A DNA stretch of 64,000 nt from an uncultured Bacteroidia bacterium (GTDB taxonomy: Bacteria; Bacteroidota; Bacteroidia; NS11-12g; UBA9320), in the NCBI GenBank assembly GCA_943787465.1, contig CALSMN010000006.1, positions 124,001-188,000 on the forward strand, written 5' to 3'. Shown piece after piece: positions 1 to 64,000 of the stretch. Positions within the stretch are counted from its first letter, which is position 1. Every line of letters begins with the position of its first letter. Position numbers and translations under genes: made by a program. A model generated the notes under the pieces. It worked only from the letters and a program-made list of their open reading frames with translations. It searched no databases and had not been told where the DNA came from.

Positions 1-398
1 GCGGACTATCTCCCATGAAAAGTAAAGGTATCTATGGTTTAAGTAAAATTCTTATTGAAAAATACGATGGTCAAGTACCACAAAGTTTTGAGGCATTAGA
101 AGAACTTCCAGCAGTTGGACACAAAACAGCAAGTGTTGTGATGAGTCAGGCATTTGGAGTACCTGCATTTCCAGTAGATACCCATATTCATCGATTAGCC
201 TATCGTTGGAAATTAAGCACGGGAAAAAATGTACAACAAACTGAAAAAGATTTAAAATCATGTTTCCCAAAAGAAAATTGGAACAAAATTCATCTTCAAA
301 TCATCTTTTTTGGAAGAAAATATTGTACTGCTCGTGGACATAATCCTACCCTATGTCCTATTTGTAAGGATTTTGGAAGGGCCATATTGTTCAAATAA
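1..398 (+). CDS. nth: Endonuclease III, C-terminal part (5' end outside window)
   Basis: DNA glycosylase/AP lyase of base-excision repair that removes oxidised pyrimidines. The frame is open from base 3 to the stop at 396-398 and the visible part begins mid-domain, so the ATG at 15 is internal. The helix-hairpin-helix motif LPAVGHKTA holds the catalytic Lys (residue 37 counted from that ATG), and VDTHIHR holds the catalytic Asp (55). The iron-sulfur loop is atypical: cysteines at 104, 114 and 117 (C-x9-C-x2-C), with no fourth Cys before the C-terminus ten residues later, whereas the E. coli enzyme has C-x6-C-x2-C-x5-C. The family is clear; cluster occupancy is doubtful. The neighbour starting at 448 is not tightly coupled. 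Confidence 0.92.
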   Translation, partial: GLSPMKSKGIYGLSKILIEKYDGQVPQSFEALEELPAVGHKTASVVMSQAFGVPAFPVDTHIHRLAYRWKLSTGKNVQQTEKDLKSCFPKENWNKIHLQIIFFGRKYCTARGHNPTLCPICKDFGRAILFK

Positions 399-447
399 CC
401 TGTAATCTATTTTTCTTACAATACATACACTTAACTTTGTCCCATAA

Positions 448-1146
448 ATGAAACTTGAGGTCATATACGAAGACAATCATCTGATTGCAATAAATAAACC
501 TGCTGGATTAGTTGTACAAGATAATGAACATGGGTTAGCATCACTCGAGCATCATGTAAAAAATTATATCAAAATCAAATACAAGAAACCGGGTGCAGTA
601 TTTTTGGGTTGTATTCATCGATTAGATACCAATGTGACTGGAATTATTCTATATGCTAGAACAAGTAAGGCATTAATTCGAATGAATGATCAGTTTAAAA
701 ATCGAGAAATTCAAAAAATATATGCTGCTTTAATTCGAAGAAAACCTCAACCAATGGCTGGAACACTCACACATTGGTTAAAGAAAGATCCTAAACAAAA
801 TAAAACAAAACTTTATCATGAAGAACAAGAAGGAAGTAAAAAAGCAGTTTTACATTATGAATTTATAAATACTGCAAACCACTGTTTCTTATTAAAAGTA
901 AATCCAATAACGGGAAGACCACACCAAATTAGAGTCCAATTAGCGCGTACATTTACCGGAATTGTGGGGGATGTTAAATATGGTCAGACCAAACCCACTG
1001 CAGACAAGAGCATCTATTTACATGCTCTAGGCTTAACCTTCATCCATCCTGTTACTAAAGAAAAATTAAATTTGCATGCGCCAATGCCTGAGTTTGGAAA
1101 TTGGAAATTTTTTAAAGACATCGAAAAAAACCTATTAGAAGAATGA
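448..1146 (+). CDS. RluA-family RNA pseudouridine synthase
   Basis: Isomerises specific uridines in rRNA or tRNA to pseudouridine. The 232-residue protein is a single catalytic domain without an N-terminal S4 domain. It starts with the family's opening (IYEDNHLIAINKPAG), carries the HRLD motif at 57-60 with catalytic Asp60, and has the later GRPHQIRVQLA motif. The variant HRLDTNVTG replaces the commoner HRLD...TSG. The ATG at 448 follows an A-rich stretch. The stop overlaps the pruA start by 4 bp (ATGA), so the two are probably co-translated. The target base cannot be told from sequence. A second RluA-family gene lies at 56527-57255. Confidence 0.9.
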   Translation: MKLEVIYEDNHLIAINKPAGLVVQDNEHGLASLEHHVKNYIKIKYKKPGAVFLGCIHRLDTNVTGIILYARTSKALIRMNDQFKNREIQKIYAALIRRKPQPMAGTLTHWLKKDPKQNKTKLYHEEQEGSKKAVLHYEFINTANHCFLLKVNPITGRPHQIRVQLARTFTGIVGDVKYGQTKPTADKSIYLHALGLTFIHPVTKEKLNLHAPMPEFGNWKFFKDIEKNLLEE

Positions 1147-2768
1147 ATCAAATTGTTAAAATACCACACCCAAAAAACGAACCTGTAAAAGCATATGCAC
1201 CAGGTAGTCCAGAGACACTTCATTTAAAGAGTAAACTTCATGAAATGAAAAATACACAAGTGGATATTCCCATGTATATTGGAGGTCAGGAAATACATAC
1301 CACTGATAAAGTATCTATTCATCCACCCCATGAAAAAAAGCATAGTCTTGGAACTTTCAGCAAAGGAAACGCCATGCATGTAGAAGCGGCTATTGATGCA
1401 GCATTAAAAGCAAAAGAAAACTGGGCTACCATGCCTTGGGAAGCAAGAGCTGCCATTTTCTTAAGAGCGGCTGAACTGTTGGCAGGTCCTTATCGGGATA
1501 AAATGAACGCTGCGACTATGTTAGCTCAATCAAAAAATGCGATGCAAGCTGAAATCGATGCAGCTTGTGAAATGATTGATTTCTTTCGATTCAATGTGCA
1601 ATACATGAGTGAAATATATGCACAACAGCCGCCTGAAAATTCACCGGGTGTTTGGAATCAACTGGAATACAGACCTCTCGAAGGATTTGTATTTGCCTTA
1701 TCTCCATTTAATTTCACAAGTATAGCAGCGAATTTATGTTCTGCACCTGCCATGATGGGAAATACTGTAGTTTGGAAACCAGCCGAAACTCAAATTTATA
1801 GTGCTCAAGTGATAATGGAACTGTATAAAGAAGCAGGATTACCTGATGGAGTTATTAATTTAGTCTATGTAGATGGCCCTACAACGGGTGATGTAATCTT
1901 TAATCATAAAGACTTTGCAGGTATTCATTTTACCGGAAGTACTAGCGTATTTAGACAAATATGGAAAACGATTGGAAATAATATTGAGAATTATAGAAGT
2001 TACCCAAGAATTGTGGGTGAAACTGGAGGCAAAGATTTTATAATGGTACATGCAAGTGCCGATATTCATCAAGTAAATACTGCATTAGTACGAGGATCAT
2101 TTGAGTTTCAAGGACAAAAGTGCTCAGCAGCCTCTAGAGCCTATATACCCAAGAGTATGTGGAAAGAACTCAAGCCATTATTGGTAGAAACGACCAATAG
2201 CTTAAAAATGGGAACAACTGAGGATTTTACAAATTTTATCAATGCAGTCATTGATAAAAAATCATTTGATAAAATTACAGGATACATTGATCGTGTACAA
2301 AACAGTAACGATGCAGAAATAATTGCAGGTGGGTCTTATGATGATTCTGAAGGATATTTTATTAGACCTACAATTATTGAGACTACTAATCCTGACTATG
2401 CAACCTTATGCGATGAATTATTTGGACCTGTATTAACGGTGTATATCTATGAAGATACTGCATATGAAGATACCCTTAAATTAGTAGATCAAACTTCTGA
2501 GTATGCTTTGACTGGTTCTATCTATGCTAAAGGAAGAACTCATATTAACACAGCTCTAAAAATCCTAAGAAATGCTGCTGGTAATTTCTATATTAACGAC
2601 AAACCAACGGGTGCTGTGGTAGGTCAACAACCATTTGGTGGTGCAAGAGGTAGTGGCACTAATGACAAAGCAGGTGCACCTGTAAATTTAATGCGTTGGA
2701 CTTCAATGCGAACAATTAAAGAAACATTTGTATCACCCTCCTCCTACGAATATCCTTTTCATAGTTAA
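1143..2768 (+). CDS. pruA: L-glutamate gamma-semialdehyde (1-pyrroline-5-carboxylate) dehydrogenase
   Basis: NAD-dependent aldehyde dehydrogenase that oxidises glutamate semialdehyde to glutamate, the second step of proline breakdown. The 541-residue length fits the stand-alone P5CDH group. Key residues are Glu293 in VGETGGKDF and the catalytic Cys327 in FQGQKCSAASRAY. The C-terminal GQQPFGGARGSGTNDKAG stretch also matches the family. The start overlaps the preceding pseudouridine synthase gene by 4 bp. No proline dehydrogenase gene is in the window, so proline entry must be encoded elsewhere. The next gene begins 3 bp after the stop and may share the transcript. Confidence 0.95.
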   Translation: MNQIVKIPHPKNEPVKAYAPGSPETLHLKSKLHEMKNTQVDIPMYIGGQEIHTTDKVSIHPPHEKKHSLGTFSKGNAMHVEAAIDAALKAKENWATMPWEARAAIFLRAAELLAGPYRDKMNAATMLAQSKNAMQAEIDAACEMIDFFRFNVQYMSEIYAQQPPENSPGVWNQLEYRPLEGFVFALSPFNFTSIAANLCSAPAMMGNTVVWKPAETQIYSAQVIMELYKEAGLPDGVINLVYVDGPTTGDVIFNHKDFAGIHFTGSTSVFRQIWKTIGNNIENYRSYPRIVGETGGKDFIMVHASADIHQVNTALVRGSFEFQGQKCSAASRAYIPKSMWKELKPLLVETTNSLKMGTTEDFTNFINAVIDKKSFDKITGYIDRVQNSNDAEIIAGGSYDDSEGYFIRPTIIETTNPDYATLCDELFGPVLTVYIYEDTAYEDTLKLVDQTSEYALTGSIYAKGRTHINTALKILRNAAGNFYINDKPTGAVVGQQPFGGARGSGTNDKAGAPVNLMRWTSMRTIKETFVSPSSYEYPFHS

Positions 2769-2792
2769 CATATGTACATTCAAAAAATCAAA

Positions 2793-3290
2793 ATGAAATT
2801 CTTAGTATTTATCATTTTTTGTCTATCAATAATTGCCTGTGGTAGTCATTCAGATTCTAGTTTTGATGATGATATTAATTCATCTCGAGCTCAAACTGTC
2901 ATGATAACTAGTGACACGATATATATTACTGCCTCTGGTGAGAATATGAGTGAGATGAAATTTGATAAAAAAGTGATTCGTGTTCCTGCTAATAAAGCCA
3001 TAACTATAGCACTTATCAATAAAAGTAGTGATGCTACCATGCCTCATAATTTGGTGATTATTAAAAAAGGAAGTGCAAACCAAGTGGGTCAAGGCGGTTG
3101 TAAATACAAGGAAAATGCGTATGTAAATCCAACGGACACCAATGTAATTGCACACTCTCCCCTAGTTCAAATTGGAGAAACTGAATACTTTTCATTTATA
3201 ACACCATCAATTGGGACATATGAATTTATCTGTTCATATCCTGGCCATTGGAGTTTAATGAAAGGGGAATTTATTACTGAGAAGAGTTAG
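2793..3290 (+). CDS. Azurin/auracyanin-like type-1 copper lipoprotein
   Basis: Probable electron carrier anchored in the envelope. I prefer the ATG at 2793 because the signal peptide (MKFLVFIIFCLS) starts there; an in-frame ATG at 2772 adds seven residues. A lipobox ending IIAC places the lipidated Cys at residue 23 of the longer form. The cupredoxin domain has the full type-1 copper set: His92 (MPHNLVI), Cys154, His159 and Met163 (CSYPGHWSLMKG), longer-form numbering. It sits immediately after pruA, and an electron-transfer link to proline oxidation is only a guess. Its stop codon overlaps the convergent dnaB stop by 3-4 bp. Confidence 0.88.
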   Translation: MKFLVFIIFCLSIIACGSHSDSSFDDDINSSRAQTVMITSDTIYITASGENMSEMKFDKKVIRVPANKAITIALINKSSDATMPHNLVIIKKGSANQVGQGGCKYKENAYVNPTDTNVIAHSPLVQIGETEYFSFITPSIGTYEFICSYPGHWSLMKGEFITEKS

Positions 3291-4789
3291 AATGGTTCAT
3301 CATCACTTGGATTGAATGGTGACATATCATTCATTTTACTTTCATATGTAACACTTGAATCATCAAATGTTTCGTTACCATAATTCGAATAACCCCAATC
3401 CGTAAATTTACCGAAATGTTTAACAAATTTTAAGTTAACAGTACCTGGCGATCCATTTCTGTGTTTTCGAATTATTAACTCAGTTAAGCCCTCATTATCA
3501 TTTCCCTCTTCATCTTGAGTAATGCCATAATATTCAGGTCTATAAATAAAGGTCACTAAATCTGCATCTTGTTCTATAGAACCAGATTCCCTTAAATCAG
3601 ATAACATAGGACGCTTATCTTGACGTTGTTCCACTGCACGACTTAATTGTGCTAGAGCAATAATTGGTATATCTAATTCTTTAGCTAAAGATTTCAATGA
3701 TCTAGAAATATAAGAAATCTCTTGTTCACGATTTCCCGTCATCTTTTTTGAGTTTCCATCGTCAGCCCTCATCAATTGCAAATAATCAATGATTATCATG
3801 TCGATGTTTCTTTGACGTTTAAGTCTTCTTGCCTTGGCTTTTAATTCAAGAACAGATAATGCAGGTGTATCATCAATAAAAATTCCTGCATCTTCGATGG
3901 TACTTATTTTGGTATGTAATTGTTGCCATTCATGCTCTTCTAATTTACCGCTACGTATTTTTTCAGAAGAAAGTTCTGCCTCAGATGAAATCAATCTTTT
4001 TACAAGCTGAATACTACTCATTTCAAGAGAGAAGAGTGCAATATTTTTATGATCAATGACTGCAGCATTTCTTGCAATAGAAAGAACGAAAGCTGTTTTA
4101 CCCATACCAGGTCTTGCAGCAAGAATAATTAAATCACTTTTTTGCCACCCTGAAGTCATTCGGTCTAATTCGGTAAACCCTGTAGCAATACCAGATAAAC
4201 CATCTTTATCAGCTTTAGACTCCTCGATGTCTTTGATAGCTTTTGCAATTAAATCAGTGACCGTATCATAATTTTTGGTCATGCTATCATTTTTAATTTC
4301 GAATAGTTTTTTCTCAGACTCGTCTAAAAGTTCAAAGGCATCTGCTGTTTCCTCAAATGCTTTTTCACCAATTATACCCGCAACTGAAATAAGTTGGCGT
4401 TGAATACTTTTTTGAATGACAATGTGAGCATGGTATTCAATATTTGCAGCACTACTTACTCTATTAGTGAGTGAAGTAATATAGAATGCTCCTCCAACTG
4501 TGTCTAAATTTCCATTTTTTCTTAATTGTTCGGTTACTGTAAGAATATCAACCGGATTTCCCTCCATAAAAAGTTGAAGAATACTCTCATAAATCATTTG
4601 ATGACTATCCAAGTAAAAAGCCTCTTTTTTCAAATAACTGGCAACTTTTTCAGCAGCATGTTTTTCTAACATTAAAGCACCCAAAACTGCTTCTTCTAGA
4701 TCACGAGCCTGAGGTTGTAATTTATTAAGGGCTTGTGAGGTAACTAAAGAAAGTTTTTTGTTGGTTGTACTTACACGTTTTTTTTCCAT
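3287..4789 (-). CDS. dnaB: Replicative DNA helicase DnaB
   Basis: Hexameric helicase that unwinds DNA at the replication fork. The 500-residue protein has an N-terminal DnaB domain (about 28-130), a linker, and a RecA-like ATPase domain with Walker A (ARPGMGKT, about 225-232), Walker B (IIIDYLQL) and the LSRAVEQR...SDLRESGSIEQDAD block. No intein interrupts it. The acidic, Asp/Ser-rich tail after about residue 465 is typical of the phylum. ATG at 4789; a candidate -7 promoter box lies 54 bp upstream on the same strand (4844-4851). It is divergent from clpC across a 434-bp gap. Confidence 0.96.
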   Translation of the reverse strand: MEKKRVSTTNKKLSLVTSQALNKLQPQARDLEEAVLGALMLEKHAAEKVASYLKKEAFYLDSHQMIYESILQLFMEGNPVDILTVTEQLRKNGNLDTVGGAFYITSLTNRVSSAANIEYHAHIVIQKSIQRQLISVAGIIGEKAFEETADAFELLDESEKKLFEIKNDSMTKNYDTVTDLIAKAIKDIEESKADKDGLSGIATGFTELDRMTSGWQKSDLIILAARPGMGKTAFVLSIARNAAVIDHKNIALFSLEMSSIQLVKRLISSEAELSSEKIRSGKLEEHEWQQLHTKISTIEDAGIFIDDTPALSVLELKAKARRLKRQRNIDMIIIDYLQLMRADDGNSKKMTGNREQEISYISRSLKSLAKELDIPIIALAQLSRAVEQRQDKRPMLSDLRESGSIEQDADLVTFIYRPEYYGITQDEEGNDNEGLTELIIRKHRNGSPGTVNLKFVKHFGKFTDWGYSNYGNETFDDSSVTYESKMNDMSPFNPSDDEPF

Positions 4790-4843
4790 GAATGATAATA
4801 AAAGGTACTTTTAATGACTAATAAATTACGCTTAACTGAACTC

Positions 4844-4851
4844 CAAATATA
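4844..4851 (-). promoter_or_regulatory. Putative -7 promoter box for dnaB
   Basis: On the minus strand this reads TATATTTG, matching the Bacteroidota -7 consensus TAnnTTTG. It implies a 5' leader of about 50 nt for dnaB. I see no TTTG -33 partner at the usual 19-21 bp spacing. Confidence 0.4.
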
Positions 4852-5200
4852 CAAGTTGAATGTATAAAATCAGGGACCGTAAGACAAGGGTATACTTATT
4901 CACACGTGTACATAAAATGTGTGTGGAACGTTAATAAACGCAGCTAAAAATTATAAAATACTCAATATCAATATCTTCTTATAAACATTACTGGTATTTA
5001 GATATTTAAGTTCCACCGTTTTAATACCTTCAACATTTAAATATTTTTTTTTCAAATCATTGATTATCAATTGTTTTATTTTTGTTAACTAGAAATGTTC
5101 ACACTATAATTTTCTTGTATCAAAAATTTAATAAAATCACCAGTGTGTCATATATAAGTCATGCCAAACTGACAAATAGTACATGACATAAATTTGGTCT

Positions 5201-5208
5201 TATATTTG
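5201..5208 (+). promoter_or_regulatory. Putative -7 promoter box for clpC
   Basis: TATATTTG matches TAnnTTTG and lies 15 bp before the clpC ATG, giving a short leader. No clear -33 TTTG is present. No CtsR- or CIRCE-type operator was recognised nearby. Confidence 0.45.
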
Positions 5209-5223
5209 TTCATATTATATTAG

Positions 5224-7743
5224 ATGGAAGCACAATTTTCACCAGGAGTCAAAGAAGTTATTCAATTTAGCCGCGAAGAGGCTATACGTTTAGGTCACAG
5301 TTATATTGGTACCGAACATCTTTTGTTAGGATTAATTCGTCAAGGAGATGGAAAAGCCATCAAACATTTGATAGCTATGGGCATTGATATGTTACGAATG
5401 AAAAAAGCAGTTGAAGACAGTATACGCGACACCTCTGCAAAAACAGCAAATATTGGAAATATCCCATTAACTAAACAAGCCGAAAAAGCCCTTAAAATTA
5501 CATACTTGGAAGCTAAAATTTTCAAAGACGATGTTATTAGAACAGAACATTTACTTTTATCCATTTTAAGAGATGAGGATAATGTCGCCTCTCAAATTCT
5601 AAATCAATTTGGAGTAGATTATGACTTATTTAAAAATGCTATGGAAGATAAATATCCTGAAAAAAATATTGAAATGAGTAGTGATTCTCCTGAAGAATTT
5701 TTTCATGAAGAGTCAGAAAAAGCCTCACAACAAAAAGAAAAACCAAAATCAAAAAGCAAAACACCTGTTCTTGATAATTTTGGTAAAGATTTAACCAAGT
5801 TAGCAGAAGCTGATAAGTTAGATGCCATCGTTGGACGTGAGAAAGAAATTGAAAGGGTATCACAAATACTAAGTAGAAGGAAAAAAAACAACCCTGTACT
5901 CATTGGAGAACCTGGTGTCGGTAAAACGGCAATTGCTGAAGGACTTGCACTTCGTATATCGCAACGTAAAGTATCACGTGTGCTATTTGATAAAAGAGTA
6001 GTAACTCTTGACTTAGCCAGTTTAGTTGCCGGAACAAAATACAGAGGACAGTTTGAAGAACGCATGAAAGCAGTTATGACTGAACTCGAAAAAACAGATA
6101 ACGTCATTCTTTTTATAGATGAAATTCATACCATCGTTGGTGCTGGAGGGGCAAGTGGTTCATTAGATGCCTCAAATATGTTTAAACCTGCCCTAGCACG
6201 TGGCGAAATCCAATGTATCGGAGCAACAACACTAGATGAATATCGTCAATACATTGAAAAAGATGGTGCACTTGAACGAAGATTTCAAAGTGTAATGGTA
6301 GAACCCACTTCTCCTGAGGAAACCCTTGAAATACTAGAAAATATCAAAGGTAAATACGAGGATCATCATAGTGTGGAATATACTACAGAGGCTCTGAATG
6401 CTGCTGTTAAAATGAGTGTTCGATACCTTACAGATCGACATTTACCTGACAAAGCCATAGATGTATTGGATGAAGTTGGTGCAAGAGTTCATTTAAGCAA
6501 CATTCATGTCCCTCAAAATATTTTGGAACTTGAAAAGAAAATCGAGGAAATAAAAGAAAATAAAAATCGGGTTGTTAAAAGCCAAAAATATGAAGAAGCT
6601 GCACGATTAAGAGATGAAGAAAAATCACTCTTAGAAAGTCTAGAAGAAGAAAAAATTAAGTGGGAAGAAGATAGCAGAACTCAACGGTACAAAGTACAAG
6701 AAGATGATGTTGCAGATGTTATTGGAATGATGACCGGTATTCCTACAAAAAGAATTGCTCAAAAAGAAGGAAATCGTTTGCTAAAAATGGGTGAAGAACT
6801 TAAGGGTAGTGTTATTGGTCAAGATCAAGCTGTAGAAAAATTAACTAAAGCAATTCAAAGAACTAGAGCTGGATTAAAGTCTCCTAACAAACCCATAGGG
6901 TCATTTATTTTTCTTGGAAGTACCGGTGTTGGTAAAACAGAAATGGCAAAAACACTAGCCAAATATCTTTTTGATTCGAAAGAAGCTCTCCTTAGAATTG
7001 ATATGAGTGAATATATGGAGAAATTTGCAGTCTCTAGATTAGTAGGTGCCCCTCCAGGATATGTAGGTTATGAGGAAGGTGGAATTTTAACTGAAAAAAT
7101 AAGGAGAAAACCTTATGCTGTTCTTTTGTTTGATGAAATTGAAAAAGCGCATCCAGATGTATTTAACCTACTTTTACAAGTATTAGATGAGGGATTCTTA
7201 ACAGACAGTCTAGGAAGAAAAGTTGATTTTAGGAATACTATCATAATCATGACTTCTAATATTGGTTCAAGACAACTCAAAGAGTTTGGCGCAGGAGTTG
7301 GTTTTGGTACATCTGCAAAAAATCAAGCAGCAGATTTAAATTCAAAAGGTGTAATTGAAAATGCTCTAAAAAGGTTCTTCTCTCCAGAGTTTTTAAACAG
7401 AATAGATGATGTTATTGTGTTTAATTCCTTAGAAAAAGAACACATTCAACAAATTTTAGAACTATCTCTTCAAGAATTAATTGAGCGTATCAAGCAAATA
7501 GGTTTTAATATTAAACTAAATGAAGATGCTAAAAACTATATTGCAGAAAAAGGATTTGATTCTGATTTTGGTGCACGACCTTTGAATCGAGCAATTCAAA
7601 AATATCTGGAAGATCCCCTAGCAGAAGAAATTCTTAAATCAGATATTAGTGAAGGTGATTTGATTCTAGTTAAACTTGATAAAAAGAAGAACTCACTCAG
7701 TTTCAAAAAAGAGAAGGCCAAACCTTCATCAGAAGAAAACTAA
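5224..7743 (+). CDS. clpC: ATP-dependent Clp protease ATP-binding subunit ClpC
   Basis: Class I AAA+ unfoldase that feeds proteins into ClpP. The 839-residue protein has the Clp N-domain repeat (about 1-145), a linker, a first AAA+ domain with Walker A GEPGVGKT (228-235), a middle UVR-type coiled coil (about 435-480), and a second AAA+ domain with Walker A GSTGVGKT (565-572). The C-terminal D2-small domain follows, ending in a lysine-rich tail. The short middle domain marks it as ClpC rather than ClpB. ATG at 5224 is the only sensible start. A stable hairpin follows 55 bp after the stop. ClpP is not in the window. Confidence 0.95.
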
Positions 7744-7798
7744 TTTTCGATTATTCCTGAAGAATTAACCCCAAAACAATACAATTCAACGATTACAG

Positions 7799-7830
7799 AA
7801 CAACTATCTCCAATAATGTGGATAGTTGTT
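7799..7830 (+). terminator. Hairpin downstream of clpC
   Basis: Perfect 10-bp inverted repeat (AACAACTATC / GATAGTTGTT) around a 12-nt loop. It follows clpC by 55 bp and probably ends or stabilises its transcript, but there is no strong T-run after it, so classic intrinsic termination is uncertain. Confidence 0.5.
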
Positions 7831-7980
7831 GCTAACTTTGAGATAAGGACAATCTGCAATCTTAATATTTATAACACAGATTGGTTTCGCAATTGCTCAA
7901 ACAATTCTTGGAAATCAATCTGTTTGTATATACAAAACAGTATACATCAAGAAAAATAATAGAATTATTTTCTATTCCAT

Positions 7981-7988
7981 TAAATTTG
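7981..7988 (+). promoter_or_regulatory. Putative -7 promoter box close to the thioredoxin-like gene
   Basis: TAAATTTG followed by C matches the -7 consensus and ends 6 bp before the ATG at 7995. If used, the mRNA would be nearly leaderless. The position also argues that the longer frame from 7881 is not the true start. Confidence 0.42.
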
Positions 7989-7994
7989 CAGGGC

Positions 7995-8522
7995 ATGGAA
8001 ATAGGATCGAATCTCTTTAAATTTAGCTTAAAAGGAACTAACAATAGGCTTTATGACAATTTTGCTTTTGCAGATAGAACAGCATTAGTAATTGTAGTTA
8101 CTTGTAATCATTGTCCATATGCCAGAGCGTACTGGAAAAGATTAATCAAATTATATAACCAATTCGAGGAAGATAATTTAGGAATCTTAGCTATTAATCC
8201 GAATGATGCAGAAGCATATCCTGCCGATTCGTTTGAGGCCATGAAAGAACTTCAAAAACAACTAAAGCTTCCCTTCCCATACCTTCACGATGAGGATCAA
8301 AAAGTAGCAAAGAAACTGAAAGCTAATCGTACTCCGGAAGTGTTTGTGTACAATAGTAAAAGAAAACTAGTGTATAAGGGGGCAATTGATGATAATTGGG
8401 AAAATGAAAATATGGTTACTCGTGTATTTCTTGAAGATGCGATCGAATATACATTAGATGGCATGGAACCCGATTATTCTGAAATTCCTGCTGTTGGATG
8501 CAGCATCAAATGGAAAAAATAG
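7995..8522 (+). CDS. Thioredoxin-fold (AhpC/TSA-like) redox protein
   Basis: Thioredoxin-like protein related to peroxiredoxin/TlpA families. From the ATG at 7995 it has 175 residues. The motif TCNHCPYARAY places a CxxC pair at Cys37 and Cys40, with the cis-Pro region in RTPEVFVY. The frame is open upstream to 7881, but those 38 residues do not resemble the family and a promoter-like box overlaps them, so I start at 7995. Family members of this CNHCPY type are usually annotated only as thioredoxin family protein; substrate unknown. The SDR gene follows after 6 bp. Confidence 0.85.
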   Translation: MEIGSNLFKFSLKGTNNRLYDNFAFADRTALVIVVTCNHCPYARAYWKRLIKLYNQFEEDNLGILAINPNDAEAYPADSFEAMKELQKQLKLPFPYLHDEDQKVAKKLKANRTPEVFVYNSKRKLVYKGAIDDNWENENMVTRVFLEDAIEYTLDGMEPDYSEIPAVGCSIKWKK

Positions 8523-8528
8523 TAAAAC

Positions 8529-9347
8529 ATGAATTCTCTTCACAACAAAAATATTATTATCACTGGTGCATCCTCAGGCATTGGTAAAGCGCTTGCCATT
8601 GAAGCGGCCTTATGCAACGCCAATATTGTTCTGGCTTCCAGACAAATTGAAAAATTAGAAAAATTAAAAACAGAAATAAAAACGAAAAATTCCAAAATTA
8701 TTTGTGTCAAAACAGATGTAACTAACCTTAAAGATTGTGAAAATCTAATCCACGAAACTATAAAGCATCTTGGCGGAATTGATATACTTATAAACAACGC
8801 AGGTATTTCTATGCGAGCTCCCTTTGAAGATGTTCAATTAAGCGTATTAGAAGAAATAATGAACGTAAATTATTGGGGTTCTGTATACTGTACTAGGGCT
8901 GCTCTTCCTGAGTTAATCAAAAATAAAGGAAGTCTTGTAGCTGTATCTTCAGTCACAGGATTCAAAGGTTTGCCTGGGAGAACGGGTTATGCATCCTCAA
9001 AATTTGCCATTAATGGTCTTTTTGAAAGTATTCGCATGGAGTACATGAACCGTGGATTACATACATTAATTGCCTGCCCAGGATTTACCTCAAGTGATAT
9101 CAGAAAAAATGCAAGAATTGCAGATGGAACTAAACAGATAAATAGCCCTGGTGACGAGACTAGAATGGATCGTGCTCAGGACGTTGCTCGAGATATTTTG
9201 CAAGCTATACGTGATCGTAAAGATTTCATGCTTACCAACAGGCAAGGCAAAAAAATCTACTGGATCAATAAATTTTTCCCAAAATTTCTTGAACGTAAAA
9301 TACATGATGCTATTTCCAAAGAACCTAACTCTCCAATAAAACATTAA
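8529..9347 (+). CDS. Short-chain dehydrogenase/reductase
   Basis: Classical SDR, 272 residues, with a Rossmann cofactor motif TGASSGIG (12-19), the NNAG motif (89-92), catalytic Ser140/141, and Tyr154 and Lys158 in YASSK. The C-terminal extension ending in basic residues (KIYWINKFFPKFLERKI) resembles SDRs close to the membrane-associated DHRS7/YqjQ type. The substrate is not predictable. It follows the thioredoxin-like gene by 6 bp, and its stop overlaps the argS ATG by 1 bp, so translational coupling to argS is likely. Confidence 0.88.
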   Translation: MNSLHNKNIIITGASSGIGKALAIEAALCNANIVLASRQIEKLEKLKTEIKTKNSKIICVKTDVTNLKDCENLIHETIKHLGGIDILINNAGISMRAPFEDVQLSVLEEIMNVNYWGSVYCTRAALPELIKNKGSLVAVSSVTGFKGLPGRTGYASSKFAINGLFESIRMEYMNRGLHTLIACPGFTSSDIRKNARIADGTKQINSPGDETRMDRAQDVARDILQAIRDRKDFMLTNRQGKKIYWINKFFPKFLERKIHDAISKEPNSPIKH

Positions 9348-11110
9348 TGGATTTCAAAACGACTCTAGTCGCAAAAACAAAAAAAGCTATATCTGATTTA
9401 TATAGTATAGATGATTTCTCAATTGACTTTGAAAAAACAAATCCAAATTTTTCTGGAGATGTAACACTCGTTGTTTTTCCTCTCCTGCGATACAGTAAGA
9501 AAGGGCCAGAAGAAACTGCAAACGAAATAGGAGCCTATATCAAAAAAGAACTAGATCAAATTTATGATTTCAATGTAGTCAAAGGTTTTCTTAATATTGA
9601 ATTGACTGATTCCTATTGGTTGGATATTTTGAAAAAAAATATTGATATTGGAGTTCAAATCCCCAATATAGGCGCAAACCAAAAAGTAGTTGTTGAATAT
9701 TCATCACCAAACACTAATAAACCGCTTCATCTTGGGCATATTCGAAATAATGTACTTGGATATTCAATTTGTAAAATATACGAATCAGCTGGATATGAGG
9801 TAATCAAAAATAATTTAGTGAATGATCGGGGTATTCATATTTGTAAAAGTATGTATGCTTATCTTCGATTTGGAAATCATGAAACGCCTGAATCCTCTGG
9901 GGTAAAAGGTGACCATCTTGTAGGAAAATACTATGTAGAATTTGACAAAAATTACCAAAAAGAAGTTCAAGAACTGGTTGATAAAGGAATGGATAGCGAT
10001 GAAGCCAAAGAAAATGCTCCATCAATGGTTGCCACACGAGAAATGTTAAAAAAATGGGAAAATGGCGACCCAGAAACACTATCTATTTGGAAAGTAATGA
10101 ATGCATGGGTATATGAAGGATTTGATGAAACATACCGCAGACTTGGAGTCAGTTTTGATAAAATATATTATGAATCTGACACTTATCTTCTAGGTAAAAA
10201 AATAGTCCAAGAAGGATTAGAAAGGGGGGTGTTTTTTAGAAAACCAGATCAAAGTATTTGGATAGACCTCACCGAAGACGGATTAGACGAAAAAATTGTG
10301 CAACGCTCAGATGGAACATCAGTATATATTACTCAAGATATAGGAACAGCAGATTTAAAATATTCTGAATTCTCAATGGATAAATTCATCTATGTTGTTG
10401 GCAATGAGCAAGATTATCATTTTAAAGTGCTACAACGTATCTTAAAACGATTGAATAAACCCTATGCAGATGGCCTTTACCACCTAAGCTATGGGATGGT
10501 TGACTTACCTGAAGGCAAAATGAAAAGTCGCGAGGGAACTGTTGTAGATGCTGACGAACTGATAGCAGAAGTAGTCTCAACCGCAAAAAAACAAACTGAA
10601 GAATTGGGAAAAACTGAAGGTATGAATACCGATGAATTAACCGAATTATATGAAACACTAGGATTAGGTGCCCTTAAATACTATTTACTTAAAGTTGACG
10701 CAAAAAAACGTATGCTTTACAATCCCTCCGAATCCATTGATTTTCAGGGAAATACAGCACCATTTATTCAATATACTTACACTCGTATTGCATCTTTACT
10801 TCGTGCTGCAGATCAAATTAAATTTGAATATCCGTTATTACTTCACCCAACTGAAAAAGATTTGATAAAGAATATGCATGCTTATCCTGAATCAGTGTTA
10901 GCTTCTATACGAAGTAATAATCCATCAGAAGTTGCAAATTCTGTTTATGAAATAGCCAAAGGATTCAATAAATTTTATCATGAAATTTCAATTCTAGGCG
11001 AAGATGATTCCAACACTCGCTTTTTCCGAATAGCTCTCTCAGATATGGTAGGAAAAACTTTAAAACATGGATTTAGTTTATTGGGTATCGAAATGCCCAT
11101 GAGGATGTAA
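9347..11110 (+). CDS. argS: Arginyl-tRNA synthetase
   Basis: Class I aminoacyl-tRNA synthetase charging tRNA-Arg. The 587-residue protein shows the N-terminal Add-1 domain, the HIGH-type motif as HLGH (128-131, in SSPNTNKPLHLGHIRNN), a KMSK-like KMKSREG and the DALR C-terminal domain with the STY-rich IQYTYTRI segment. The start overlaps the SDR stop (TAATG). The convergent folP gene ends 10 bp downstream. Spacing leaves little room for an independent promoter, so expression probably depends on one near 7981. Confidence 0.95.
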   Translation: MDFKTTLVAKTKKAISDLYSIDDFSIDFEKTNPNFSGDVTLVVFPLLRYSKKGPEETANEIGAYIKKELDQIYDFNVVKGFLNIELTDSYWLDILKKNIDIGVQIPNIGANQKVVVEYSSPNTNKPLHLGHIRNNVLGYSICKIYESAGYEVIKNNLVNDRGIHICKSMYAYLRFGNHETPESSGVKGDHLVGKYYVEFDKNYQKEVQELVDKGMDSDEAKENAPSMVATREMLKKWENGDPETLSIWKVMNAWVYEGFDETYRRLGVSFDKIYYESDTYLLGKKIVQEGLERGVFFRKPDQSIWIDLTEDGLDEKIVQRSDGTSVYITQDIGTADLKYSEFSMDKFIYVVGNEQDYHFKVLQRILKRLNKPYADGLYHLSYGMVDLPEGKMKSREGTVVDADELIAEVVSTAKKQTEELGKTEGMNTDELTELYETLGLGALKYYLLKVDAKKRMLYNPSESIDFQGNTAPFIQYTYTRIASLLRAADQIKFEYPLLLHPTEKDLIKNMHAYPESVLASIRSNNPSEVANSVYEIAKGFNKFYHEISILGEDDSNTRFFRIALSDMVGKTLKHGFSLLGIEMPMRM

Positions 11111-11120
11111 GATATTCCAT

Positions 11121-11951
11121 TTATCTAATTTGCCTCATATAATTAAATAACTTAACACATTCCACCGCTTCTTTAACATGATGAACTCTAAGTATATTAG
11201 CACCGCCATTCAAAGCAAATGCATGTAAAAAAGTAGTCCCAGACTGAGCTTCTGAAGGATCAATCAATAGTACTTTATGGATCATACTTTTTAATGATAA
11301 TCCAACCAAAATAGGAATATTTAATTGTGAGACTTGGTTTAGATGCTCTAATAAAACATAATTATGATGTATTGTTTTTCCAAAACCAAACCCAGGGTCT
11401 ATAATTAAATCTTGAATTCCTGCATCATCACATTTTTGTTTAACCTTCACTAGATAATTAACGACTTCCCCTACTACATCAACATAGGTTGGATTAAGTT
11501 GCATCGTTTTAGGACTCCCTTTTTTATGCATTGCAATATATGGGACTCCCAATTTAGCAACCGTATCAATCATTGCATGATCATCGTGTCCAGCACTAAT
11601 ATCATTTATAATTGAAGCTCCAAATTGAACTGCCGCTTTAGCAACTTGACTTCTAAAAGTATCCACAGAAATTACCACATCAAAACGAGAAGTGATCTGT
11701 TGAATTATTGGTAAAACCCTATCTAACTCTTCTTGCAAAGAAACTACATTTGCACCTGGCCTTGTGCTATACCCACCGATATCAATTATTTTAGCTCCTT
11801 CTTTTATGATTTGTTTAGCTCTATTTATAGCTGCATCAATGGAAATATACTTTCCCCCATCTGAGAAAGAATCTGGTGTGATATTTAATATACCCATAAC
11901 AATTGGAGATGAAATATCTAGAGGTGTTCCTTTAATGTTAATGGTTCGCAT
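11121..11951 (-). CDS. folP: Dihydropteroate synthase
   Basis: Joins p-aminobenzoate to dihydropterin pyrophosphate in folate synthesis and is the sulfonamide target. Signature motifs are GILNITPDSFSDGG near the N-terminus, the IDIGGYSTRPGA segment, the ISVDTF and DPGFGFGKT motifs, and a late RVH motif (LRVHHVKEAV). I choose the ATG at 11951 (276 residues) because family members begin just before this point (M-R-T-I-N-I-K-G). The frame extends to a TTG at 11987, and another ATG lies at 11954. It diverges from the DUF1599 gene with about 48 bp between starts. Confidence 0.94.
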   Translation of the reverse strand: MRTINIKGTPLDISSPIVMGILNITPDSFSDGGKYISIDAAINRAKQIIKEGAKIIDIGGYSTRPGANVVSLQEELDRVLPIIQQITSRFDVVISVDTFRSQVAKAAVQFGASIINDISAGHDDHAMIDTVAKLGVPYIAMHKKGSPKTMQLNPTYVDVVGEVVNYLVKVKQKCDDAGIQDLIIDPGFGFGKTIHHNYVLLEHLNQVSQLNIPILVGLSLKSMIHKVLLIDPSEAQSGTTFLHAFALNGGANILRVHHVKEAVECVKLFNYMRQIR

Positions 11952-11999
11952 CATGGATTTATCAATGGATTTATACTTTTGTAACAAATTAATACCATT

Positions 12000-12548
12000 T
12001 TGAATACAGATACTGCTATACTTTTTGATAAATCGATTTTAATATGTAGAGATATCTTCGAAAAAAAGACCTTCGACTACGGAACCGCTTGGCGTATCCT
12101 GAGACCTATTTCCATTACTGACCAAATTTTTATTAAAGCGCAACGCATTCGAAGTATTGAAGAAAAAAAAGAAAACAAGGTAGGTGAGAGTATAGAAAAT
12201 GAATTTATTGGCATAATTAACTATTGTATTATTGCCTTAATTCAAATTGAAATAAAAGCTTCAGAAGAGATGGAAATGCAACCCCAAAAAGTATTAGAGT
12301 TATTTGATCAAAAAGCACAAATCTGTAAAGAACTGATGATGAAAAAAAATCATGACTATGGAGAAGCATGGAGAGATATGCGAGTAAGCACATATACAGA
12401 TCTGATATTAATGAAAATATTACGAACTAAACAAATTGAAGATAAAAAAGGGCAAACACTGATATCAGAAGGTATTGATGCCAATTTTAGCGATATGCTG
12501 AATTACTCGATTTTTGCTTTAATTCGAATCAATAATTTTTATAATTAA
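12000..12548 (+). CDS. DUF1599 protein with two tandem copies of the domain
   Basis: A conserved Bacteroidota protein of unknown exact role; the family is also called a nucleotide-modification-associated domain. The 182 residues contain an obvious internal duplication: ICRDIFEKKTFDYGTAWR (15-32) and ICKELMMKKNHDYGEAWR (106-123), each followed by a K-x-x-R-x-x-x-I-E-(E/D)-K-K segment and an N-Y-x-I-x-A-L-I end. Start is TTG at 12000: an in-frame stop lies at 11982 and no ATG or GTG intervenes. It sits between divergent folP and the BT_3928-type gene, an arrangement I recall from other Bacteroidota. Confidence 0.82.
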   Translation: MNTDTAILFDKSILICRDIFEKKTFDYGTAWRILRPISITDQIFIKAQRIRSIEEKKENKVGESIENEFIGIINYCIIALIQIEIKASEEMEMQPQKVLELFDQKAQICKELMMKKNHDYGEAWRDMRVSTYTDLILMKILRTKQIEDKKGQTLISEGIDANFSDMLNYSIFALIRINNFYN

Positions 12549-12549
12549 A

Positions 12550-14046
12550 ATGAGGTTCATTACTAATTTATTAAAAATATTAGTAGGGTTATTATTCATT
12601 TTTTCTGGCTTTATAAAGTCAAACGATCCCATAGGATTTAGTTATAAATTAGACGAATATTTTTCTGTCTTTTCAGCTGATTTGGAACCTGTTCAGGACA
12701 GCATTCAGATTGAACTCTCTAATCAAAATCAAAATTTTAGTCATAAAGAAAGCTTAAATGCGTATGCAACAAATTATACGATTACAACATTTCGGTCTCC
12801 TTGGAAGATTCATGCTGAGGCATTCCAAACTGAAATAACTATTTTACTTCACAACCAAAAGACATTATCATGGCTTCTAGAAGTTAAAGATACATCCAAC
12901 TTTGATAATCAAGCATTAATGGTGTGCAGAATAAAAAATCAAGAAGTTGCTAATCAAAGTATTAAAATTGATTTAGACACTGTAATAACCTCTCTAGATA
13001 TGGGTAAGTATATTAAACCTAATGGTTCTTCATCCCAGTTTTTTAAAAAAATTAGACCATATTCTCTACCTATTGGAATTGTAATTTGCATACTTGAAAT
13101 AATTCTAGGCATGGCATTAATTATTGGCTTTGCACCCAGAGTCACTATTTCTAGTATCCTTATACTCACCATACTTTTTACCTTTCTAACCTGGTACAGT
13201 GCATATTTTGGAAAAGTAACTGATTGTGGTTGTTTTGGTGATGCTATTAAATTGTCACCATGGCAGAGTTTCTATAAAGATATTGTTATACTCGGAGCAT
13301 CTATTATAATATTATTTGGTATTCGTTATATCAAATCTATTTTTTATAATGCATTTGCAATCAAAGTCATTATAGTTACAATATTATTATCTGTGAGTTT
13401 TTCGATGTATTGTGTACATTATTTGCCGATTATTAATTTTTTAAAATTTAAGAAAGGAAACAATATTTATAAATTAGCTACAATTCCTAAAGGAGCACCT
13501 GTTGATGTATATGAAAATATTTTCATATATGCCAAAAATGGTAAGGAAGAAGAATTTACATTATCAGAATTATCCAAAAGAAATCTTCAAGAAGAAGGTT
13601 ACCTATTTGTCGATCGAATTGACAAACTTATTTCCAAAGGGTATGAACCTGAAATCCATGATTTTAAACTCATGGATGAAAGTAGGTCAAACGATTATAT
13701 TGAGGATTTCTATGCTGATAGCAGTTATAAATTGCTTATCGTATTTAACGACATAGAAAAAGCAGAAATTAAAAATATTGAAAAATTAAAAAAACTGATC
13801 ACACAATGTCAAGTAGAAGATATTTCGCTATATCCAATTACAGCAAGTGACTCTAAAGTTGTAAATCAGTTTAAGGCAACCCATGACATTAACATACCAT
13901 TTTACTATGGGGATAAGACCAATTTAAAGTCAATTATTAGAAGTAATCCAGGTATTGTATTATTACACGGTAATATGGTTATTGAAAATTGGCCAAATAC
14001 TCGATTGCCGTCCTCGGAAAAAATTAAACGAATTATTGCTCGATGA
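12550..14046 (+). CDS. BT_3928-type DoxX/MauE-like membrane protein with C-terminal thioredoxin-like domain
   Basis: Integral membrane protein of 498 residues. One membrane segment lies near the N-terminus (about 4-22) with the family signature IFSGFIKSNDPIGF, then an extracytoplasmic stretch, then about four more segments between roughly 170 and 295. A CGCFGDAI motif (Cys226, Cys228) is shared with DoxX/MauE proteins thought to act in redox chemistry at the membrane. The last ~190 residues look like a thioredoxin fold without a CxxC pair. ATG at 12550, 1 bp after DUF1599; the stop overlaps the permease gene by 4 bp. Exact function unknown. Confidence 0.82.
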   Translation: MRFITNLLKILVGLLFIFSGFIKSNDPIGFSYKLDEYFSVFSADLEPVQDSIQIELSNQNQNFSHKESLNAYATNYTITTFRSPWKIHAEAFQTEITILLHNQKTLSWLLEVKDTSNFDNQALMVCRIKNQEVANQSIKIDLDTVITSLDMGKYIKPNGSSSQFFKKIRPYSLPIGIVICILEIILGMALIIGFAPRVTISSILILTILFTFLTWYSAYFGKVTDCGCFGDAIKLSPWQSFYKDIVILGASIIILFGIRYIKSIFYNAFAIKVIIVTILLSVSFSMYCVHYLPIINFLKFKKGNNIYKLATIPKGAPVDVYENIFIYAKNGKEEEFTLSELSKRNLQEEGYLFVDRIDKLISKGYEPEIHDFKLMDESRSNDYIEDFYADSSYKLLIVFNDIEKAEIKNIEKLKKLITQCQVEDISLYPITASDSKVVNQFKATHDINIPFYYGDKTNLKSIIRSNPGIVLLHGNMVIENWPNTRLPSSEKIKRIIAR

Positions 14047-15104
14047 TACGTTTTATATTGAAGAGGATTTTAAGCGGTTTTTTTATTCTATTTAGTGTCA
14101 TAACTGTTGTTTTCTTCTTATTTAAGTTTTCTTTTCCTAATCCAGAGAACATGGCCATTGGACAGCGAACAGATCAAGCTACACAGCATTCTATAAAGAA
14201 GGAATTTGGCCTCGACCAACCAACCTATAAACAATACTTATTTTTCCTAAATGACATCTCCCTCATTTCCTTCCACGATAAAACAGATCAAGAAAAACTT
14301 AACCAGAAGTATCGCCCATTTTTAAAATTTTATATCTTCAATACATTAATTCTAGTTAAAAAGCCATTTTTACGTAAATCATTTCAGTCCAGAATCAGAA
14401 CAGAACAATTAATTAAAGAATCATTCAAAGGAACATTAATTCTAGCTTTAGTATCAATACTATTTGCTTCTTTTTTTGGAATCATACTAGGTATTACAGC
14501 AGGTATCCAAGTGAATTCGTTTGTTGATCAAGCAGTTGTTTTTATAAGTACGCTTGGCATTTCTATTCCCTCCTTTTTCTCTGCCATTATCTTAGCTTGG
14601 TTGTTTGGGTATGTTTTTCATGACATAACGGGTTTATCCATGTCGGGGAGCTGGATTGATGTTGATCCCTTTACAGGACGATTTTACCAATGGAAAAATT
14701 TAATACTTCCAGCCATAGCTCTTGGTGTAAGGCCATTATCTATTTTTACTCTTCTAACAAGAAGTTCAATGCTAGAAACACTTAATCAAGATTTTATAAA
14801 AACTGCAAAATCAAAGGGGTTAGATTCTAAAACAATTTTAGTAAAACATGCTCTCCCTAATGCTTTGAATCCAGTAATTACTGCTATTAGCGGGTGGTTT
14901 GCTTCACTGCTTGCTGGTGCATTTTTTGTTGAATATATTTTCAATTGGCGTGGTTTGGGTAAACTAACTATTGAAGCTTTAGAGATGAACGATTTACCAG
15001 TAGTAATGGGATCCATACTTTTTGTTGGATTTCTATTTATTGTTATTAATATCATTGTTGACATTATATATGTCAAATTAGATCCGCGTATAAAATTAAG
15101 ATAA
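14043..15104 (+). CDS. DppB/OppB-type ABC transporter permease
   Basis: Membrane permease subunit of a peptide/nickel-type ABC importer, 353 residues. The N-terminal membrane segment and the GQRTDQAT...EFGLDQP region fit the DppB family, and the EAA loop reads KTAKSKGLDSKTILVKHALPNAL. About six membrane segments are visible. There is an extra stretch around residues 75-125 before the second segment. No ATPase, binding protein or second permease is beside it, so partners must lie elsewhere. It overlaps its upstream neighbour by 4 bp and aroK by 1 bp (TAATG). Confidence 0.85.
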   Translation: MIRFILKRILSGFFILFSVITVVFFLFKFSFPNPENMAIGQRTDQATQHSIKKEFGLDQPTYKQYLFFLNDISLISFHDKTDQEKLNQKYRPFLKFYIFNTLILVKKPFLRKSFQSRIRTEQLIKESFKGTLILALVSILFASFFGIILGITAGIQVNSFVDQAVVFISTLGISIPSFFSAIILAWLFGYVFHDITGLSMSGSWIDVDPFTGRFYQWKNLILPAIALGVRPLSIFTLLTRSSMLETLNQDFIKTAKSKGLDSKTILVKHALPNALNPVITAISGWFASLLAGAFFVEYIFNWRGLGKLTIEALEMNDLPVVMGSILFVGFLFIVINIIVDIIYVKLDPRIKLR

Positions 15105-15607
15105 TGCTAATATTCATAACAGGTTTTATGGGAGTTGGTAAATCTACTATTGGTAAAGCCATCAGTGAAAAACTAAATTATCCATTTATTGATCTTGATG
15201 AAGTTATAGAAAAAGATCAGGGTCTTTCCATTGCATCTATTTTTGAAAAGCACGGAGAAGATCATTTTCGATTACTAGAAGAAAAAATGCTTCAACAAAT
15301 AATTAAAAAATCTAAGAAAGCTATATTTTCACTTGGAGGAGGAACCATCTTCAACAAACACATTAGTTCCTTAATTTTATCACATGGCATCTGTATTTAT
15401 TTGGAAAAAAGTTGGGAAAACATTGAGATAGATCTTCATACACTTCATAAAAGACCTCTTATTCAACAAAAAACACAACAACAACTGAAGGCTTTATTTC
15501 ACGAAAGAGAACCATTTTACTCTCGTTCACAGTTAAAAGTTCCCATAAATGTTACGTTTGATGTCCAAAAATTGACAAATTATTTGAAATTATTAACAAA
15601 TAGGTAA
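15104..15607 (+). CDS. aroK: Shikimate kinase
   Basis: Phosphorylates shikimate at the 3-hydroxyl in aromatic amino acid synthesis. The 167-residue NMP-kinase fold has a P-loop GFMGVGKS (7-14), the shikimate-binding DLDEVIE segment, GGGT, and the lid region RPLIQ...FHEREPFY. The start overlaps the permease stop by 1 bp. It is the last gene of the run from DUF1599. No other shikimate-pathway gene is nearby. Confidence 0.92.
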   Translation: MLIFITGFMGVGKSTIGKAISEKLNYPFIDLDEVIEKDQGLSIASIFEKHGEDHFRLLEEKMLQQIIKKSKKAIFSLGGGTIFNKHISSLILSHGICIYLEKSWENIEIDLHTLHKRPLIQQKTQQQLKALFHEREPFYSRSQLKVPINVTFDVQKLTNYLKLLTNR

Positions 15608-15675
15608 CAGTCCTTGTATTCATGCGCTTCTTCGTCTTAACATTGGGGTATTATTAATTATTTAACACTAAAAAA

Positions 15676-15948
15676 ATGAACAAATCAGATTTAATTTCAG
15701 CTATGGCTGATTCAGCTGGTATCTCAAAAGCACAAGCTGGTGAGGCACTAAATGCATTTATGGATTCTACTTCTTCTGCACTTAAAAAAGGAGAAAAATT
15801 AATCCTTGTTGGTTTCGGTACTTTCTCAGTAAGCAATAGAGCTGCTAGAACAGGAAGAAATCCAAGAACAGGAAAAGAAATTAAAATTGCTGCTAAGAAC
15901 GTTGTTAAGTTCAAAGCTGGATCAGGTCTTTCTGACAAGGTAAATTAA
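15676..15948 (+). CDS. hup: HU-family DNA-binding protein
   Basis: Small nucleoid protein (90 residues) that bends DNA as a dimer. The HU/IHF signature is complete: [11 protein letters not shown] start, GFGTFSV, and the DNA-gripping arm [15 protein letters not shown] with the conserved Pro at its tip. The ATG at 15676 is preceded by an A-rich stretch (ctaaaaaa), the usual initiation context in this phylum. A strong intrinsic terminator follows, so it is probably transcribed alone and highly. HU rather than IHF is assigned by overall resemblance. Confidence 0.93.
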
Positions 15949-15968
15949 GTTTTTCTAAGTCAAGAGAG

Positions 15969-16001
15969 AAACCTCTGTATTAATTACAGAGGTTTTTTTT
16001 T
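15969..16001 (+). terminator. Intrinsic terminator of the HU gene
   Basis: Perfect 11-bp stem (AAACCTCTGTA / TACAGAGGTTT) with a TTAAT loop, followed by a run of T. It starts 20 bp after the HU stop. Confidence 0.88.
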
Positions 16002-16051
16002 GGATTAAATTATTTAGTACTATTTCATTATCCAATATCTATCTTCGCCCA

Positions 16052-17221
16052 ATCAAAAAGTCTTTCTTAAAATACATAGCTCAGACATCACCAAATCCTC
16101 CAATGTACGAATTCGTAAAAGGAGAAGGAATTTATTTGTACAATAAGACAGGAAATTCATTTATTGATTTAATAAGCGGTATTGCAGTGAATAATATTGG
16201 CCACAACAATCCATTTGTAACAAAAGCCATCAAAGAGCAAGTAGACCGATATAGTCACCAAATGGTTTATGGCGAATATATCATTGCACCACAAGTAGAG
16301 TTAGCTCAAGAATTAGCAAAACATCTACCCGAACAATTACAAAAATTTTATTTTTTAAATAGTGGCAGTGAAGCTATTGAAGGTGCTATGAAACTTGCAA
16401 AAAGACATACAAGAAGAACTAAAATAGTGGCAATGAAAAATGCTTACCATGGAAGTACATCCGGATCTTTGAGTATGATGAGTAACGAGTATTATTCCAA
16501 AGCATTCAGGCCTTTACTTCCTCATATCTATTTTATGGATTTTAATGACATTCATTCATTAGATATTATTGATACTGAAACAGCAGCTGTTTTTTTAGAA
16601 CCTATTCAGGCTGAAGTTGGATATATTCCTGCCACTCTTGATTTTTTAACTAAAGTAAGAGAAAAATGCAATGAAACTGGCACTCTACTTATTTTTGACG
16701 AAATTCAAACTGGCATTGGGAGATCTGGTAAGCTCTATGCATTTGAACACTATCAAATAATACCTGACGTCCTGGTATCTGCCAAAGCATTAGGAGGTGG
16801 TATGCCTATTGGAGCGTTCATTAGTTCCCATGAAATAATGCAAAGTATCGTTGACAACCCTATACTTGGACATATTACTACATTCGGTGGGCACCCCGTA
16901 TGTTGTGCTGCTGGAAATGCTTCTATTAAATATATTATTGAAAACAAACTTTTAAACAGCGTATCCAAAAAAGAAAAATTATTTAGAGATCTTTTAGTTC
17001 ATCCTAAAATAAAAAACGTTACGGGTAAAGGACTTATGTTGGCTGCACATTTAGATAGCTTTGAAGAAGTAGAGAGAACTATGCAACGTTGCATCGAAAG
17101 GGGTGTAATTATTGATTGGTTTTTGTATAATCAAAATGCTTTACGCATATCTCCACCGCTAATAATTACTGAAGATGAAATCAAAAAAGTTTGCGAAATT
17201 CTTTTAATAGCTCTAGATTAA
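16052..17221 (+). CDS. Class-III PLP aminotransferase (acetylornithine/aspartate aminotransferase family)
   Basis: PLP-dependent transaminase. It has the class-III core: NSGSEAIEGAMKLAKR, the KNAYHGS turn, IFDEIQTGIGRSGK, and the PLP lysine in SAKALGGGMPIGAF. Substrate is undecided (acetylornithine, GABA and related amines are all handled by this group). The first ATG is at 16103 (372 residues). In-frame codons before it encode FLKYIAQTSPNPP, which resembles the conserved LFL-x-H-x-AQTSPAP start of Bacteroidota members, so coding seems to begin further upstream. There is no ATG, GTG or TTG in frame; ATC at 16052 or ATT at 16022 are the candidates. Confidence 0.82.
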   Translation: MKKSFLKYIAQTSPNPPMYEFVKGEGIYLYNKTGNSFIDLISGIAVNNIGHNNPFVTKAIKEQVDRYSHQMVYGEYIIAPQVELAQELAKHLPEQLQKFYFLNSGSEAIEGAMKLAKRHTRRTKIVAMKNAYHGSTSGSLSMMSNEYYSKAFRPLLPHIYFMDFNDIHSLDIIDTETAAVFLEPIQAEVGYIPATLDFLTKVREKCNETGTLLIFDEIQTGIGRSGKLYAFEHYQIIPDVLVSAKALGGGMPIGAFISSHEIMQSIVDNPILGHITTFGGHPVCCAAGNASIKYIIENKLLNSVSKKEKLFRDLLVHPKIKNVTGKGLMLAAHLDSFEEVERTMQRCIERGVIIDWFLYNQNALRISPPLIITEDEIKKVCEILLIALD

Positions 17222-17224
17222 AAA

Positions 17225-17392
17225 TTATGACTCTAAATCTTCTATTTTTTTAAGTACTGCATCTGCTTCTGCAGCTTTAGCATCAGATTCAGTACGATTA
17301 ATTGTGCTTAATTGATAGGATTCTTTGAGAAGTTTTTCATATTGATTCTCCAGAATTTCTTTTTGAGTTTTCTTTTTAAATATACCGAACAT
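17225..17392 (-). CDS. Lacal_2735-type small protein
   Basis: A 55-residue protein beginning MFGIFKKKTQKEILENQYEKL and ending in a charged helix (SDAKAAEADAVLKKIEDLE). It matches my recollection of the Lacal_2735 family of small Bacteroidota proteins: a short amphipathic MFG-(L/I)-FKKK start, then a coiled coil. Function is unknown; the basic N-terminus could bind membrane or nucleic acid. ATG at 17392, TAA at 17225-17227. It is convergent with the aminotransferase (3 bp between stops) and lies opposite a longer but implausible plus-strand frame. Confidence 0.75.
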   Translation of the reverse strand: MFGIFKKKTQKEILENQYEKLLKESYQLSTINRTESDAKAAEADAVLKKIEDLES

Positions 17393-17446
17393 GATTAATC
17401 AACATCTTAAAATACTATTGGTTCATCATTCTGCCTTTTTTTTATG

Positions 17447-17611
17447 TTATTTACCCCATAATCCTTCTTGCCGTCCTCTCTTTTTCTTATTTGATTTTGG
17501 ATTATATCCATCCATATCCTCTTCTAATGCCGCACAATGTTTAGTTTTACAAGAAGTAAAAGATACACATAGAAATAAAGCCAACATGCATATAATAAAA
17601 ATATTTTTCAT
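17447..17611 (-). CDS. Small putative lipoprotein
   Basis: A 54-residue product with a signal peptide and a lipobox ending FTSC (lipidated Cys at 21), then a very short polar tail rich in Lys/Arg (NKKKRGRQEGLWGK). It ends 54 bp before the Lacal_2735-type gene on the same strand. ATG at 17611. Short lipoproteins with a basic tail are common in Bacteroidota, but I cannot name this family. It is divergent from the TonB receptor, with 69 bp between starts. Confidence 0.65.
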   Translation of the reverse strand: MKNIFIICMLALFLCVSFTSCKTKHCAALEEDMDGYNPKSNKKKRGRQEGLWGK

Positions 17612-17672
17612 TATTCAAATATTAAATATATATGGGATTTATCAAAAAAATAAGACTGACCATTTGAGGTAT

Positions 17673-17680
17673 TATATTTG
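17673..17680 (+). promoter_or_regulatory. -7-like box abutting the TonB receptor start
   Basis: TATATTTG matches TAnnTTTG but lies directly against the ATG at 17681. If it is a real promoter the mRNA would begin inside the annotated frame, so either the box is fortuitous or translation starts further in. Confidence 0.25.
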
Positions 17681-20095
17681 ATGTTGTTTTATAAAATTAA
17701 GAGCATTTACTCCGTGAGGACATTTTTTTTGTTTTCGATAATAGCATCATCTTTTATTTCCTTTAGTCAGATTCGTATTGTTGACATACACCTAGAAGCT
17801 ATAGCTGATGTTTTTTTGCAACAATCTGACAATATCATTGGAATTTCAGATCAAAATGGCACTATTAATGTGGACATATCCTCCAATGAATTAGACAAAC
17901 TTATTTTGTCTCACGAACACTACCATACTAAAAGTATCTCAAAAGAAATTTTATTAAAAAAATCAACCGTTGTTTTACATCGCAAGATAAATGCCTTCTC
18001 TCCTGTAATTGTATCTGCTGGAAGAGTGAATAGTTATAAAAAGAATAGATCCATTCACAGAAATAAAATTGAAAAAAAAGAGATAGATCTATACCAACCT
18101 CAAACATCAGCAGATGCCTTGAATATTGGTAATGCTGTATATATACAAAAAAGTCAACAAGGTGGAGGAAGTCCAAATTTGAGGGGTTTTGCTACGAATA
18201 GAATTCTTTTAGTAGTAGATGGTGTTAGGATGAATACCGCCATTTTTAGATCAGGAAATGTGCAAAATGTCATCTCAATTGATCCCTTTTCAATCGAAAG
18301 TGCTGACATTATTTATGGACCTTCAAGTCAATTTTACGGGAGTGATGCAATTGGAGGAGTAATTCATTTTAATACAACAAAGCCTCTTTTGTCAGATAGC
18401 GGAATCAATTTTAAATCAAAATTAAACATTCGATACAGTAGTGCTAATTCTGAAAATACCTATCACTACCAGATTAATACAGGCACCCATAAATTAGCAA
18501 CTTTAACTAGTATAACACTTAGTCAATTTGGTGATTTGAAAATGGGAGAAAATGGGCCCAGTTTATATCAAAGACCCGATTATATTGTATCAAAATTTGG
18601 AAAGGACACAATATATCAAAATGATAACCCAAACACACAAATACAGAGTGGCTATAGTCAACATAATATTCTTCAGAAAATAACATATAAACCAAACGAA
18701 AATATTCAATTTGATTACGGATTCCATTACAGCACAACATCCGACATACCCAGATATGATAGGCTTTCTCTAAGAAGCTCAAATGATACTTTGAGTTATG
18801 CTTCCTGGTTTTATGGACCACAGGAATGGATGTTGAACTCATTATCAATCAGTTATCAAAAAAAAGGACAACTTTTTGATGAATACAATTCGATTATAGC
18901 ATATCAAAATTTTAAAGAAAGTAGAAACTCTCGGAGTTACCAATCTGTTTTTAATAAGCAACGGAAAGAAGCAGTAAAGGCATGGAGTTTTAATGCTGAT
19001 TTTATCAAATATATACATACAAAGACTCAACTTAATTATGGATTAGAATACGTGTTAAACCAAATTTCAAGTCAAGCGAACCAAATTAATATTTCAAATC
19101 AAAATAGATCAGCTATATCTACTAGATATCCTGACGGATCAAACTGGAAATCAAATGGAGTATATGTCCACTTAAAACATCATTGGAATAAAAATATGAC
19201 TTCTGAAGGAGGCGTTAGGTTAAATACAACCACTGTTAATGGTTTAATGGATACACTCTTAATTAATCATTTAAATCCAAAAATAGAAAATAAAACCCAG
19301 GCACTCACTGGTTCTATTTCCCATTTAATACGATTTAATAATGGTACAGCTGGACTTACTGTTTCATCTGCATTTCGGTCTCCCAATATCGATGATATAA
19401 GCAAAATATTTGATAGTAATCCAGGTTATGTAACTTTGCCAAATCCATCTTTAAAACCCGAATTAGCCTACAATTTAGATTTAAACACGGAATATTGGAT
19501 TAACAAAAAGTTAAAATTGCAATATACTTTCTTTTACACATTTCTTGATCGAGCAATTACACTTAAAAATGCATCAATCAATGGTAGAGATAGTATAATT
19601 TATGATAACGTATTAAGTCAAGTTCAAATGTTAAGTAATATTGATTTTGCTTGGATTTATGGTCATCAAATCTCTTTCAGCTATTCAATTGGTCAAGCAA
19701 TCAAATTTAAAACTAATTATACGTTGATGAAAAGTAGTTCTAGAACAGGTGAACCTCTCAGTCATATCACCCCAAATTATGGAAGTACGTATCTAGATGT
19801 TATGGTTAGTAATTGTACTTTTTCTTTATTTACAATTTACAATCAAGAATTAACGTATGATAAATTTTCTGACTCTGAAAAAAAACAAGCTAAAATTTAT
19901 CCTACACAAGAAAATAATTTACCCTATTCACCAGCATGGTTTACGTTTAACTTTAGACTATCCTATCCATTTGGTAAAAATACGTCTTTTAATGTTGGAG
20001 TAGAAAACATATTAGATAGAAGATATAGATCCTATAGTTCAGGAATATCCGCACCTGGAAGAAACATATCATGTAGTCTTCAGGTTATACTATAA
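17681..20095 (+). CDS. TonB-dependent outer-membrane receptor
   Basis: Beta-barrel importer driven by TonB/ExbBD, 804 residues from the ATG at 17681 (a TTG lies one codon earlier). It has a signal peptide (about 1-30), a short N-terminal domain resembling a carboxypeptidase-regulatory fold, a plug domain (about 140-225: QQGGGSPNLRGFATNRILLVVDGVR, then SAIGGVIHF-like GSDAIGGVIHF), and a long barrel ending in an aromatic-rich strand (NISCSLQVIL). It lacks a SusD partner, so polysaccharide uptake is unlikely; haem, siderophore or vitamin uptake is more plausible but unproven. No ligand gene is adjacent. Confidence 0.9.
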   Translation: MLFYKIKSIYSVRTFFLFSIIASSFISFSQIRIVDIHLEAIADVFLQQSDNIIGISDQNGTINVDISSNELDKLILSHEHYHTKSISKEILLKKSTVVLHRKINAFSPVIVSAGRVNSYKKNRSIHRNKIEKKEIDLYQPQTSADALNIGNAVYIQKSQQGGGSPNLRGFATNRILLVVDGVRMNTAIFRSGNVQNVISIDPFSIESADIIYGPSSQFYGSDAIGGVIHFNTTKPLLSDSGINFKSKLNIRYSSANSENTYHYQINTGTHKLATLTSITLSQFGDLKMGENGPSLYQRPDYIVSKFGKDTIYQNDNPNTQIQSGYSQHNILQKITYKPNENIQFDYGFHYSTTSDIPRYDRLSLRSSNDTLSYASWFYGPQEWMLNSLSISYQKKGQLFDEYNSIIAYQNFKESRNSRSYQSVFNKQRKEAVKAWSFNADFIKYIHTKTQLNYGLEYVLNQISSQANQINISNQNRSAISTRYPDGSNWKSNGVYVHLKHHWNKNMTSEGGVRLNTTTVNGLMDTLLINHLNPKIENKTQALTGSISHLIRFNNGTAGLTVSSAFRSPNIDDISKIFDSNPGYVTLPNPSLKPELAYNLDLNTEYWINKKLKLQYTFFYTFLDRAITLKNASINGRDSIIYDNVLSQVQMLSNIDFAWIYGHQISFSYSIGQAIKFKTNYTLMKSSSRTGEPLSHITPNYGSTYLDVMVSNCTFSLFTIYNQELTYDKFSDSEKKQAKIYPTQENNLPYSPAWFTFNFRLSYPFGKNTSFNVGVENILDRRYRSYSSGISAPGRNISCSLQVIL

Positions 20096-20096
20096 A

Positions 20097-21062
20097 CTAT
20101 TTCTTTTTACTAGGCTTACTGATACTATCTCTCATTTCAGTATCTGCTTGTATGTTTTTCATCTTATAATAGTCCATAATTCCAAGATTTCCGTTCCTAA
20201 ATGCCTCTGCCATAGCCTTAGGAACTTCTGCTTCTGCAAGAATTACAAGAGCACGAGCATCCTGTGCTTTAGCTTTCATTTCTTGTTCTTCTGCAACAGC
20301 CATTGCACGTCTTTCTTCAGCTTTTGCATTGGCCACTTTTAAGTCTGCTTCAGCTTGATCGGTTTGTAATTCTGCCCCGATATTTTTCCCAATATCAATA
20401 TCGGCAATATCAATAGATAAAATTTCGAAAGCTGTACCTGCATCCAAACCTTTGGATAAGACTGTTTTTGATATTGTATCTGGATTCTCTAAAACTGCTT
20501 TATGATTAGTTGCAGAGCCTATTGTTGTTACAATACCCTCTCCTACACGTGCTAATATGGTATCTTCTCCTGCACCGCCTACCAATTGTGCAATATTTGC
20601 ACGAACAGTTACTCTTGCTTTTGCTATAAGCTGAATACCGTCTTTAGCAACGGCAGCCACAGGCGGCGTATTGATAACTCTTGGGTTTACTGAAAGCTGA
20701 ACTGCATCTGCTACATCTCTACCCGCAAGATCAATAGCTGCTGCCATATTGAAATCTAGTGGAATATTCGCTTTGTCTGCAGATATAAGTGCTTTTACAA
20801 CATTGTTAACATTACCTCCAGCCATAAAATGAGTTTCTAATTCATTAGAGGAAACAGGAATTCCAGCTTTATTACCATTTATTAAAGCATTGACAATTAG
20901 TGATGGAGGAACTTTTCTAATTCTCATAAATATTAATTGAAGAATACTTACACTTTTTCCTGATATAGAAACTTGAGCAGTGACCCATAGTCCTAGTGGG
21001 ACAAAATAAAAGAAGACAAGTAATAAAACGACTCCGACGGTTATAAACGGTATAATTCCCAT
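20097..21062 (-). CDS. floA: Flotillin-like protein FloA
   Basis: SPFH-related membrane scaffold protein, 321 residues, matching the UPF0365/FloA family: one N-terminal membrane hairpin (about 5-28), a conserved middle ([19 protein letters not shown], then the [21 protein letters not shown] block) and a C-terminal Ala/Glu-rich coiled coil that drives oligomerisation. In Bacillus the homologue organises membrane microdomains. It follows an NfeD-like gene by 7 bp on the same strand, the classic NfeD-flotillin pairing. Its stop is 1 bp from the convergent TonB receptor stop. Confidence 0.93.
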
Positions 21063-21069
21063 ATTATTT

Positions 21070-21531
21070 TTATTTGATTTTAATGTAAATTTTATTTTTA
21101 GTAATAGAATGAACTTGGATATCAGTGCCTGATTCTATGAATGTTCCTTCAGAATGAACTTCAATTCGTTGATTTCTGATTGAAGCAATACCTGATGGTC
21201 GAATGGAACTTAATGTATGGCCTGTATCACCTACCTTGATATCAAGTTTGTCAATATCATTCGCTTTCCCTGAAATTATTTCTTTGTTCGAAAACATATC
21301 CCATGCACCATTACGAAATGCATATACGATAATTAAAGTCATTACAATAGTAATTAGTGCTAGTAATAAATTACCAAACCATGATCCATGGATAGTATAG
21401 GTAAAATAGACGCCAACTCCTACCATTATTGTGCCAACAATTCCTACTACAAAACCAGGCACTATAAATATTTCAATAAGAAGAAGTAACAAACCGAGGA
21501 TTACAAAAGAAGCAATTACAGATAGTGTCAT
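21070..21531 (-). CDS. NfeD-like membrane protein
   Basis: A 153-residue protein with three to four membrane segments in the first ~90 residues (glycine-rich [18 protein letters not shown]) and a C-terminal OB-fold of NfeD type ([20 protein letters not shown]...VHSEG). It is the short form, lacking the ClpP-like protease domain of long NfeD proteins. It is placed directly upstream of floA in one transcription unit and is expected to act with it in the membrane. Confidence 0.88.
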
Positions 21532-21587
21532 AGAGTTCCGCTAAATTACAACTTTTTTGAGTAACAATACTCATTAATGTAGTTTAA

Positions 21588-24440
21588 TTAAGCATCCACA
21601 TACGTAGATAATGGCAAACAACTACAGACTAAATTACGATCGCCATAGGTATTGTCAACTCTACCAACGCTCGGCCAAAATTTATTTTGCCTCACATAGG
21701 TTGATGGATATGCTGCCTTTGAACGAGAATAAGGTCTATCCCAAGTATCATTAGTTACCAATTCTGCAGTATGAGGAGCATGTTTTAAAACATTATTATC
21801 TTGATCTGCCTGACCATTTTCAATCTCTAAAATTTCTTGTCGAATCGAGAGCATAGCGTCACAGAAACGGTCTAACTCTGCCTTACTTTCACTTTCTGTA
21901 GGTTCAATCATAAGAGTACCCGGAATAGGAAAACTAACAGTTGGTGCATGAAAACCATAATCAATTAATCGTTTTGCAATATCTTCAACTTGTATACCTG
22001 CAGATGATTTGAATGGTCTTGGATCAACAATCATTTCATGAGCAACGGTTCCATTTAGTCCTGTATAAAGTACATCGTAACCCTCTGCCAATCGATGTTT
22101 CATATAATTAGCATTAAGTATAGCCGTAGAAGTGGCTCTTTTTAAACCTTCTGTTCCCATCATTTTAATGTAAGCATAACTTATAAGTAAAATACTCGCG
22201 CTCCCAAAGGGTGCTGCACTCACTGCTTTCATTGCTTTGTTGGAACTCACTCCTTTTACAACAGCATGACCTGGCAAATAAGGAGAAAGATGTTTTGCTA
22301 CACCAATGGGACCCATACCTGGACCACCTCCTCCGTGTGGAATACAAAACGTCTTATGAAGATTGAGGTGGCAAACATCTGCACCAATATTTGCCGGATT
22401 TGTGTACCCCACTTGAGCATTCATATTAGCACCATCCATATATACTTGACCACCATATTCATGAATTAAAGATGTAACCTGTTTTATGGTTTCCTCATAT
22501 ACACCATTGGTACTCGGATAAGTTATCATGGCCGCTGCTAAATTATCTTGATTAAGCTCTACCTTAACTCTTAGATCATTTAAATCTATGTATCCATTTT
22601 CATGACATTTAACTACAACCACCTTCATTCCAGCCATCACAGCACTAGCTGGATTTGTACCGTGAGCAGATTCAGGAATGATCACAATATTTCTATGCGA
22701 TTGATTATTGTCCCTAAAATATTGGCGAATTGTCATCAATCCTGCATATTCTCCTTGTGCACCAGCGTTGGGCTGTAGACTTACTTTGTGAAAACCTGTA
22801 ATTTCAGATAAATCCCGCTCCAAATCATTTAATAATTCTTTATATCCCTCCAGTTGATGTTGAGGTGCAAAGGGATGAATATTACCAAATGAATCCCATG
22901 TTACCGGTATCATCTCTGTCGTTGCATTCAATTTCATTGTACAACTTCCCAATGCAATCATAGAATGAGCAAGAGAAAGATCTTTATTCTCTAATGATTT
23001 GAGATAACGGAGCATTTCGTGCTCAGTGTGATAAGAATTAAATACTGGATGTTCTAAATATGGAGTAGTCCTTGATAGATTCAAATCCCACATCTGGGAT
23101 ATTTTTTCTTCAAAATCATGAGTTACATTTTTGAAAGAAGCAAAAATTTGAATCAGGGTTTTAATGTCTTCGATCTCTGTAGTTTCATCAATACTAACTC
23201 CTACAAAGTCTGCCGTGTATCGAACATTTACTTTTTGTTCATCAAATAATTTATTTAGTTGTTTTTGTTCAGAGTCATCTAGAGAAATGGCTAGCGTATC
23301 AAAAGCACTATTATTTTTCAATTCATAACCTATTTTTACTAAGTTATTTGCCAAAATACTGGTCAACTGATTTACCTTCTCTGCTATACTTTTTAAACGT
23401 TTTGGACCATGATAAGCTGCATACATTCCCGCCATTACAGCTAATAATGCTTGAGCTGTACATATATTACTAGTAGCTTTATCTCGCTTAATATGTTGCT
23501 CTCTTGTTTGAAGGGCCATTCTTAAAGCAGGTTTACCATTTGAATCTTGCGAAATACCAATTACGCGACCAGGTAGTCTTCGTTTGTGTTTGTCTTTAGT
23601 GGCGTAATAAGCTGCATGAGGGCCTCCATTTCCCATGGGTATACCAAAACGTTGAGTACTTCCCAAAACGACTTCTGCACCCCAAGTACCCGGTGCTTCT
23701 AAAAGTGTTAATGATAAAATATCTGCAGCAACAACTGTTTTTATTTCCAAAGCTAGTATCTCCTGAACAAGAGTACTGTAATCTTCAACGGAACCTTCAC
23801 CATTAGGGTATTGAACAAATAAACCAAAAAAGTCTTCTGAAAAATCAAATTCAAATGGATTGCCTTTTACAATCTCAACGCCTATAGGTTCAGCCCTAGT
23901 TTCAATGACATCAATAGTCTGCGGAAAAGCTTTGTCAGATACAAAAAATTTGTTTCCATTATTTTTTCCTTTGGCTGAAAATAACATTGCCATGGCTTCT
24001 GCAGCAGCAGTGGCCTCGTCTAATAAACTAGCATTCGCTATTTCCATCCCTGTTAGATCCAGAATCATTGTTTGAAAATTCAACAAAGCCTCTAATCTTC
24101 CTTGAGCAATTTCTGCTTGATAAGGCGTATACTGTGTATACCATCCTGGATTTTCTAAAATATTGCGTAAAATTACCTTCGGTGTATGTGTTCCATAATA
24201 TCCTAAACCAATATAATTTTTATACTGTTGGTTTTTATCTCCAAGATTTTTGAGTTTAGATAACAATTCCACTTCGGTCAGGGGATCATCTAATTTTAGC
24301 TCATGTTTCAGTCTAATTTCAGCAGGAATAGTCTTAGCAATTAAGTCCTCAATTTGGTCATACCCAAGAGTTGATAACATATCCTTTTCATCCTTAGAAT
24401 TTATGCTATTGTGTCGATCAGAAAAATGTTCTTTATACAT
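21588..24440 (-). CDS. gcvP: Glycine dehydrogenase (decarboxylating), P-protein
   Basis: PLP enzyme of the glycine cleavage system that decarboxylates glycine and passes the aminomethyl group to the lipoylated H-protein. The 950-residue single-chain form contains both halves (bacteria with split P-protein have about 450 + 490). The PLP lysine is in [19 protein letters not shown]. The C-terminal half also shows the [15 protein letters not shown] motif. ATG at 24440; a -7-like box lies about 28 bp upstream (24469-24476). gcvT and gcvH are not in the window. Confidence 0.96.
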
Positions 24441-24468
24441 TTTAAATTATTAATACGTTATTAAACTG

Positions 24469-24476
24469 CAAACTTA
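24469..24476 (-). promoter_or_regulatory. Putative -7 promoter box for gcvP
   Basis: Minus strand reads TAAGTTTG followed by C, a match to TAnnTTTG. A TTTG lies 23 bp further upstream (24500-24503), slightly too far for the usual 19-21 bp spacing. I do not see a convincing glycine riboswitch in the 138-bp gap to the divergent gene. Confidence 0.42.
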
Positions 24477-24578
24477 ATTTTAGGTTTCATTATTAAACCC
24501 AAATGTTCAATTTAAGTTCACAAAAATTTTATTTATATCTTTAAACATATAATTTCGTGTTATTAAACTTTTAAGACT

Positions 24579-25481
24579 ATGAAAAATTCAAAAATATCAC
24601 TCCTTCTTATCCTACTATTTCTTGATACTGTGGCGTTTGCTCAAAGAAATACATGGTCTGGTCAAATTCTACTAGCAACATCGCACATGTTGGGTGATTT
24701 AGGTGGGAAGAGCATAGTTGGTACCCATGATTTTTCAGACATCAATCTGTCAAGTACACGGTATGCTGTAGGAACTGGCATCAGTTATAATTTTTCAAGC
24801 CAATTTGCTTTAGGTATGGAAGTAAATTATTCCAGATTATATAGTGATGATAATGCGACTAACTCCAACAGAAGGTTTAGAAATTTACACTCACGAACAG
24901 ACATAATAGAGTCCAATATCAAATTAGAATATACCATCCCAAGAATGGGCATCTACTTCAATGTAGGAGGTGGATTATGTTTTTATCAACCGATGGCAAG
25001 CGTAGATAATAACTGGTATAAACTAAGACCATTAGGTACAGAAGGTCAAAACATAGATGCCAATCGAGACCCATACTCCATTTATTCCCCTATTGTACCA
25101 TTTGGTATTGGTAAAAAATTCAAACTTAACCGCATAATATTTGCTGTAGATGTCTCCATGAGAAAAACATTTACGGACTATCTGGATGATGTATCTACTT
25201 CGTATTACGACCCCATCTCTATTGGTAATCATTCAGGAGGAATTGCTGCATTATTATCAAATCCATCTAAAGCCGACTCTCCAGTTGGAAAACCAGGAAC
25301 AAAAAGAGGTGAACCCAATCACAATGACAATTATTTCTTTGTTGGATTTAAGTTATATTTACCCCTTACAAAAAAATATAACATGCACAAAAGTTGTCCT
25401 TATAATTCTTCTTGGATTCAACCCAACGGTCAAATACCCAAGTATAAAAAAGGTAGGCGTAATAGAAGAAGAAAAAAATAA
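24579..25481 (+). CDS. DUF6089-type outer-membrane beta-barrel protein
   Basis: Secreted protein of 300 residues with a signal peptide ending AFAQ (about 1-21) and repeated amphipathic strands with aromatic ends, as in small outer-membrane barrels. The opening (WSGQILLATSHMLGDLGG) and the layout match DUF6089 proteins of Bacteroidota, whose role is unknown. The C-terminus is unusual: a Lys/Arg-rich tail of about 20 residues (KKGRRNRRRKK) follows the last strand. The stop overlaps the DUF819 start by 1 bp, so the two are coupled. Confidence 0.8.
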   Translation: MKNSKISLLLILLFLDTVAFAQRNTWSGQILLATSHMLGDLGGKSIVGTHDFSDINLSSTRYAVGTGISYNFSSQFALGMEVNYSRLYSDDNATNSNRRFRNLHSRTDIIESNIKLEYTIPRMGIYFNVGGGLCFYQPMASVDNNWYKLRPLGTEGQNIDANRDPYSIYSPIVPFGIGKKFKLNRIIFAVDVSMRKTFTDYLDDVSTSYYDPISIGNHSGGIAALLSNPSKADSPVGKPGTKRGEPNHNDNYFFVGFKLYLPLTKKYNMHKSCPYNSSWIQPNGQIPKYKKGRRNRRRKK

Positions 25482-26797
25482 TGAAAGAAAAAATCTTTAG
25501 TCCCCTTATCACTCAAGATACCGTATTATTTGGCCTATTAGCACTGTGTTTAGGTTTTGTTTTTTATACGAGCCAATCAAATAACCTCATTTGGAAAAAA
25601 TTCTATCGCATTGTCCCGGCGTTGTTCATGGCATATTTTATTCCGGCAATTCTAACTACCCTGGGAATTATTGCTCCAGAGTGGAATACACTTTCTGAAT
25701 CCAATGAAATTATTCATCACGAATCAAATTTATATTATGTTGCTAGTCGATATTTACTTCCAGCTGCATTGGTATTAATGACCTTAAGTTTGGATTTAAA
25801 AGCCGTATTTAATCTTGGTCCCAAAGCGCTAATTATGTTTTTGACAGGAACTGTGGGAATTATTATTGGTGGTCCTATTGCCATATATATACTCTCATTC
25901 ATCTATCCTGAAGCAATTGGCGGTGTCGGTCCAGACGCTGTTTGGAGAGGCTTATCTACTCTAGCAGGGAGTTGGATAGGTGGTGGCGCCAATCAAACTG
26001 CAATGCTTGAAATATATGGGTATAACCAAAAACTTTATGGGGGGATGGTCTTTGTTGACATCGTAGTTGCTAATATTTGGATGGCTGTATTATTGATCGG
26101 AATTGGTAAAACCAAAAAAATAGACCAATGGTTTAAAGCAGATACCAGTGCTATAGAAGAACTCAAACATAAAGTTTCAAAATTTACACAATCGGTTACC
26201 AGAAACCCATCACTTCCAGACCTAATTTTTCTCCTATCCATTGGGTTTGGAGTTGTAAGTTTTGCCCATATAACGGCTAGTTACATGGCTCCATTTTTTG
26301 AAATTCAAGTTAGTAAAATTGGTGATATTACGATTCGTAATACATTTACTTTTTTAGGATCTAGTTTCTTTTGGATGATTAGTATTTCAACTTTGATTGC
26401 TGTGCTTTTATCATTTACAAATGCAAAAAAACTAGAAGGTGTTGGTGCTAGTAAATTGGGGAGTGTATTTATTTATATTTTAGTTGCAACGATTGGTATG
26501 AAAATGGATCTCACCTTAATTTTTGACAACATTGGACTTATGGCCATTGGACTAATTTGGATGAGTATTCATGCTATTTTACTCATCATCGTAGCAAAAA
26601 TTATTCGGGCTCCCTATTTTTTTCTTGCTATTGGAAGTCAAGCCAATGTAGGTGGAGCAGCATCTGCCCCAGTAGTAGCATCAGCTTTTCACCCCTCTCT
26701 AGCAACTGTAGGGGTTCTTCTGGCTGTATTTGGTTACGCAATAGGAACCATTGGAGCTATAGTTTGCACTCTTTTAATGCAAAGCATTTCACCGTAA
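25481..26797 (+). CDS. DUF819-family membrane protein
   Basis: Polytopic inner-membrane protein, 438 residues with roughly ten to twelve hydrophobic segments. It matches the DUF819 family (YjcL type): the glycine-rich WRGLSTLAGSWIGGGANQTAM segment and the late GSQANVGGAASAPVVASAFHP segment are typical. This inverted-repeat-like architecture suggests a transporter; the substrate is unknown. ATG at 25481 overlaps the stop of the DUF6089 gene. Confidence 0.87.
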   Translation: MKEKIFSPLITQDTVLFGLLALCLGFVFYTSQSNNLIWKKFYRIVPALFMAYFIPAILTTLGIIAPEWNTLSESNEIIHHESNLYYVASRYLLPAALVLMTLSLDLKAVFNLGPKALIMFLTGTVGIIIGGPIAIYILSFIYPEAIGGVGPDAVWRGLSTLAGSWIGGGANQTAMLEIYGYNQKLYGGMVFVDIVVANIWMAVLLIGIGKTKKIDQWFKADTSAIEELKHKVSKFTQSVTRNPSLPDLIFLLSIGFGVVSFAHITASYMAPFFEIQVSKIGDITIRNTFTFLGSSFFWMISISTLIAVLLSFTNAKKLEGVGASKLGSVFIYILVATIGMKMDLTLIFDNIGLMAIGLIWMSIHAILLIIVAKIIRAPYFFLAIGSQANVGGAASAPVVASAFHPSLATVGVLLAVFGYAIGTIGAIVCTLLMQSISP

Positions 26798-26872
26798 ATA
26801 TATTTTATACCCATAAATATGAAATAAAAATATTATTTTTATGGCGTTTAAGTAAAAATATTTCAACCTAAC

Positions 26873-28471
26873 ATGGCAACATTATTAGAAACTAGAACAG
26901 ACTCTGGAATTTCTCCATACATTGGAGACTGGGATACTGCTGCAGTAATTCACTTGTTAAGACGTGTTCATTTCGGTGTAACAAAAGAAAACATTGATTA
27001 CTTCAAGAATAAATCATTAGAAGCTACAATCGATGAAGTTCTTGATATTGATTATACTATACCCTCACCACCTTTAAATAATTATAATACCAATAACCCA
27101 GATCCTGTTATTGGTGCAGGTGAGTCTTGGGTAGATGATTATAACTCCACATTAAATAATGTAAGAATGCGATCATTTAAATCATGGTGGGTAGGTCAAA
27201 TTGTGAATCATGATAAAACAATTCGGGAAAAAATGGTACTATTTTGGCACAACCATTTTTCAACACAATCTGCAGTATATGGATGGGCAAACTTTGGATA
27301 CAATAATAATCAACTACTCCGTTCAAATTGTCTCAAAAACTTCAAATCACTGGTAAAGGATGTGACACTTGATCCTGCCATGCTTGTATTTTTAAATGGT
27401 GAAAGAAATAGTAAATCTGCCCCTGACGAAAATTACTCACGGGAACTTCAGGAGTTATTCACCTTAGGTAAAGGTCCAGATTCAAAGTATACTGAGTCTG
27501 ATGTAATTGCTGGCGCTAAAGTATTAACAGGTTGGAGAATTGACAGATCTGACGGTTCCGTCTATTTTCAGGAGAATAGACACGACACCTCTGACAAACA
27601 GTTCTCTTCGTTTTATAACAATTATACCGTAACTGGAAAAACTGGGCAAAATGGAGTTACTGAATTGGATGACATGCTCAACATGATTTTTGCTCAAAAC
27701 GAAGTTGCCAAGCATATAGTTAGAAAATTGTATCGTTGGTTTGTTTACTATGACATAGATGAAGAAACTGAAACTAATGTTATCACTCCCCTAGCGACCA
27801 TTTTTCGAAATAGTGGCTATGAAATGAAACCCCTAATGAAAGCATTACTTAGCAGTGAACATTTTTTTGATCCTGCAAATCGAGGAGCAATCATTAAAAG
27901 TCCCGCTGATTTTTCCCTTGGAATAACTCGTATGTTTGATATAAAAATACCAGATTCATCCGATTATATCACGCAATATATTGCATGGAATAGACTTGCT
28001 TATACGACTGCTTATGCTCAACAAAACTTAGGAGATCCTCCTAGTGTTTCAGGCTGGCCTGCCTATTATCAAATACCACAATTTCATGAAATATGGATCA
28101 ATAGTGACACATTGGTTGTACGGAATAAAATCTCTGATATTCTTGCCTCTACAGGCTATTCTTTAGGAGGTACAGAACGATTAAAAATTGACCCATTACA
28201 TTTTACCGAACAGTTCTTAAATGCTGCTGATCCTAACGCATTAATCAACGAATTTTTGCAATTAATGCATACTGTTGATGTAGACCAATCGCAACGAGAT
28301 TATTTAAAATCCGTGCTTTTATCTGGTCAAATTAATGATAACTATTGGACAACTGCATGGAACGCCTATTTGAATGACCCCACCAATACAACTAAAGCCA
28401 ATGTGGTTTCATCTCGGTTATCCGCACTAATTAAATATTTAATGAACCTAAGCGAATTTCAGCTTTCTTAA
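26873..28471 (+). CDS. DUF1800 domain protein
   Basis: A 532-residue protein of the DUF1800 family, recognised by LLRRVHFGVTKENI near the N-terminus, FWHNHFSTQ in the middle, and the NYSRELQELFTLG and LTGWRID blocks. There is no clear signal peptide at the N-terminus, although this family is usually handled as exported. It is almost always paired with a DUF1501 gene, as here (11 bp downstream). The biochemical role of the pair is not established. The ATG at 26873 is preceded by 75 bp of spacer after the DUF819 gene. Confidence 0.9.
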   Translation: MATLLETRTDSGISPYIGDWDTAAVIHLLRRVHFGVTKENIDYFKNKSLEATIDEVLDIDYTIPSPPLNNYNTNNPDPVIGAGESWVDDYNSTLNNVRMRSFKSWWVGQIVNHDKTIREKMVLFWHNHFSTQSAVYGWANFGYNNNQLLRSNCLKNFKSLVKDVTLDPAMLVFLNGERNSKSAPDENYSRELQELFTLGKGPDSKYTESDVIAGAKVLTGWRIDRSDGSVYFQENRHDTSDKQFSSFYNNYTVTGKTGQNGVTELDDMLNMIFAQNEVAKHIVRKLYRWFVYYDIDEETETNVITPLATIFRNSGYEMKPLMKALLSSEHFFDPANRGAIIKSPADFSLGITRMFDIKIPDSSDYITQYIAWNRLAYTTAYAQQNLGDPPSVSGWPAYYQIPQFHEIWINSDTLVVRNKISDILASTGYSLGGTERLKIDPLHFTEQFLNAADPNALINEFLQLMHTVDVDQSQRDYLKSVLLSGQINDNYWTTAWNAYLNDPTNTTKANVVSSRLSALIKYLMNLSEFQLS

Positions 28472-28482
28472 CTTTACAAACC

Positions 28483-30066
28483 ATGAAAAGAAGAGAATTT
28501 ATAAAACGTGTAGCCCCCGCATCACTTCTTCCATTTGCTATTAACGGACAACCTATCACAGCATTCGGAAAATTATTGGGAGCAGATGCCAAAGATTTTA
28601 CACAAACAGACAAAGTTTTGGTATTAGTTCAACTCAATGGGGGGAATGACGGACTCAATACATTAATTCCACTTGATCAATACACCAACTTAACTAAAGC
28701 TCGTCCAGATTTATACATTCCCGAAGATAAGGTTTTACCCTTAAATGGAATTGATGGTACCGGTTTTCATCCAGCTATGTCAAAAATGAAAAACATGTAT
28801 GATGAAGGAAAAATGAGAATCATTCAATCCGTTGGATATCCCAATCAAAATTATTCTCACTTTAGATCCACTGATATATGGATGTCAGGGGGTAATTCAG
28901 ACGAAGTATTAGAAAGCGGCTGGGTAGGCCGATATTTATCTGAAGAATTTCCAAATTATCCAAATGGTTTTCCAAATGATGACATGGAAGACCCCCTAGC
29001 TATACAAATAGGATCACTGGTATCTCAAGTATGCCAAGGTGTCGCTGTTAATATGGGTTTTGCTTTATCCAATCCATCAAACTATTACCAACTCCTCTCT
29101 GGAAATTATCCCGATGCACCGGATTCATGGGCTGGCAAGGAACTTGATTACGTGAGAACCATAGCAAGACAATCCAATGCATATTCACTTAAAATAAAAG
29201 AAGCCGCAGAAAATGCTTCCAATCTTTCTGATTTTTACCCAGAGGGTAATCGACTTGCCGATCAACTCAAAATTGTAGCTCAACTCATTGCAGGTGGATT
29301 ACAAACCCGAGTGTATATTGTATCTATGGGTGGTTTCGACACCCATGCAAACCAAGTAGACCCCGTTGACAGCAATGAAACGGGTTATCATGCTTACTTG
29401 CTAGAAACAGTATCCGAGGCTATTCATGCATTCCAAGATGATATCGAAAAATTAAAGGTAGATGATCGTGTTCTCGGAATGACATTTAGCGAATTTGGTA
29501 GACGTATTGTCAGTAATGCTAGCACAGGAACTGATCATGGGTCAGCAGCACCATTATTCATGTTCGGTTCTAAAGTAAAATCAGGTATTTCTGGGAAGAA
29601 TCCAATTATTCCTGAGGATGCTACGGTAAGAGATAATTTAGAAATGGAATTTGATTTTAGAACCATTTATAGTGCTATTTTGCAAGATTGGTTTTGCATA
29701 GATAAATCAGACACGGATACCGTTCTACTCCATGATTTTGATAAAATGGATATCATTCAAAATGTTTGCGAAACATCTTCAATTGAAAAACTGAGGAGAA
29801 AACAAGCTGGAGACGCCTACATTACGAACTATCCTAACCCATTTAGCTCAGAAACTACCATCAAATACTATTCTGATGGTGGTCATGTGAATATATCCAT
29901 TCTTGACACTCACGGAAGAATCATTACCAATCTTGTAAATACGTCCATAGCTCAGGGCACACACGAGGTTCAATTCAATGCAATGGGACTCAAGCCTGGC
30001 ACATATTATTGCCAATTCCAGAACAACATGATGTCACAGACTAAGAGTCTACTTAAAATTAGATAA
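28483..30066 (+). CDS. DUF1501 protein with type A T9SS C-terminal sorting domain
   Basis: Exported protein of the DUF1501 family (alkaline-phosphatase-like fold), 527 residues. It starts MKRREFIKR like a Tat-type leader. Family motifs: LNGGNDGLNTLIPL, MGGFDTHANQ, and FSEFGRRI...GTDHGSAAP, holding putative metal ligands. Residues from about 450 form a type IX secretion signal of type A: YPNPFSSETTIKY, then NISILDTHGRII, ending GTYYCQFQ...SLLKIR. It should therefore be secreted across the outer membrane or tethered to it. It is co-transcribed with DUF1800; its 3' end overlaps convergent rfbC by 18 bp. Confidence 0.9.
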   Translation: MKRREFIKRVAPASLLPFAINGQPITAFGKLLGADAKDFTQTDKVLVLVQLNGGNDGLNTLIPLDQYTNLTKARPDLYIPEDKVLPLNGIDGTGFHPAMSKMKNMYDEGKMRIIQSVGYPNQNYSHFRSTDIWMSGGNSDEVLESGWVGRYLSEEFPNYPNGFPNDDMEDPLAIQIGSLVSQVCQGVAVNMGFALSNPSNYYQLLSGNYPDAPDSWAGKELDYVRTIARQSNAYSLKIKEAAENASNLSDFYPEGNRLADQLKIVAQLIAGGLQTRVYIVSMGGFDTHANQVDPVDSNETGYHAYLLETVSEAIHAFQDDIEKLKVDDRVLGMTFSEFGRRIVSNASTGTDHGSAAPLFMFGSKVKSGISGKNPIIPEDATVRDNLEMEFDFRTIYSAILQDWFCIDKSDTDTVLLHDFDKMDIIQNVCETSSIEKLRRKQAGDAYITNYPNPFSSETTIKYYSDGGHVNISILDTHGRIITNLVNTSIAQGTHEVQFNAMGLKPGTYYCQFQNNMMSQTKSLLKIR

Positions 30067-30606
30067 CGAAAAAGGAGATTTAAAATCCTTGAATAACGGA
30101 GCCAATTTATCTTTATCTGATAAATTAGGTTGGACAATATCCCAATCAATTTTCAAGGTGGGTGAATTCCAACGTATAGCTCCCTCTGACTCTTTGTTAT
30201 AGTAATTTGTACATTTATAAGAAAAGATGGTATGGTCTTCAAGCGTAAGAAATCCGTGGGCAAAACCAGGCGGAATATAAAACATCGTATTATTAATTTC
30301 ACTCAACTCAATCGTAAAATGATGTCCGTAGGTAGGTGAACCTTTTCGTATGTCCACAGCTACATCCAAAACGCTACCTTTAATTACTCGAACTAATTTG
30401 CCTTGAGCATGGGGATGATGTTGAAAGTGCAACCCCCGCAATGTCCCTTTAGAACTGAGTGATTGATTATCTTGTACAAATTTATCGACACCATAACTAT
30501 TTAAAACATCTTCTCTAAAACTCTCAAAAAAATAGCCCCTATCATCACCGTATATTTTAGGTGCAATGATTAACAAACCTTCAATTTCAATTTCACTAAC
30601 TACCAT
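30049..30606 (-). CDS. rfbC: dTDP-4-dehydrorhamnose 3,5-epimerase
   Basis: Cupin-fold epimerase that converts dTDP-4-keto-6-deoxyglucose to dTDP-4-keto-L-rhamnose. From the ATG at 30606 it has 185 residues; a TTG at 30618 adds four. Motifs: DDRGYFFESF, LRGLHFQ with the catalytic His region, and YIPPGFAHGFLTL. The other rml genes are not adjacent. It overlaps the 3' end of the DUF1501 gene by 18 bp tail-to-tail and diverges from pcrA. Confidence 0.92.
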   Translation of the reverse strand: MVVSEIEIEGLLIIAPKIYGDDRGYFFESFREDVLNSYGVDKFVQDNQSLSSKGTLRGLHFQHHPHAQGKLVRVIKGSVLDVAVDIRKGSPTYGHHFTIELSEINNTMFYIPPGFAHGFLTLEDHTIFSYKCTNYYNKESEGAIRWNSPTLKIDWDIVQPNLSDKDKLAPLFKDFKSPFSLSNFK

Positions 30607-30719
30607 AATAAAGTACAATATTAAATAACTTATTAACTTGTTAAAAATTGTTTATGATAAGGATACAGGAGCAGCTTTAAAATGAGAAATTTGCATACTA
30701 CAATTTAAATTGCTTAATT

Positions 30720-32990
30720 ATGACTGAACCACATTATCTAAAAGATCTTAATCCCGAACAAAAAGCAGCTGTTATTCAAACAGACGGCCCAATTATGATT
30801 GTAGCAGGAGCTGGCTCAGGAAAAACTAGAGTTTTGACCTATCGAATTGCTCATTTAATTGCCACCGGAGTTGATGCCTTCAATATACTCTCGCTCACAT
30901 TTACTAATAAAGCAGCAAAAGAAATGAGGAATCGTATTGAAAAGGTTATAGGCCTAGAAGCTAGAAACATATGGATGGGCACCTTTCACTCTGTATTTGC
31001 TAAAATACTAAGAATAGAAGCAGATAAGATTGGTTATCCTCGAAACTTCACCATATATGACTCCGATGATAGTAAGAGTTTAATTAAAACTATTGTTAAG
31101 GAAATGAACCTAGATGATAAGATATACAAACCTAATTATATTTTATCACGAATTAGTCATGCTAAAAATAACCTGATACAAGCCCATGTATATCAAAAAC
31201 AGACCGAATTGGTTGCCTATGACGAGACTACAGGAAGAGGTAAAATTAATGAGATATATGTAGAATATGCCAAACGATGTTTTCGCGCTGGAGCAATGGA
31301 TTTTGATGATTTACTTTTAAATACCTTTAAATTATTAAATAATTTTCCGGACGTACTCCATAAATATCAGCATAAATTCAAGTATGTAATGGTGGATGAG
31401 TATCAAGATACCAACCATTGTCAATATATGATTATAAAAAAATTAGCCAGTGTTTTTGAGAACATTTGTGTTGTCGGAGATGATGCACAAAGCATATATT
31501 CATTTAGAGGTGCTACTATTAAAAATATATTGAACTTTGAAAAGGATTATCCAGACTTAAGCATTTTTAAACTTGAACAAAATTACCGTTCTTCAAGTAC
31601 AATTGTCAGAGCAGCAAACAGTGTTATTGCTAAAAATAAAGATCAGCTTCAAAAAAATGTATGGACTAGTAATGATTCTGGCAATAAAATCAAAATTATT
31701 CGAGCCGTTACTGACAATGAGGAAGGGAAAATGATTGCACAAGCCATTTTTGAAACCAAAATGGCCGAACAAAAAATGAATAGTGATTTTGCTATTCTCT
31801 ACAGAACAAATTCACAATCAAGAAGTCTGGAAGAAGCATTAAGAAAAATCAATATACCATACCGAATATATGGTGGTTTAAGTTTTTATCAACGAAAAGA
31901 AATTAAAGATATTTTAGCTTATTTTAGACTAACTATAAATCAATCAGATGAAGAAGCCCTGAAAAGAATTATTAATTATCCAACACGCGGTATAGGTAAA
32001 ACTTCTCTGGATAAAATAACAATCATTGCCTCTAATGAGGAGAAACCTATTTGGGATATTATATCCAATGCTCAATTATATCCAGAAATACAAAGTATAA
32101 AATCGAAACTAAGCAATTTTGTATCAATGATTCAGAGTTTTATTACGTTGAGCAATAAACAAAATGCCTATGAATTAGGAATGCACATAGCTCGCACTAC
32201 CAATCTTCTTAAAAACTTAAATGAAGATAAAACAATTGAAGGTATTAGTAAATATGAAAACATGGTAGAGTTACTTAATGGATTAAAGGAATTTGTTGAA
32301 GATGACACCAATGATTCTGAAAAAGATCTGGGGAGCTATATGCAAGATATTGCTTTGTTAACAGACTCAGATAAAGTGTTAGATGACAATGACAGAGTAT
32401 CATTGATGACCATTCATCAAAGTAAGGGGTTAGAGTATAGTCATGTCTTTGTGTCTGGATTAGAAGAAAATTTATTCCCCTCTCAAATGGCGCTAGCTAA
32501 CCGAAGTGAGTTGGAAGAAGAACGACGACTTTTTTACGTAGCAATAACCAGAGCCGAACATGGCTTAACACTTTCTTTTGCTACAAGCCGTTTTAGATTT
32601 GGTACTCTCCTTCCTTGTGAGCCAAGTCGATTTATTGATGAAATTGACCCAGAATTTTTAGAGTTCACTAAATTGTCACTCTCCCAATCTTTAAGAAAAA
32701 GTGAAGACCAAAAAGAATTTGATTATTCTTTAAAATCCAAAAGTAATTTACAACGAACGATTTCCAGACAAAACAAACCAAAATTAATTAGACCTCCTGC
32801 TACTGAAAATTTTTTGGCAGAGGACATAAGTGATATCGCTATTTCAATGAAACTAGAACACCAACGATTTGGTGAGGGAGTTGTCACAAAACTAGAACCA
32901 CATGTAAATCCTGAAAAAGCCACCATTGAGTTTCATGATTTTGGCGAGAAAACACTAGTTTTAAAGTTTGCAAAACTTAGAAAATTATAG
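30720..32990 (+). CDS. pcrA: UvrD/PcrA-type DNA helicase
   Basis: SF1A 3'-5' helicase for repair and for removing proteins from DNA, 756 residues. Walker A AGAGSGKT (29-36), motif II VDEYQDTN, motif III GDDAQSIYSFRGA, motif IV/V region YRTNSQSR and TIHQSKGLEYSHVF, and motif VI ERRLFYVAITRAE are all present. The C-terminus (about 705-756) is a Tudor-like domain (HQRFGEGVVTKLE) that in PcrA contacts RNA polymerase. A near-consensus -7 box GAAATTTG lies 26 bp upstream. Confidence 0.94.
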   Translation: MTEPHYLKDLNPEQKAAVIQTDGPIMIVAGAGSGKTRVLTYRIAHLIATGVDAFNILSLTFTNKAAKEMRNRIEKVIGLEARNIWMGTFHSVFAKILRIEADKIGYPRNFTIYDSDDSKSLIKTIVKEMNLDDKIYKPNYILSRISHAKNNLIQAHVYQKQTELVAYDETTGRGKINEIYVEYAKRCFRAGAMDFDDLLLNTFKLLNNFPDVLHKYQHKFKYVMVDEYQDTNHCQYMIIKKLASVFENICVVGDDAQSIYSFRGATIKNILNFEKDYPDLSIFKLEQNYRSSSTIVRAANSVIAKNKDQLQKNVWTSNDSGNKIKIIRAVTDNEEGKMIAQAIFETKMAEQKMNSDFAILYRTNSQSRSLEEALRKINIPYRIYGGLSFYQRKEIKDILAYFRLTINQSDEEALKRIINYPTRGIGKTSLDKITIIASNEEKPIWDIISNAQLYPEIQSIKSKLSNFVSMIQSFITLSNKQNAYELGMHIARTTNLLKNLNEDKTIEGISKYENMVELLNGLKEFVEDDTNDSEKDLGSYMQDIALLTDSDKVLDDNDRVSLMTIHQSKGLEYSHVFVSGLEENLFPSQMALANRSELEEERRLFYVAITRAEHGLTLSFATSRFRFGTLLPCEPSRFIDEIDPEFLEFTKLSLSQSLRKSEDQKEFDYSLKSKSNLQRTISRQNKPKLIRPPATENFLAEDISDIAISMKLEHQRFGEGVVTKLEPHVNPEKATIEFHDFGEKTLVLKFAKLRKL

Positions 32991-33029
32991 ATTCTTACAT
33001 TACTTAGACAATAAATGAATCATAAAAAT

Positions 33030-33037
33030 TAAATTTG
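33030..33037 (+). promoter_or_regulatory. Putative -7 promoter box for the CapD-like gene
   Basis: TAAATTTG followed by C matches the consensus and ends 18 bp before the ATG at 33056. It overlaps the TTG at 33035 that would otherwise extend the frame, which supports the ATG start. Confidence 0.45.
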
Positions 33038-33055
33038 CATAATCTTTTAGCTAAG

Positions 33056-34975
33056 ATGAATCTGATTTCAAATCTAAAACTAATCACAGAAAATAATGCA
33101 CCACGTTGGGTTATTTTAGTAGTCGACATACTTCTATCTTTTTTCTCATTTACCCTAGCTCTATTTATTTTAGGTGTTCTTCATTTTGAACAATATACAT
33201 TTGATAGCTATTTGTTCTCAACTATCACTGTAGTGTCAATTCGTTGGGTTGGGTATTGGATAACTAAATCATACGCAGGAATTGTTCGCTATACAAGTAC
33301 ACAAGATGCAGTACGATTATTTGTAGCCATAGCACTTAGTACAACAGGTATATTAATATTTGATTGGATATACTTATCTATTTTCAATCATCTAATTATA
33401 AATCCTTCTGTAATCATCATTGATTCATTTATTCTACTCGTCTTCTTATCTTCGTTTAGAATAGGTTTCAAATTACTCTACAATCAATACGCTCTGCAGA
33501 CATTTTCTGGAGAAAAACCCAAAAAAATTATCATATATGGTGCCGGTGAAGCAGGAATTATTGTAAAAAGATCGTTTGACAGAAATTATAAACTCAATAA
33601 AAGAGTGATTGCCTTTTTAGACGACAACCCAAAACTACACAATAAATCTGTAGAAGGAGTCAAAATATACTCGTCAGACTTTGATTACACATCCTTGTCT
33701 AGTAATCCATCAAATATTGAGATGATTATTGCCATCAATAATTTTAGAGGGATAAAAAAACAAGAAATTATTGAAAGATGCCTTCAAAATAATACAATCG
33801 TAAAAATTATGCCCCCCGTTAGTGCATGGATAAATGGGGAATTCAATCCCAAAAATATGAAGTCTGTTCGGATTGAAGATTTGTTGGAACGTGAACCTAT
33901 TAAATTAAGTAAGAAAAAAATCAATTCAGAGCTTAGAAATCAAATTATCCTTATTACCGGTGCAGCTGGCTCAATAGGAAGTGAAATTGCAAGGCAATGC
34001 ATTCATTTTTCACCAAAAAAAATTATTTTACTTGATCAAGCTGAAACACCATTATTTAATATTCAAAATGAATTGAGTAAAATTCAAAATGTAGAAATTG
34101 TAGTTGCCGATGTATGTAATACTGCACGTTTGGAACGAATTTTCGACCATTTTAAGCCGTCCTATGTATTTCATGCCGCTGCTTATAAGCATGTTCCTAT
34201 GATGGAAGATAATCCATATGAGGCTATTAATACAAATGTCTTTGGCACGCAAAATATTGCCAACTTATCCGTAAAATATAAAGTGAATAAATTTGTTTTT
34301 GTAAGTACAGATAAAGCTGTTAACCCATCCAATATTATGGGAGCTTCTAAACGAATTGCTGAAATATATGTCCAATCACTTGATGCTAAACTTCAATTGG
34401 AATCGGATAAACACACCCGGTTTGTCACTACTCGATTTGGAAATGTTTTGGGAAGTAATGGATCTGTAATCCCTCTATTCAAAAAACAAATAGAAACTGG
34501 TGGACCAATTACAGTCACTCACCCTGAAATTACTCGTTATTTTATGACCATTCCTGAGGCATGTCAATTGGTTCTTGAAGCAGGTGTCATGGGTAAAGGT
34601 GGAGAAATTTACGTCTTTGATATGGGAGAATCTGTTAAAATTGTTGATCTAGCTCGCAAAATGGTAAAGCTCTCTGGTCTTGTGATTAATAAAGATATTC
34701 GTATTAAATTTACGGGATTAAGGCCGGGTGAAAAACTCAAAGAAGAACTTCTTAATGATTTAGAAAACACCATAGGTACACATAATCCTAAAATTATGAT
34801 TGCTCGTGTTCCTAATTATAACTATCTTGAAGTAAATAAACTTATTTCTGATCTTTATCAAGATAAAGACAATTTAAAGAACAGTACACTTGTAAAAACA
34901 ATGAAGAAAATTGTTCCCGAATATATCAGTAATAATTCTGTTTACGAAAAACTTGACATTAAGTTTTTAAAATAA
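33056..34975 (+). CDS. CapD/WbpM-type membrane nucleotide-sugar dehydratase
   Basis: Membrane-anchored nucleoside-diphosphate-sugar 4,6-dehydratase of the polysaccharide biosynthesis CapD family. From the ATG at 33056 it has 639 residues: four N-terminal membrane segments (to about 125), a first Rossmann domain (IIIYGAGEAGIIVKRSF), then the catalytic SDR domain (ILITGAAGSIGSEIARQ). The STDKAVNPSNIMGASKR motif has Met where most SDRs have the catalytic Tyr, the known variant in this group. No glycosyltransferases flank it. Likely role: surface glycan or glycoprotein sugar synthesis. Confidence 0.9.
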   Translation: MNLISNLKLITENNAPRWVILVVDILLSFFSFTLALFILGVLHFEQYTFDSYLFSTITVVSIRWVGYWITKSYAGIVRYTSTQDAVRLFVAIALSTTGILIFDWIYLSIFNHLIINPSVIIIDSFILLVFLSSFRIGFKLLYNQYALQTFSGEKPKKIIIYGAGEAGIIVKRSFDRNYKLNKRVIAFLDDNPKLHNKSVEGVKIYSSDFDYTSLSSNPSNIEMIIAINNFRGIKKQEIIERCLQNNTIVKIMPPVSAWINGEFNPKNMKSVRIEDLLEREPIKLSKKKINSELRNQIILITGAAGSIGSEIARQCIHFSPKKIILLDQAETPLFNIQNELSKIQNVEIVVADVCNTARLERIFDHFKPSYVFHAAAYKHVPMMEDNPYEAINTNVFGTQNIANLSVKYKVNKFVFVSTDKAVNPSNIMGASKRIAEIYVQSLDAKLQLESDKHTRFVTTRFGNVLGSNGSVIPLFKKQIETGGPITVTHPEITRYFMTIPEACQLVLEAGVMGKGGEIYVFDMGESVKIVDLARKMVKLSGLVINKDIRIKFTGLRPGEKLKEELLNDLENTIGTHNPKIMIARVPNYNYLEVNKLISDLYQDKDNLKNSTLVKTMKKIVPEYISNNSVYEKLDIKFLK

Positions 34976-34976
34976 C

Positions 34977-35444
34977 TTACTCTATTTCCCAACCTTTTTC
35001 ATGGATAATCTGATCTAAGATATGAACAATTTCAATAATGGGCTTCGGAGCAAGTTGTTTCTCAAAAATAACTGTTGTTGTATCTCCAGGCATAATGGAG
35101 TACTGAAATGTAGTTGAAGGCAAATCAGAATAGCCCGTCATATATTGTGGTTTTAATTTATCCCTTGAAATATCTCTTATATAAGATTCTATTTCATTCA
35201 TATTTTTTCTATTAATTTTAGTAAAACTTGACCCAAGAAAATCCACATGCCTTATTCCAATCCGATTAAGGCTTCTATCCCCTGTCAAAGTCATTTTATA
35301 CGTTGGACATTCACCAAAACAACCTGATTTATCATACGAAATGAAAAGATCACTCTGGTGTGTATGTCTCCATTTGTTGGAAGAACAAGAGAAAAAAAAC
35401 GCTGCAAAAAGCAGCGCAATAATTTTAAATCTTGAATTCATCAT
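34977..35444 (-). CDS. DUF6438-type lipoprotein
   Basis: Putative lipoprotein of 155 residues. The N-terminal signal ends in a lipobox FFFSC (Cys20). The conserved start of the mature region, GCFGECPTYKMTLTGD, is the DUF6438 signature. Role unknown. The start overlaps the LolA-like stop by 4 bp (ATGA on the minus strand), so it is co-translated with that gene. It is convergent with the CapD-like gene (1 bp between stops). Confidence 0.8.
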   Translation of the reverse strand: MMNSRFKIIALLFAAFFFSCSSNKWRHTHQSDLFISYDKSGCFGECPTYKMTLTGDRSLNRIGIRHVDFLGSSFTKINRKNMNEIESYIRDISRDKLKPQYMTGYSDLPSTTFQYSIMPGDTTTVIFEKQLAPKPIIEIVHILDQIIHEKGWEIE

Positions 35445-36094
35445 CGTAAATCGATCTCAATTACTCCTGGTTTATCCTTAGGATTAAATCTAAAATAGCT
35501 GTCATTGATTTCTACATTGGGTCTAAAGTCAGAAATGGAATAGGTAGTCACCATACCATTTTTACTATGAATAGATAACTCCTTAATCTTGTTGGCCAAT
35601 TTATCGATACTTAGTTTGACCATAAAATAACTTTTAGATTTATCTGTAGGTGTTAATTTAACAATATCTACTGTTGATTTCCCTAATGTTTTTTGACCTA
35701 CATAGGAATGAATAAATCCTTTTTCATAAATAGTGAAGATTTCTGACGGATTAATATCAATTGCCTGTGGATCAAATTTAGATATTTGTACTTCATTGGC
35801 ATCTTCAAGATAAGTCCATATGGTTTTTCCATCACAATATATTTCTTGACCAGAAATATTTACTTTAAACTTTTTACCTTTTTGATATAATACCCCAGAT
35901 TGAGTAACTGATGTATTCGTTTGTTTATTCACGATATTGATTTTAAAGGAGGCCTTTACTGATTTATATGTTTTGTATGTTTTACTAAGTTTGTTAAGAA
36001 TCTGAGTACTTCTGTTATCTTGAGTTTCAGAATTTGATAAATAAGGATTTGCAATGAGAACAAATAGCAGGGATAGCAATAGAATTTTTTTCAT
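35441..36094 (-). CDS. LolA-like outer-membrane lipoprotein carrier
   Basis: Periplasmic protein of 217 residues with a signal peptide (about 1-20) and a LolA/LolB-type half-barrel: the early SVKASFKINIVNKQT strand, GVLYQKGKKFKV, then DGKTIWTY. Carries lipoproteins from inner to outer membrane in better-studied bacteria. It lies 15 bp after ftsK on the same strand and overlaps a lipoprotein gene, a context that suits the role. The ftsK-lolA order is also common elsewhere. Confidence 0.86.
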   Translation of the reverse strand: MKKILLLSLLFVLIANPYLSNSETQDNRSTQILNKLSKTYKTYKSVKASFKINIVNKQTNTSVTQSGVLYQKGKKFKVNISGQEIYCDGKTIWTYLEDANEVQISKFDPQAIDINPSEIFTIYEKGFIHSYVGQKTLGKSTVDIVKLTPTDKSKSYFMVKLSIDKLANKIKELSIHSKNGMVTTYSISDFRPNVEINDSYFRFNPKDKPGVIEIDLR

Positions 36095-36109
36095 TTATAT
36101 TTAAAATTT

Positions 36110-38500
36110 TTAAAGATTATTCAAGAACTGTTCCAAAGCATATTCATCGGGCAATAGAACGGATCTTGCTTTACTTCCTTCAAAAGGACCTACAATATTA
36201 GCAGCTTCTAACTGATCAATCAAGCGACCAGCACGATTATATCCAACTTTTAATCTTCGTTGTATCAAACTCGTACTGCCTTGTTGATGTTGCACTACTA
36301 TTCTTGCAGCATCTTCAAAAAGTGCATCTCTATCATCAGGATTAAAATCAGCACCTTCACCTGAACTTTCTTCTCTTACTTCAGGTAAAATATGTGCATC
36401 TGGATATCCTCTTTGGTTACCTATAAATCCAGTTATTGTGTCTACTTCTGGTGTGTCTACAAATGGACATTGAAGACGTATCATATCGCTTCCCGTTGAA
36501 TAAAGCATATCTCCTTTCCCAATTAATTGATCTGCTCCATTACCATCTAGAATAGTTCGACTATCAATTTTACTACTCACTCTAAATGCAATTCTTGCAG
36601 GAAAATTTGCTTTAATTGTTCCAGTAATAATGTTTACAGAAGGTCTCTGTGTAGCAAGAATTAAATGAATCCCTATAGCGCGAGCAAGTTGTGCAATTCT
36701 TCCTATGGGATGTTCAACTTCTTTGCCTGCGGTCATTATTAAATCAGCTACCTCATCTATAATTACAACAATATATGGCAAATATTTATGCCCTTCTTCA
36801 GGATTTAATTTTCGTTTCTTAAACTTTGCATTGTACTCTTTAATGTTTCTTACTAAAGCTAATTGCAGTAAAGCATAGCGTTGATCCATTTCTTCACAGA
36901 GCGAATTTAAAGTTGTGATTACTTGTTTATTATCTGTGATTATAGCATCTCCCTCTCCAGGAAGTTTTGCTAAATAATGTCTTTCAATGGTTTGGTATAA
37001 GGTTAATTCCACTTTTTTGGGGTCAACCATTACAAATTTTAGTTCTGCAGGGTGTTTTTTATACAGTAATGAAACTATTATAGCGTTCAATCCTACAGAT
37101 TTACCTTGTCCAGTCGCACCAGCCATGAGTAAGTGAGGCATTTTTGCAAGGTCTGCAACAAATACTTCATTTGAGATTGTTTTGCCCAAACATACGGGTA
37201 AAGCTGCATCACTATTTTGATATTTAGGACTACTAATCACCGAATACATGCTAACTATTTCAGGTTTTTTATTTGGCACTTCTATGCCTATAGTTCCCTT
37301 TCCTGGAATAGGTGCTATGATTCGAATTCCTAATGCAGCTAAACTAAGTGCAATATCATCTTCCAGATTTTTAATTTTCGATATTCTTATCCCTGCTTCT
37401 GGTACAATCTCAAAAAGAGTAACAGTTGGCCCAATAGTAGCTTTTATTTGAGCAATCCCAATCTTATAATTATTCAGTGTTTGAACAATCATATTTTTAC
37501 TTTTATCTAAATCCTCTTTAGAAACTTCAGCCTTAGTTCCCGTTTCATATTTATTTAAAAAGTTAATTTCAGGAAAAATATACCCACTTAAATCTAATCT
37601 CGGATCAAATGGTTCATCGATACCATAATGCTCTTTCTTGGGTGATACATCGATTGGCGTTTCCTCTACATTTTTTTCAATCTCAAGCTTTAAACCTTCA
37701 GCCTCCTCTGATTTACTTTCTGATTGAATGTCATCCATGTGAAAATCATCATTAGAATTGGTATTAAATGATTCTTCCTCAACTGAATCACTATCAGATC
37801 CATAGTTTGAATCAGTCGATTCCTCTTCGATAATAATTTTATCTTTTTCAAATAAAGATTCAGATACTGAATTATCCTCGATTTCTGCAGTTGGTAACTT
37901 TGGTTTTTTTCTTAACCATTCCAACAAATCAATTCCAAAAGAAACATACAGAAAGAAAATAGTTATGAGCATTAAAATAAATACGATACCAATTATCCCC
38001 ACAAGTGACTTTGAAAATATATAAAGACCAAAACCAAGAAGTCCACTAAAAATAACGAAATTTTTTGAAAATAGAAGAGCGCAAACTAAAGAAATCCAAA
38101 TAGCTGATACCAATAATTTACTGGTAGTTTTTATCCGAATATGAAATCTATTATTGAAATAGAAATTGTATCCAATAATCAATAGAATTGGATAAATAAA
38201 AAATGCACCGATTCCAAATCCATTATATATGAAAAAATGAGCTAGATAAGCACCTAACTTACCCATGATATTTTGTGGTATTATTGAGTCAAAATCAAAA
38301 AGAAAATCATTAAAAGAATTTTGTAAAATACTCTGGTCAGCTCTCCATGAAAAAAAATAACTGATGGAAGCAATGGTTAAAAAAATGGAAAAAACCATTA
38401 AAAGACCACCCATAATTTTTTTCAATAAACTGTAATCTCTAGGTACTTTTTCTTTTTTTTTCCTTTTTGAGGAACTAGATCTTGTTTTTATTATCGACAT
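36110..38500 (-). CDS. ftsK: DNA translocase FtsK/SpoIIIE
   Basis: Septum-located DNA pump that clears chromosome ends during division, 796 residues. Four or five N-terminal membrane segments (about 25-195) are followed by an acidic linker (about 205-290), shorter than in E. coli. Next come the alpha/beta RecA-like motor with Walker A AGATGQGKSVG and Walker B IVVIIDEVADL, and a C-terminal gamma winged helix (STSLIQRRLKVGYNRAGRLIDQLE) that reads KOPS-type sites. The basic N-terminus (SSSKRKKKEK) precedes the first membrane segment. lolA follows 15 bp downstream. Confidence 0.95.
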   Translation of the reverse strand: MSIIKTRSSSSKRKKKEKVPRDYSLLKKIMGGLLMVFSIFLTIASISYFFSWRADQSILQNSFNDFLFDFDSIIPQNIMGKLGAYLAHFFIYNGFGIGAFFIYPILLIIGYNFYFNNRFHIRIKTTSKLLVSAIWISLVCALLFSKNFVIFSGLLGFGLYIFSKSLVGIIGIVFILMLITIFFLYVSFGIDLLEWLRKKPKLPTAEIEDNSVSESLFEKDKIIIEEESTDSNYGSDSDSVEEESFNTNSNDDFHMDDIQSESKSEEAEGLKLEIEKNVEETPIDVSPKKEHYGIDEPFDPRLDLSGYIFPEINFLNKYETGTKAEVSKEDLDKSKNMIVQTLNNYKIGIAQIKATIGPTVTLFEIVPEAGIRISKIKNLEDDIALSLAALGIRIIAPIPGKGTIGIEVPNKKPEIVSMYSVISSPKYQNSDAALPVCLGKTISNEVFVADLAKMPHLLMAGATGQGKSVGLNAIIVSLLYKKHPAELKFVMVDPKKVELTLYQTIERHYLAKLPGEGDAIITDNKQVITTLNSLCEEMDQRYALLQLALVRNIKEYNAKFKKRKLNPEEGHKYLPYIVVIIDEVADLIMTAGKEVEHPIGRIAQLARAIGIHLILATQRPSVNIITGTIKANFPARIAFRVSSKIDSRTILDGNGADQLIGKGDMLYSTGSDMIRLQCPFVDTPEVDTITGFIGNQRGYPDAHILPEVREESSGEGADFNPDDRDALFEDAARIVVQHQQGSTSLIQRRLKVGYNRAGRLIDQLEAANIVGPFEGSKARSVLLPDEYALEQFLNNL

Positions 38501-38628
38501 GATGAAACAATTGTCCGAAGTTAATGCAATTTACATATTGCATTTCATATGCTTTTGAACAAAAAAAACAATTGTTTAATTTAGTTTACAAATAACTAAA
38601 CTAAAACTTACGTTAAAAATTTTGAGAC

Positions 38629-39939
<1,311 letters not shown>

Positions 39940-41028
39940 TTATGCCAAGGATGATACAAATTCATCAAAAAGATATCTGCTATCATGTGGTCCTGGACTG
40001 GCTTCTGGGTGATATTGAACAGCAAAAGCTGGCTTTCCTTTAACTTTTATTCCCTCCACAGTATCATCATTTAAATTAACATGGGTGATTTCAACGCTTC
40101 CATTGTTGGTCTCGGGATCTATAGCAAAACCATGATTTTGCGAGGTTATTTCGCTTTTACCAGTAACTAAATTTTTTACTGGGTGGTTTTGTCCTCGATG
40201 ACCCCGATGTAGTTTAAACGTTTTCATTCCTTGAGCTTGTGCTAAAATTTGACTTCCTAAACAAATACCAAACATTTTTTCATCTGCTGACACAATGTTT
40301 TGAATAGTTTTTACAGCATATGGCATAGCAGACGGATCTCCTGGACCGTTACTTATCATGAATCCATCGGGACTCCATTTTTTCATTTCAACATACGAAG
40401 TATCGCCTGGGAATACCTTAACGTGACAATCTCTCGATGTAAGACAATTAATAATATTAGATTTACTCCCTAAATCTAATAAAGCAACTTTATATTTTCC
40501 TGACTTATTTACCTCATACGGTTCCTTAGACCATACTTTACTACTTAGTTCTAATCCAGACATACTAGGAACATCCAATACCATTGCTTGTAATTTCTGA
40601 ACATCAAGAATTTCTGAACTTATAATGGCATTCATAGCCCCAACATCTCTAATGTGTTTGACAATTTGCCGTGTATCTACATCGCTAATTCCTGTAAAGT
40701 TATTTTCAATGAAGTAATCATTTAAACTGTTATCAGCTAATGTTCTAGAATGCATTGGAGAGTAATTTTTACAGACTAATCCAGATATTTTGATAGAATT
40801 TGATTCTTCATCTAATGAGCGAGCACCATAATTTCCAATATGATCCATGGTCATAATAACAATTTGTCCAAAATAAGATGGATCAGTAAAAACTTCTTGA
40901 TACCCTGTCATTCCGGTATTAAATGCTATTTCACCAGAAGTAGTTCCAATTTTACCAATAGCTGTACCCTCAAAGAAAGTTCCATCTTCCAGAACCAAAT
41001 ATGCTTTTTGTTTTTCGTTAATCGACAC
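39940..41028 (-). CDS. carA: Carbamoyl-phosphate synthase, small (glutaminase) subunit
   Basis: Supplies ammonia from glutamine for carbamoyl phosphate. N-terminal CarA domain (AYLVLEDGTFFEG, FNTGMTGYQEVFTDPSY) and C-terminal class-I glutaminase with the nucleophile Cys in GICLGSQ and the YHPEASPGP His-Glu motif. No ATG begins the frame. I choose GTG at 41028 (362 residues): homologues begin near this point, and a consensus -7 box (41046-41053) lies 17 bp upstream. The frame extends to a TTG at 41064. The large subunit gene is not in the window. Confidence 0.92.
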   Translation of the reverse strand: MSINEKQKAYLVLEDGTFFEGTAIGKIGTTSGEIAFNTGMTGYQEVFTDPSYFGQIVIMTMDHIGNYGARSLDEESNSIKISGLVCKNYSPMHSRTLADNSLNDYFIENNFTGISDVDTRQIVKHIRDVGAMNAIISSEILDVQKLQAMVLDVPSMSGLELSSKVWSKEPYEVNKSGKYKVALLDLGSKSNIINCLTSRDCHVKVFPGDTSYVEMKKWSPDGFMISNGPGDPSAMPYAVKTIQNIVSADEKMFGICLGSQILAQAQGMKTFKLHRGHRGQNHPVKNLVTGKSEITSQNHGFAIDPETNNGSVEITHVNLNDDTVEGIKVKGKPAFAVQYHPEASPGPHDSRYLFDEFVSSLA

Positions 41029-41045
41029 AACAGTTAAAATTTCGA

Positions 41046-41053
41046 CAAAATTA
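41046..41053 (-). promoter_or_regulatory. Putative -7 promoter box for carA
   Basis: Minus strand reads TAATTTTG, a match to TAnnTTTG, 17 bp before the GTG at 41028. It lies inside the longer TTG-started frame and so helps decide the start. Confidence 0.42.
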
Positions 41054-41120
41054 GTTACACTCAACTATTATAAAAGAACTGTTAGCAAATTGTGAAATGC
41101 CCCAACTACCTTTAATTATT

Positions 41121-42860
41121 TTATTTTAACCATTGCTTTAGGAACACATTTTTGTCATCATTGACGGTCAATATATATTCCAGAGTAGGATCTTGAACTA
41201 ACTTGAGCGGTTTCTTATGTATTTTCAAATCTCTAGCATATATTAATTCAATGTATTCATTCACATCAAATTTAGAAATATACGCCTCCATTTTATCCGT
41301 TAAACGCCAATTATTTATAGAGATTATTTCATCATTGACGCTTAAACCTGCCTCCATGGCTGGTGATCCAGACACTATGTTAGTTATCAAAATTTGACCA
41401 TCCTTCAACTGAGAAGTAACACCACACCAAGGTGATTTTTCGTCTTTATTAATTAAACTTAATTCTAAACCAAAATGACTAAAAATCTGATAATCAATTG
41501 GGTTTGTACTGTAAACTAAAGTTTTAAAAAAATTAGTCATATCCTTACCCGCAATCAAACTGCTTACCTTAATAAATTCATCAAAAGAAAAACCTCTATT
41601 CTTGTTTTTATAAAAATCTATGTACAGCATTCGCATGACATCATCCAATGATTTATCACTTGACTTTCGAATTTCTAAATCCAATAACAATGCCGTTATC
41701 ATGCCTTTATTGTAGTAGCTTATGTTTGTATTTGAGCTCTCCTCATTCGGTAAATAAGCTTTTACCCATGCCAACAAACTACTATGGGCTAGACTCATCA
41801 TACTTTTACCAGGTGAATTTTCCATTCGATTGATTTGAGAAGCTATTATATTGAGATACTCATCTTGCGAATATTTACCTATGCTTAATAAGGTTAAATC
41901 GTCATAGTAAGATGTAATTCCCTCTGCAATCCATAACATATCCGTATACACCTCATGATTATAGTCAAAAGGACCTAATTCAATTGGACGAATTCGTTTG
42001 ACATTCCATAAATGAAAATACTCATGAGCAATGAGCCCAAGAAAATTTCTATAGGCATTTGGATTAGTATAATTCCATCGAGACATCATACTAGTCTGAG
42101 AATTCAAATGCTCTAAGCCTCCACCACCCTGAGCAACATTGTAAATGAAATGGATATATTGGGGAGAAGGGTGATCACCCATAATAGCTACTTGCCAATC
42201 ACTTATCTTTTTAAAATCTTGTTGAATTTCATCTAAATTGTAATTCCCCTTACCAATCATAACTATTTTGTGTAGGACATTGCCACTAGTATAACTGGTG
42301 ATATCAAAATTTCCTAAGGCTATAGGAGAATCTGCTAATAAATCATAATTTTCACAAGAAAATGAATACATGGATAGGTTTGTTTTAGGGAGGGAAACTT
42401 CAACATTTGCCCAAGTTTTGTTGGGATAAATGATGAGATCGATTGGCTCATTTTCATACCCTTCTAAATAACCAAATACTGAAACACCATGTAAAAAACC
42501 ATAAAATTCATCAACATAACTCTGTCTTACACTAATGGTAAAGCAATACACATCATAAGTAAGTTTTACATTTTTTTGGCCATGTGTATGAATTCTCCAG
42601 GTATTTTTATCTACACGATCTATTTTTAACTCCGCAGCATTAACATTTTCAATAGCGTTACTAAACTCTCTAATTTTATAGGATCCTGGTGTCCAAACGG
42701 GCACCTTAAAATCAACATATTCTTTGTTAACAGCATTAAACATCACCTCAACAGTTACATAGTGAGCTTTGACCTTTGGAAAGCTAATAGAATAATTTAT
42801 GGCCTGTATTGACATAGAAATGGATGTTAAAATAAAAATAAATACTATCTTTTTTAGCAT
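41121..42860 (-). CDS. M61-family (glycyl) aminopeptidase with PDZ domain
   Basis: Exported zinc peptidase, 579 residues. Signal peptide (about 1-20), N-terminal M61 beta domain, catalytic domain with the zinc motif HEYFH at 279-283 (AHEYFHLWNVKRIRP) and a downstream Glu in WIAEGITSYYDD, and a C-terminal PDZ domain (ITNIVSGSPAMEAGLSVNDEI). M61 enzymes release N-terminal Gly/Ala. ATG at 42860. It diverges from rpsA, with about 99 bp between starts. Confidence 0.9.
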   Translation of the reverse strand: MLKKIVFIFILTSISMSIQAINYSISFPKVKAHYVTVEVMFNAVNKEYVDFKVPVWTPGSYKIREFSNAIENVNAAELKIDRVDKNTWRIHTHGQKNVKLTYDVYCFTISVRQSYVDEFYGFLHGVSVFGYLEGYENEPIDLIIYPNKTWANVEVSLPKTNLSMYSFSCENYDLLADSPIALGNFDITSYTSGNVLHKIVMIGKGNYNLDEIQQDFKKISDWQVAIMGDHPSPQYIHFIYNVAQGGGGLEHLNSQTSMMSRWNYTNPNAYRNFLGLIAHEYFHLWNVKRIRPIELGPFDYNHEVYTDMLWIAEGITSYYDDLTLLSIGKYSQDEYLNIIASQINRMENSPGKSMMSLAHSSLLAWVKAYLPNEESSNTNISYYNKGMITALLLDLEIRKSSDKSLDDVMRMLYIDFYKNKNRGFSFDEFIKVSSLIAGKDMTNFFKTLVYSTNPIDYQIFSHFGLELSLINKDEKSPWCGVTSQLKDGQILITNIVSGSPAMEAGLSVNDEIISINNWRLTDKMEAYISKFDVNEYIELIYARDLKIHKKPLKLVQDPTLEYILTVNDDKNVFLKQWLK

Positions 42861-42919
42861 GAGGCAAAGGTCTAATTTTTTTTGAAATCAATTAATATGG
42901 TAATCTTAGTCAAAAAGAA

Positions 42920-42927
42920 TACTTTTG
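42920..42927 (+). promoter_or_regulatory. Putative -7 promoter box for rpsA
   Basis: TACTTTTG followed by C matches TAnnTTTG. It ends 32 bp before the TTG at 42960 and 14 bp before the Shine-Dalgarno sequence, giving a leader of roughly 25-28 nt. It lies inside the longer open frame, arguing against starts at 42882 or 42897. Confidence 0.48.
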
Positions 42928-42941
42928 CACTCATTTTTCGC

Positions 42942-42949
42942 AAAGGAGG
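42942..42949 (+). promoter_or_regulatory. Strong Shine-Dalgarno sequence before rpsA
   Basis: AAAGGAGG is fully complementary to the CCUCCUUU at the 3' end of 16S rRNA. It ends 10 nt before the TTG at 42960. A very short out-of-frame ORF (ATG AAA CAT TGA, 42952-42963) starts 2 nt after it and its stop overlaps the TTG. SD sequences of this strength are rare in this phylum. Confidence 0.6.
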
Positions 42950-42959
42950 AAATGAAACA

Positions 42960-45071
42960 TTGAATAATACAAACAACGAAAATCAAGATTCAATCTTGAA
43001 TGAAGCTACTGAGGCCAAGGATGCCACGGTTGAAGCTACAACAAACGAAGCTAATGTAGAAGCTACTAAAACTACATCATCACAAAAAGTAATTTCTGAA
43101 ACACCCGTTCACAATCCAGACGAATTTGATTGGTCCATGGATAAAGCTGGTTTTGGCACTTACAATGAATCACAAAATGATGATTTAAAATCGATGTATG
43201 CAAATACTATTAAACAAGTGGATGAGAAAACACTGGTTATGGGTAAGATAGTTAGCATAAGTGATGAAAATGTAGTTTTGGACATTGGATTTAAATCTGA
43301 TGGTTTGGTCGCTTTAACTGAATTCAGAGATACCCCTGATATTAAAGTCGGAGATGAAATTGAGGTTTATGTTGATGAAACTGAAAATGCATTGGGCCAA
43401 TTAGTTCTATCACGTAAGAAAGCGATTGCTGAAGGATCTTGGGAGAAAATACAATCCATTATGGAAAATGGTGAAATTGTCAAAGGATATATTCAAACCA
43501 GAACCAAAGGTGGCTTAGTGGTTGATATCATGGGAATGGATGCGTTTTTACCTGGATCTCAAATAGATGTAAAACCTGTACGAGACTATGATCAGTATGT
43601 AGGGAAAACTATGGAATTTAAAGTCGTTAAAATAAACGAAGTATTTAAAAACGTTGTAATTTCACATAAAGCAATTATTGAGGATGACATAGAAGCACAA
43701 AAAGCTGAAATGATTTCTAAAATGGAGTTGGGTCAAGTCCTAGAAGGTACAGTGAAAAATATGACCTCTTTTGGGGTATTTGTTGATTTAGGTGGTCTTG
43801 ATGGCCTACTCCATATCACTGATATATCCTGGGGGAGAATAAATCATCCTTCTGATGTTCTTGAGTTAGATCAAAAAATCCAAGTAGCTGTTCTCGAATT
43901 TGATAATGATAAGAAAAGAATTTCTTTAGGAATGAAACAACTTTCTGCTCACCCATGGGATAGTATGAAAGCATTAAAAGAAGGTGAAAAAGTAAAAGGT
44001 AAAGTGGTTACTATTGCCGATTATGGTGCATTTATAGAAATTGAAACAGGCGTTGAAGGTTTAATTCACGTTTCAGAGATGTCTTGGTCACAACACCTAA
44101 GAAACCCTTCTGATTTCATGAAAGTGGGTGATGAAGTAGAAGCGATTGTTTTAGATATAGATAAAGAAGAACACAAGCTTTCTCTTGGACTCAAGCAATT
44201 GACTTCTGATCCATGGGAGAAAATTGAAGAAAAATATCAAGTTGAATCCAAACATACAGGTGTTGTCAGAAACCTGACCAACTATGGACTGTTTGTTGAA
44301 TTACAAGAAGGAGTAGATGGACTGGTTCATGTTTCAGACTTATCATGGTCCAAAAAGATAAAACACCCCGCTGAATTCACCAAAAAAGGGGAAGAACTTG
44401 AAGTGGTTGTTTTAGAAATAGATCGTGATAATAGACGTCTTAGCTTAGGTCACAAACAAATTGATGAAAATCCTTGGGATACTTTTGAAAGTGTATTCAC
44501 TCTAGGTTCTGAACATGAAGGTGTCGTATCTGAAATCAATGATAGAGGTGTTATTTTAACACTACCCTATGGAGTTGAAGGATTTGCTCCAAAAAAACAC
44601 ATCAAAAAGAAAGATAACAGCGAGGTTAAAGTTGATGAAACTATCAATATACGGATCATTGAGTTTAATAAAGATTCAAAACGAATCCTTGTTTCACACA
44701 CGGACATTTGGAAAGAAGTTGAAAGAGCTCAAAATTCAGAAAATACTGAATCAACCAAAAAACGAGCTGCTAAAACTTCAAGTTATGTTGAGAAGATGAA
44801 CAAGAATATTGAAGTATCCACCATGGGTGATTTGGATGTTCTTGCTCAACTAAAGGCTCAAATGGAATCCAAACCAACTGAAACTAAAAAAGAAACCCCA
44901 AAAAAAGAGGCCTCCAAAAAAACTGAATCTAAAAAAGAGGATTCTAAGAAAGAGGATTCAACTAATTTATCAACCATGACAGTAGCTCAATTAAAAGCTC
45001 TGGCAAAAGATAAAGGCATAACGGGTTATACTTCATTGAAAAAAGCAGAGCTCATTGAAGCACTGAGTTAA
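42960..45071 (+). CDS. rpsA: 30S ribosomal protein S1 with C-terminal SAP/Rho_N-like domain
   Basis: RNA-binding ribosomal protein that helps load mRNA. It has six S1 domains; clear copies start at EGTVKNMTSFGVFVDLGG, KGKVVTIADYGAFIEI and HTGVVRNLTNYGLFVEL, with SW-type linkers. The N-terminus is acidic and repeat-like (EATEAKDATVEATTNEANVEA). After the sixth domain come a Lys/Glu/Ser-rich spacer with a 15-bp tandem repeat (SKKED, 44928-44957) and a final SAP/Rho_N-like fold (TVAQLKALAKDKGITGY...LIEALS). I start at TTG 42960 (703 residues) because of the SD and promoter box. Alternatives are ATG 42897 and TTG 42882. The usual length in the phylum is nearer 600 residues. Confidence 0.92.
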   Translation: MNNTNNENQDSILNEATEAKDATVEATTNEANVEATKTTSSQKVISETPVHNPDEFDWSMDKAGFGTYNESQNDDLKSMYANTIKQVDEKTLVMGKIVSISDENVVLDIGFKSDGLVALTEFRDTPDIKVGDEIEVYVDETENALGQLVLSRKKAIAEGSWEKIQSIMENGEIVKGYIQTRTKGGLVVDIMGMDAFLPGSQIDVKPVRDYDQYVGKTMEFKVVKINEVFKNVVISHKAIIEDDIEAQKAEMISKMELGQVLEGTVKNMTSFGVFVDLGGLDGLLHITDISWGRINHPSDVLELDQKIQVAVLEFDNDKKRISLGMKQLSAHPWDSMKALKEGEKVKGKVVTIADYGAFIEIETGVEGLIHVSEMSWSQHLRNPSDFMKVGDEVEAIVLDIDKEEHKLSLGLKQLTSDPWEKIEEKYQVESKHTGVVRNLTNYGLFVELQEGVDGLVHVSDLSWSKKIKHPAEFTKKGEELEVVVLEIDRDNRRLSLGHKQIDENPWDTFESVFTLGSEHEGVVSEINDRGVILTLPYGVEGFAPKKHIKKKDNSEVKVDETINIRIIEFNKDSKRILVSHTDIWKEVERAQNSENTESTKKRAAKTSSYVEKMNKNIEVSTMGDLDVLAQLKAQMESKPTETKKETPKKEASKKTESKKEDSKKEDSTNLSTMTVAQLKALAKDKGITGYTSLKKAELIEALS

Positions 45072-45089
45072 AATTAACATAAACAACAA

Positions 45090-45120
45090 AAAATCCTGAC
45101 ACAACGTCGGGATTTTTTTT
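45090..45120 (+). terminator. Intrinsic terminator of rpsA
   Basis: Stem AAAATCCTGAC / GTCGGGATTTT (11 bp with one T-G wobble), loop ACAAC, then a T-run. It begins 19 bp after the rpsA stop. Confidence 0.85.
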
Positions 45121-45176
45121 GACCAATAAATAAAACTTACCTTGGGTATCGCACAAAAAATCAGATATTTGAACTT

Positions 45177-45593
45177 ATGAATTTTTGGCTGATAAAATCT
45201 GAACCATACAAATACAGTTGGGACCAAATGGTGCAAGATGGCTCAACCTACTGGGATGGTGTTCGAAGTTATCCTGCAAGAGTGCATTTAAAAGCCATGA
45301 AAATTGGAGACATCTGTTTTTTCTATCACAGCAATGAGGGTAAAGAAATTGTTGGATTGACACGCATTATCAAAGAAGCCTACCCAGATCCAACTACAGA
45401 TGATGAAAAATGGGTTGCTGTAGATGTACAAGCAGTAACATCATTAAAAAAACCAGTAACACTAGCCCAAATAAAAGCGAATGAATTACTCACTAATATG
45501 GCTCTAATTAAGCAAGGCAGATTATCCGTAGGTCCTGTTGAGCATTTTGAATTTGATGAAATTTTAAAAATGGCAGAAACTGATTTCAAATGA
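45177..45593 (+). CDS. EVE-domain protein
   Basis: Single EVE (PUA-like) domain, 138 residues: NFWLIKSEPYKYSWDQM start, WDGVRSYPARVHLKAMKIGD, and CFFYHSNEGKEIVGLTRI. Members of this fold bind modified bases in DNA or RNA; the bacterial role is unsettled. ATG at 45177 follows a near-consensus -7 element (GATATTTG). The stop overlaps the pyrR start by 4 bp (ATGA), so it is translated with a pyrimidine gene. Confidence 0.9.
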   Translation: MNFWLIKSEPYKYSWDQMVQDGSTYWDGVRSYPARVHLKAMKIGDICFFYHSNEGKEIVGLTRIIKEAYPDPTTDDEKWVAVDVQAVTSLKKPVTLAQIKANELLTNMALIKQGRLSVGPVEHFEFDEILKMAETDFK

Positions 45594-46117
45594 AAAAGGT
45601 AATTTTAGAATACAATCATGTAGACCTTATTATCACACGTATAGCTCACCAGTTAATTGAAAATCATGGCTCATTCGAAAATACAGCCATTATTGCACTT
45701 CAGCCAAGAGGCATTCATTTTGGAAAAGTAATTGTTCGAAAAATACAAACTTTGTTTAATATAGATATCGATTATGGAGAGCTCGATACTACATTTTATA
45801 GAGATGATTTTAGAAGAACAGATAAACATCTTATCCCAAATGAAGTAAATATATCTTTCAACATTCAAGATAAAAATATTATTCTCATTGATGATGTTTT
45901 ATACACTGGAAGAACTATTCGTGCCGCTTTAGATGCACTAACAGACTACGGTAGACCTAAATCTGTAGAATTAGTGACTTTAATAAATAGAAAATATAAT
46001 CGAGAAGTTCCTATTCAACCCGATTATATTGGAGAAAATATTGATACGAGAACTAATGATTATGTGAAAGTGGATTGGGAAAAAAATCAATGTAAAGTAT
46101 GGATAATAACCGATTAA
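45590..46117 (+). CDS. pyrR: PyrR-type phosphoribosyltransferase
   Basis: Type I phosphoribosyltransferase, 175 residues, with the PRPP loop IILIDDVLYTGRTIRAALDAL and the YGELDTTFYRDDF segment of PyrR. In Bacillus, PyrR is a pyr-mRNA attenuator and a weak uracil phosphoribosyltransferase. It sits directly before pyrB (6 bp), the expected context. I see no PyrR-type antiterminator/terminator leader before the EVE gene, so RNA regulation is unproven here. Confidence 0.92.
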   Translation: MKKVILEYNHVDLIITRIAHQLIENHGSFENTAIIALQPRGIHFGKVIVRKIQTLFNIDIDYGELDTTFYRDDFRRTDKHLIPNEVNISFNIQDKNIILIDDVLYTGRTIRAALDALTDYGRPKSVELVTLINRKYNREVPIQPDYIGENIDTRTNDYVKVDWEKNQCKVWIITD

Positions 46118-46123
46118 AATAAA

Positions 46124-47044
46124 ATGTCAGCACTATCTACCAAAAATCTTTTAGGCATTCAAGACATCACCCAAGAAGACATTCATCTTATTTTTAAAAC
46201 GGCCAAAAATTTCAAAGAAGTCATCAATAGATCTATTAAAAAAGTACCATCTTTAAGAGATATAACTGTGGCAAATATTTTCTTTGAGAATAGTACTAGA
46301 ACAAAAATTTCTTTTGAATTAGCTGAAAAGAGACTTTCTGCAGATATCGTTAATTTCAATAGTGGAAGTTCGTCTGTAAAAAAAGGAGAAACATTAATTG
46401 ATACTGTCAATAATATTTTAGCCATGAAAGTTGACATCGTAGTTATGAGGCATCCTGTACCTGGAGCTGCAAAATTTTTATCTAGACATATTGATGCAAG
46501 CATTATAAATGCTGGTGACGGAACTCATGAACATCCGAGTCAAGCTCTTCTTGATGCATTTACCCTTCAAGAAAAACTGGGTGATTTAAAGCACAAAAAA
46601 ATACTAATTGTGGGGGATATAACACACTCAAGAGTGGCTTTGAGTAATATTTATTGCCTTCAAAAACTGGGAGCCAAAATCAGAGTCTGTGGTCCACCAA
46701 ACTTAATTCCTAATCACTTGGAAACTTTGGGGGTAGACATTAGTTATAATTTAAAAGAGAGTTTAGCATGGTGTGATGCTGCTAACGTTTTAAGAATTCA
46801 ACTTGAACGTCAACATGACAAATATTTTCCTACTTTAAGAGAATATTCGCTCCAATATGGGATTAACAAAAAGATCATGGATGAGTTGAATAAAGACATC
46901 ATAATTATGCATCCTGGCCCTATCAATAGAGGTGTAGAAATCACAAGTCAGGTTGCAGACTCAAGTGAAAGTGTTATTTTAGATCAAGTTGAAAATGGAG
47001 TAGCAATCCGAATGGCTATTTTGTACTTATTATCAACCCAATAA
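46124..47044 (+). CDS. pyrB: Aspartate carbamoyltransferase, catalytic subunit
   Basis: Condenses carbamoyl phosphate with aspartate, the committed step of pyrimidine synthesis. The 306-residue chain has the carbamoyl-phosphate motif FENSTRTKISFELAEKRL, the SSSVKKGETL loop, GDGTHEHPSQALLD, and HPGPINRGVEI. No pyrI regulatory-chain gene follows. It is in a close run EVE-pyrR-pyrB-asparaginase (gaps 6 and 5 bp), so its substrate aspartate and pathway regulator are encoded around it. Confidence 0.95.
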   Translation: MSALSTKNLLGIQDITQEDIHLIFKTAKNFKEVINRSIKKVPSLRDITVANIFFENSTRTKISFELAEKRLSADIVNFNSGSSSVKKGETLIDTVNNILAMKVDIVVMRHPVPGAAKFLSRHIDASIINAGDGTHEHPSQALLDAFTLQEKLGDLKHKKILIVGDITHSRVALSNIYCLQKLGAKIRVCGPPNLIPNHLETLGVDISYNLKESLAWCDAANVLRIQLERQHDKYFPTLREYSLQYGINKKIMDELNKDIIIMHPGPINRGVEITSQVADSSESVILDQVENGVAIRMAILYLLSTQ

Positions 47045-47049
47045 TCAAA

Positions 47050-48081
47050 ATGAAAAGTAAGGTATTTATTTTATATACAGGAGGTACCTTTGGGATGAAA
47101 AAAACTAAAAATGGCTTAGTACCATCCTCTTGGGAAGAAATTATAACCTACTTGCCAGCTATTAAAAATCAAACTTATTTTGATTTCTTTTCAAATATAG
47201 AATTCACCTTTGAGACACTCTCAACAGTAGTTGACTCAAGTGACATGAACCCTGAAATATGGGAAAGTATAGCTAAAAAAATATATGCCATATATGCCAA
47301 TTATGATGGATTTATTATACTTCATGGAACAGATACCTTAGCTTACTCTGCATCTGCTCTGAGTTTCATGTTTAACCATTTAAATAAACCCATTGTATTA
47401 ACTGGAGCTCAATTGCCTATATTCCATCCTAGAACTGATGGTATAGTAAATTTAAGTAACGCCATTTACATTGCAGGATACGCAAGTTTTAATATCACAT
47501 GTATTCCAGAAGTTTGTATTTGTTTTAATGATGATGTGCTGAGAGGTAATAGAAGTGTAAAAACAAGCACTAATGATTTTGAAGGATTTAGTTCACCCAA
47601 CTATGAGAACTTAGCTCATCTTGAACATGACATCCATATCAATAATCACATTTTAAATCCAAAAACAACAAAAAAATTAGAGTTACTTCATTTATTTAGT
47701 AGTCGTGTAGTTAATGTTACCATTTTCCCGGGATACAATGCAGCTCCTCTAATCGATCTTGTTAATCAAAAAAAGTTAGAAGGTATCGTATTAAAAACCT
47801 ACGGATCTGGAAATTTACCAAAAACAAGACAGTGGAGAGATTTAATCATCGCTTGCGAAAAAAACAAAACTCTAGTTTTAGCCACAACACAATGTCCAAA
47901 CGGCAAGATTGAAATTGGACAATATGCGAGTAGCGAAGTACTGATTAGTGAAAACGTAGTTGATGGAAAAGATATTACCTCAGAGGCAGCATTAACAAAA
48001 CTAATGTGGGTAATTGGAAACTACTCCTATGAAGAAAGACACAAAATACTTAGCAATAATATAAGAGGCGAAATGACTTAA
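47050..48081 (+). CDS. ansA: Type I (cytoplasmic-type) L-asparaginase
   Basis: Hydrolyses asparagine to aspartate and ammonia. The 343 residues have no signal peptide. Catalytic threonines lie in LYTGGTFGM and in LHGTDTLAYSA, and TGAQLPIFHPRTDG and LKTYGSGNLP also fit the AnsA group. It starts 5 bp after pyrB, so it may supply aspartate for that enzyme. A small palindrome (TCTGATTATCAGA, 48090-48102) follows the stop. Confidence 0.92.
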   Translation: MKSKVFILYTGGTFGMKKTKNGLVPSSWEEIITYLPAIKNQTYFDFFSNIEFTFETLSTVVDSSDMNPEIWESIAKKIYAIYANYDGFIILHGTDTLAYSASALSFMFNHLNKPIVLTGAQLPIFHPRTDGIVNLSNAIYIAGYASFNITCIPEVCICFNDDVLRGNRSVKTSTNDFEGFSSPNYENLAHLEHDIHINNHILNPKTTKKLELLHLFSSRVVNVTIFPGYNAAPLIDLVNQKKLEGIVLKTYGSGNLPKTRQWRDLIIACEKNKTLVLATTQCPNGKIEIGQYASSEVLISENVVDGKDITSEAALTKLMWVIGNYSYEERHKILSNNIRGEMT

Positions 48082-48201
48082 TTTAATACTCTGATTATCA
48101 GACATTTATATTCAATTGAGTGTTTGCTTTTTGTGGATATGTACCTATAAAAAAAGCTATTCTAAAGTATTGCTTAATCGTATATTTACTCCGATAATTA
48201 G

Positions 48202-50154
<1,953 letters not shown>

Positions 50155-50192
50155 TTTTAAAACATGATTTAAATCTTCATTGATAAATGAAT

Positions 50193-51164
50193 TTAAATTG
50201 CTAAAATTTCCGCTAGTTTAATTAAGTTTTCGGATACTGATTTTTTCCCTTCAATAGCCTGATTAAAGGGAGTATACACTACTTTATCACTCACAATACC
50301 TACAGTGACTGCTTGTTCACCTTGTAATAAGGCATGAATTGCTTCAGATCCTAAACGAGAAGCTAAAATTCGATCACGAGCACTTGGGCTTCCGCCACGC
50401 TGCACATGACCTAGTATTGTACTCCTTATTTTTAAATCTGGATACATTGCTGTTAATTTTTTCTCAAGAATTAACGCTCCCCCCTGTTCATCACCTTCTG
50501 CAACTACTATTATAGAAAATGATTTTTTTCTTTTCCTAGGATTATTAAAATGATTTAAAACCTTATCCCAGTCTCCCAAATCTTCAGGTATCAAGACTCC
50601 TTCAGCACCACCTGCTATAGCAACATCTAAAGCAATAAATCCACTATTTCTTCCCATGACCTCAACAATGAACACCCGTTCATGAGAATGGGCTGTGTCC
50701 CTAATTTTATCGATAGAGTCTAAAGCTGTGTTTATAGCCGTATCATAACCTATTGTAAAATCAGTTCCATATAAATCATTATCAATAGTACCTGGAAGCC
50801 CAACGCAAGGAATACCGTATTCTTCATAGAAAATTTTTGCTCCAGTATATGAGCCATTTCCCCCAATACATACCAAAGCATCAATTTCGTGATTTTTGAT
50901 ATTTTCAAATGCTTTAGCTCTACCCTCTTTGGTCATAAAAGCTTCACTTCTGGCTGTCTTAAGAAATGTGCCACCTCGTTGAATGATATTTGCAACAGAT
51001 TGTCTGTCCAAATCAATAATATTATTCGATATCATTCCTTCATAACCTCTTTTAATACCTTTTATTTCAAGACCATTATATATGCCTGTTCTAACAACTG
51101 CTCTCACACAAGCATTCATACCTGGGGCATCTCCTCCTGAAGTGTATACGCCTATTCTTTTCAT
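50193..51164 (-). CDS. pfkA: 6-phosphofructokinase
   Basis: Phosphorylates fructose 6-phosphate in glycolysis. The 323 residues match ATP-PFK length and motifs: SGGDAPGMN at the start, the PGTIDND catalytic loop, VEVMGRNSGF and GHVQRGGSPSA. An oddity is GGNGS at 101-105 where most members have GGDGS; Asp103 in E. coli PfkA helps bind Mg-ATP. The Gly after GGxGS-Y is not replaced by the Asp typical of PPi-dependent enzymes, so ATP use is still the better guess. ATG at 51164. Confidence 0.93.
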   Translation of the reverse strand: MKRIGVYTSGGDAPGMNACVRAVVRTGIYNGLEIKGIKRGYEGMISNNIIDLDRQSVANIIQRGGTFLKTARSEAFMTKEGRAKAFENIKNHEIDALVCIGGNGSYTGAKIFYEEYGIPCVGLPGTIDNDLYGTDFTIGYDTAINTALDSIDKIRDTAHSHERVFIVEVMGRNSGFIALDVAIAGGAEGVLIPEDLGDWDKVLNHFNNPRKRKKSFSIIVVAEGDEQGGALILEKKLTAMYPDLKIRSTILGHVQRGGSPSARDRILASRLGSEAIHALLQGEQAVTVGIVSDKVVYTPFNQAIEGKKSVSENLIKLAEILAI

Positions 51165-51186
51165 TTTGTTTTACGATATTACAAAT

Positions 51187-51217
51187 AAAAAAGGTCGATG
51201 CAATACATCGACCTTTT
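51187..51217 (-). terminator. Intrinsic terminator of the lipoprotein gene 51247-52098
   Basis: Perfect 12-bp stem (AAAAGGTCGATG / CATCGACCTTTT) with a 5-nt loop. On the minus strand it is followed by a T-run, so it should end the lipoprotein transcript just before pfkA. pfkA therefore needs its own promoter in the 22 bp left, or read-through. Confidence 0.85.
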
Positions 51218-51246
51218 CTTAATATGATTATTAAACAATTTACTCC

Positions 51247-52098
51247 CTATTGTTGAAATTTATATGTAAACTCTATATAATCCTCGTTGTCTGCAGTTGT
51301 CTTCACTACATCTGTAATTTCAATCAAGCCAAGCTTGTTTGAGCTTTGAGCTTGAATTATATAAAAATCTCCCTTTGTTACGTTGATAGTAGACTCTGCA
51401 TTACCCGCAGCTTCCCATGCAGCAGCAATTTCAGCATCGTTAGTAATTGTACTCCATGCACTTGAAGCTACTTTTTTGAAAGTTGATCCATTTCTTGAGG
51501 TCCATCGTGCGGGCCAATTTGATGTTTCAGCTAATGTAGTAGAATCTTGGATATCTTTTCTTGAATTTGCATCACTTGATGTTAAAGGACCACCAGCCAT
51601 TTCATAAGCACCCGTTTTAGATCCTTTGAAGTTGTATACTCGAAAAGGATTTCCATTATTGTCTTCAGTAAAAACATCCAAATCAGCGCCTGAGTCACCT
51701 ATATTGGTTATAGTTATTGATTTACTAGTTGAAATACCATCTTTATCTGCAACTATAAATGTATAAATTTCGGTTCCAGCAGTGGCAGCGGTTGTACCAT
51801 TAAATACAAACTCAGCAATTGTTTTGTCATTGTATGCAGAATCTACTAATTCCACATCAACTTGACCATCTAGTGATTGAATAACTTTTAAAGATTTAAT
51901 ATTTTTAGTATGGTTAGCAGTCACAGCAATAGAAAAAGCAGAATTAGCCGCTAAACTGGTATTTGTGCTAATATAATTACCACCTAAAAAGTTTAAAACT
52001 GGTTTTGGTTCTGGGTCATCGCCACCAGAACAATTTGTAAAAAGTGTAGCTCCAAAACTTAATAGAGCAATCATTGATAAAAATTTAATGTTCTTCAT
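51247..52098 (-). CDS. Hypothetical lipoprotein with Ig-like region
   Basis: Surface or periplasmic lipoprotein of 283 residues that I cannot assign to a family. Lipobox LFTNC (Cys23) is followed by SGGDDPEPKP, a typical Bacteroidota lipoprotein export-type acidic start. Residues about 40-135 look like a beta-sandwich (IKSLKVIQSLDGQVDVELVD...YTFIVADKDGISTSKSITI). The second half has a strand pattern ending in EYIEFTYKFQQ-like residues. It is a single-gene unit with its own -7 box and terminator, which suggests substantial expression. Confidence 0.75.
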   Translation of the reverse strand: MKNIKFLSMIALLSFGATLFTNCSGGDDPEPKPVLNFLGGNYISTNTSLAANSAFSIAVTANHTKNIKSLKVIQSLDGQVDVELVDSAYNDKTIAEFVFNGTTAATAGTEIYTFIVADKDGISTSKSITITNIGDSGADLDVFTEDNNGNPFRVYNFKGSKTGAYEMAGGPLTSSDANSRKDIQDSTTLAETSNWPARWTSRNGSTFKKVASSAWSTITNDAEIAAAWEAAGNAESTINVTKGDFYIIQAQSSNKLGLIEITDVVKTTADNEDYIEFTYKFQQ

Positions 52099-52118
52099 AT
52101 TTTTTATTTTTAATGGCG

Positions 52119-52126
52119 CAAAGATA
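52119..52126 (-). promoter_or_regulatory. Putative -7 promoter box for the lipoprotein gene
   Basis: Minus strand reads TATCTTTG followed by CGCC, matching TAnnTTTG. It ends 20 bp before the ATG at 52098, and the leader is A/T-rich. Confidence 0.48.
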
Positions 52127-52209
52127 GAATGTTAATTAATAATTAGAACATTTATATAAATGTTACTTAAAATTGACAATTGATATGACATTATAAACAT
52201 GCAAACAAA

Positions 52210-53961
52210 ATGGTCTTAACTGCACTCGATTATTGTATTATTGGTTTTTTTATACTTATTACGGTTATCATAGGGTGGTACGCCAAAAATTCAATGAATA
52301 AAGGGATTGATGGTTTTTTTTTAGGAGGAAAAAATTTACCTTGGTATCTGGCAGGTCTAAGCATGGTTGCTACTACATTTGCCGCTGATACTCCTTTAGC
52401 AGTTACTGAGTTAGTCGCTAAAAATGGTATATCTGGTAATTGGGTATGGTGGAATATGCTATTGGGCGGAATGTTTACTGCTGTATTTTATGCTCAATTA
52501 TGGAGGAGAAGCAATGTGGTAACAGATGCCGAGTTTATCACGCTAAGATATGACGGAGTGCAAGCCTTATGGTTGAAGAAATTCAAAGCATTATACTTAG
52601 GCGTTATCATGAATGCCATCATTCTTGCCTGGGTAAATTTAGCACTCATGGCAATCTTAGAAGTGTTTTTTGGTCTTACTGGAATGGCATTATTTGGCTT
52701 TACTGCTTTAGCTATGTTTTTAGTCGCTATATATTCCTCATTTAGTGGCTTATTAGGTGTCGCACTAACCGATGCTTTTCAATTTTTTGTGGCTCTGATC
52801 GGCTGTATAGTTCTTGCAATATTAGTAGTAAATTCAGATAAAATTGGAGGAATTTCTGGACTTAAAGATGCGTTACCGCCTTACTCATTAAAAATTCTCC
52901 CTTCCATTGAAAATTCATCTGGTGGCACTTCCTTATCCATGGGATTAGCTTCTTTTATTGCCATTGCTGGAATGGTATGGTGGAGCAGTTGGTATCCTGG
53001 AGCAGAACCAGGAGGTGGTGGATATATTGCACAACGTATGTTTAGTGCTAAAAATGAGAAGCACTCATTCATGGCTACCTTCTTTTTTCAATTTGCGCAT
53101 TATGGAATACGACCATGGCCATGGATTATTGTCGCTTTATGTTCCGTTGTTTTATATCCAGAACTTGGATTTGATGATAAAAAACTAGGCTTTGTAATGG
53201 CTATGAAAGATTTTTTACCGTCAGGTATGAGGGGGCTATTAATGGTTGCATTTTTAGGCGCTTATATGAGTACGGTATCTACCCATCTCAATTGGGGAGC
53301 CAGTTATGTCATCAATGATGTTTGGAATCATAAAAAATCAAACAATCATTCCATTTTACGAATGAGTAGACGGGTGACATTTGGTATCATGATTTTAGCA
53401 CTTGTAGTGACCACACAGGTTAAGTCCATCAGTGGTGTTTGGGAATTTATTATGGAATGTGGGGCTGGGTTAGGACTTTTATTGATGTTAAGATGGTTTT
53501 GGTTTCGAATCAATGCTTGGGCAGAAATTACAGCTACCATTATACCATTCATAGTCTATGGTTTACTCAAATTTGTTTGGGTACATGATTATCCTATTCT
53601 TGGTGAGTCATTATCCAGTAACCCAACATCTTTTTTCATTACTGTCGGAGTAACTACTTGTTGTTGGATTTTGGTAAGTTTACTTACAAAACCAGACCCC
53701 AAAACTCACATACAAAGCTTCAAAAACAAAATCTATCCAAATGGATTTGAGCAATTTAAAAAAACAATCCCGCACCTCTTTTTAGCCTGGCTAGGCGGAA
53801 TACTACTCGTATACTCCTTTTTGTTTTTAATTGGAAATATCATTTTCAAAGAATGGTATACTTGTTTAAAATTGAGCTCGATGTTAATAGTAGGTTGTAT
53901 TCTTTTTTATTGGTCTGCAAAAAAGGCAGAGTTATTTGATTCTCTAGACAAACAAAATTAA
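52210..53961 (+). CDS. Sodium:solute symporter family protein
   Basis: Polytopic transporter of the SSS family (LeuT-type fold), 583 residues with about 14 hydrophobic segments. The start ALDYCIIGFFILITVIIGWYA, the DGFFLGGKNLPWYLAGLSMVATTFAADTPL core helix 1 and the later MSTVSTHLNWGASYVINDVW segment are characteristic. Substrate unknown; sugars, amino acids and vitamins are all known for relatives. No catabolic partner is adjacent: a lipoprotein gene diverges upstream and lon follows 94 bp downstream. Confidence 0.9.
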   Translation: MVLTALDYCIIGFFILITVIIGWYAKNSMNKGIDGFFLGGKNLPWYLAGLSMVATTFAADTPLAVTELVAKNGISGNWVWWNMLLGGMFTAVFYAQLWRRSNVVTDAEFITLRYDGVQALWLKKFKALYLGVIMNAIILAWVNLALMAILEVFFGLTGMALFGFTALAMFLVAIYSSFSGLLGVALTDAFQFFVALIGCIVLAILVVNSDKIGGISGLKDALPPYSLKILPSIENSSGGTSLSMGLASFIAIAGMVWWSSWYPGAEPGGGGYIAQRMFSAKNEKHSFMATFFFQFAHYGIRPWPWIIVALCSVVLYPELGFDDKKLGFVMAMKDFLPSGMRGLLMVAFLGAYMSTVSTHLNWGASYVINDVWNHKKSNNHSILRMSRRVTFGIMILALVVTTQVKSISGVWEFIMECGAGLGLLLMLRWFWFRINAWAEITATIIPFIVYGLLKFVWVHDYPILGESLSSNPTSFFITVGVTTCCWILVSLLTKPDPKTHIQSFKNKIYPNGFEQFKKTIPHLFLAWLGGILLVYSFLFLIGNIIFKEWYTCLKLSSMLIVGCILFYWSAKKAELFDSLDKQN

Positions 53962-53985
53962 TTTAAATTCAACGTTCATGATCTG

Positions 53986-54006
53986 TATGGCATATACTTT
54001 GCCATA
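53986..54006. repeat. Inverted repeat upstream of lon
   Basis: TATGGCA / TGCCATA, 7-bp arms with a 7-nt spacer, 50 bp before the lon ATG. It could be a regulator site or a weak terminator for the symporter gene; no T-run follows, which favours a site or chance. Confidence 0.4.
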
Positions 54007-54055
54007 TACCAAATGCTGATACAGGCAAAACCCAGACACAATAGAATAAGACAAC

Positions 54056-56530
54056 ATGACATTTGACCAACGATTTAAGCTAGATACTGATTTTTTAGGA
54101 AGTGAAGACGGATCTGAAGTGATTTCTGTCATTGCAGACAGTGATTTTGAGGATGACAATACCGGCGATTACCCCGATAATCTGCCATTATTACCACTTC
54201 GTAATACCGTATTATTCCCGGGTGTTGTTTTTCCAGTAACAGTAGGTAGGGACAAATCAATCAAATTAATTCAAGATGCATATAAAGGCAACAAAATAAT
54301 TGGTGTAGTCACACAAAAAGATCAACAAATCGAGGATCCAACAGCACAAGATCTTTATAACACTGGCACCCTAGCTCATATTCTTAAAATGCTCAAAATG
54401 CCTGATGGCAACATAACTGTTATTATTCAGGGGAAACGAAAATTTACATTAAATTCAATTACTGAAGAAGACCCTTATTTTAGAGGTAATATTGAGGCAT
54501 TTACAGACGAAAAAGCAACTAAAAGTAAAGAAACGAATGCAACTATTGAAAGTATCAGAGAATTAGCATCCAAAATAGTAGCTGCATCACCCAATATTCC
54601 CTCGGAGGCAAACTTTGCGCTCAAAAATATTAACTCTCCAAACTTTTTAGTCAATTTCATTTCTTCTAATCTAAATGTAAGTGTAGATGAAAAACAAGAA
54701 ATCCTCGAAATTTCGAATTTTAAGAAAAAAGCAAATCGAGTATTATTCTTTCTTGATAAAGAATTGCAAATGCTCGAGCTTAAAAATAAAATCCATACTA
54801 AAGTTAAGGTAGATCTTGACCAACAACAAAAAGAATACTTTCTTCAACAACAAATACGTGCCATTCAAGAAGAATTAGGTCATGATTCACCTGATAAAGA
54901 AATTGATGATCTCAGAATCCAAGGTGCCAAGAAAAAATGGAGTGAGCAAGTTGCCAAATCCTTCAATAAAGAATTGGACCGATTGATGAGAATGAATCCT
55001 GCAACCCCAGACTATTCTGTAGGACTTAACTATGCTGAACTTTTACTAGAATTGCCTTGGGAAGAATATTCTACAGATAATTTTGACTTGAAACGTGCAA
55101 AAAAAGTGCTAGATAGTGATCATTTTGGATTAGAAAAAGTAAAAGAAAGAATACTCGAATACTTAGCTGTACTCAAACTTAAAGGAGATATGAAGTCTCC
55201 TATCCTTTGTTTATATGGCCCTCCAGGAGTTGGTAAAACATCATTAGGCAAATCCATTGCTAAAGCCATGGGCAGAAAATATGTACGCATGAGTTTAGGT
55301 GGACTTCATGATGAATCTGAGCTTAGAGGGCATCGAAAAACATATATTGGTGCTATGCCCGGAAGAATTATACAATCCCTCAAAAAAGCAGGCAAAAGCA
55401 ATCCCATATTTGTTTTGGATGAAATTGATAAAATTGGTAACGATTTTCGCGGTGACCCTTCATCTGCCTTATTAGAAATTTTAGATCCTGAGCAAAACAA
55501 TGCATTCCATGATAATTACGTGGAATTGGACTATGATTTAAGTAAAGTGTTATTTATTGCTACGGCTAACAGACTAGACACCATTCAACCTGCCTTAAGA
55601 GATCGAATGGAGATTATTGATATAACAGGATACACCGTTGAAGAAAAAATTGGCATTGCCAAAAAACATTTGCTCCCAAAACAAAGGAAAGAGCATGGAT
55701 TAAAATCAAAAGATATCAAACTAAATGACAAAACAATTGAAAAAATAATTGACGAATACACCCGGGAAAGTGGAGTTCGAAGATTAGACAAACAATTGGC
55801 AAAAATTTGTCGTTGGCAAGCCAAGGAATTGGTTTATGGAAATCAACCTAAACCTACTATTTCTTCAAATGGTGTTGAAAAAATACTTGGTACTGATAAA
55901 ATTGAGAAAGACCTCTACGAAAACAATGAAGTAGCTGGTGTTGTTACTGGACTAGCATGGACAAGCGTAGGTGGAGATATATTATTTGTAGAGACATCAC
56001 TTACGAAAGGTAAAGGAAAGATAACGCTTACTGGACAATTAGGAGATGTTATGAAAGAAAGTGCCATCAATGCTCATACCTGGTTGAAAGCCAATGGAGA
56101 AAGCTATGGTATCAATCACCTTGTGTTTGATCAATATGATATCCATATACATTTTCCTGCTGGAGCTGTTCCCAAAGATGGACCGAGTGCAGGAATAACT
56201 ATATTAACTGCATTAGCCTCTATCATAACTCAACGAAAAGTAAAAAAGAGATTGGCCATGACTGGAGAAATTACCCTTCGTGGTAAAGTGTTACCCGTTG
56301 GTGGAATCAAAGAAAAAATATTAGCTGCTAAACGAGCTGGAATTCAAGAAATCATCATGTCAAAAGCGAATAAAAAAGATATTGATGACATAAATCCTTC
56401 TTATATTGAAAATCTAAAATTCTACTTTGTCGATCAAATGAGTGAAGTTTTAGATCATGCCTTGCTTAAACAAAAAGTAAAGCACTTTAAAATATGGGAA
56501 ATTAAAGACCCTGAAAAAAATAATACCTAG
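54056..56530 (+). CDS. lon: ATP-dependent Lon protease
   Basis: AAA+ serine protease for misfolded and regulatory proteins, 824 residues. The acidic N-terminal extension (about 1-45) precedes the LON substrate domain ([19 protein letters not shown]). Next come a coiled linker with [16 protein letters not shown], the ATPase with Walker A GPPGVGKT (388-395), and the protease domain with Ser711 (KDGPSAGI) and Lys754 ([14 protein letters not shown]), the spacing seen in E. coli. ATG at 54056. An inverted repeat lies upstream. The convergent RluA gene ends overlapping the lon 3' end by 4 bp. Confidence 0.96.
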
Positions 56531-57255
56531 ACAAATAGCTTATCAAATTTTTGCAGTTGCGATAAAAATACCTGAAAATCCTTTGGGTATTTAGCGTTAA
56601 TATGAATCAAATTACCATTTAAGTCAGGTATCTCCAGTGCAAAAGCATGCAAAGCAAACCGTTGAATCATTGGTTTTTCTTCTGTGTTTTGTTTGAGGTT
56701 AAATTTCTTTTTATAGGTAGATAAAAATGGTCGTTTACCTCCATAAATTTCATCTGCAGCTATTGGTGCATTTTGAGAAGCCAAGTGTATTCTAATTTGA
56801 TGTTGACGTCCAGTATGTGGATTACATGAAATTAACGTATAGTGGATGAATTTCTCAATGGTATTGAATGTAGTTTTACTGGGTTTACCTTTGGATTTGT
56901 CAACAGCACTTCTCCCACTTCGAGTAGTGATTAATGGTAATTCCACTACAAAATCTTTAAATTGGTGAACCCCATGAGAAATGGCATGATAATTTTTTTG
57001 AACTTCTCTTTTTTCGAAAGCTTTAGCGGCATGAACGTATGCATCTGTATGTTTGGAGAGCAATAATACACCACTGGTCTCTTTGTCTAAGCGATGACAC
57101 AATTGTAAATTATGATCGTAAATTTTAGCTTGCTCAAAAACGGAATTTGCAATACCAATACGTTCATGTAAACTACTAACTCCAGAAGGCTTATTTATAG
57201 CTAGATAATTTTCGTTTTCAAAAATGATTTGATTTTTAAAATTAAATCTTTTCAC
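56527..57255 (-). CDS. RluA-family RNA pseudouridine synthase (second)
   Basis: Single-domain pseudouridine synthase of about 242 residues. It has NYLAINKPSGVSSLHE, the catalytic HRLDKETSGVLLL (Asp near residue 57), and HTGRQHQIRIHLA. There is no ATG start: I place it at GTG 57255, and TTG 57261 is the alternative. Either way it overlaps the hisS 3' end by 14-20 bp, so translation is probably coupled. RNA target unknown. It is distinct in motif and length from the copy at 448-1146. Confidence 0.88.
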   Translation of the reverse strand: MKRFNFKNQIIFENENYLAINKPSGVSSLHERIGIANSVFEQAKIYDHNLQLCHRLDKETSGVLLLSKHTDAYVHAAKAFEKREVQKNYHAISHGVHQFKDFVVELPLITTRSGRSAVDKSKGKPSKTTFNTIEKFIHYTLISCNPHTGRQHQIRIHLASQNAPIAADEIYGGKRPFLSTYKKKFNLKQNTEEKPMIQRFALHAFALEIPDLNGNLIHINAKYPKDFQVFLSQLQKFDKLFV

Positions 57256-58624
57256 GATCAAAAAAAATTAGACTCTCCTCAATGGATCGTTTTTCTTGTT
57301 TACCAGTCATTAAGTTTTTAATCGAAAGCATATTTGTTTCCATTTCTTCTTTTCCTACAATAATTGCATATTTAAATCTCTTGGCATTCGCAAAATCAAA
57401 CTGTTTATTAATTTTTTTCTGATCAGGATAAACCAACACCCTAAAACCCTTTTCACGAAACTGATTGGCCACTTTTACAGCATATATCTGCGTATCTTTA
57501 TCAAAATGGCAGAAAAGAATAGATGGATTTGAAGAATGAGTAATGGGCCATAATTTTTGAGATTCTAGGATTTCAAAAATTCGATCTACACCAAAACTAA
57601 TTCCAACTCCAGAAACATCATTGAGTCCGAAAATACCAGTTAAATTATCATATCTTCCCCCTCCAGAAACACTACCTATTCCACTATTAGGTATCATAGC
57701 CTCAAAAATACAGCCAGTGTAATAATCTAATCCACGTGCTAAACTAAGATCCAACTCAATTTTAATGACAAATTGGATTGCTTCAGTATACTGTAATATA
57801 GATCTCAAATCATCAATCGCGGTTAAAGCCAATACATTATTATTAAATGCAGTAGATAATTGATCTAAAGAATCATGGGTTATCGTAGTATTAGTAATCA
57901 TTTGAAAAAGTTGGTTGCACATTTCCTGGGTTACGCCAAGATTTAATAATTCTTGGATTACTCCATCTTTACCAATTTTATCAAGTTTATCAAGAGTTGA
58001 AGTAAACTTCGTTACAGGAAAGTCTAATTTTAACTCATCTACCATTGCTTCTAAAAATTTACGATGATTAATTTTTAAAATAGCATTAGGTAACCCAAGT
58101 TGTATAAAAACCTCATTATATATCTGAACTAAATCTGCTTCATGGATTAAGGAGTTACTTCCTATACAATCCGCATCACATTGAGTAAATTCTCTAAATC
58201 TCCCTTTTTGAGGTCTATCGGCCCTCCATACAGGTTGAATTTGATATCTTCTGAATGGAAAAGTAATTTCATTTCGATGCTGTACAACATAGCGAGCAAA
58301 AGGTACCGTTAAATCATACCTCAATCCTAATTTAGATACTCCAGGTATCCATTGGTTTGGGAAGTTTTCACGTATAACTTGAGCTTTATCATCATCCACT
58401 TCATGGGTGATTTCTCGATTACTTCTAATTTTGTAAAGTAATTTATCACCTTCGTCCCCATACTTTCCAGTAAGCATACTCAATTTTTCTAATGCAGGTG
58501 TTTCGAGGGGTTCAAATCCATATTTTATAAAAATATTTTTAATAATGCCCAAGATAAAATCTCTTTTTTGCATTATATCAGGTCCAAAGTCCCTAGTTCC
58601 TTGTGGATTAGAAGGTTTTTGCAT
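57242..58624 (-). CDS. hisS: Histidyl-tRNA synthetase
   Basis: Class II synthetase, 460 residues. It has motif 1 (YGFEPLETPALEKL), motif 2 (FPFRRYQIQPVWRAD...GRFREFTQCDAD), the histidine-binding ARGLDYYTGCIFEA, motif 3 (GISFGVDRI) and an anticodon-binding C-terminus. ATG at 58624. A consensus -7 box (58630-58637) ends 5 bp before the ATG, implying an almost leaderless mRNA despite an upstream gene 24 bp away on the same strand. Confidence 0.95.
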   Translation of the reverse strand: MQKPSNPQGTRDFGPDIMQKRDFILGIIKNIFIKYGFEPLETPALEKLSMLTGKYGDEGDKLLYKIRSNREITHEVDDDKAQVIRENFPNQWIPGVSKLGLRYDLTVPFARYVVQHRNEITFPFRRYQIQPVWRADRPQKGRFREFTQCDADCIGSNSLIHEADLVQIYNEVFIQLGLPNAILKINHRKFLEAMVDELKLDFPVTKFTSTLDKLDKIGKDGVIQELLNLGVTQEMCNQLFQMITNTTITHDSLDQLSTAFNNNVLALTAIDDLRSILQYTEAIQFVIKIELDLSLARGLDYYTGCIFEAMIPNSGIGSVSGGGRYDNLTGIFGLNDVSGVGISFGVDRIFEILESQKLWPITHSSNPSILFCHFDKDTQIYAVKVANQFREKGFRVLVYPDQKKINKQFDFANAKRFKYAIIVGKEEMETNMLSIKNLMTGKQEKRSIEESLIFFDREKI

Positions 58625-58629
58625 TACAG

Positions 58630-58637
58630 CAAATGTA
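58630..58637 (-). promoter_or_regulatory. Putative -7 promoter box abutting hisS
   Basis: Minus strand reads TACATTTG followed by C, matching TAnnTTTG, only 5 bp before the hisS ATG. It lies in the 24-bp gap after the sulfatase-fold gene. Confidence 0.4.
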
Positions 58638-58648
58638 AGTCACCGCTT

Positions 58649-60484
58649 TTAAAATTTGTCATTCAGCAACCTATAGTTGTACTTCTGAATATACATTTTT
58701 AACTTATTTAGTAAGATAAGCGTAGTTTCAGGTTCAATATCTGCCAAATTTTTAAAATGAACCGGATCCTTTTTATAATTATATAATCGAGTATAATCTT
58801 TACCGTTCCATTCCAACGATAATGAATCAGTAGTATACACATATATATTTCCATCAAAATGAACAATATCTCTTGAGGAACTATCTAACAGTGTATGCCC
58901 CAACGCAAGATGACTTCCGGATGAAGCTATATGTTGAATCGTGGAGAAAATATCTATATGTTGAACAGGCATTTCAATTTTCTTTGGTTTAAAAATGCTT
59001 GGAGCATAAATCATAAGTGGTACTTCGTATTTACCCCTGTAGGTCTGATAGGGTGGGGTCTCATTAATAGATGAATGATCAGCTGTTATGATGAAAATAG
59101 TATTTTTAAACCACGATTTTTTTGATATTGAGGCAAAAAATAATCGGAGTGACTCATCGGTATAGCGAATCGACTGATGTATTTCCAAAGAACCTATTGG
59201 TAAATGATGATATTCTCTAGGTAAATGGTATGGATGATGACTACTTAAAGTGAAAATTCCTGAAAACCAAGGCTGAATTTCATGATCAAGTTTTGAGGCA
59301 AAATAGCTTAAAAATGGACCATCAAATATTCCCCAAGTCCCATCAAAATCACTCATGGATGGATAATTTTGTTTTGCAAAATACCCCCCAATCTGTTGAG
59401 ACTCTAAATAGGGTTTAAATCCCATGGACAGCTCATCAGCCCCATGAAAAAATGAAGTATGATAACCTGTATTTTTCAATACTTTGGGAAGTGTATTGAT
59501 AGATGATTGAGTATATAATGATCCTATGAAAGGCTGTTTCATCAAGCTTGGAATTCCAGCCATACAAGAAGCAACAGCATCAATAGAACGTAATCCATTT
59601 GCATAGGCATTTATATAATGAATAGAATGATTAGATAATGAATCTATAAACGGGGTATAACTGGGTCTGTTACTAATATTGGCTCCTGTGTATTCTTTAC
59701 CAAAACTTTCTAATAATATTAAACAAATATTGGGATTTTCTATCTTAAAATCAGAGTAATTCTTTACATCTAAAACCATAGATGACGATAATGATTCGTC
59801 AGAAAAATAAGCCTCATATGTAATTTGTTGCTTTCCATATGATTCTAAAAGAACATACAAGGGTGAGACAGCTGATGTTACCTCTTTATTAGAAAGACGT
59901 GCATACGCATCCATTAAGTTTAATGGTTTTAAGGCGATGCCGCCTCTGGCAAGAAAAACAATAAGTATAAGATGAATTCCCAAATACCAATTTCGAAATT
60001 TCTTTTGAATACTAAAAGAGTAATAATTGTAGGCATAAATAACAAAACCAACGACAATGGTACTCAATAAAAAAATGAGCCAGTAATCTATAATATAACT
60101 CCATATTACTTGACTATCCTGCCCCTTTAGCAGTTGAAAAATTTCAATTCCGGCAATACTTTTACTAAAAGGATAATAAAGTACAGCAATTATATTAAAG
60201 GAAAAAGCAAGTAGAAATAGGATGCTAAATACAACAAGAGATAGTTGTTTTAACCACTTCTTTTTAAAAAAAATATGAATACCAAGTAAAATAAATAATG
60301 GCGCATACCATATAGCCATCGTTTTCAAATCAAAACGTATAGCGTAAAACAAATAATTAATGACGTTATCAATGGATAGTTCTTGATTAGAAAAAATTAA
60401 CCACAAACGACTAATCCAAAAAGGGAAAACTAACAAGAAAAATTGAATTAAATAGTTCAAAGTAGTTTTAATTTGTTTTTGCAT
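58649..60484 (-). CDS. LTA-synthase-type sulfatase-fold phosphotransferase
   Basis: Membrane enzyme with five N-terminal membrane segments (to about 180) and an extracytoplasmic alkaline-phosphatase/sulfatase domain. Motifs: CLILLESFGKEY (metal Glu), GLRSIDAVASCMAGIPS (likely nucleophile Ser or Thr region), SFFHGADELSMGF, and IITADHSS (metal Asp-His). Relatives transfer phosphoglycerol or phosphoethanolamine to envelope glycans or lipids. From the ATG at 60484 it has 611 residues; a TTG at 60499 adds five. It diverges from rpmE and precedes hisS by 24 bp. Confidence 0.87.
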   Translation of the reverse strand: MQKQIKTTLNYLIQFFLLVFPFWISRLWLIFSNQELSIDNVINYLFYAIRFDLKTMAIWYAPLFILLGIHIFFKKKWLKQLSLVVFSILFLLAFSFNIIAVLYYPFSKSIAGIEIFQLLKGQDSQVIWSYIIDYWLIFLLSTIVVGFVIYAYNYYSFSIQKKFRNWYLGIHLILIVFLARGGIALKPLNLMDAYARLSNKEVTSAVSPLYVLLESYGKQQITYEAYFSDESLSSSMVLDVKNYSDFKIENPNICLILLESFGKEYTGANISNRPSYTPFIDSLSNHSIHYINAYANGLRSIDAVASCMAGIPSLMKQPFIGSLYTQSSINTLPKVLKNTGYHTSFFHGADELSMGFKPYLESQQIGGYFAKQNYPSMSDFDGTWGIFDGPFLSYFASKLDHEIQPWFSGIFTLSSHHPYHLPREYHHLPIGSLEIHQSIRYTDESLRLFFASISKKSWFKNTIFIITADHSSINETPPYQTYRGKYEVPLMIYAPSIFKPKKIEMPVQHIDIFSTIQHIASSGSHLALGHTLLDSSSRDIVHFDGNIYVYTTDSLSLEWNGKDYTRLYNYKKDPVHFKNLADIEPETTLILLNKLKMYIQKYNYRLLNDKF

Positions 60485-60514
60485 TTGAATTGATTGCAAA
60501 TTATACTAAATTTG
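60484..60514 (+). promoter_or_regulatory. Promoter of rpmE: TTTG - 19 bp - TAAATTTG
   Basis: A full match to the Bacteroidota housekeeping promoter: -33 TTTG at 60484-60487, a 19-bp spacer, and -7 TAAATTTG at 60507-60514 followed by C. It implies a leader of about 70 nt for rpmE. This is the best promoter match in the window. The -33 element overlaps the start region of the divergent gene. Confidence 0.72.
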
Positions 60515-60588
60515 CAATCCTTTTAGAGGAAATTAAGATTAATTCGAAAGAATTATTCATATAAATACAAAAAGATAAATTTATATCG

Positions 60589-60840
60589 ATGAAAAACGAA
60601 ATACACCCAAGCAATTACCGATTAGTGGTATTTAAAGATATGTCCAATGGTTATCAGTTTCTTACCAAGTCATGTGTAGAAACAAAAGAAAATATTACCT
60701 ACGAAGATGGAAATGAATACCCCGTGTACAAGTTAGAGATATCTAGCGCATCTCATCCATTCTACACAGGTAAAACTAATTTTGTGGATACCGCTGGTCG
60801 AATTGATAAATTCAATAAGCGTTTTGCCAAAAAGAAATAA
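60589..60840 (+). CDS. rpmE2: 50S ribosomal protein L31 type B
   Basis: Ribosomal protein of 83 residues ([28 protein letters not shown]...). It is the zinc-free type B form: the CxxC zinc pair of type A L31 is absent and only one Cys remains (TKSCVET). The [11 protein letters not shown] and [13 protein letters not shown] segments fit. It has its own consensus promoter and a terminator 23 bp after the stop. The leader of about 70 nt is long for this compact genome and might hold a control element. Confidence 0.94.
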
Positions 60841-60863
60841 ACAAAACCTGAAACAATCTCAAT

Positions 60864-60893
60864 AAGGCTCTCTATATTTGGAGAGCTTTTTTT
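60864..60893 (+). terminator. rpmE terminator overlapping the next gene's promoter
   Basis: Stem AAGGCTCTC / GAGAGCTTT (9 bp with one wobble), then a T-run that ends exactly at the ATG of the next gene (60894). The loop TATATTTG is itself a consensus -7 box. Confidence 0.75.
60873..60880 (+). promoter_or_regulatory. Putative -7 promoter box inside the rpmE terminator loop
   Basis: TATATTTG matches TAnnTTTG and ends 13 bp before the ATG at 60894, a spacing like that of clpC (15) and carA (17) here. No -33 TTTG is seen at 19-21 bp upstream. Confidence 0.42.
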
Positions 60894-62084
60894 ATGAATG
60901 TAATATTATTTGATGATCATGGAAGGACAAATCTTTTGCCCTTGACCTTTACCAGACCGTGTAGTGAATTGAAAGTAGGTATTCAAACTATTACTGAAAA
61001 ATGGCAGAGAACTTTATCATTAAGTGTTTCATTCATCACTCAAGATTATTTATCAGCCAAATACCCTACTAAATTTTCGAAAGATAATTTATACATCAAT
61101 GGAAGAGTACTTCCAAATGAAAATCTGATAACTCAGATAAAAAAACTATCCATTGGAGAATGTTTAATGAATGATAAAGAAATAATTGCTATTAGATCTA
61201 ATCATCAATTTAAAAATTATAAGGAGATACAAGAAACCAATCTAACAACTAATTCCAGTGAAGTTGATTGCACTAAAATAGCATTTGTATATGATATTTT
61301 TACGTTTAATGGGTCTGAGATTATACAAGATTATGCTCAATTAACCAAAGGGAAAACCTCTTACAAACTTTCTTCAACAAATACCGTAATAGGTGATGAA
61401 ATATTCATTGAGGAAGGAGTAAACGCTGAAGCGGCTGTATTCAATTGCACTCATGGACCTATTTATCTGGGTAAAGGATCAACAGTGATGGAAGGAAGCT
61501 TAATCAAAGGACCTTTTTCTCTTGGTGAATATTCAACAGTTAAAATGGGGGCTAAAATTTATGGAGACACCTCTATAGGCCCAAATTGTAAAGTAGGTGG
61601 AGAAATAAGTAATTCTGTATTTTTAAAAAATAGTAATAAAGGCCACGATGGATTTTTAGGCAATTCGGTAATCGGAGAATGGTGCAACCTTGGAGCAGAT
61701 ACGAACAGTTCTAATTTGAAAAATAATTATGCTAATGTAAAACTTTGGAATTATAATAAACAGCGATTTATTGACACAGGACTTCAATTTTGTGGGCTAA
61801 TTATGGGAGATCATAGCAAATGTGGCATCAATACGATGTTTAACACAGGAACAATAGTGGGTGTCTCTGCCAATATATTTGGAAGTAACTTTCCTAGAAA
61901 TTACATTCCATCTTTTACATGGGGAGGATCAGCCGGTTTTGCCACTTATCAGACTGATAAAGCTTTTCAAACTGCAATCAAAGTGCTTGAAAGAAGAAAT
62001 ATAATATTTACAGAAATTGACAAAAATATGCTCAAAACCATATTTGAAGAAACGGCTCAATATAGATTTTGGGAAAAAAATTAA
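60894..62084 (+). CDS. GlmU-like sugar-1-phosphate nucleotidyltransferase
   Basis: Two-part protein of 396 residues: a reduced nucleotidyltransferase-like N-terminus (NVILFDDHGRTNLLPLTFTRPCSELKVGI) and a left-handed beta-helix C-terminus of hexapeptide repeats (for example GEYSTVKMGAKIYGDTSIGPNCKVGGEI and KCGINTMFNTGTIVGVSANI). This Bacteroidota family is usually annotated as a putative sugar nucleotidyltransferase; the reaction is unproven. The ATG at 60894 matches the family start exactly although it abuts the rpmE terminator. tpiA follows 7 bp downstream. Confidence 0.88.
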   Translation: MNVILFDDHGRTNLLPLTFTRPCSELKVGIQTITEKWQRTLSLSVSFITQDYLSAKYPTKFSKDNLYINGRVLPNENLITQIKKLSIGECLMNDKEIIAIRSNHQFKNYKEIQETNLTTNSSEVDCTKIAFVYDIFTFNGSEIIQDYAQLTKGKTSYKLSSTNTVIGDEIFIEEGVNAEAAVFNCTHGPIYLGKGSTVMEGSLIKGPFSLGEYSTVKMGAKIYGDTSIGPNCKVGGEISNSVFLKNSNKGHDGFLGNSVIGEWCNLGADTNSSNLKNNYANVKLWNYNKQRFIDTGLQFCGLIMGDHSKCGINTMFNTGTIVGVSANIFGSNFPRNYIPSFTWGGSAGFATYQTDKAFQTAIKVLERRNIIFTEIDKNMLKTIFEETAQYRFWEKN

Positions 62085-62091
62085 GAGATAA

Positions 62092-62841
62092 ATGAGAAAA
62101 AAAATTGTTGCTGGAAACTGGAAAATGAACCTTGATCTTAATCAAGGAGAAAAATTACTTAAAGAACTCCTAGAAAAAAAAATCAATCAAGAGGTTACTA
62201 CTGTCATCGCACCACCCTACATTCACCTGAGTAGCTTTCGAGAGTTAATATCCAATTCAACGATAAAACTTGCTGCACAAAATTGTCATCAACAAGAAAA
62301 TGGAGCTTACACCGGTGAGATATCTATTGGGATGCTAAAAAGTGTAGGTGTTGAGTATGTTATTGTTGGACATAGTGAAAGACGTGAATATTTTTTAGAA
62401 GATAGTTTAGCTTTATCATTTAAAGTAACCAATCTGATTAATCAAGGTATGAATCCGATATACTGTTGCGGAGAGACATTATCACAAAGAAAAGATGGTG
62501 ATCATTTCAGTGTCATTAAAAAACAAATTGAACAAGGGCTTTTCCAATTGAATGAGATGGAATTATCTCAATGTATCATTGCTTATGAACCCGTTTGGGC
62601 TATAGGAACAGGTGAAACAGCAACTCCTGAACAAGCTCAAGAAATACATCATCATATCCGTAAGACAATAGCTAATCAATATGGCGAAATAATAGCCAAT
62701 TTAATTCCCATCTTATATGGAGGAAGCGTAAAACCAAATAATGCAAAAGAACTATTTAGCTGCAGTGACATAGATGGTGGATTAATTGGTGGAGCAGCAC
62801 TAAATGCAAGTTCCTTTTCTGATATTATAAATAGCTTTTAG
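62092..62841 (+). CDS. tpiA: Triosephosphate isomerase
   Basis: Interconverts dihydroxyacetone phosphate and glyceraldehyde 3-phosphate. The 249-residue barrel has Lys in AGNWKMN, the catalytic His in VGHSERR, the catalytic Glu in AYEPVWAIGTGETATPEQA and the YGGSVKPNN phosphate loop. ATG at 62092, 7 bp after the GlmU-like gene. The stop overlaps the stop of the convergent gene by 4 bp. Confidence 0.96.
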   Translation: MRKKIVAGNWKMNLDLNQGEKLLKELLEKKINQEVTTVIAPPYIHLSSFRELISNSTIKLAAQNCHQQENGAYTGEISIGMLKSVGVEYVIVGHSERREYFLEDSLALSFKVTNLINQGMNPIYCCGETLSQRKDGDHFSVIKKQIEQGLFQLNEMELSQCIIAYEPVWAIGTGETATPEQAQEIHHHIRKTIANQYGEIIANLIPILYGGSVKPNNAKELFSCSDIDGGLIGGAALNASSFSDIINSF

Positions 62842-63407
62842 AAAAGGTAACCAATCCCAAACATGATTTGATCTAATGATCTAAAATCAATTCGTTGATC
62901 TATATTATCTCCAGGAGCCGAATATTCTTGAAAATTAAAGTTAAATTTAGATCTGGACTCTACAGATAAGCGTATGTTTTTGTTGGGATCAAAGTAAAGG
63001 CCAAATAAAGGTTGAACGCCAACATTCCAATAATATCCATAATAACTTTCATATGTCTTTTTATTTAATGTAGAGTGCCAATAACCATCCATGCCAGCAT
63101 ATAGTTTAACTTTAGGGTTATTCGCTAACTTTAATTGTTTTTGAAGTCCTAGAGATAAATTATAAGTGATTGTTCCTTGACTAGAATTAAAGGTATCATA
63201 TCTGGTTTCTTTATCAGTATCAATAAATAATGTGGTACCAAAACGTAAAGTTATATCTGATTGATTAACCAATTTAGTATACATCAATTGATATCCTGAT
63301 TGATTTTTTAAATCAGAAACATCAACCAATAATTTCATCTCCTTTTTAATTTGAGCATGAAGACCAAACACCCATAAAATCGAAGTTAATAATAAATAAT
63401 ATCTCAT
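62838..63407 (-). CDS. Hypothetical outer-membrane beta-barrel protein
   Basis: Exported protein of 189 residues with a signal peptide ending LHAQ (about 1-19) and alternating amphipathic strands with Tyr/Phe ends (YLLL, TITYNLSLGLQKQL, YGYYWNVGVQPLFGLYF), finishing IMFGIGYLF like an outer-membrane barrel. I cannot name the family. It lies downstream of the ompA-like gene on the same strand, separated by an intrinsic terminator, and is tail-to-tail with tpiA. Confidence 0.7.
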   Translation of the reverse strand: MRYYLLLTSILWVFGLHAQIKKEMKLLVDVSDLKNQSGYQLMYTKLVNQSDITLRFGTTLFIDTDKETRYDTFNSSQGTITYNLSLGLQKQLKLANNPKVKLYAGMDGYWHSTLNKKTYESYYGYYWNVGVQPLFGLYFDPNKNIRLSVESRSKFNFNFQEYSAPGDNIDQRIDFRSLDQIMFGIGYLF

Positions 63408-63432
63408 ATTGATAGATACAATTATACAAAAT

Positions 63433-63464
63433 AAAAAAGGCCCCGATAAATCGAAGCCTTTTTT
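63433..63464 (-). terminator. Terminator of the OmpA-like gene
   Basis: Stem AAAAAAGGC / GCCTTTTTT, an internal 2-nt mismatch, then CGAT / ATCG around an AA loop, with T-runs on both sides. It lies 25 bp after the OmpA-like stop. Confidence 0.82.
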
Positions 63465-63489
63465 ATTTTGTTAATGAATATTTATTAAA

Positions 63490-64000
63490 TTATTTTTTTT
63501 GGGTAAAATCAATTCTTTTAGATGCAAATTCAATTCCTGAACCAGCAGCATAATCAATTGAGATTCTACTTCTTTCGATACCGTAGTTAGCCTCTAAGTG
63601 ATCAATAATAGCGTTTGCTCTTTTCCATGCTAAACGTTCACCACTTTTACTTTGTGTGTATCCAGTTGCTGTGATATTTAAGCTAGGACACATTCTTAAT
63701 TTTTCAGCTAACGTGTATAATACACCATATGATGATGATGAAATTTGAGAACTTCCTCCATCAAACATGATTGTTGGAAGCGTTACATTTTTACAGTTGT
63801 ATGATGAATTATTAATTTCAATGGTTTTACCTTTAGCATCAACAATGGAACCAGATGCACTGTTTGGTTCTTCATCCAATGAATTAGGAATACCATCATT
63901 ATCATCGTCTTTGGCAACACCATTTTCATCTACATCCGTTACTAAAGAAAATTTCTCTTTATCTTGACTATCAGGAACACCATCACCATCTGTATCTACA
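63490..64000 (-). CDS. OmpA-family protein, C-terminal part (5' end outside window)
   Basis: Outer-membrane protein anchoring to peptidoglycan. The frame stays open to the window edge, so the N-terminal barrel lies beyond 64000. The visible part begins with thrombospondin type 3-like calcium repeats (DTDGDGVPDSQD, DDDNDGIPNSLDEEP), then the OmpA peptidoglycan domain (IMFDGGSSQISSSSYGVLYTLAEKL, GYTQSKSGERLAWKRANAIIDHL). The usual N-x-x-L-S-x-x-R-A motif is altered (GERLAWKRA). The C-terminus is short and ends QKK. Confidence 0.88.
   Translation of the reverse strand, partial: VDTDGDGVPDSQDKEKFSLVTDVDENGVAKDDDNDGIPNSLDEEPNSASGSIVDAKGKTIEINNSSYNCKNVTLPTIMFDGGSSQISSSSYGVLYTLAEKLRMCPSLNITATGYTQSKSGERLAWKRANAIIDHLEANYGIERSRISIDYAAGSGIEFASKRIDFTQKK

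Follow-up and report, generated by a model that had tools for sequence, protein, structure and literature searches.

A terminator hairpin with a conserved candidate promoter box at its apex between rpmE2 and a GlmU-like gene in Bacteroidia

An overlap between a terminator and a promoter is an already known kind of arrangement. In E. coli, the terminator of the frd operon overlaps the promoter-attenuator region of ampC, where it is situated 3' of the ampC start, in the leader of that gene. Part of frdD lies within the ampC promoter, which is provided with an attenuator (PMC11796351). It was also described that E. coli RNA polymerase often remains bound to DNA once it has terminated and can start again at a promoter close by in vitro (PMC6978380, PMC6978322, PMC11347151). 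For the Bacteroidota, work on F. johnsoniae established a -7 box with the consensus TAHHTTTG and a weak -33 element (PMC6847099), with transcription starting 4-5 nt after the box, whose G lies at -5 (PMC6847099; see also PMC7366714). A literature search for promoters inside terminators in bacteria yielded nothing on point. Here, a locus is described at which a box of the Bacteroidota type forms the apex of a terminator hairpin.

In the window (the whole stretch of 64,000 nucleotides that was analysed), three genes follow each other on the forward strand, and all features described below lie on the same strand. rpmE2 (60589-60840) encodes the type B ribosomal protein L31 of 83 aa (NF002462, 128.9 bits, cut-off 86; Pfam PF01197), the second gene (60894-62084) a GlmU-like bifunctional sugar-phosphate nucleotidylyltransferase (TIGR03991 alt_bact_glmU, 444.2 bits, cut-off 225.3), and tpiA (62092-62841), which begins 7 nt 3' of the GlmU-like stop, triosephosphate isomerase (TIM). 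The names given to these genes in an earlier, sequence-only reading were thus upheld by the profile matches. For the GlmU-like gene, the start of the profile and the relatives concur on the start codon at 60894. rpmE2 and the GlmU-like gene are adjacent in most of the Bacteroidota loci that were fetched.

Positions 60864-60896 read AAGGCTCTC-TATATTTG-GAGAGCTTT-TTTT-ATG. Both a pattern scan and RNA folding detected a terminator hairpin at 60864-60889, which is the predicted end of the rpmE2 transcript. Its 5' arm is AAGGCTCTC (60864-60872), its apex TATATTTG (60873-60880) and its 3' arm GAGAGCTTT (60881-60889), and the T-run of seven (60887-60893) abuts with its 3' end the ATG of the GlmU-like gene. 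The hairpin has 11 pairs and a folding energy of -14.3 kcal/mol, and none of 200 shuffled sequences was equally stable. The earlier reading had placed the -7 consensus in the loop of the rpmE terminator and the end of the T-run at the GlmU-like ATG, which sequence, scan and folding confirmed. Its description of the box as the loop held in so far as the box forms the hairpin apex. A fully open loop of 8 nt was not obtained: the most stable fold joins the outer letters of the box in two pairs (U-G, A-U) and leaves only 4 nt (UAUU) unpaired. The GC-rich hairpin followed by a T-run, the hallmark of an intrinsic terminator, was kept in 15 of 15 relatives.

The hairpin occurs in a single copy per genome, and a search of all genomes of the genus that allowed up to 3 mismatches found no further copies. 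At least six T in the last 7 nt before a start codon were detected for 4 of 362 genes, which makes the T-run a rare context. Motifs were counted in 464 kb, made up of 400 kb of contig 4 and the window, and among the 37 intergenic terminator-like sites in this sample only the rpmE2 hairpin carries a box at its apex. A second terminator with a T-run ending at an ATG follows a cold-shock-type gene (L129, about 8170-8210; G000 contig 4, about 78170); its loop, TTGT, contains no box, and relatives have not kept this arrangement.

As a candidate -7 box of the GlmU-like gene, TATATTTG fits TAHHTTTG and lies at -21 relative to the ATG. In the 464 kb, 57 occurrences of TAnnTTTG at -30 to -11 were counted upstream of ATGs that follow an intergenic gap, compared with 4 of the reversed pattern. 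The distance of -21 falls inside this enriched range, and the identification of the loop word with the -7 box of the phylum, as proposed earlier, is supported by this enrichment just upstream of ATGs. For the word itself, the genome shows no enrichment (69+77 occurrences, against 79+68 for the reversed word); its frequency alone is therefore uninformative, and its significance comes from position and conservation. A -33 TTG (TTTG/TTG) is absent at this site and is not visible genome-wide among the predicted promoters either. By the whole score of its flanks, the box ranks at the 4th percentile among 68 promoters predicted in this genome, and a G directly after the box, as present here, occurs in 3 of these 68, typical flanks being a usual trait and not a strict requirement. 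These poor surroundings are a cost of enclosing the box in a GC-rich stem. A scan with the sigma-70 consensus was set aside, as promoters of this phylum follow another model. In the G000 sample (L126-L145 and the window), TAnnTTTG peaks at -13/-12 before ATGs, a peak that holds 16 of the 77 boxes between -44 and -8. The boxes at -13/-12 predict leaderless mRNAs for about one fifth of the promoters in this sample, more than the 3.7% of 5' UTRs shorter than 10 nt in B. thetaiotaomicron.

We consider it likely, in line with the earlier reading, that a single element of about 30 bp ends the rpmE2 transcript and, on the same strand, starts the mRNA of the GlmU-like gene and tpiA. The transcribed element at the end of rpmE2 would fold into an intrinsic terminator, and the DNA of its apex would be recognised by the main sigma factor as a -7 box. 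The 3' arm of the stem would double as discriminator and start region: with the spacing of F. johnsoniae (PMC6847099), polymerase is predicted to start at 60885 or 60886, giving a leader of 8-9 nt, (G)CUUUUUUU, most of which is the T-run. This is close to the leader of about 10 nt suggested by the earlier reading. The new mRNA would be unable to form the hairpin, because the 5' arm is missing from it. In RNA reading through from rpmE2, the hairpin would stand 4-7 nt before the AUG and poor translation is expected. Since the polymerases would cover the same DNA, we propose that termination and promoter opening are mutually exclusive, and a polymerase released on top of the promoter after termination could be helped to re-initiate. 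Within 80 nt upstream of tpiA, no TAHHTTTG was found in 13 of the 14 loci of the genus that hold tpiA; the promoter in the loop would therefore probably serve both genes, and tpiA is probably carried on the GlmU-like mRNA.

The conservation of the element was analysed in 15 loci of the same genus (g1) that contain the whole gap between rpmE2 and the GlmU-like gene. In 15/15 loci the hairpin has TATATTTG as its apex, at a distance of 21-24 nt upstream of the ATG, and a T-run of seven to nine follows the stem in all of them. Neutral sites are saturated at this distance, with a mean identity of 0.36 at 4-fold sites of the GlmU-like gene and 0 of 48 columns invariant; protein identity averages 0.66. 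The central 8 nt of the hairpin have an identity of 1.00, with both H positions of the box invariant, and the stem has 0.94, and the 14 nt directly 5' of the stem vary (0.61). Control terminators of the same genus, after tsf, rpsT, csp and HU, have identities of 0.34, 0.36, 0.41 and 0.49 in the central 8 nt and 0.37-0.51 in the stem, with 10-15 distinct centres among 16-17. The separate check of loop and stem in relatives that had been suggested with the earlier reading was therefore passed: the loop is kept throughout g1, TAHHTTTG recurs in two more genera (see below) and control loops vary. That a terminator loop merely happens to fit a degenerate 6-letter consensus would agree with the lack of enrichment of the word and with the single box-at-apex hairpin in 464 kb, but conservation in 15/15 loci at saturated divergence and in the two further genera leaves chance a next to negligible probability.

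Across g1 and genus g5, four pairs of the stem are variable, and pairing is preserved in 100% of cells, every time through a G-U on the sense strand. As no two-sided compensatory change is among them, the support that they lend to the stem is modest. The near-perfect palindrome with two arms strongly conserved in sequence could also be read as a 22-bp inverted repeat, GGCTCTC-N8-GAGAGCC, which would lie over the promoter of the GlmU-like/tpiA operon and serve as the operator of its dimeric DNA-binding regulator, the terminator shape being secondary. However, each stem substitution breaks the symmetry of the DNA and keeps the G-U pairing of the sense strand, so that a hairpin in the RNA explains the four pairs better than an operator palindrome does. 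The single copy of the repeat per genome and the T-run of seven to nine in all loci, in a context shared by so few genes, also speak against an operator, to which we give very little credence.

Outside g1, hairpins with a box at the apex were found in genus g2 (L015), which has CTCC-TATCTTTG-GAGAG, and in g5 (L254), which has CTC-TATCTTTG-GGGAG. Both apices differ from TATATTTG only at a free H position of TAHHTTTG. In g7 (L257), TAATTTAG is a degraded match to the box. In g8, the loop holds no box, and the terminator is followed by TAATTTTG at -12 in 3 of the 4 genomes compared. The rpmE hairpin of g8 (L020, L029, L030, L253) has the apex AATTCG, is of the CTCAATTCGAG type and is conserved without a loop box at a 4-fold identity of 0.27-0.38.

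In the last 60 nt before the GlmU-like gene, strict TAHHTTTG is present in 35 of 88 loci outside g1, compared with 2 for the reversed pattern. As it is missing in the other 53, a promoter in this strict form is not universal. Where present in the order and phylum outside g1, g2 and g5, the box lies mostly at -12 to -14, and in ten further members of the order, read separately, at -11 to -13; boxes at -12 to -14 predict mRNAs with no leader or almost none. The usual box at -12 is missing exactly where the loop box is present. Thus the GlmU-like gene often has a promoter-like box of its own just 3' of the rpmE terminator, which in g1, g2 and g5 lies inside the hairpin, and this is the strongest reason for reading the loop as a promoter. 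In Sphingobacteriaceae-like genomes, the stems of the rpmE terminators are conserved and their loops are not (identity of the centre 0.30; 14 distinct among 14). There, the terminator T-run runs straight into TATTTTTG at -12 to -14 upstream of the GlmU-like gene (L034, L036, L065, L067, L074-L077, L083, L084, L086, L095, L098, L100, L105). This fusion would be a second form of terminator/promoter overlap, with a GlmU-like mRNA predicted to be nearly leaderless.

Loop and stem of the rpmE2 hairpin are both conserved against saturated neutral sites, as overlapping selection would leave them, with the caveat of the g8 hairpins. The conservation of both arms and of the H positions is greater than a -7 box needs. 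Together with the g8 hairpin, which is kept without a loop box, this over-conservation makes it possible that the 3' ends of rpmE in this family are under an additional constraint at the RNA level. On a purely RNA-level account, the rpmE2 hairpin would be kept as an unusually constrained terminator or as an element of the 3' UTR such as the binding site of a protein, the match to the -7 box would be incidental, and the GlmU-like gene and tpiA would be transcribed by read-through or depend on a more distant upstream promoter. The preservation of RNA pairing by every stem change and the poor promoter context of the box agree with such an account. On the other side, the changes of the apex over three genera are confined to a free position of TAHHTTTG, and the box at -12 is absent in just those genera that have the loop box. 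A second TAHHTTTG between the ATGs of rpmE2 and the GlmU-like gene was absent from 14 of 15 g1 loci, the exception being G000 with one more at -117. Moreover, the Sphingobacteriaceae-like terminators keep their stems and not their loops. Taken together, we think a purely RNA-level origin of this conservation unlikely and favor the dual role of the element as terminator and promoter.

If the element has this dual role, the two events may also be coupled. A positive coupling is possible because E. coli polymerase can restart near terminators in vitro (PMC6978380, PMC11347151), occlusion being the opposite possibility. In such a transcription relay, polymerases finishing rpmE2 would restart at the GlmU-like/tpiA promoter without read-through or, with the opposite sign, rpmE2 traffic would occlude this promoter, and the initial T-run could add a sensitivity of initiation to UTP. 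We consider this relay improbable; if true, it would couple transcription of a ribosomal protein to the expression of amino-sugar and glycolysis genes. The predicted leader (60887-60893) is almost all U, and a T-run near the start could allow UTP-sensitive slippage, which is speculative; UTP is also a substrate of the GlmU reaction.

Terminator loops are usually treated as free sequence, and the loop described here seems to hold an element of a promoter that is conserved. The locus would be a minimal natural case of ending one transcript and starting the next on the same bases. It opens to test the restart of terminator-recycled polymerase at an adjacent promoter in cells and the tolerance of overlapping signals in compact genomes. 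Separate annotation of promoters and terminators would miss such overlaps.

Compared with the known systems, the locus resembles frd/ampC in that sequence is shared by the end of one operon and the promoter region that belongs to the following one, and a terminator hairpin lies beside the downstream gene. It differs in that the hairpin apex is formed by the candidate -7 box and the predicted start lies in the 3' arm, so that the new mRNA would be without the hairpin. With the primary-sigma promoters of the Bacteroidota (TAnnTTTG/TAHHTTTG; PMC6847099, PMC7366714, PMC9723704) it shares the box, its distance to the ATG and the lack of a visible -33 element, whereas the GC-rich stem that encloses the box, the G that follows the box and the T-run as initial transcribed sequence set it apart. 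As in polymerase recycling, a terminator adjoins a candidate promoter, so that a recycled polymerase could restart; the E. coli work in vitro used separate elements, while here the distance is zero. In the Sphingobacteriaceae-like rpmE terminators (e.g. L034, L036: GGGACTTTTTTTATTTTTG..ATG), terminator and candidate GlmU-like promoter likewise share bases (T-run, box), but there the box lies in the tail and not in the loop, and a nearly leaderless mRNA is predicted.
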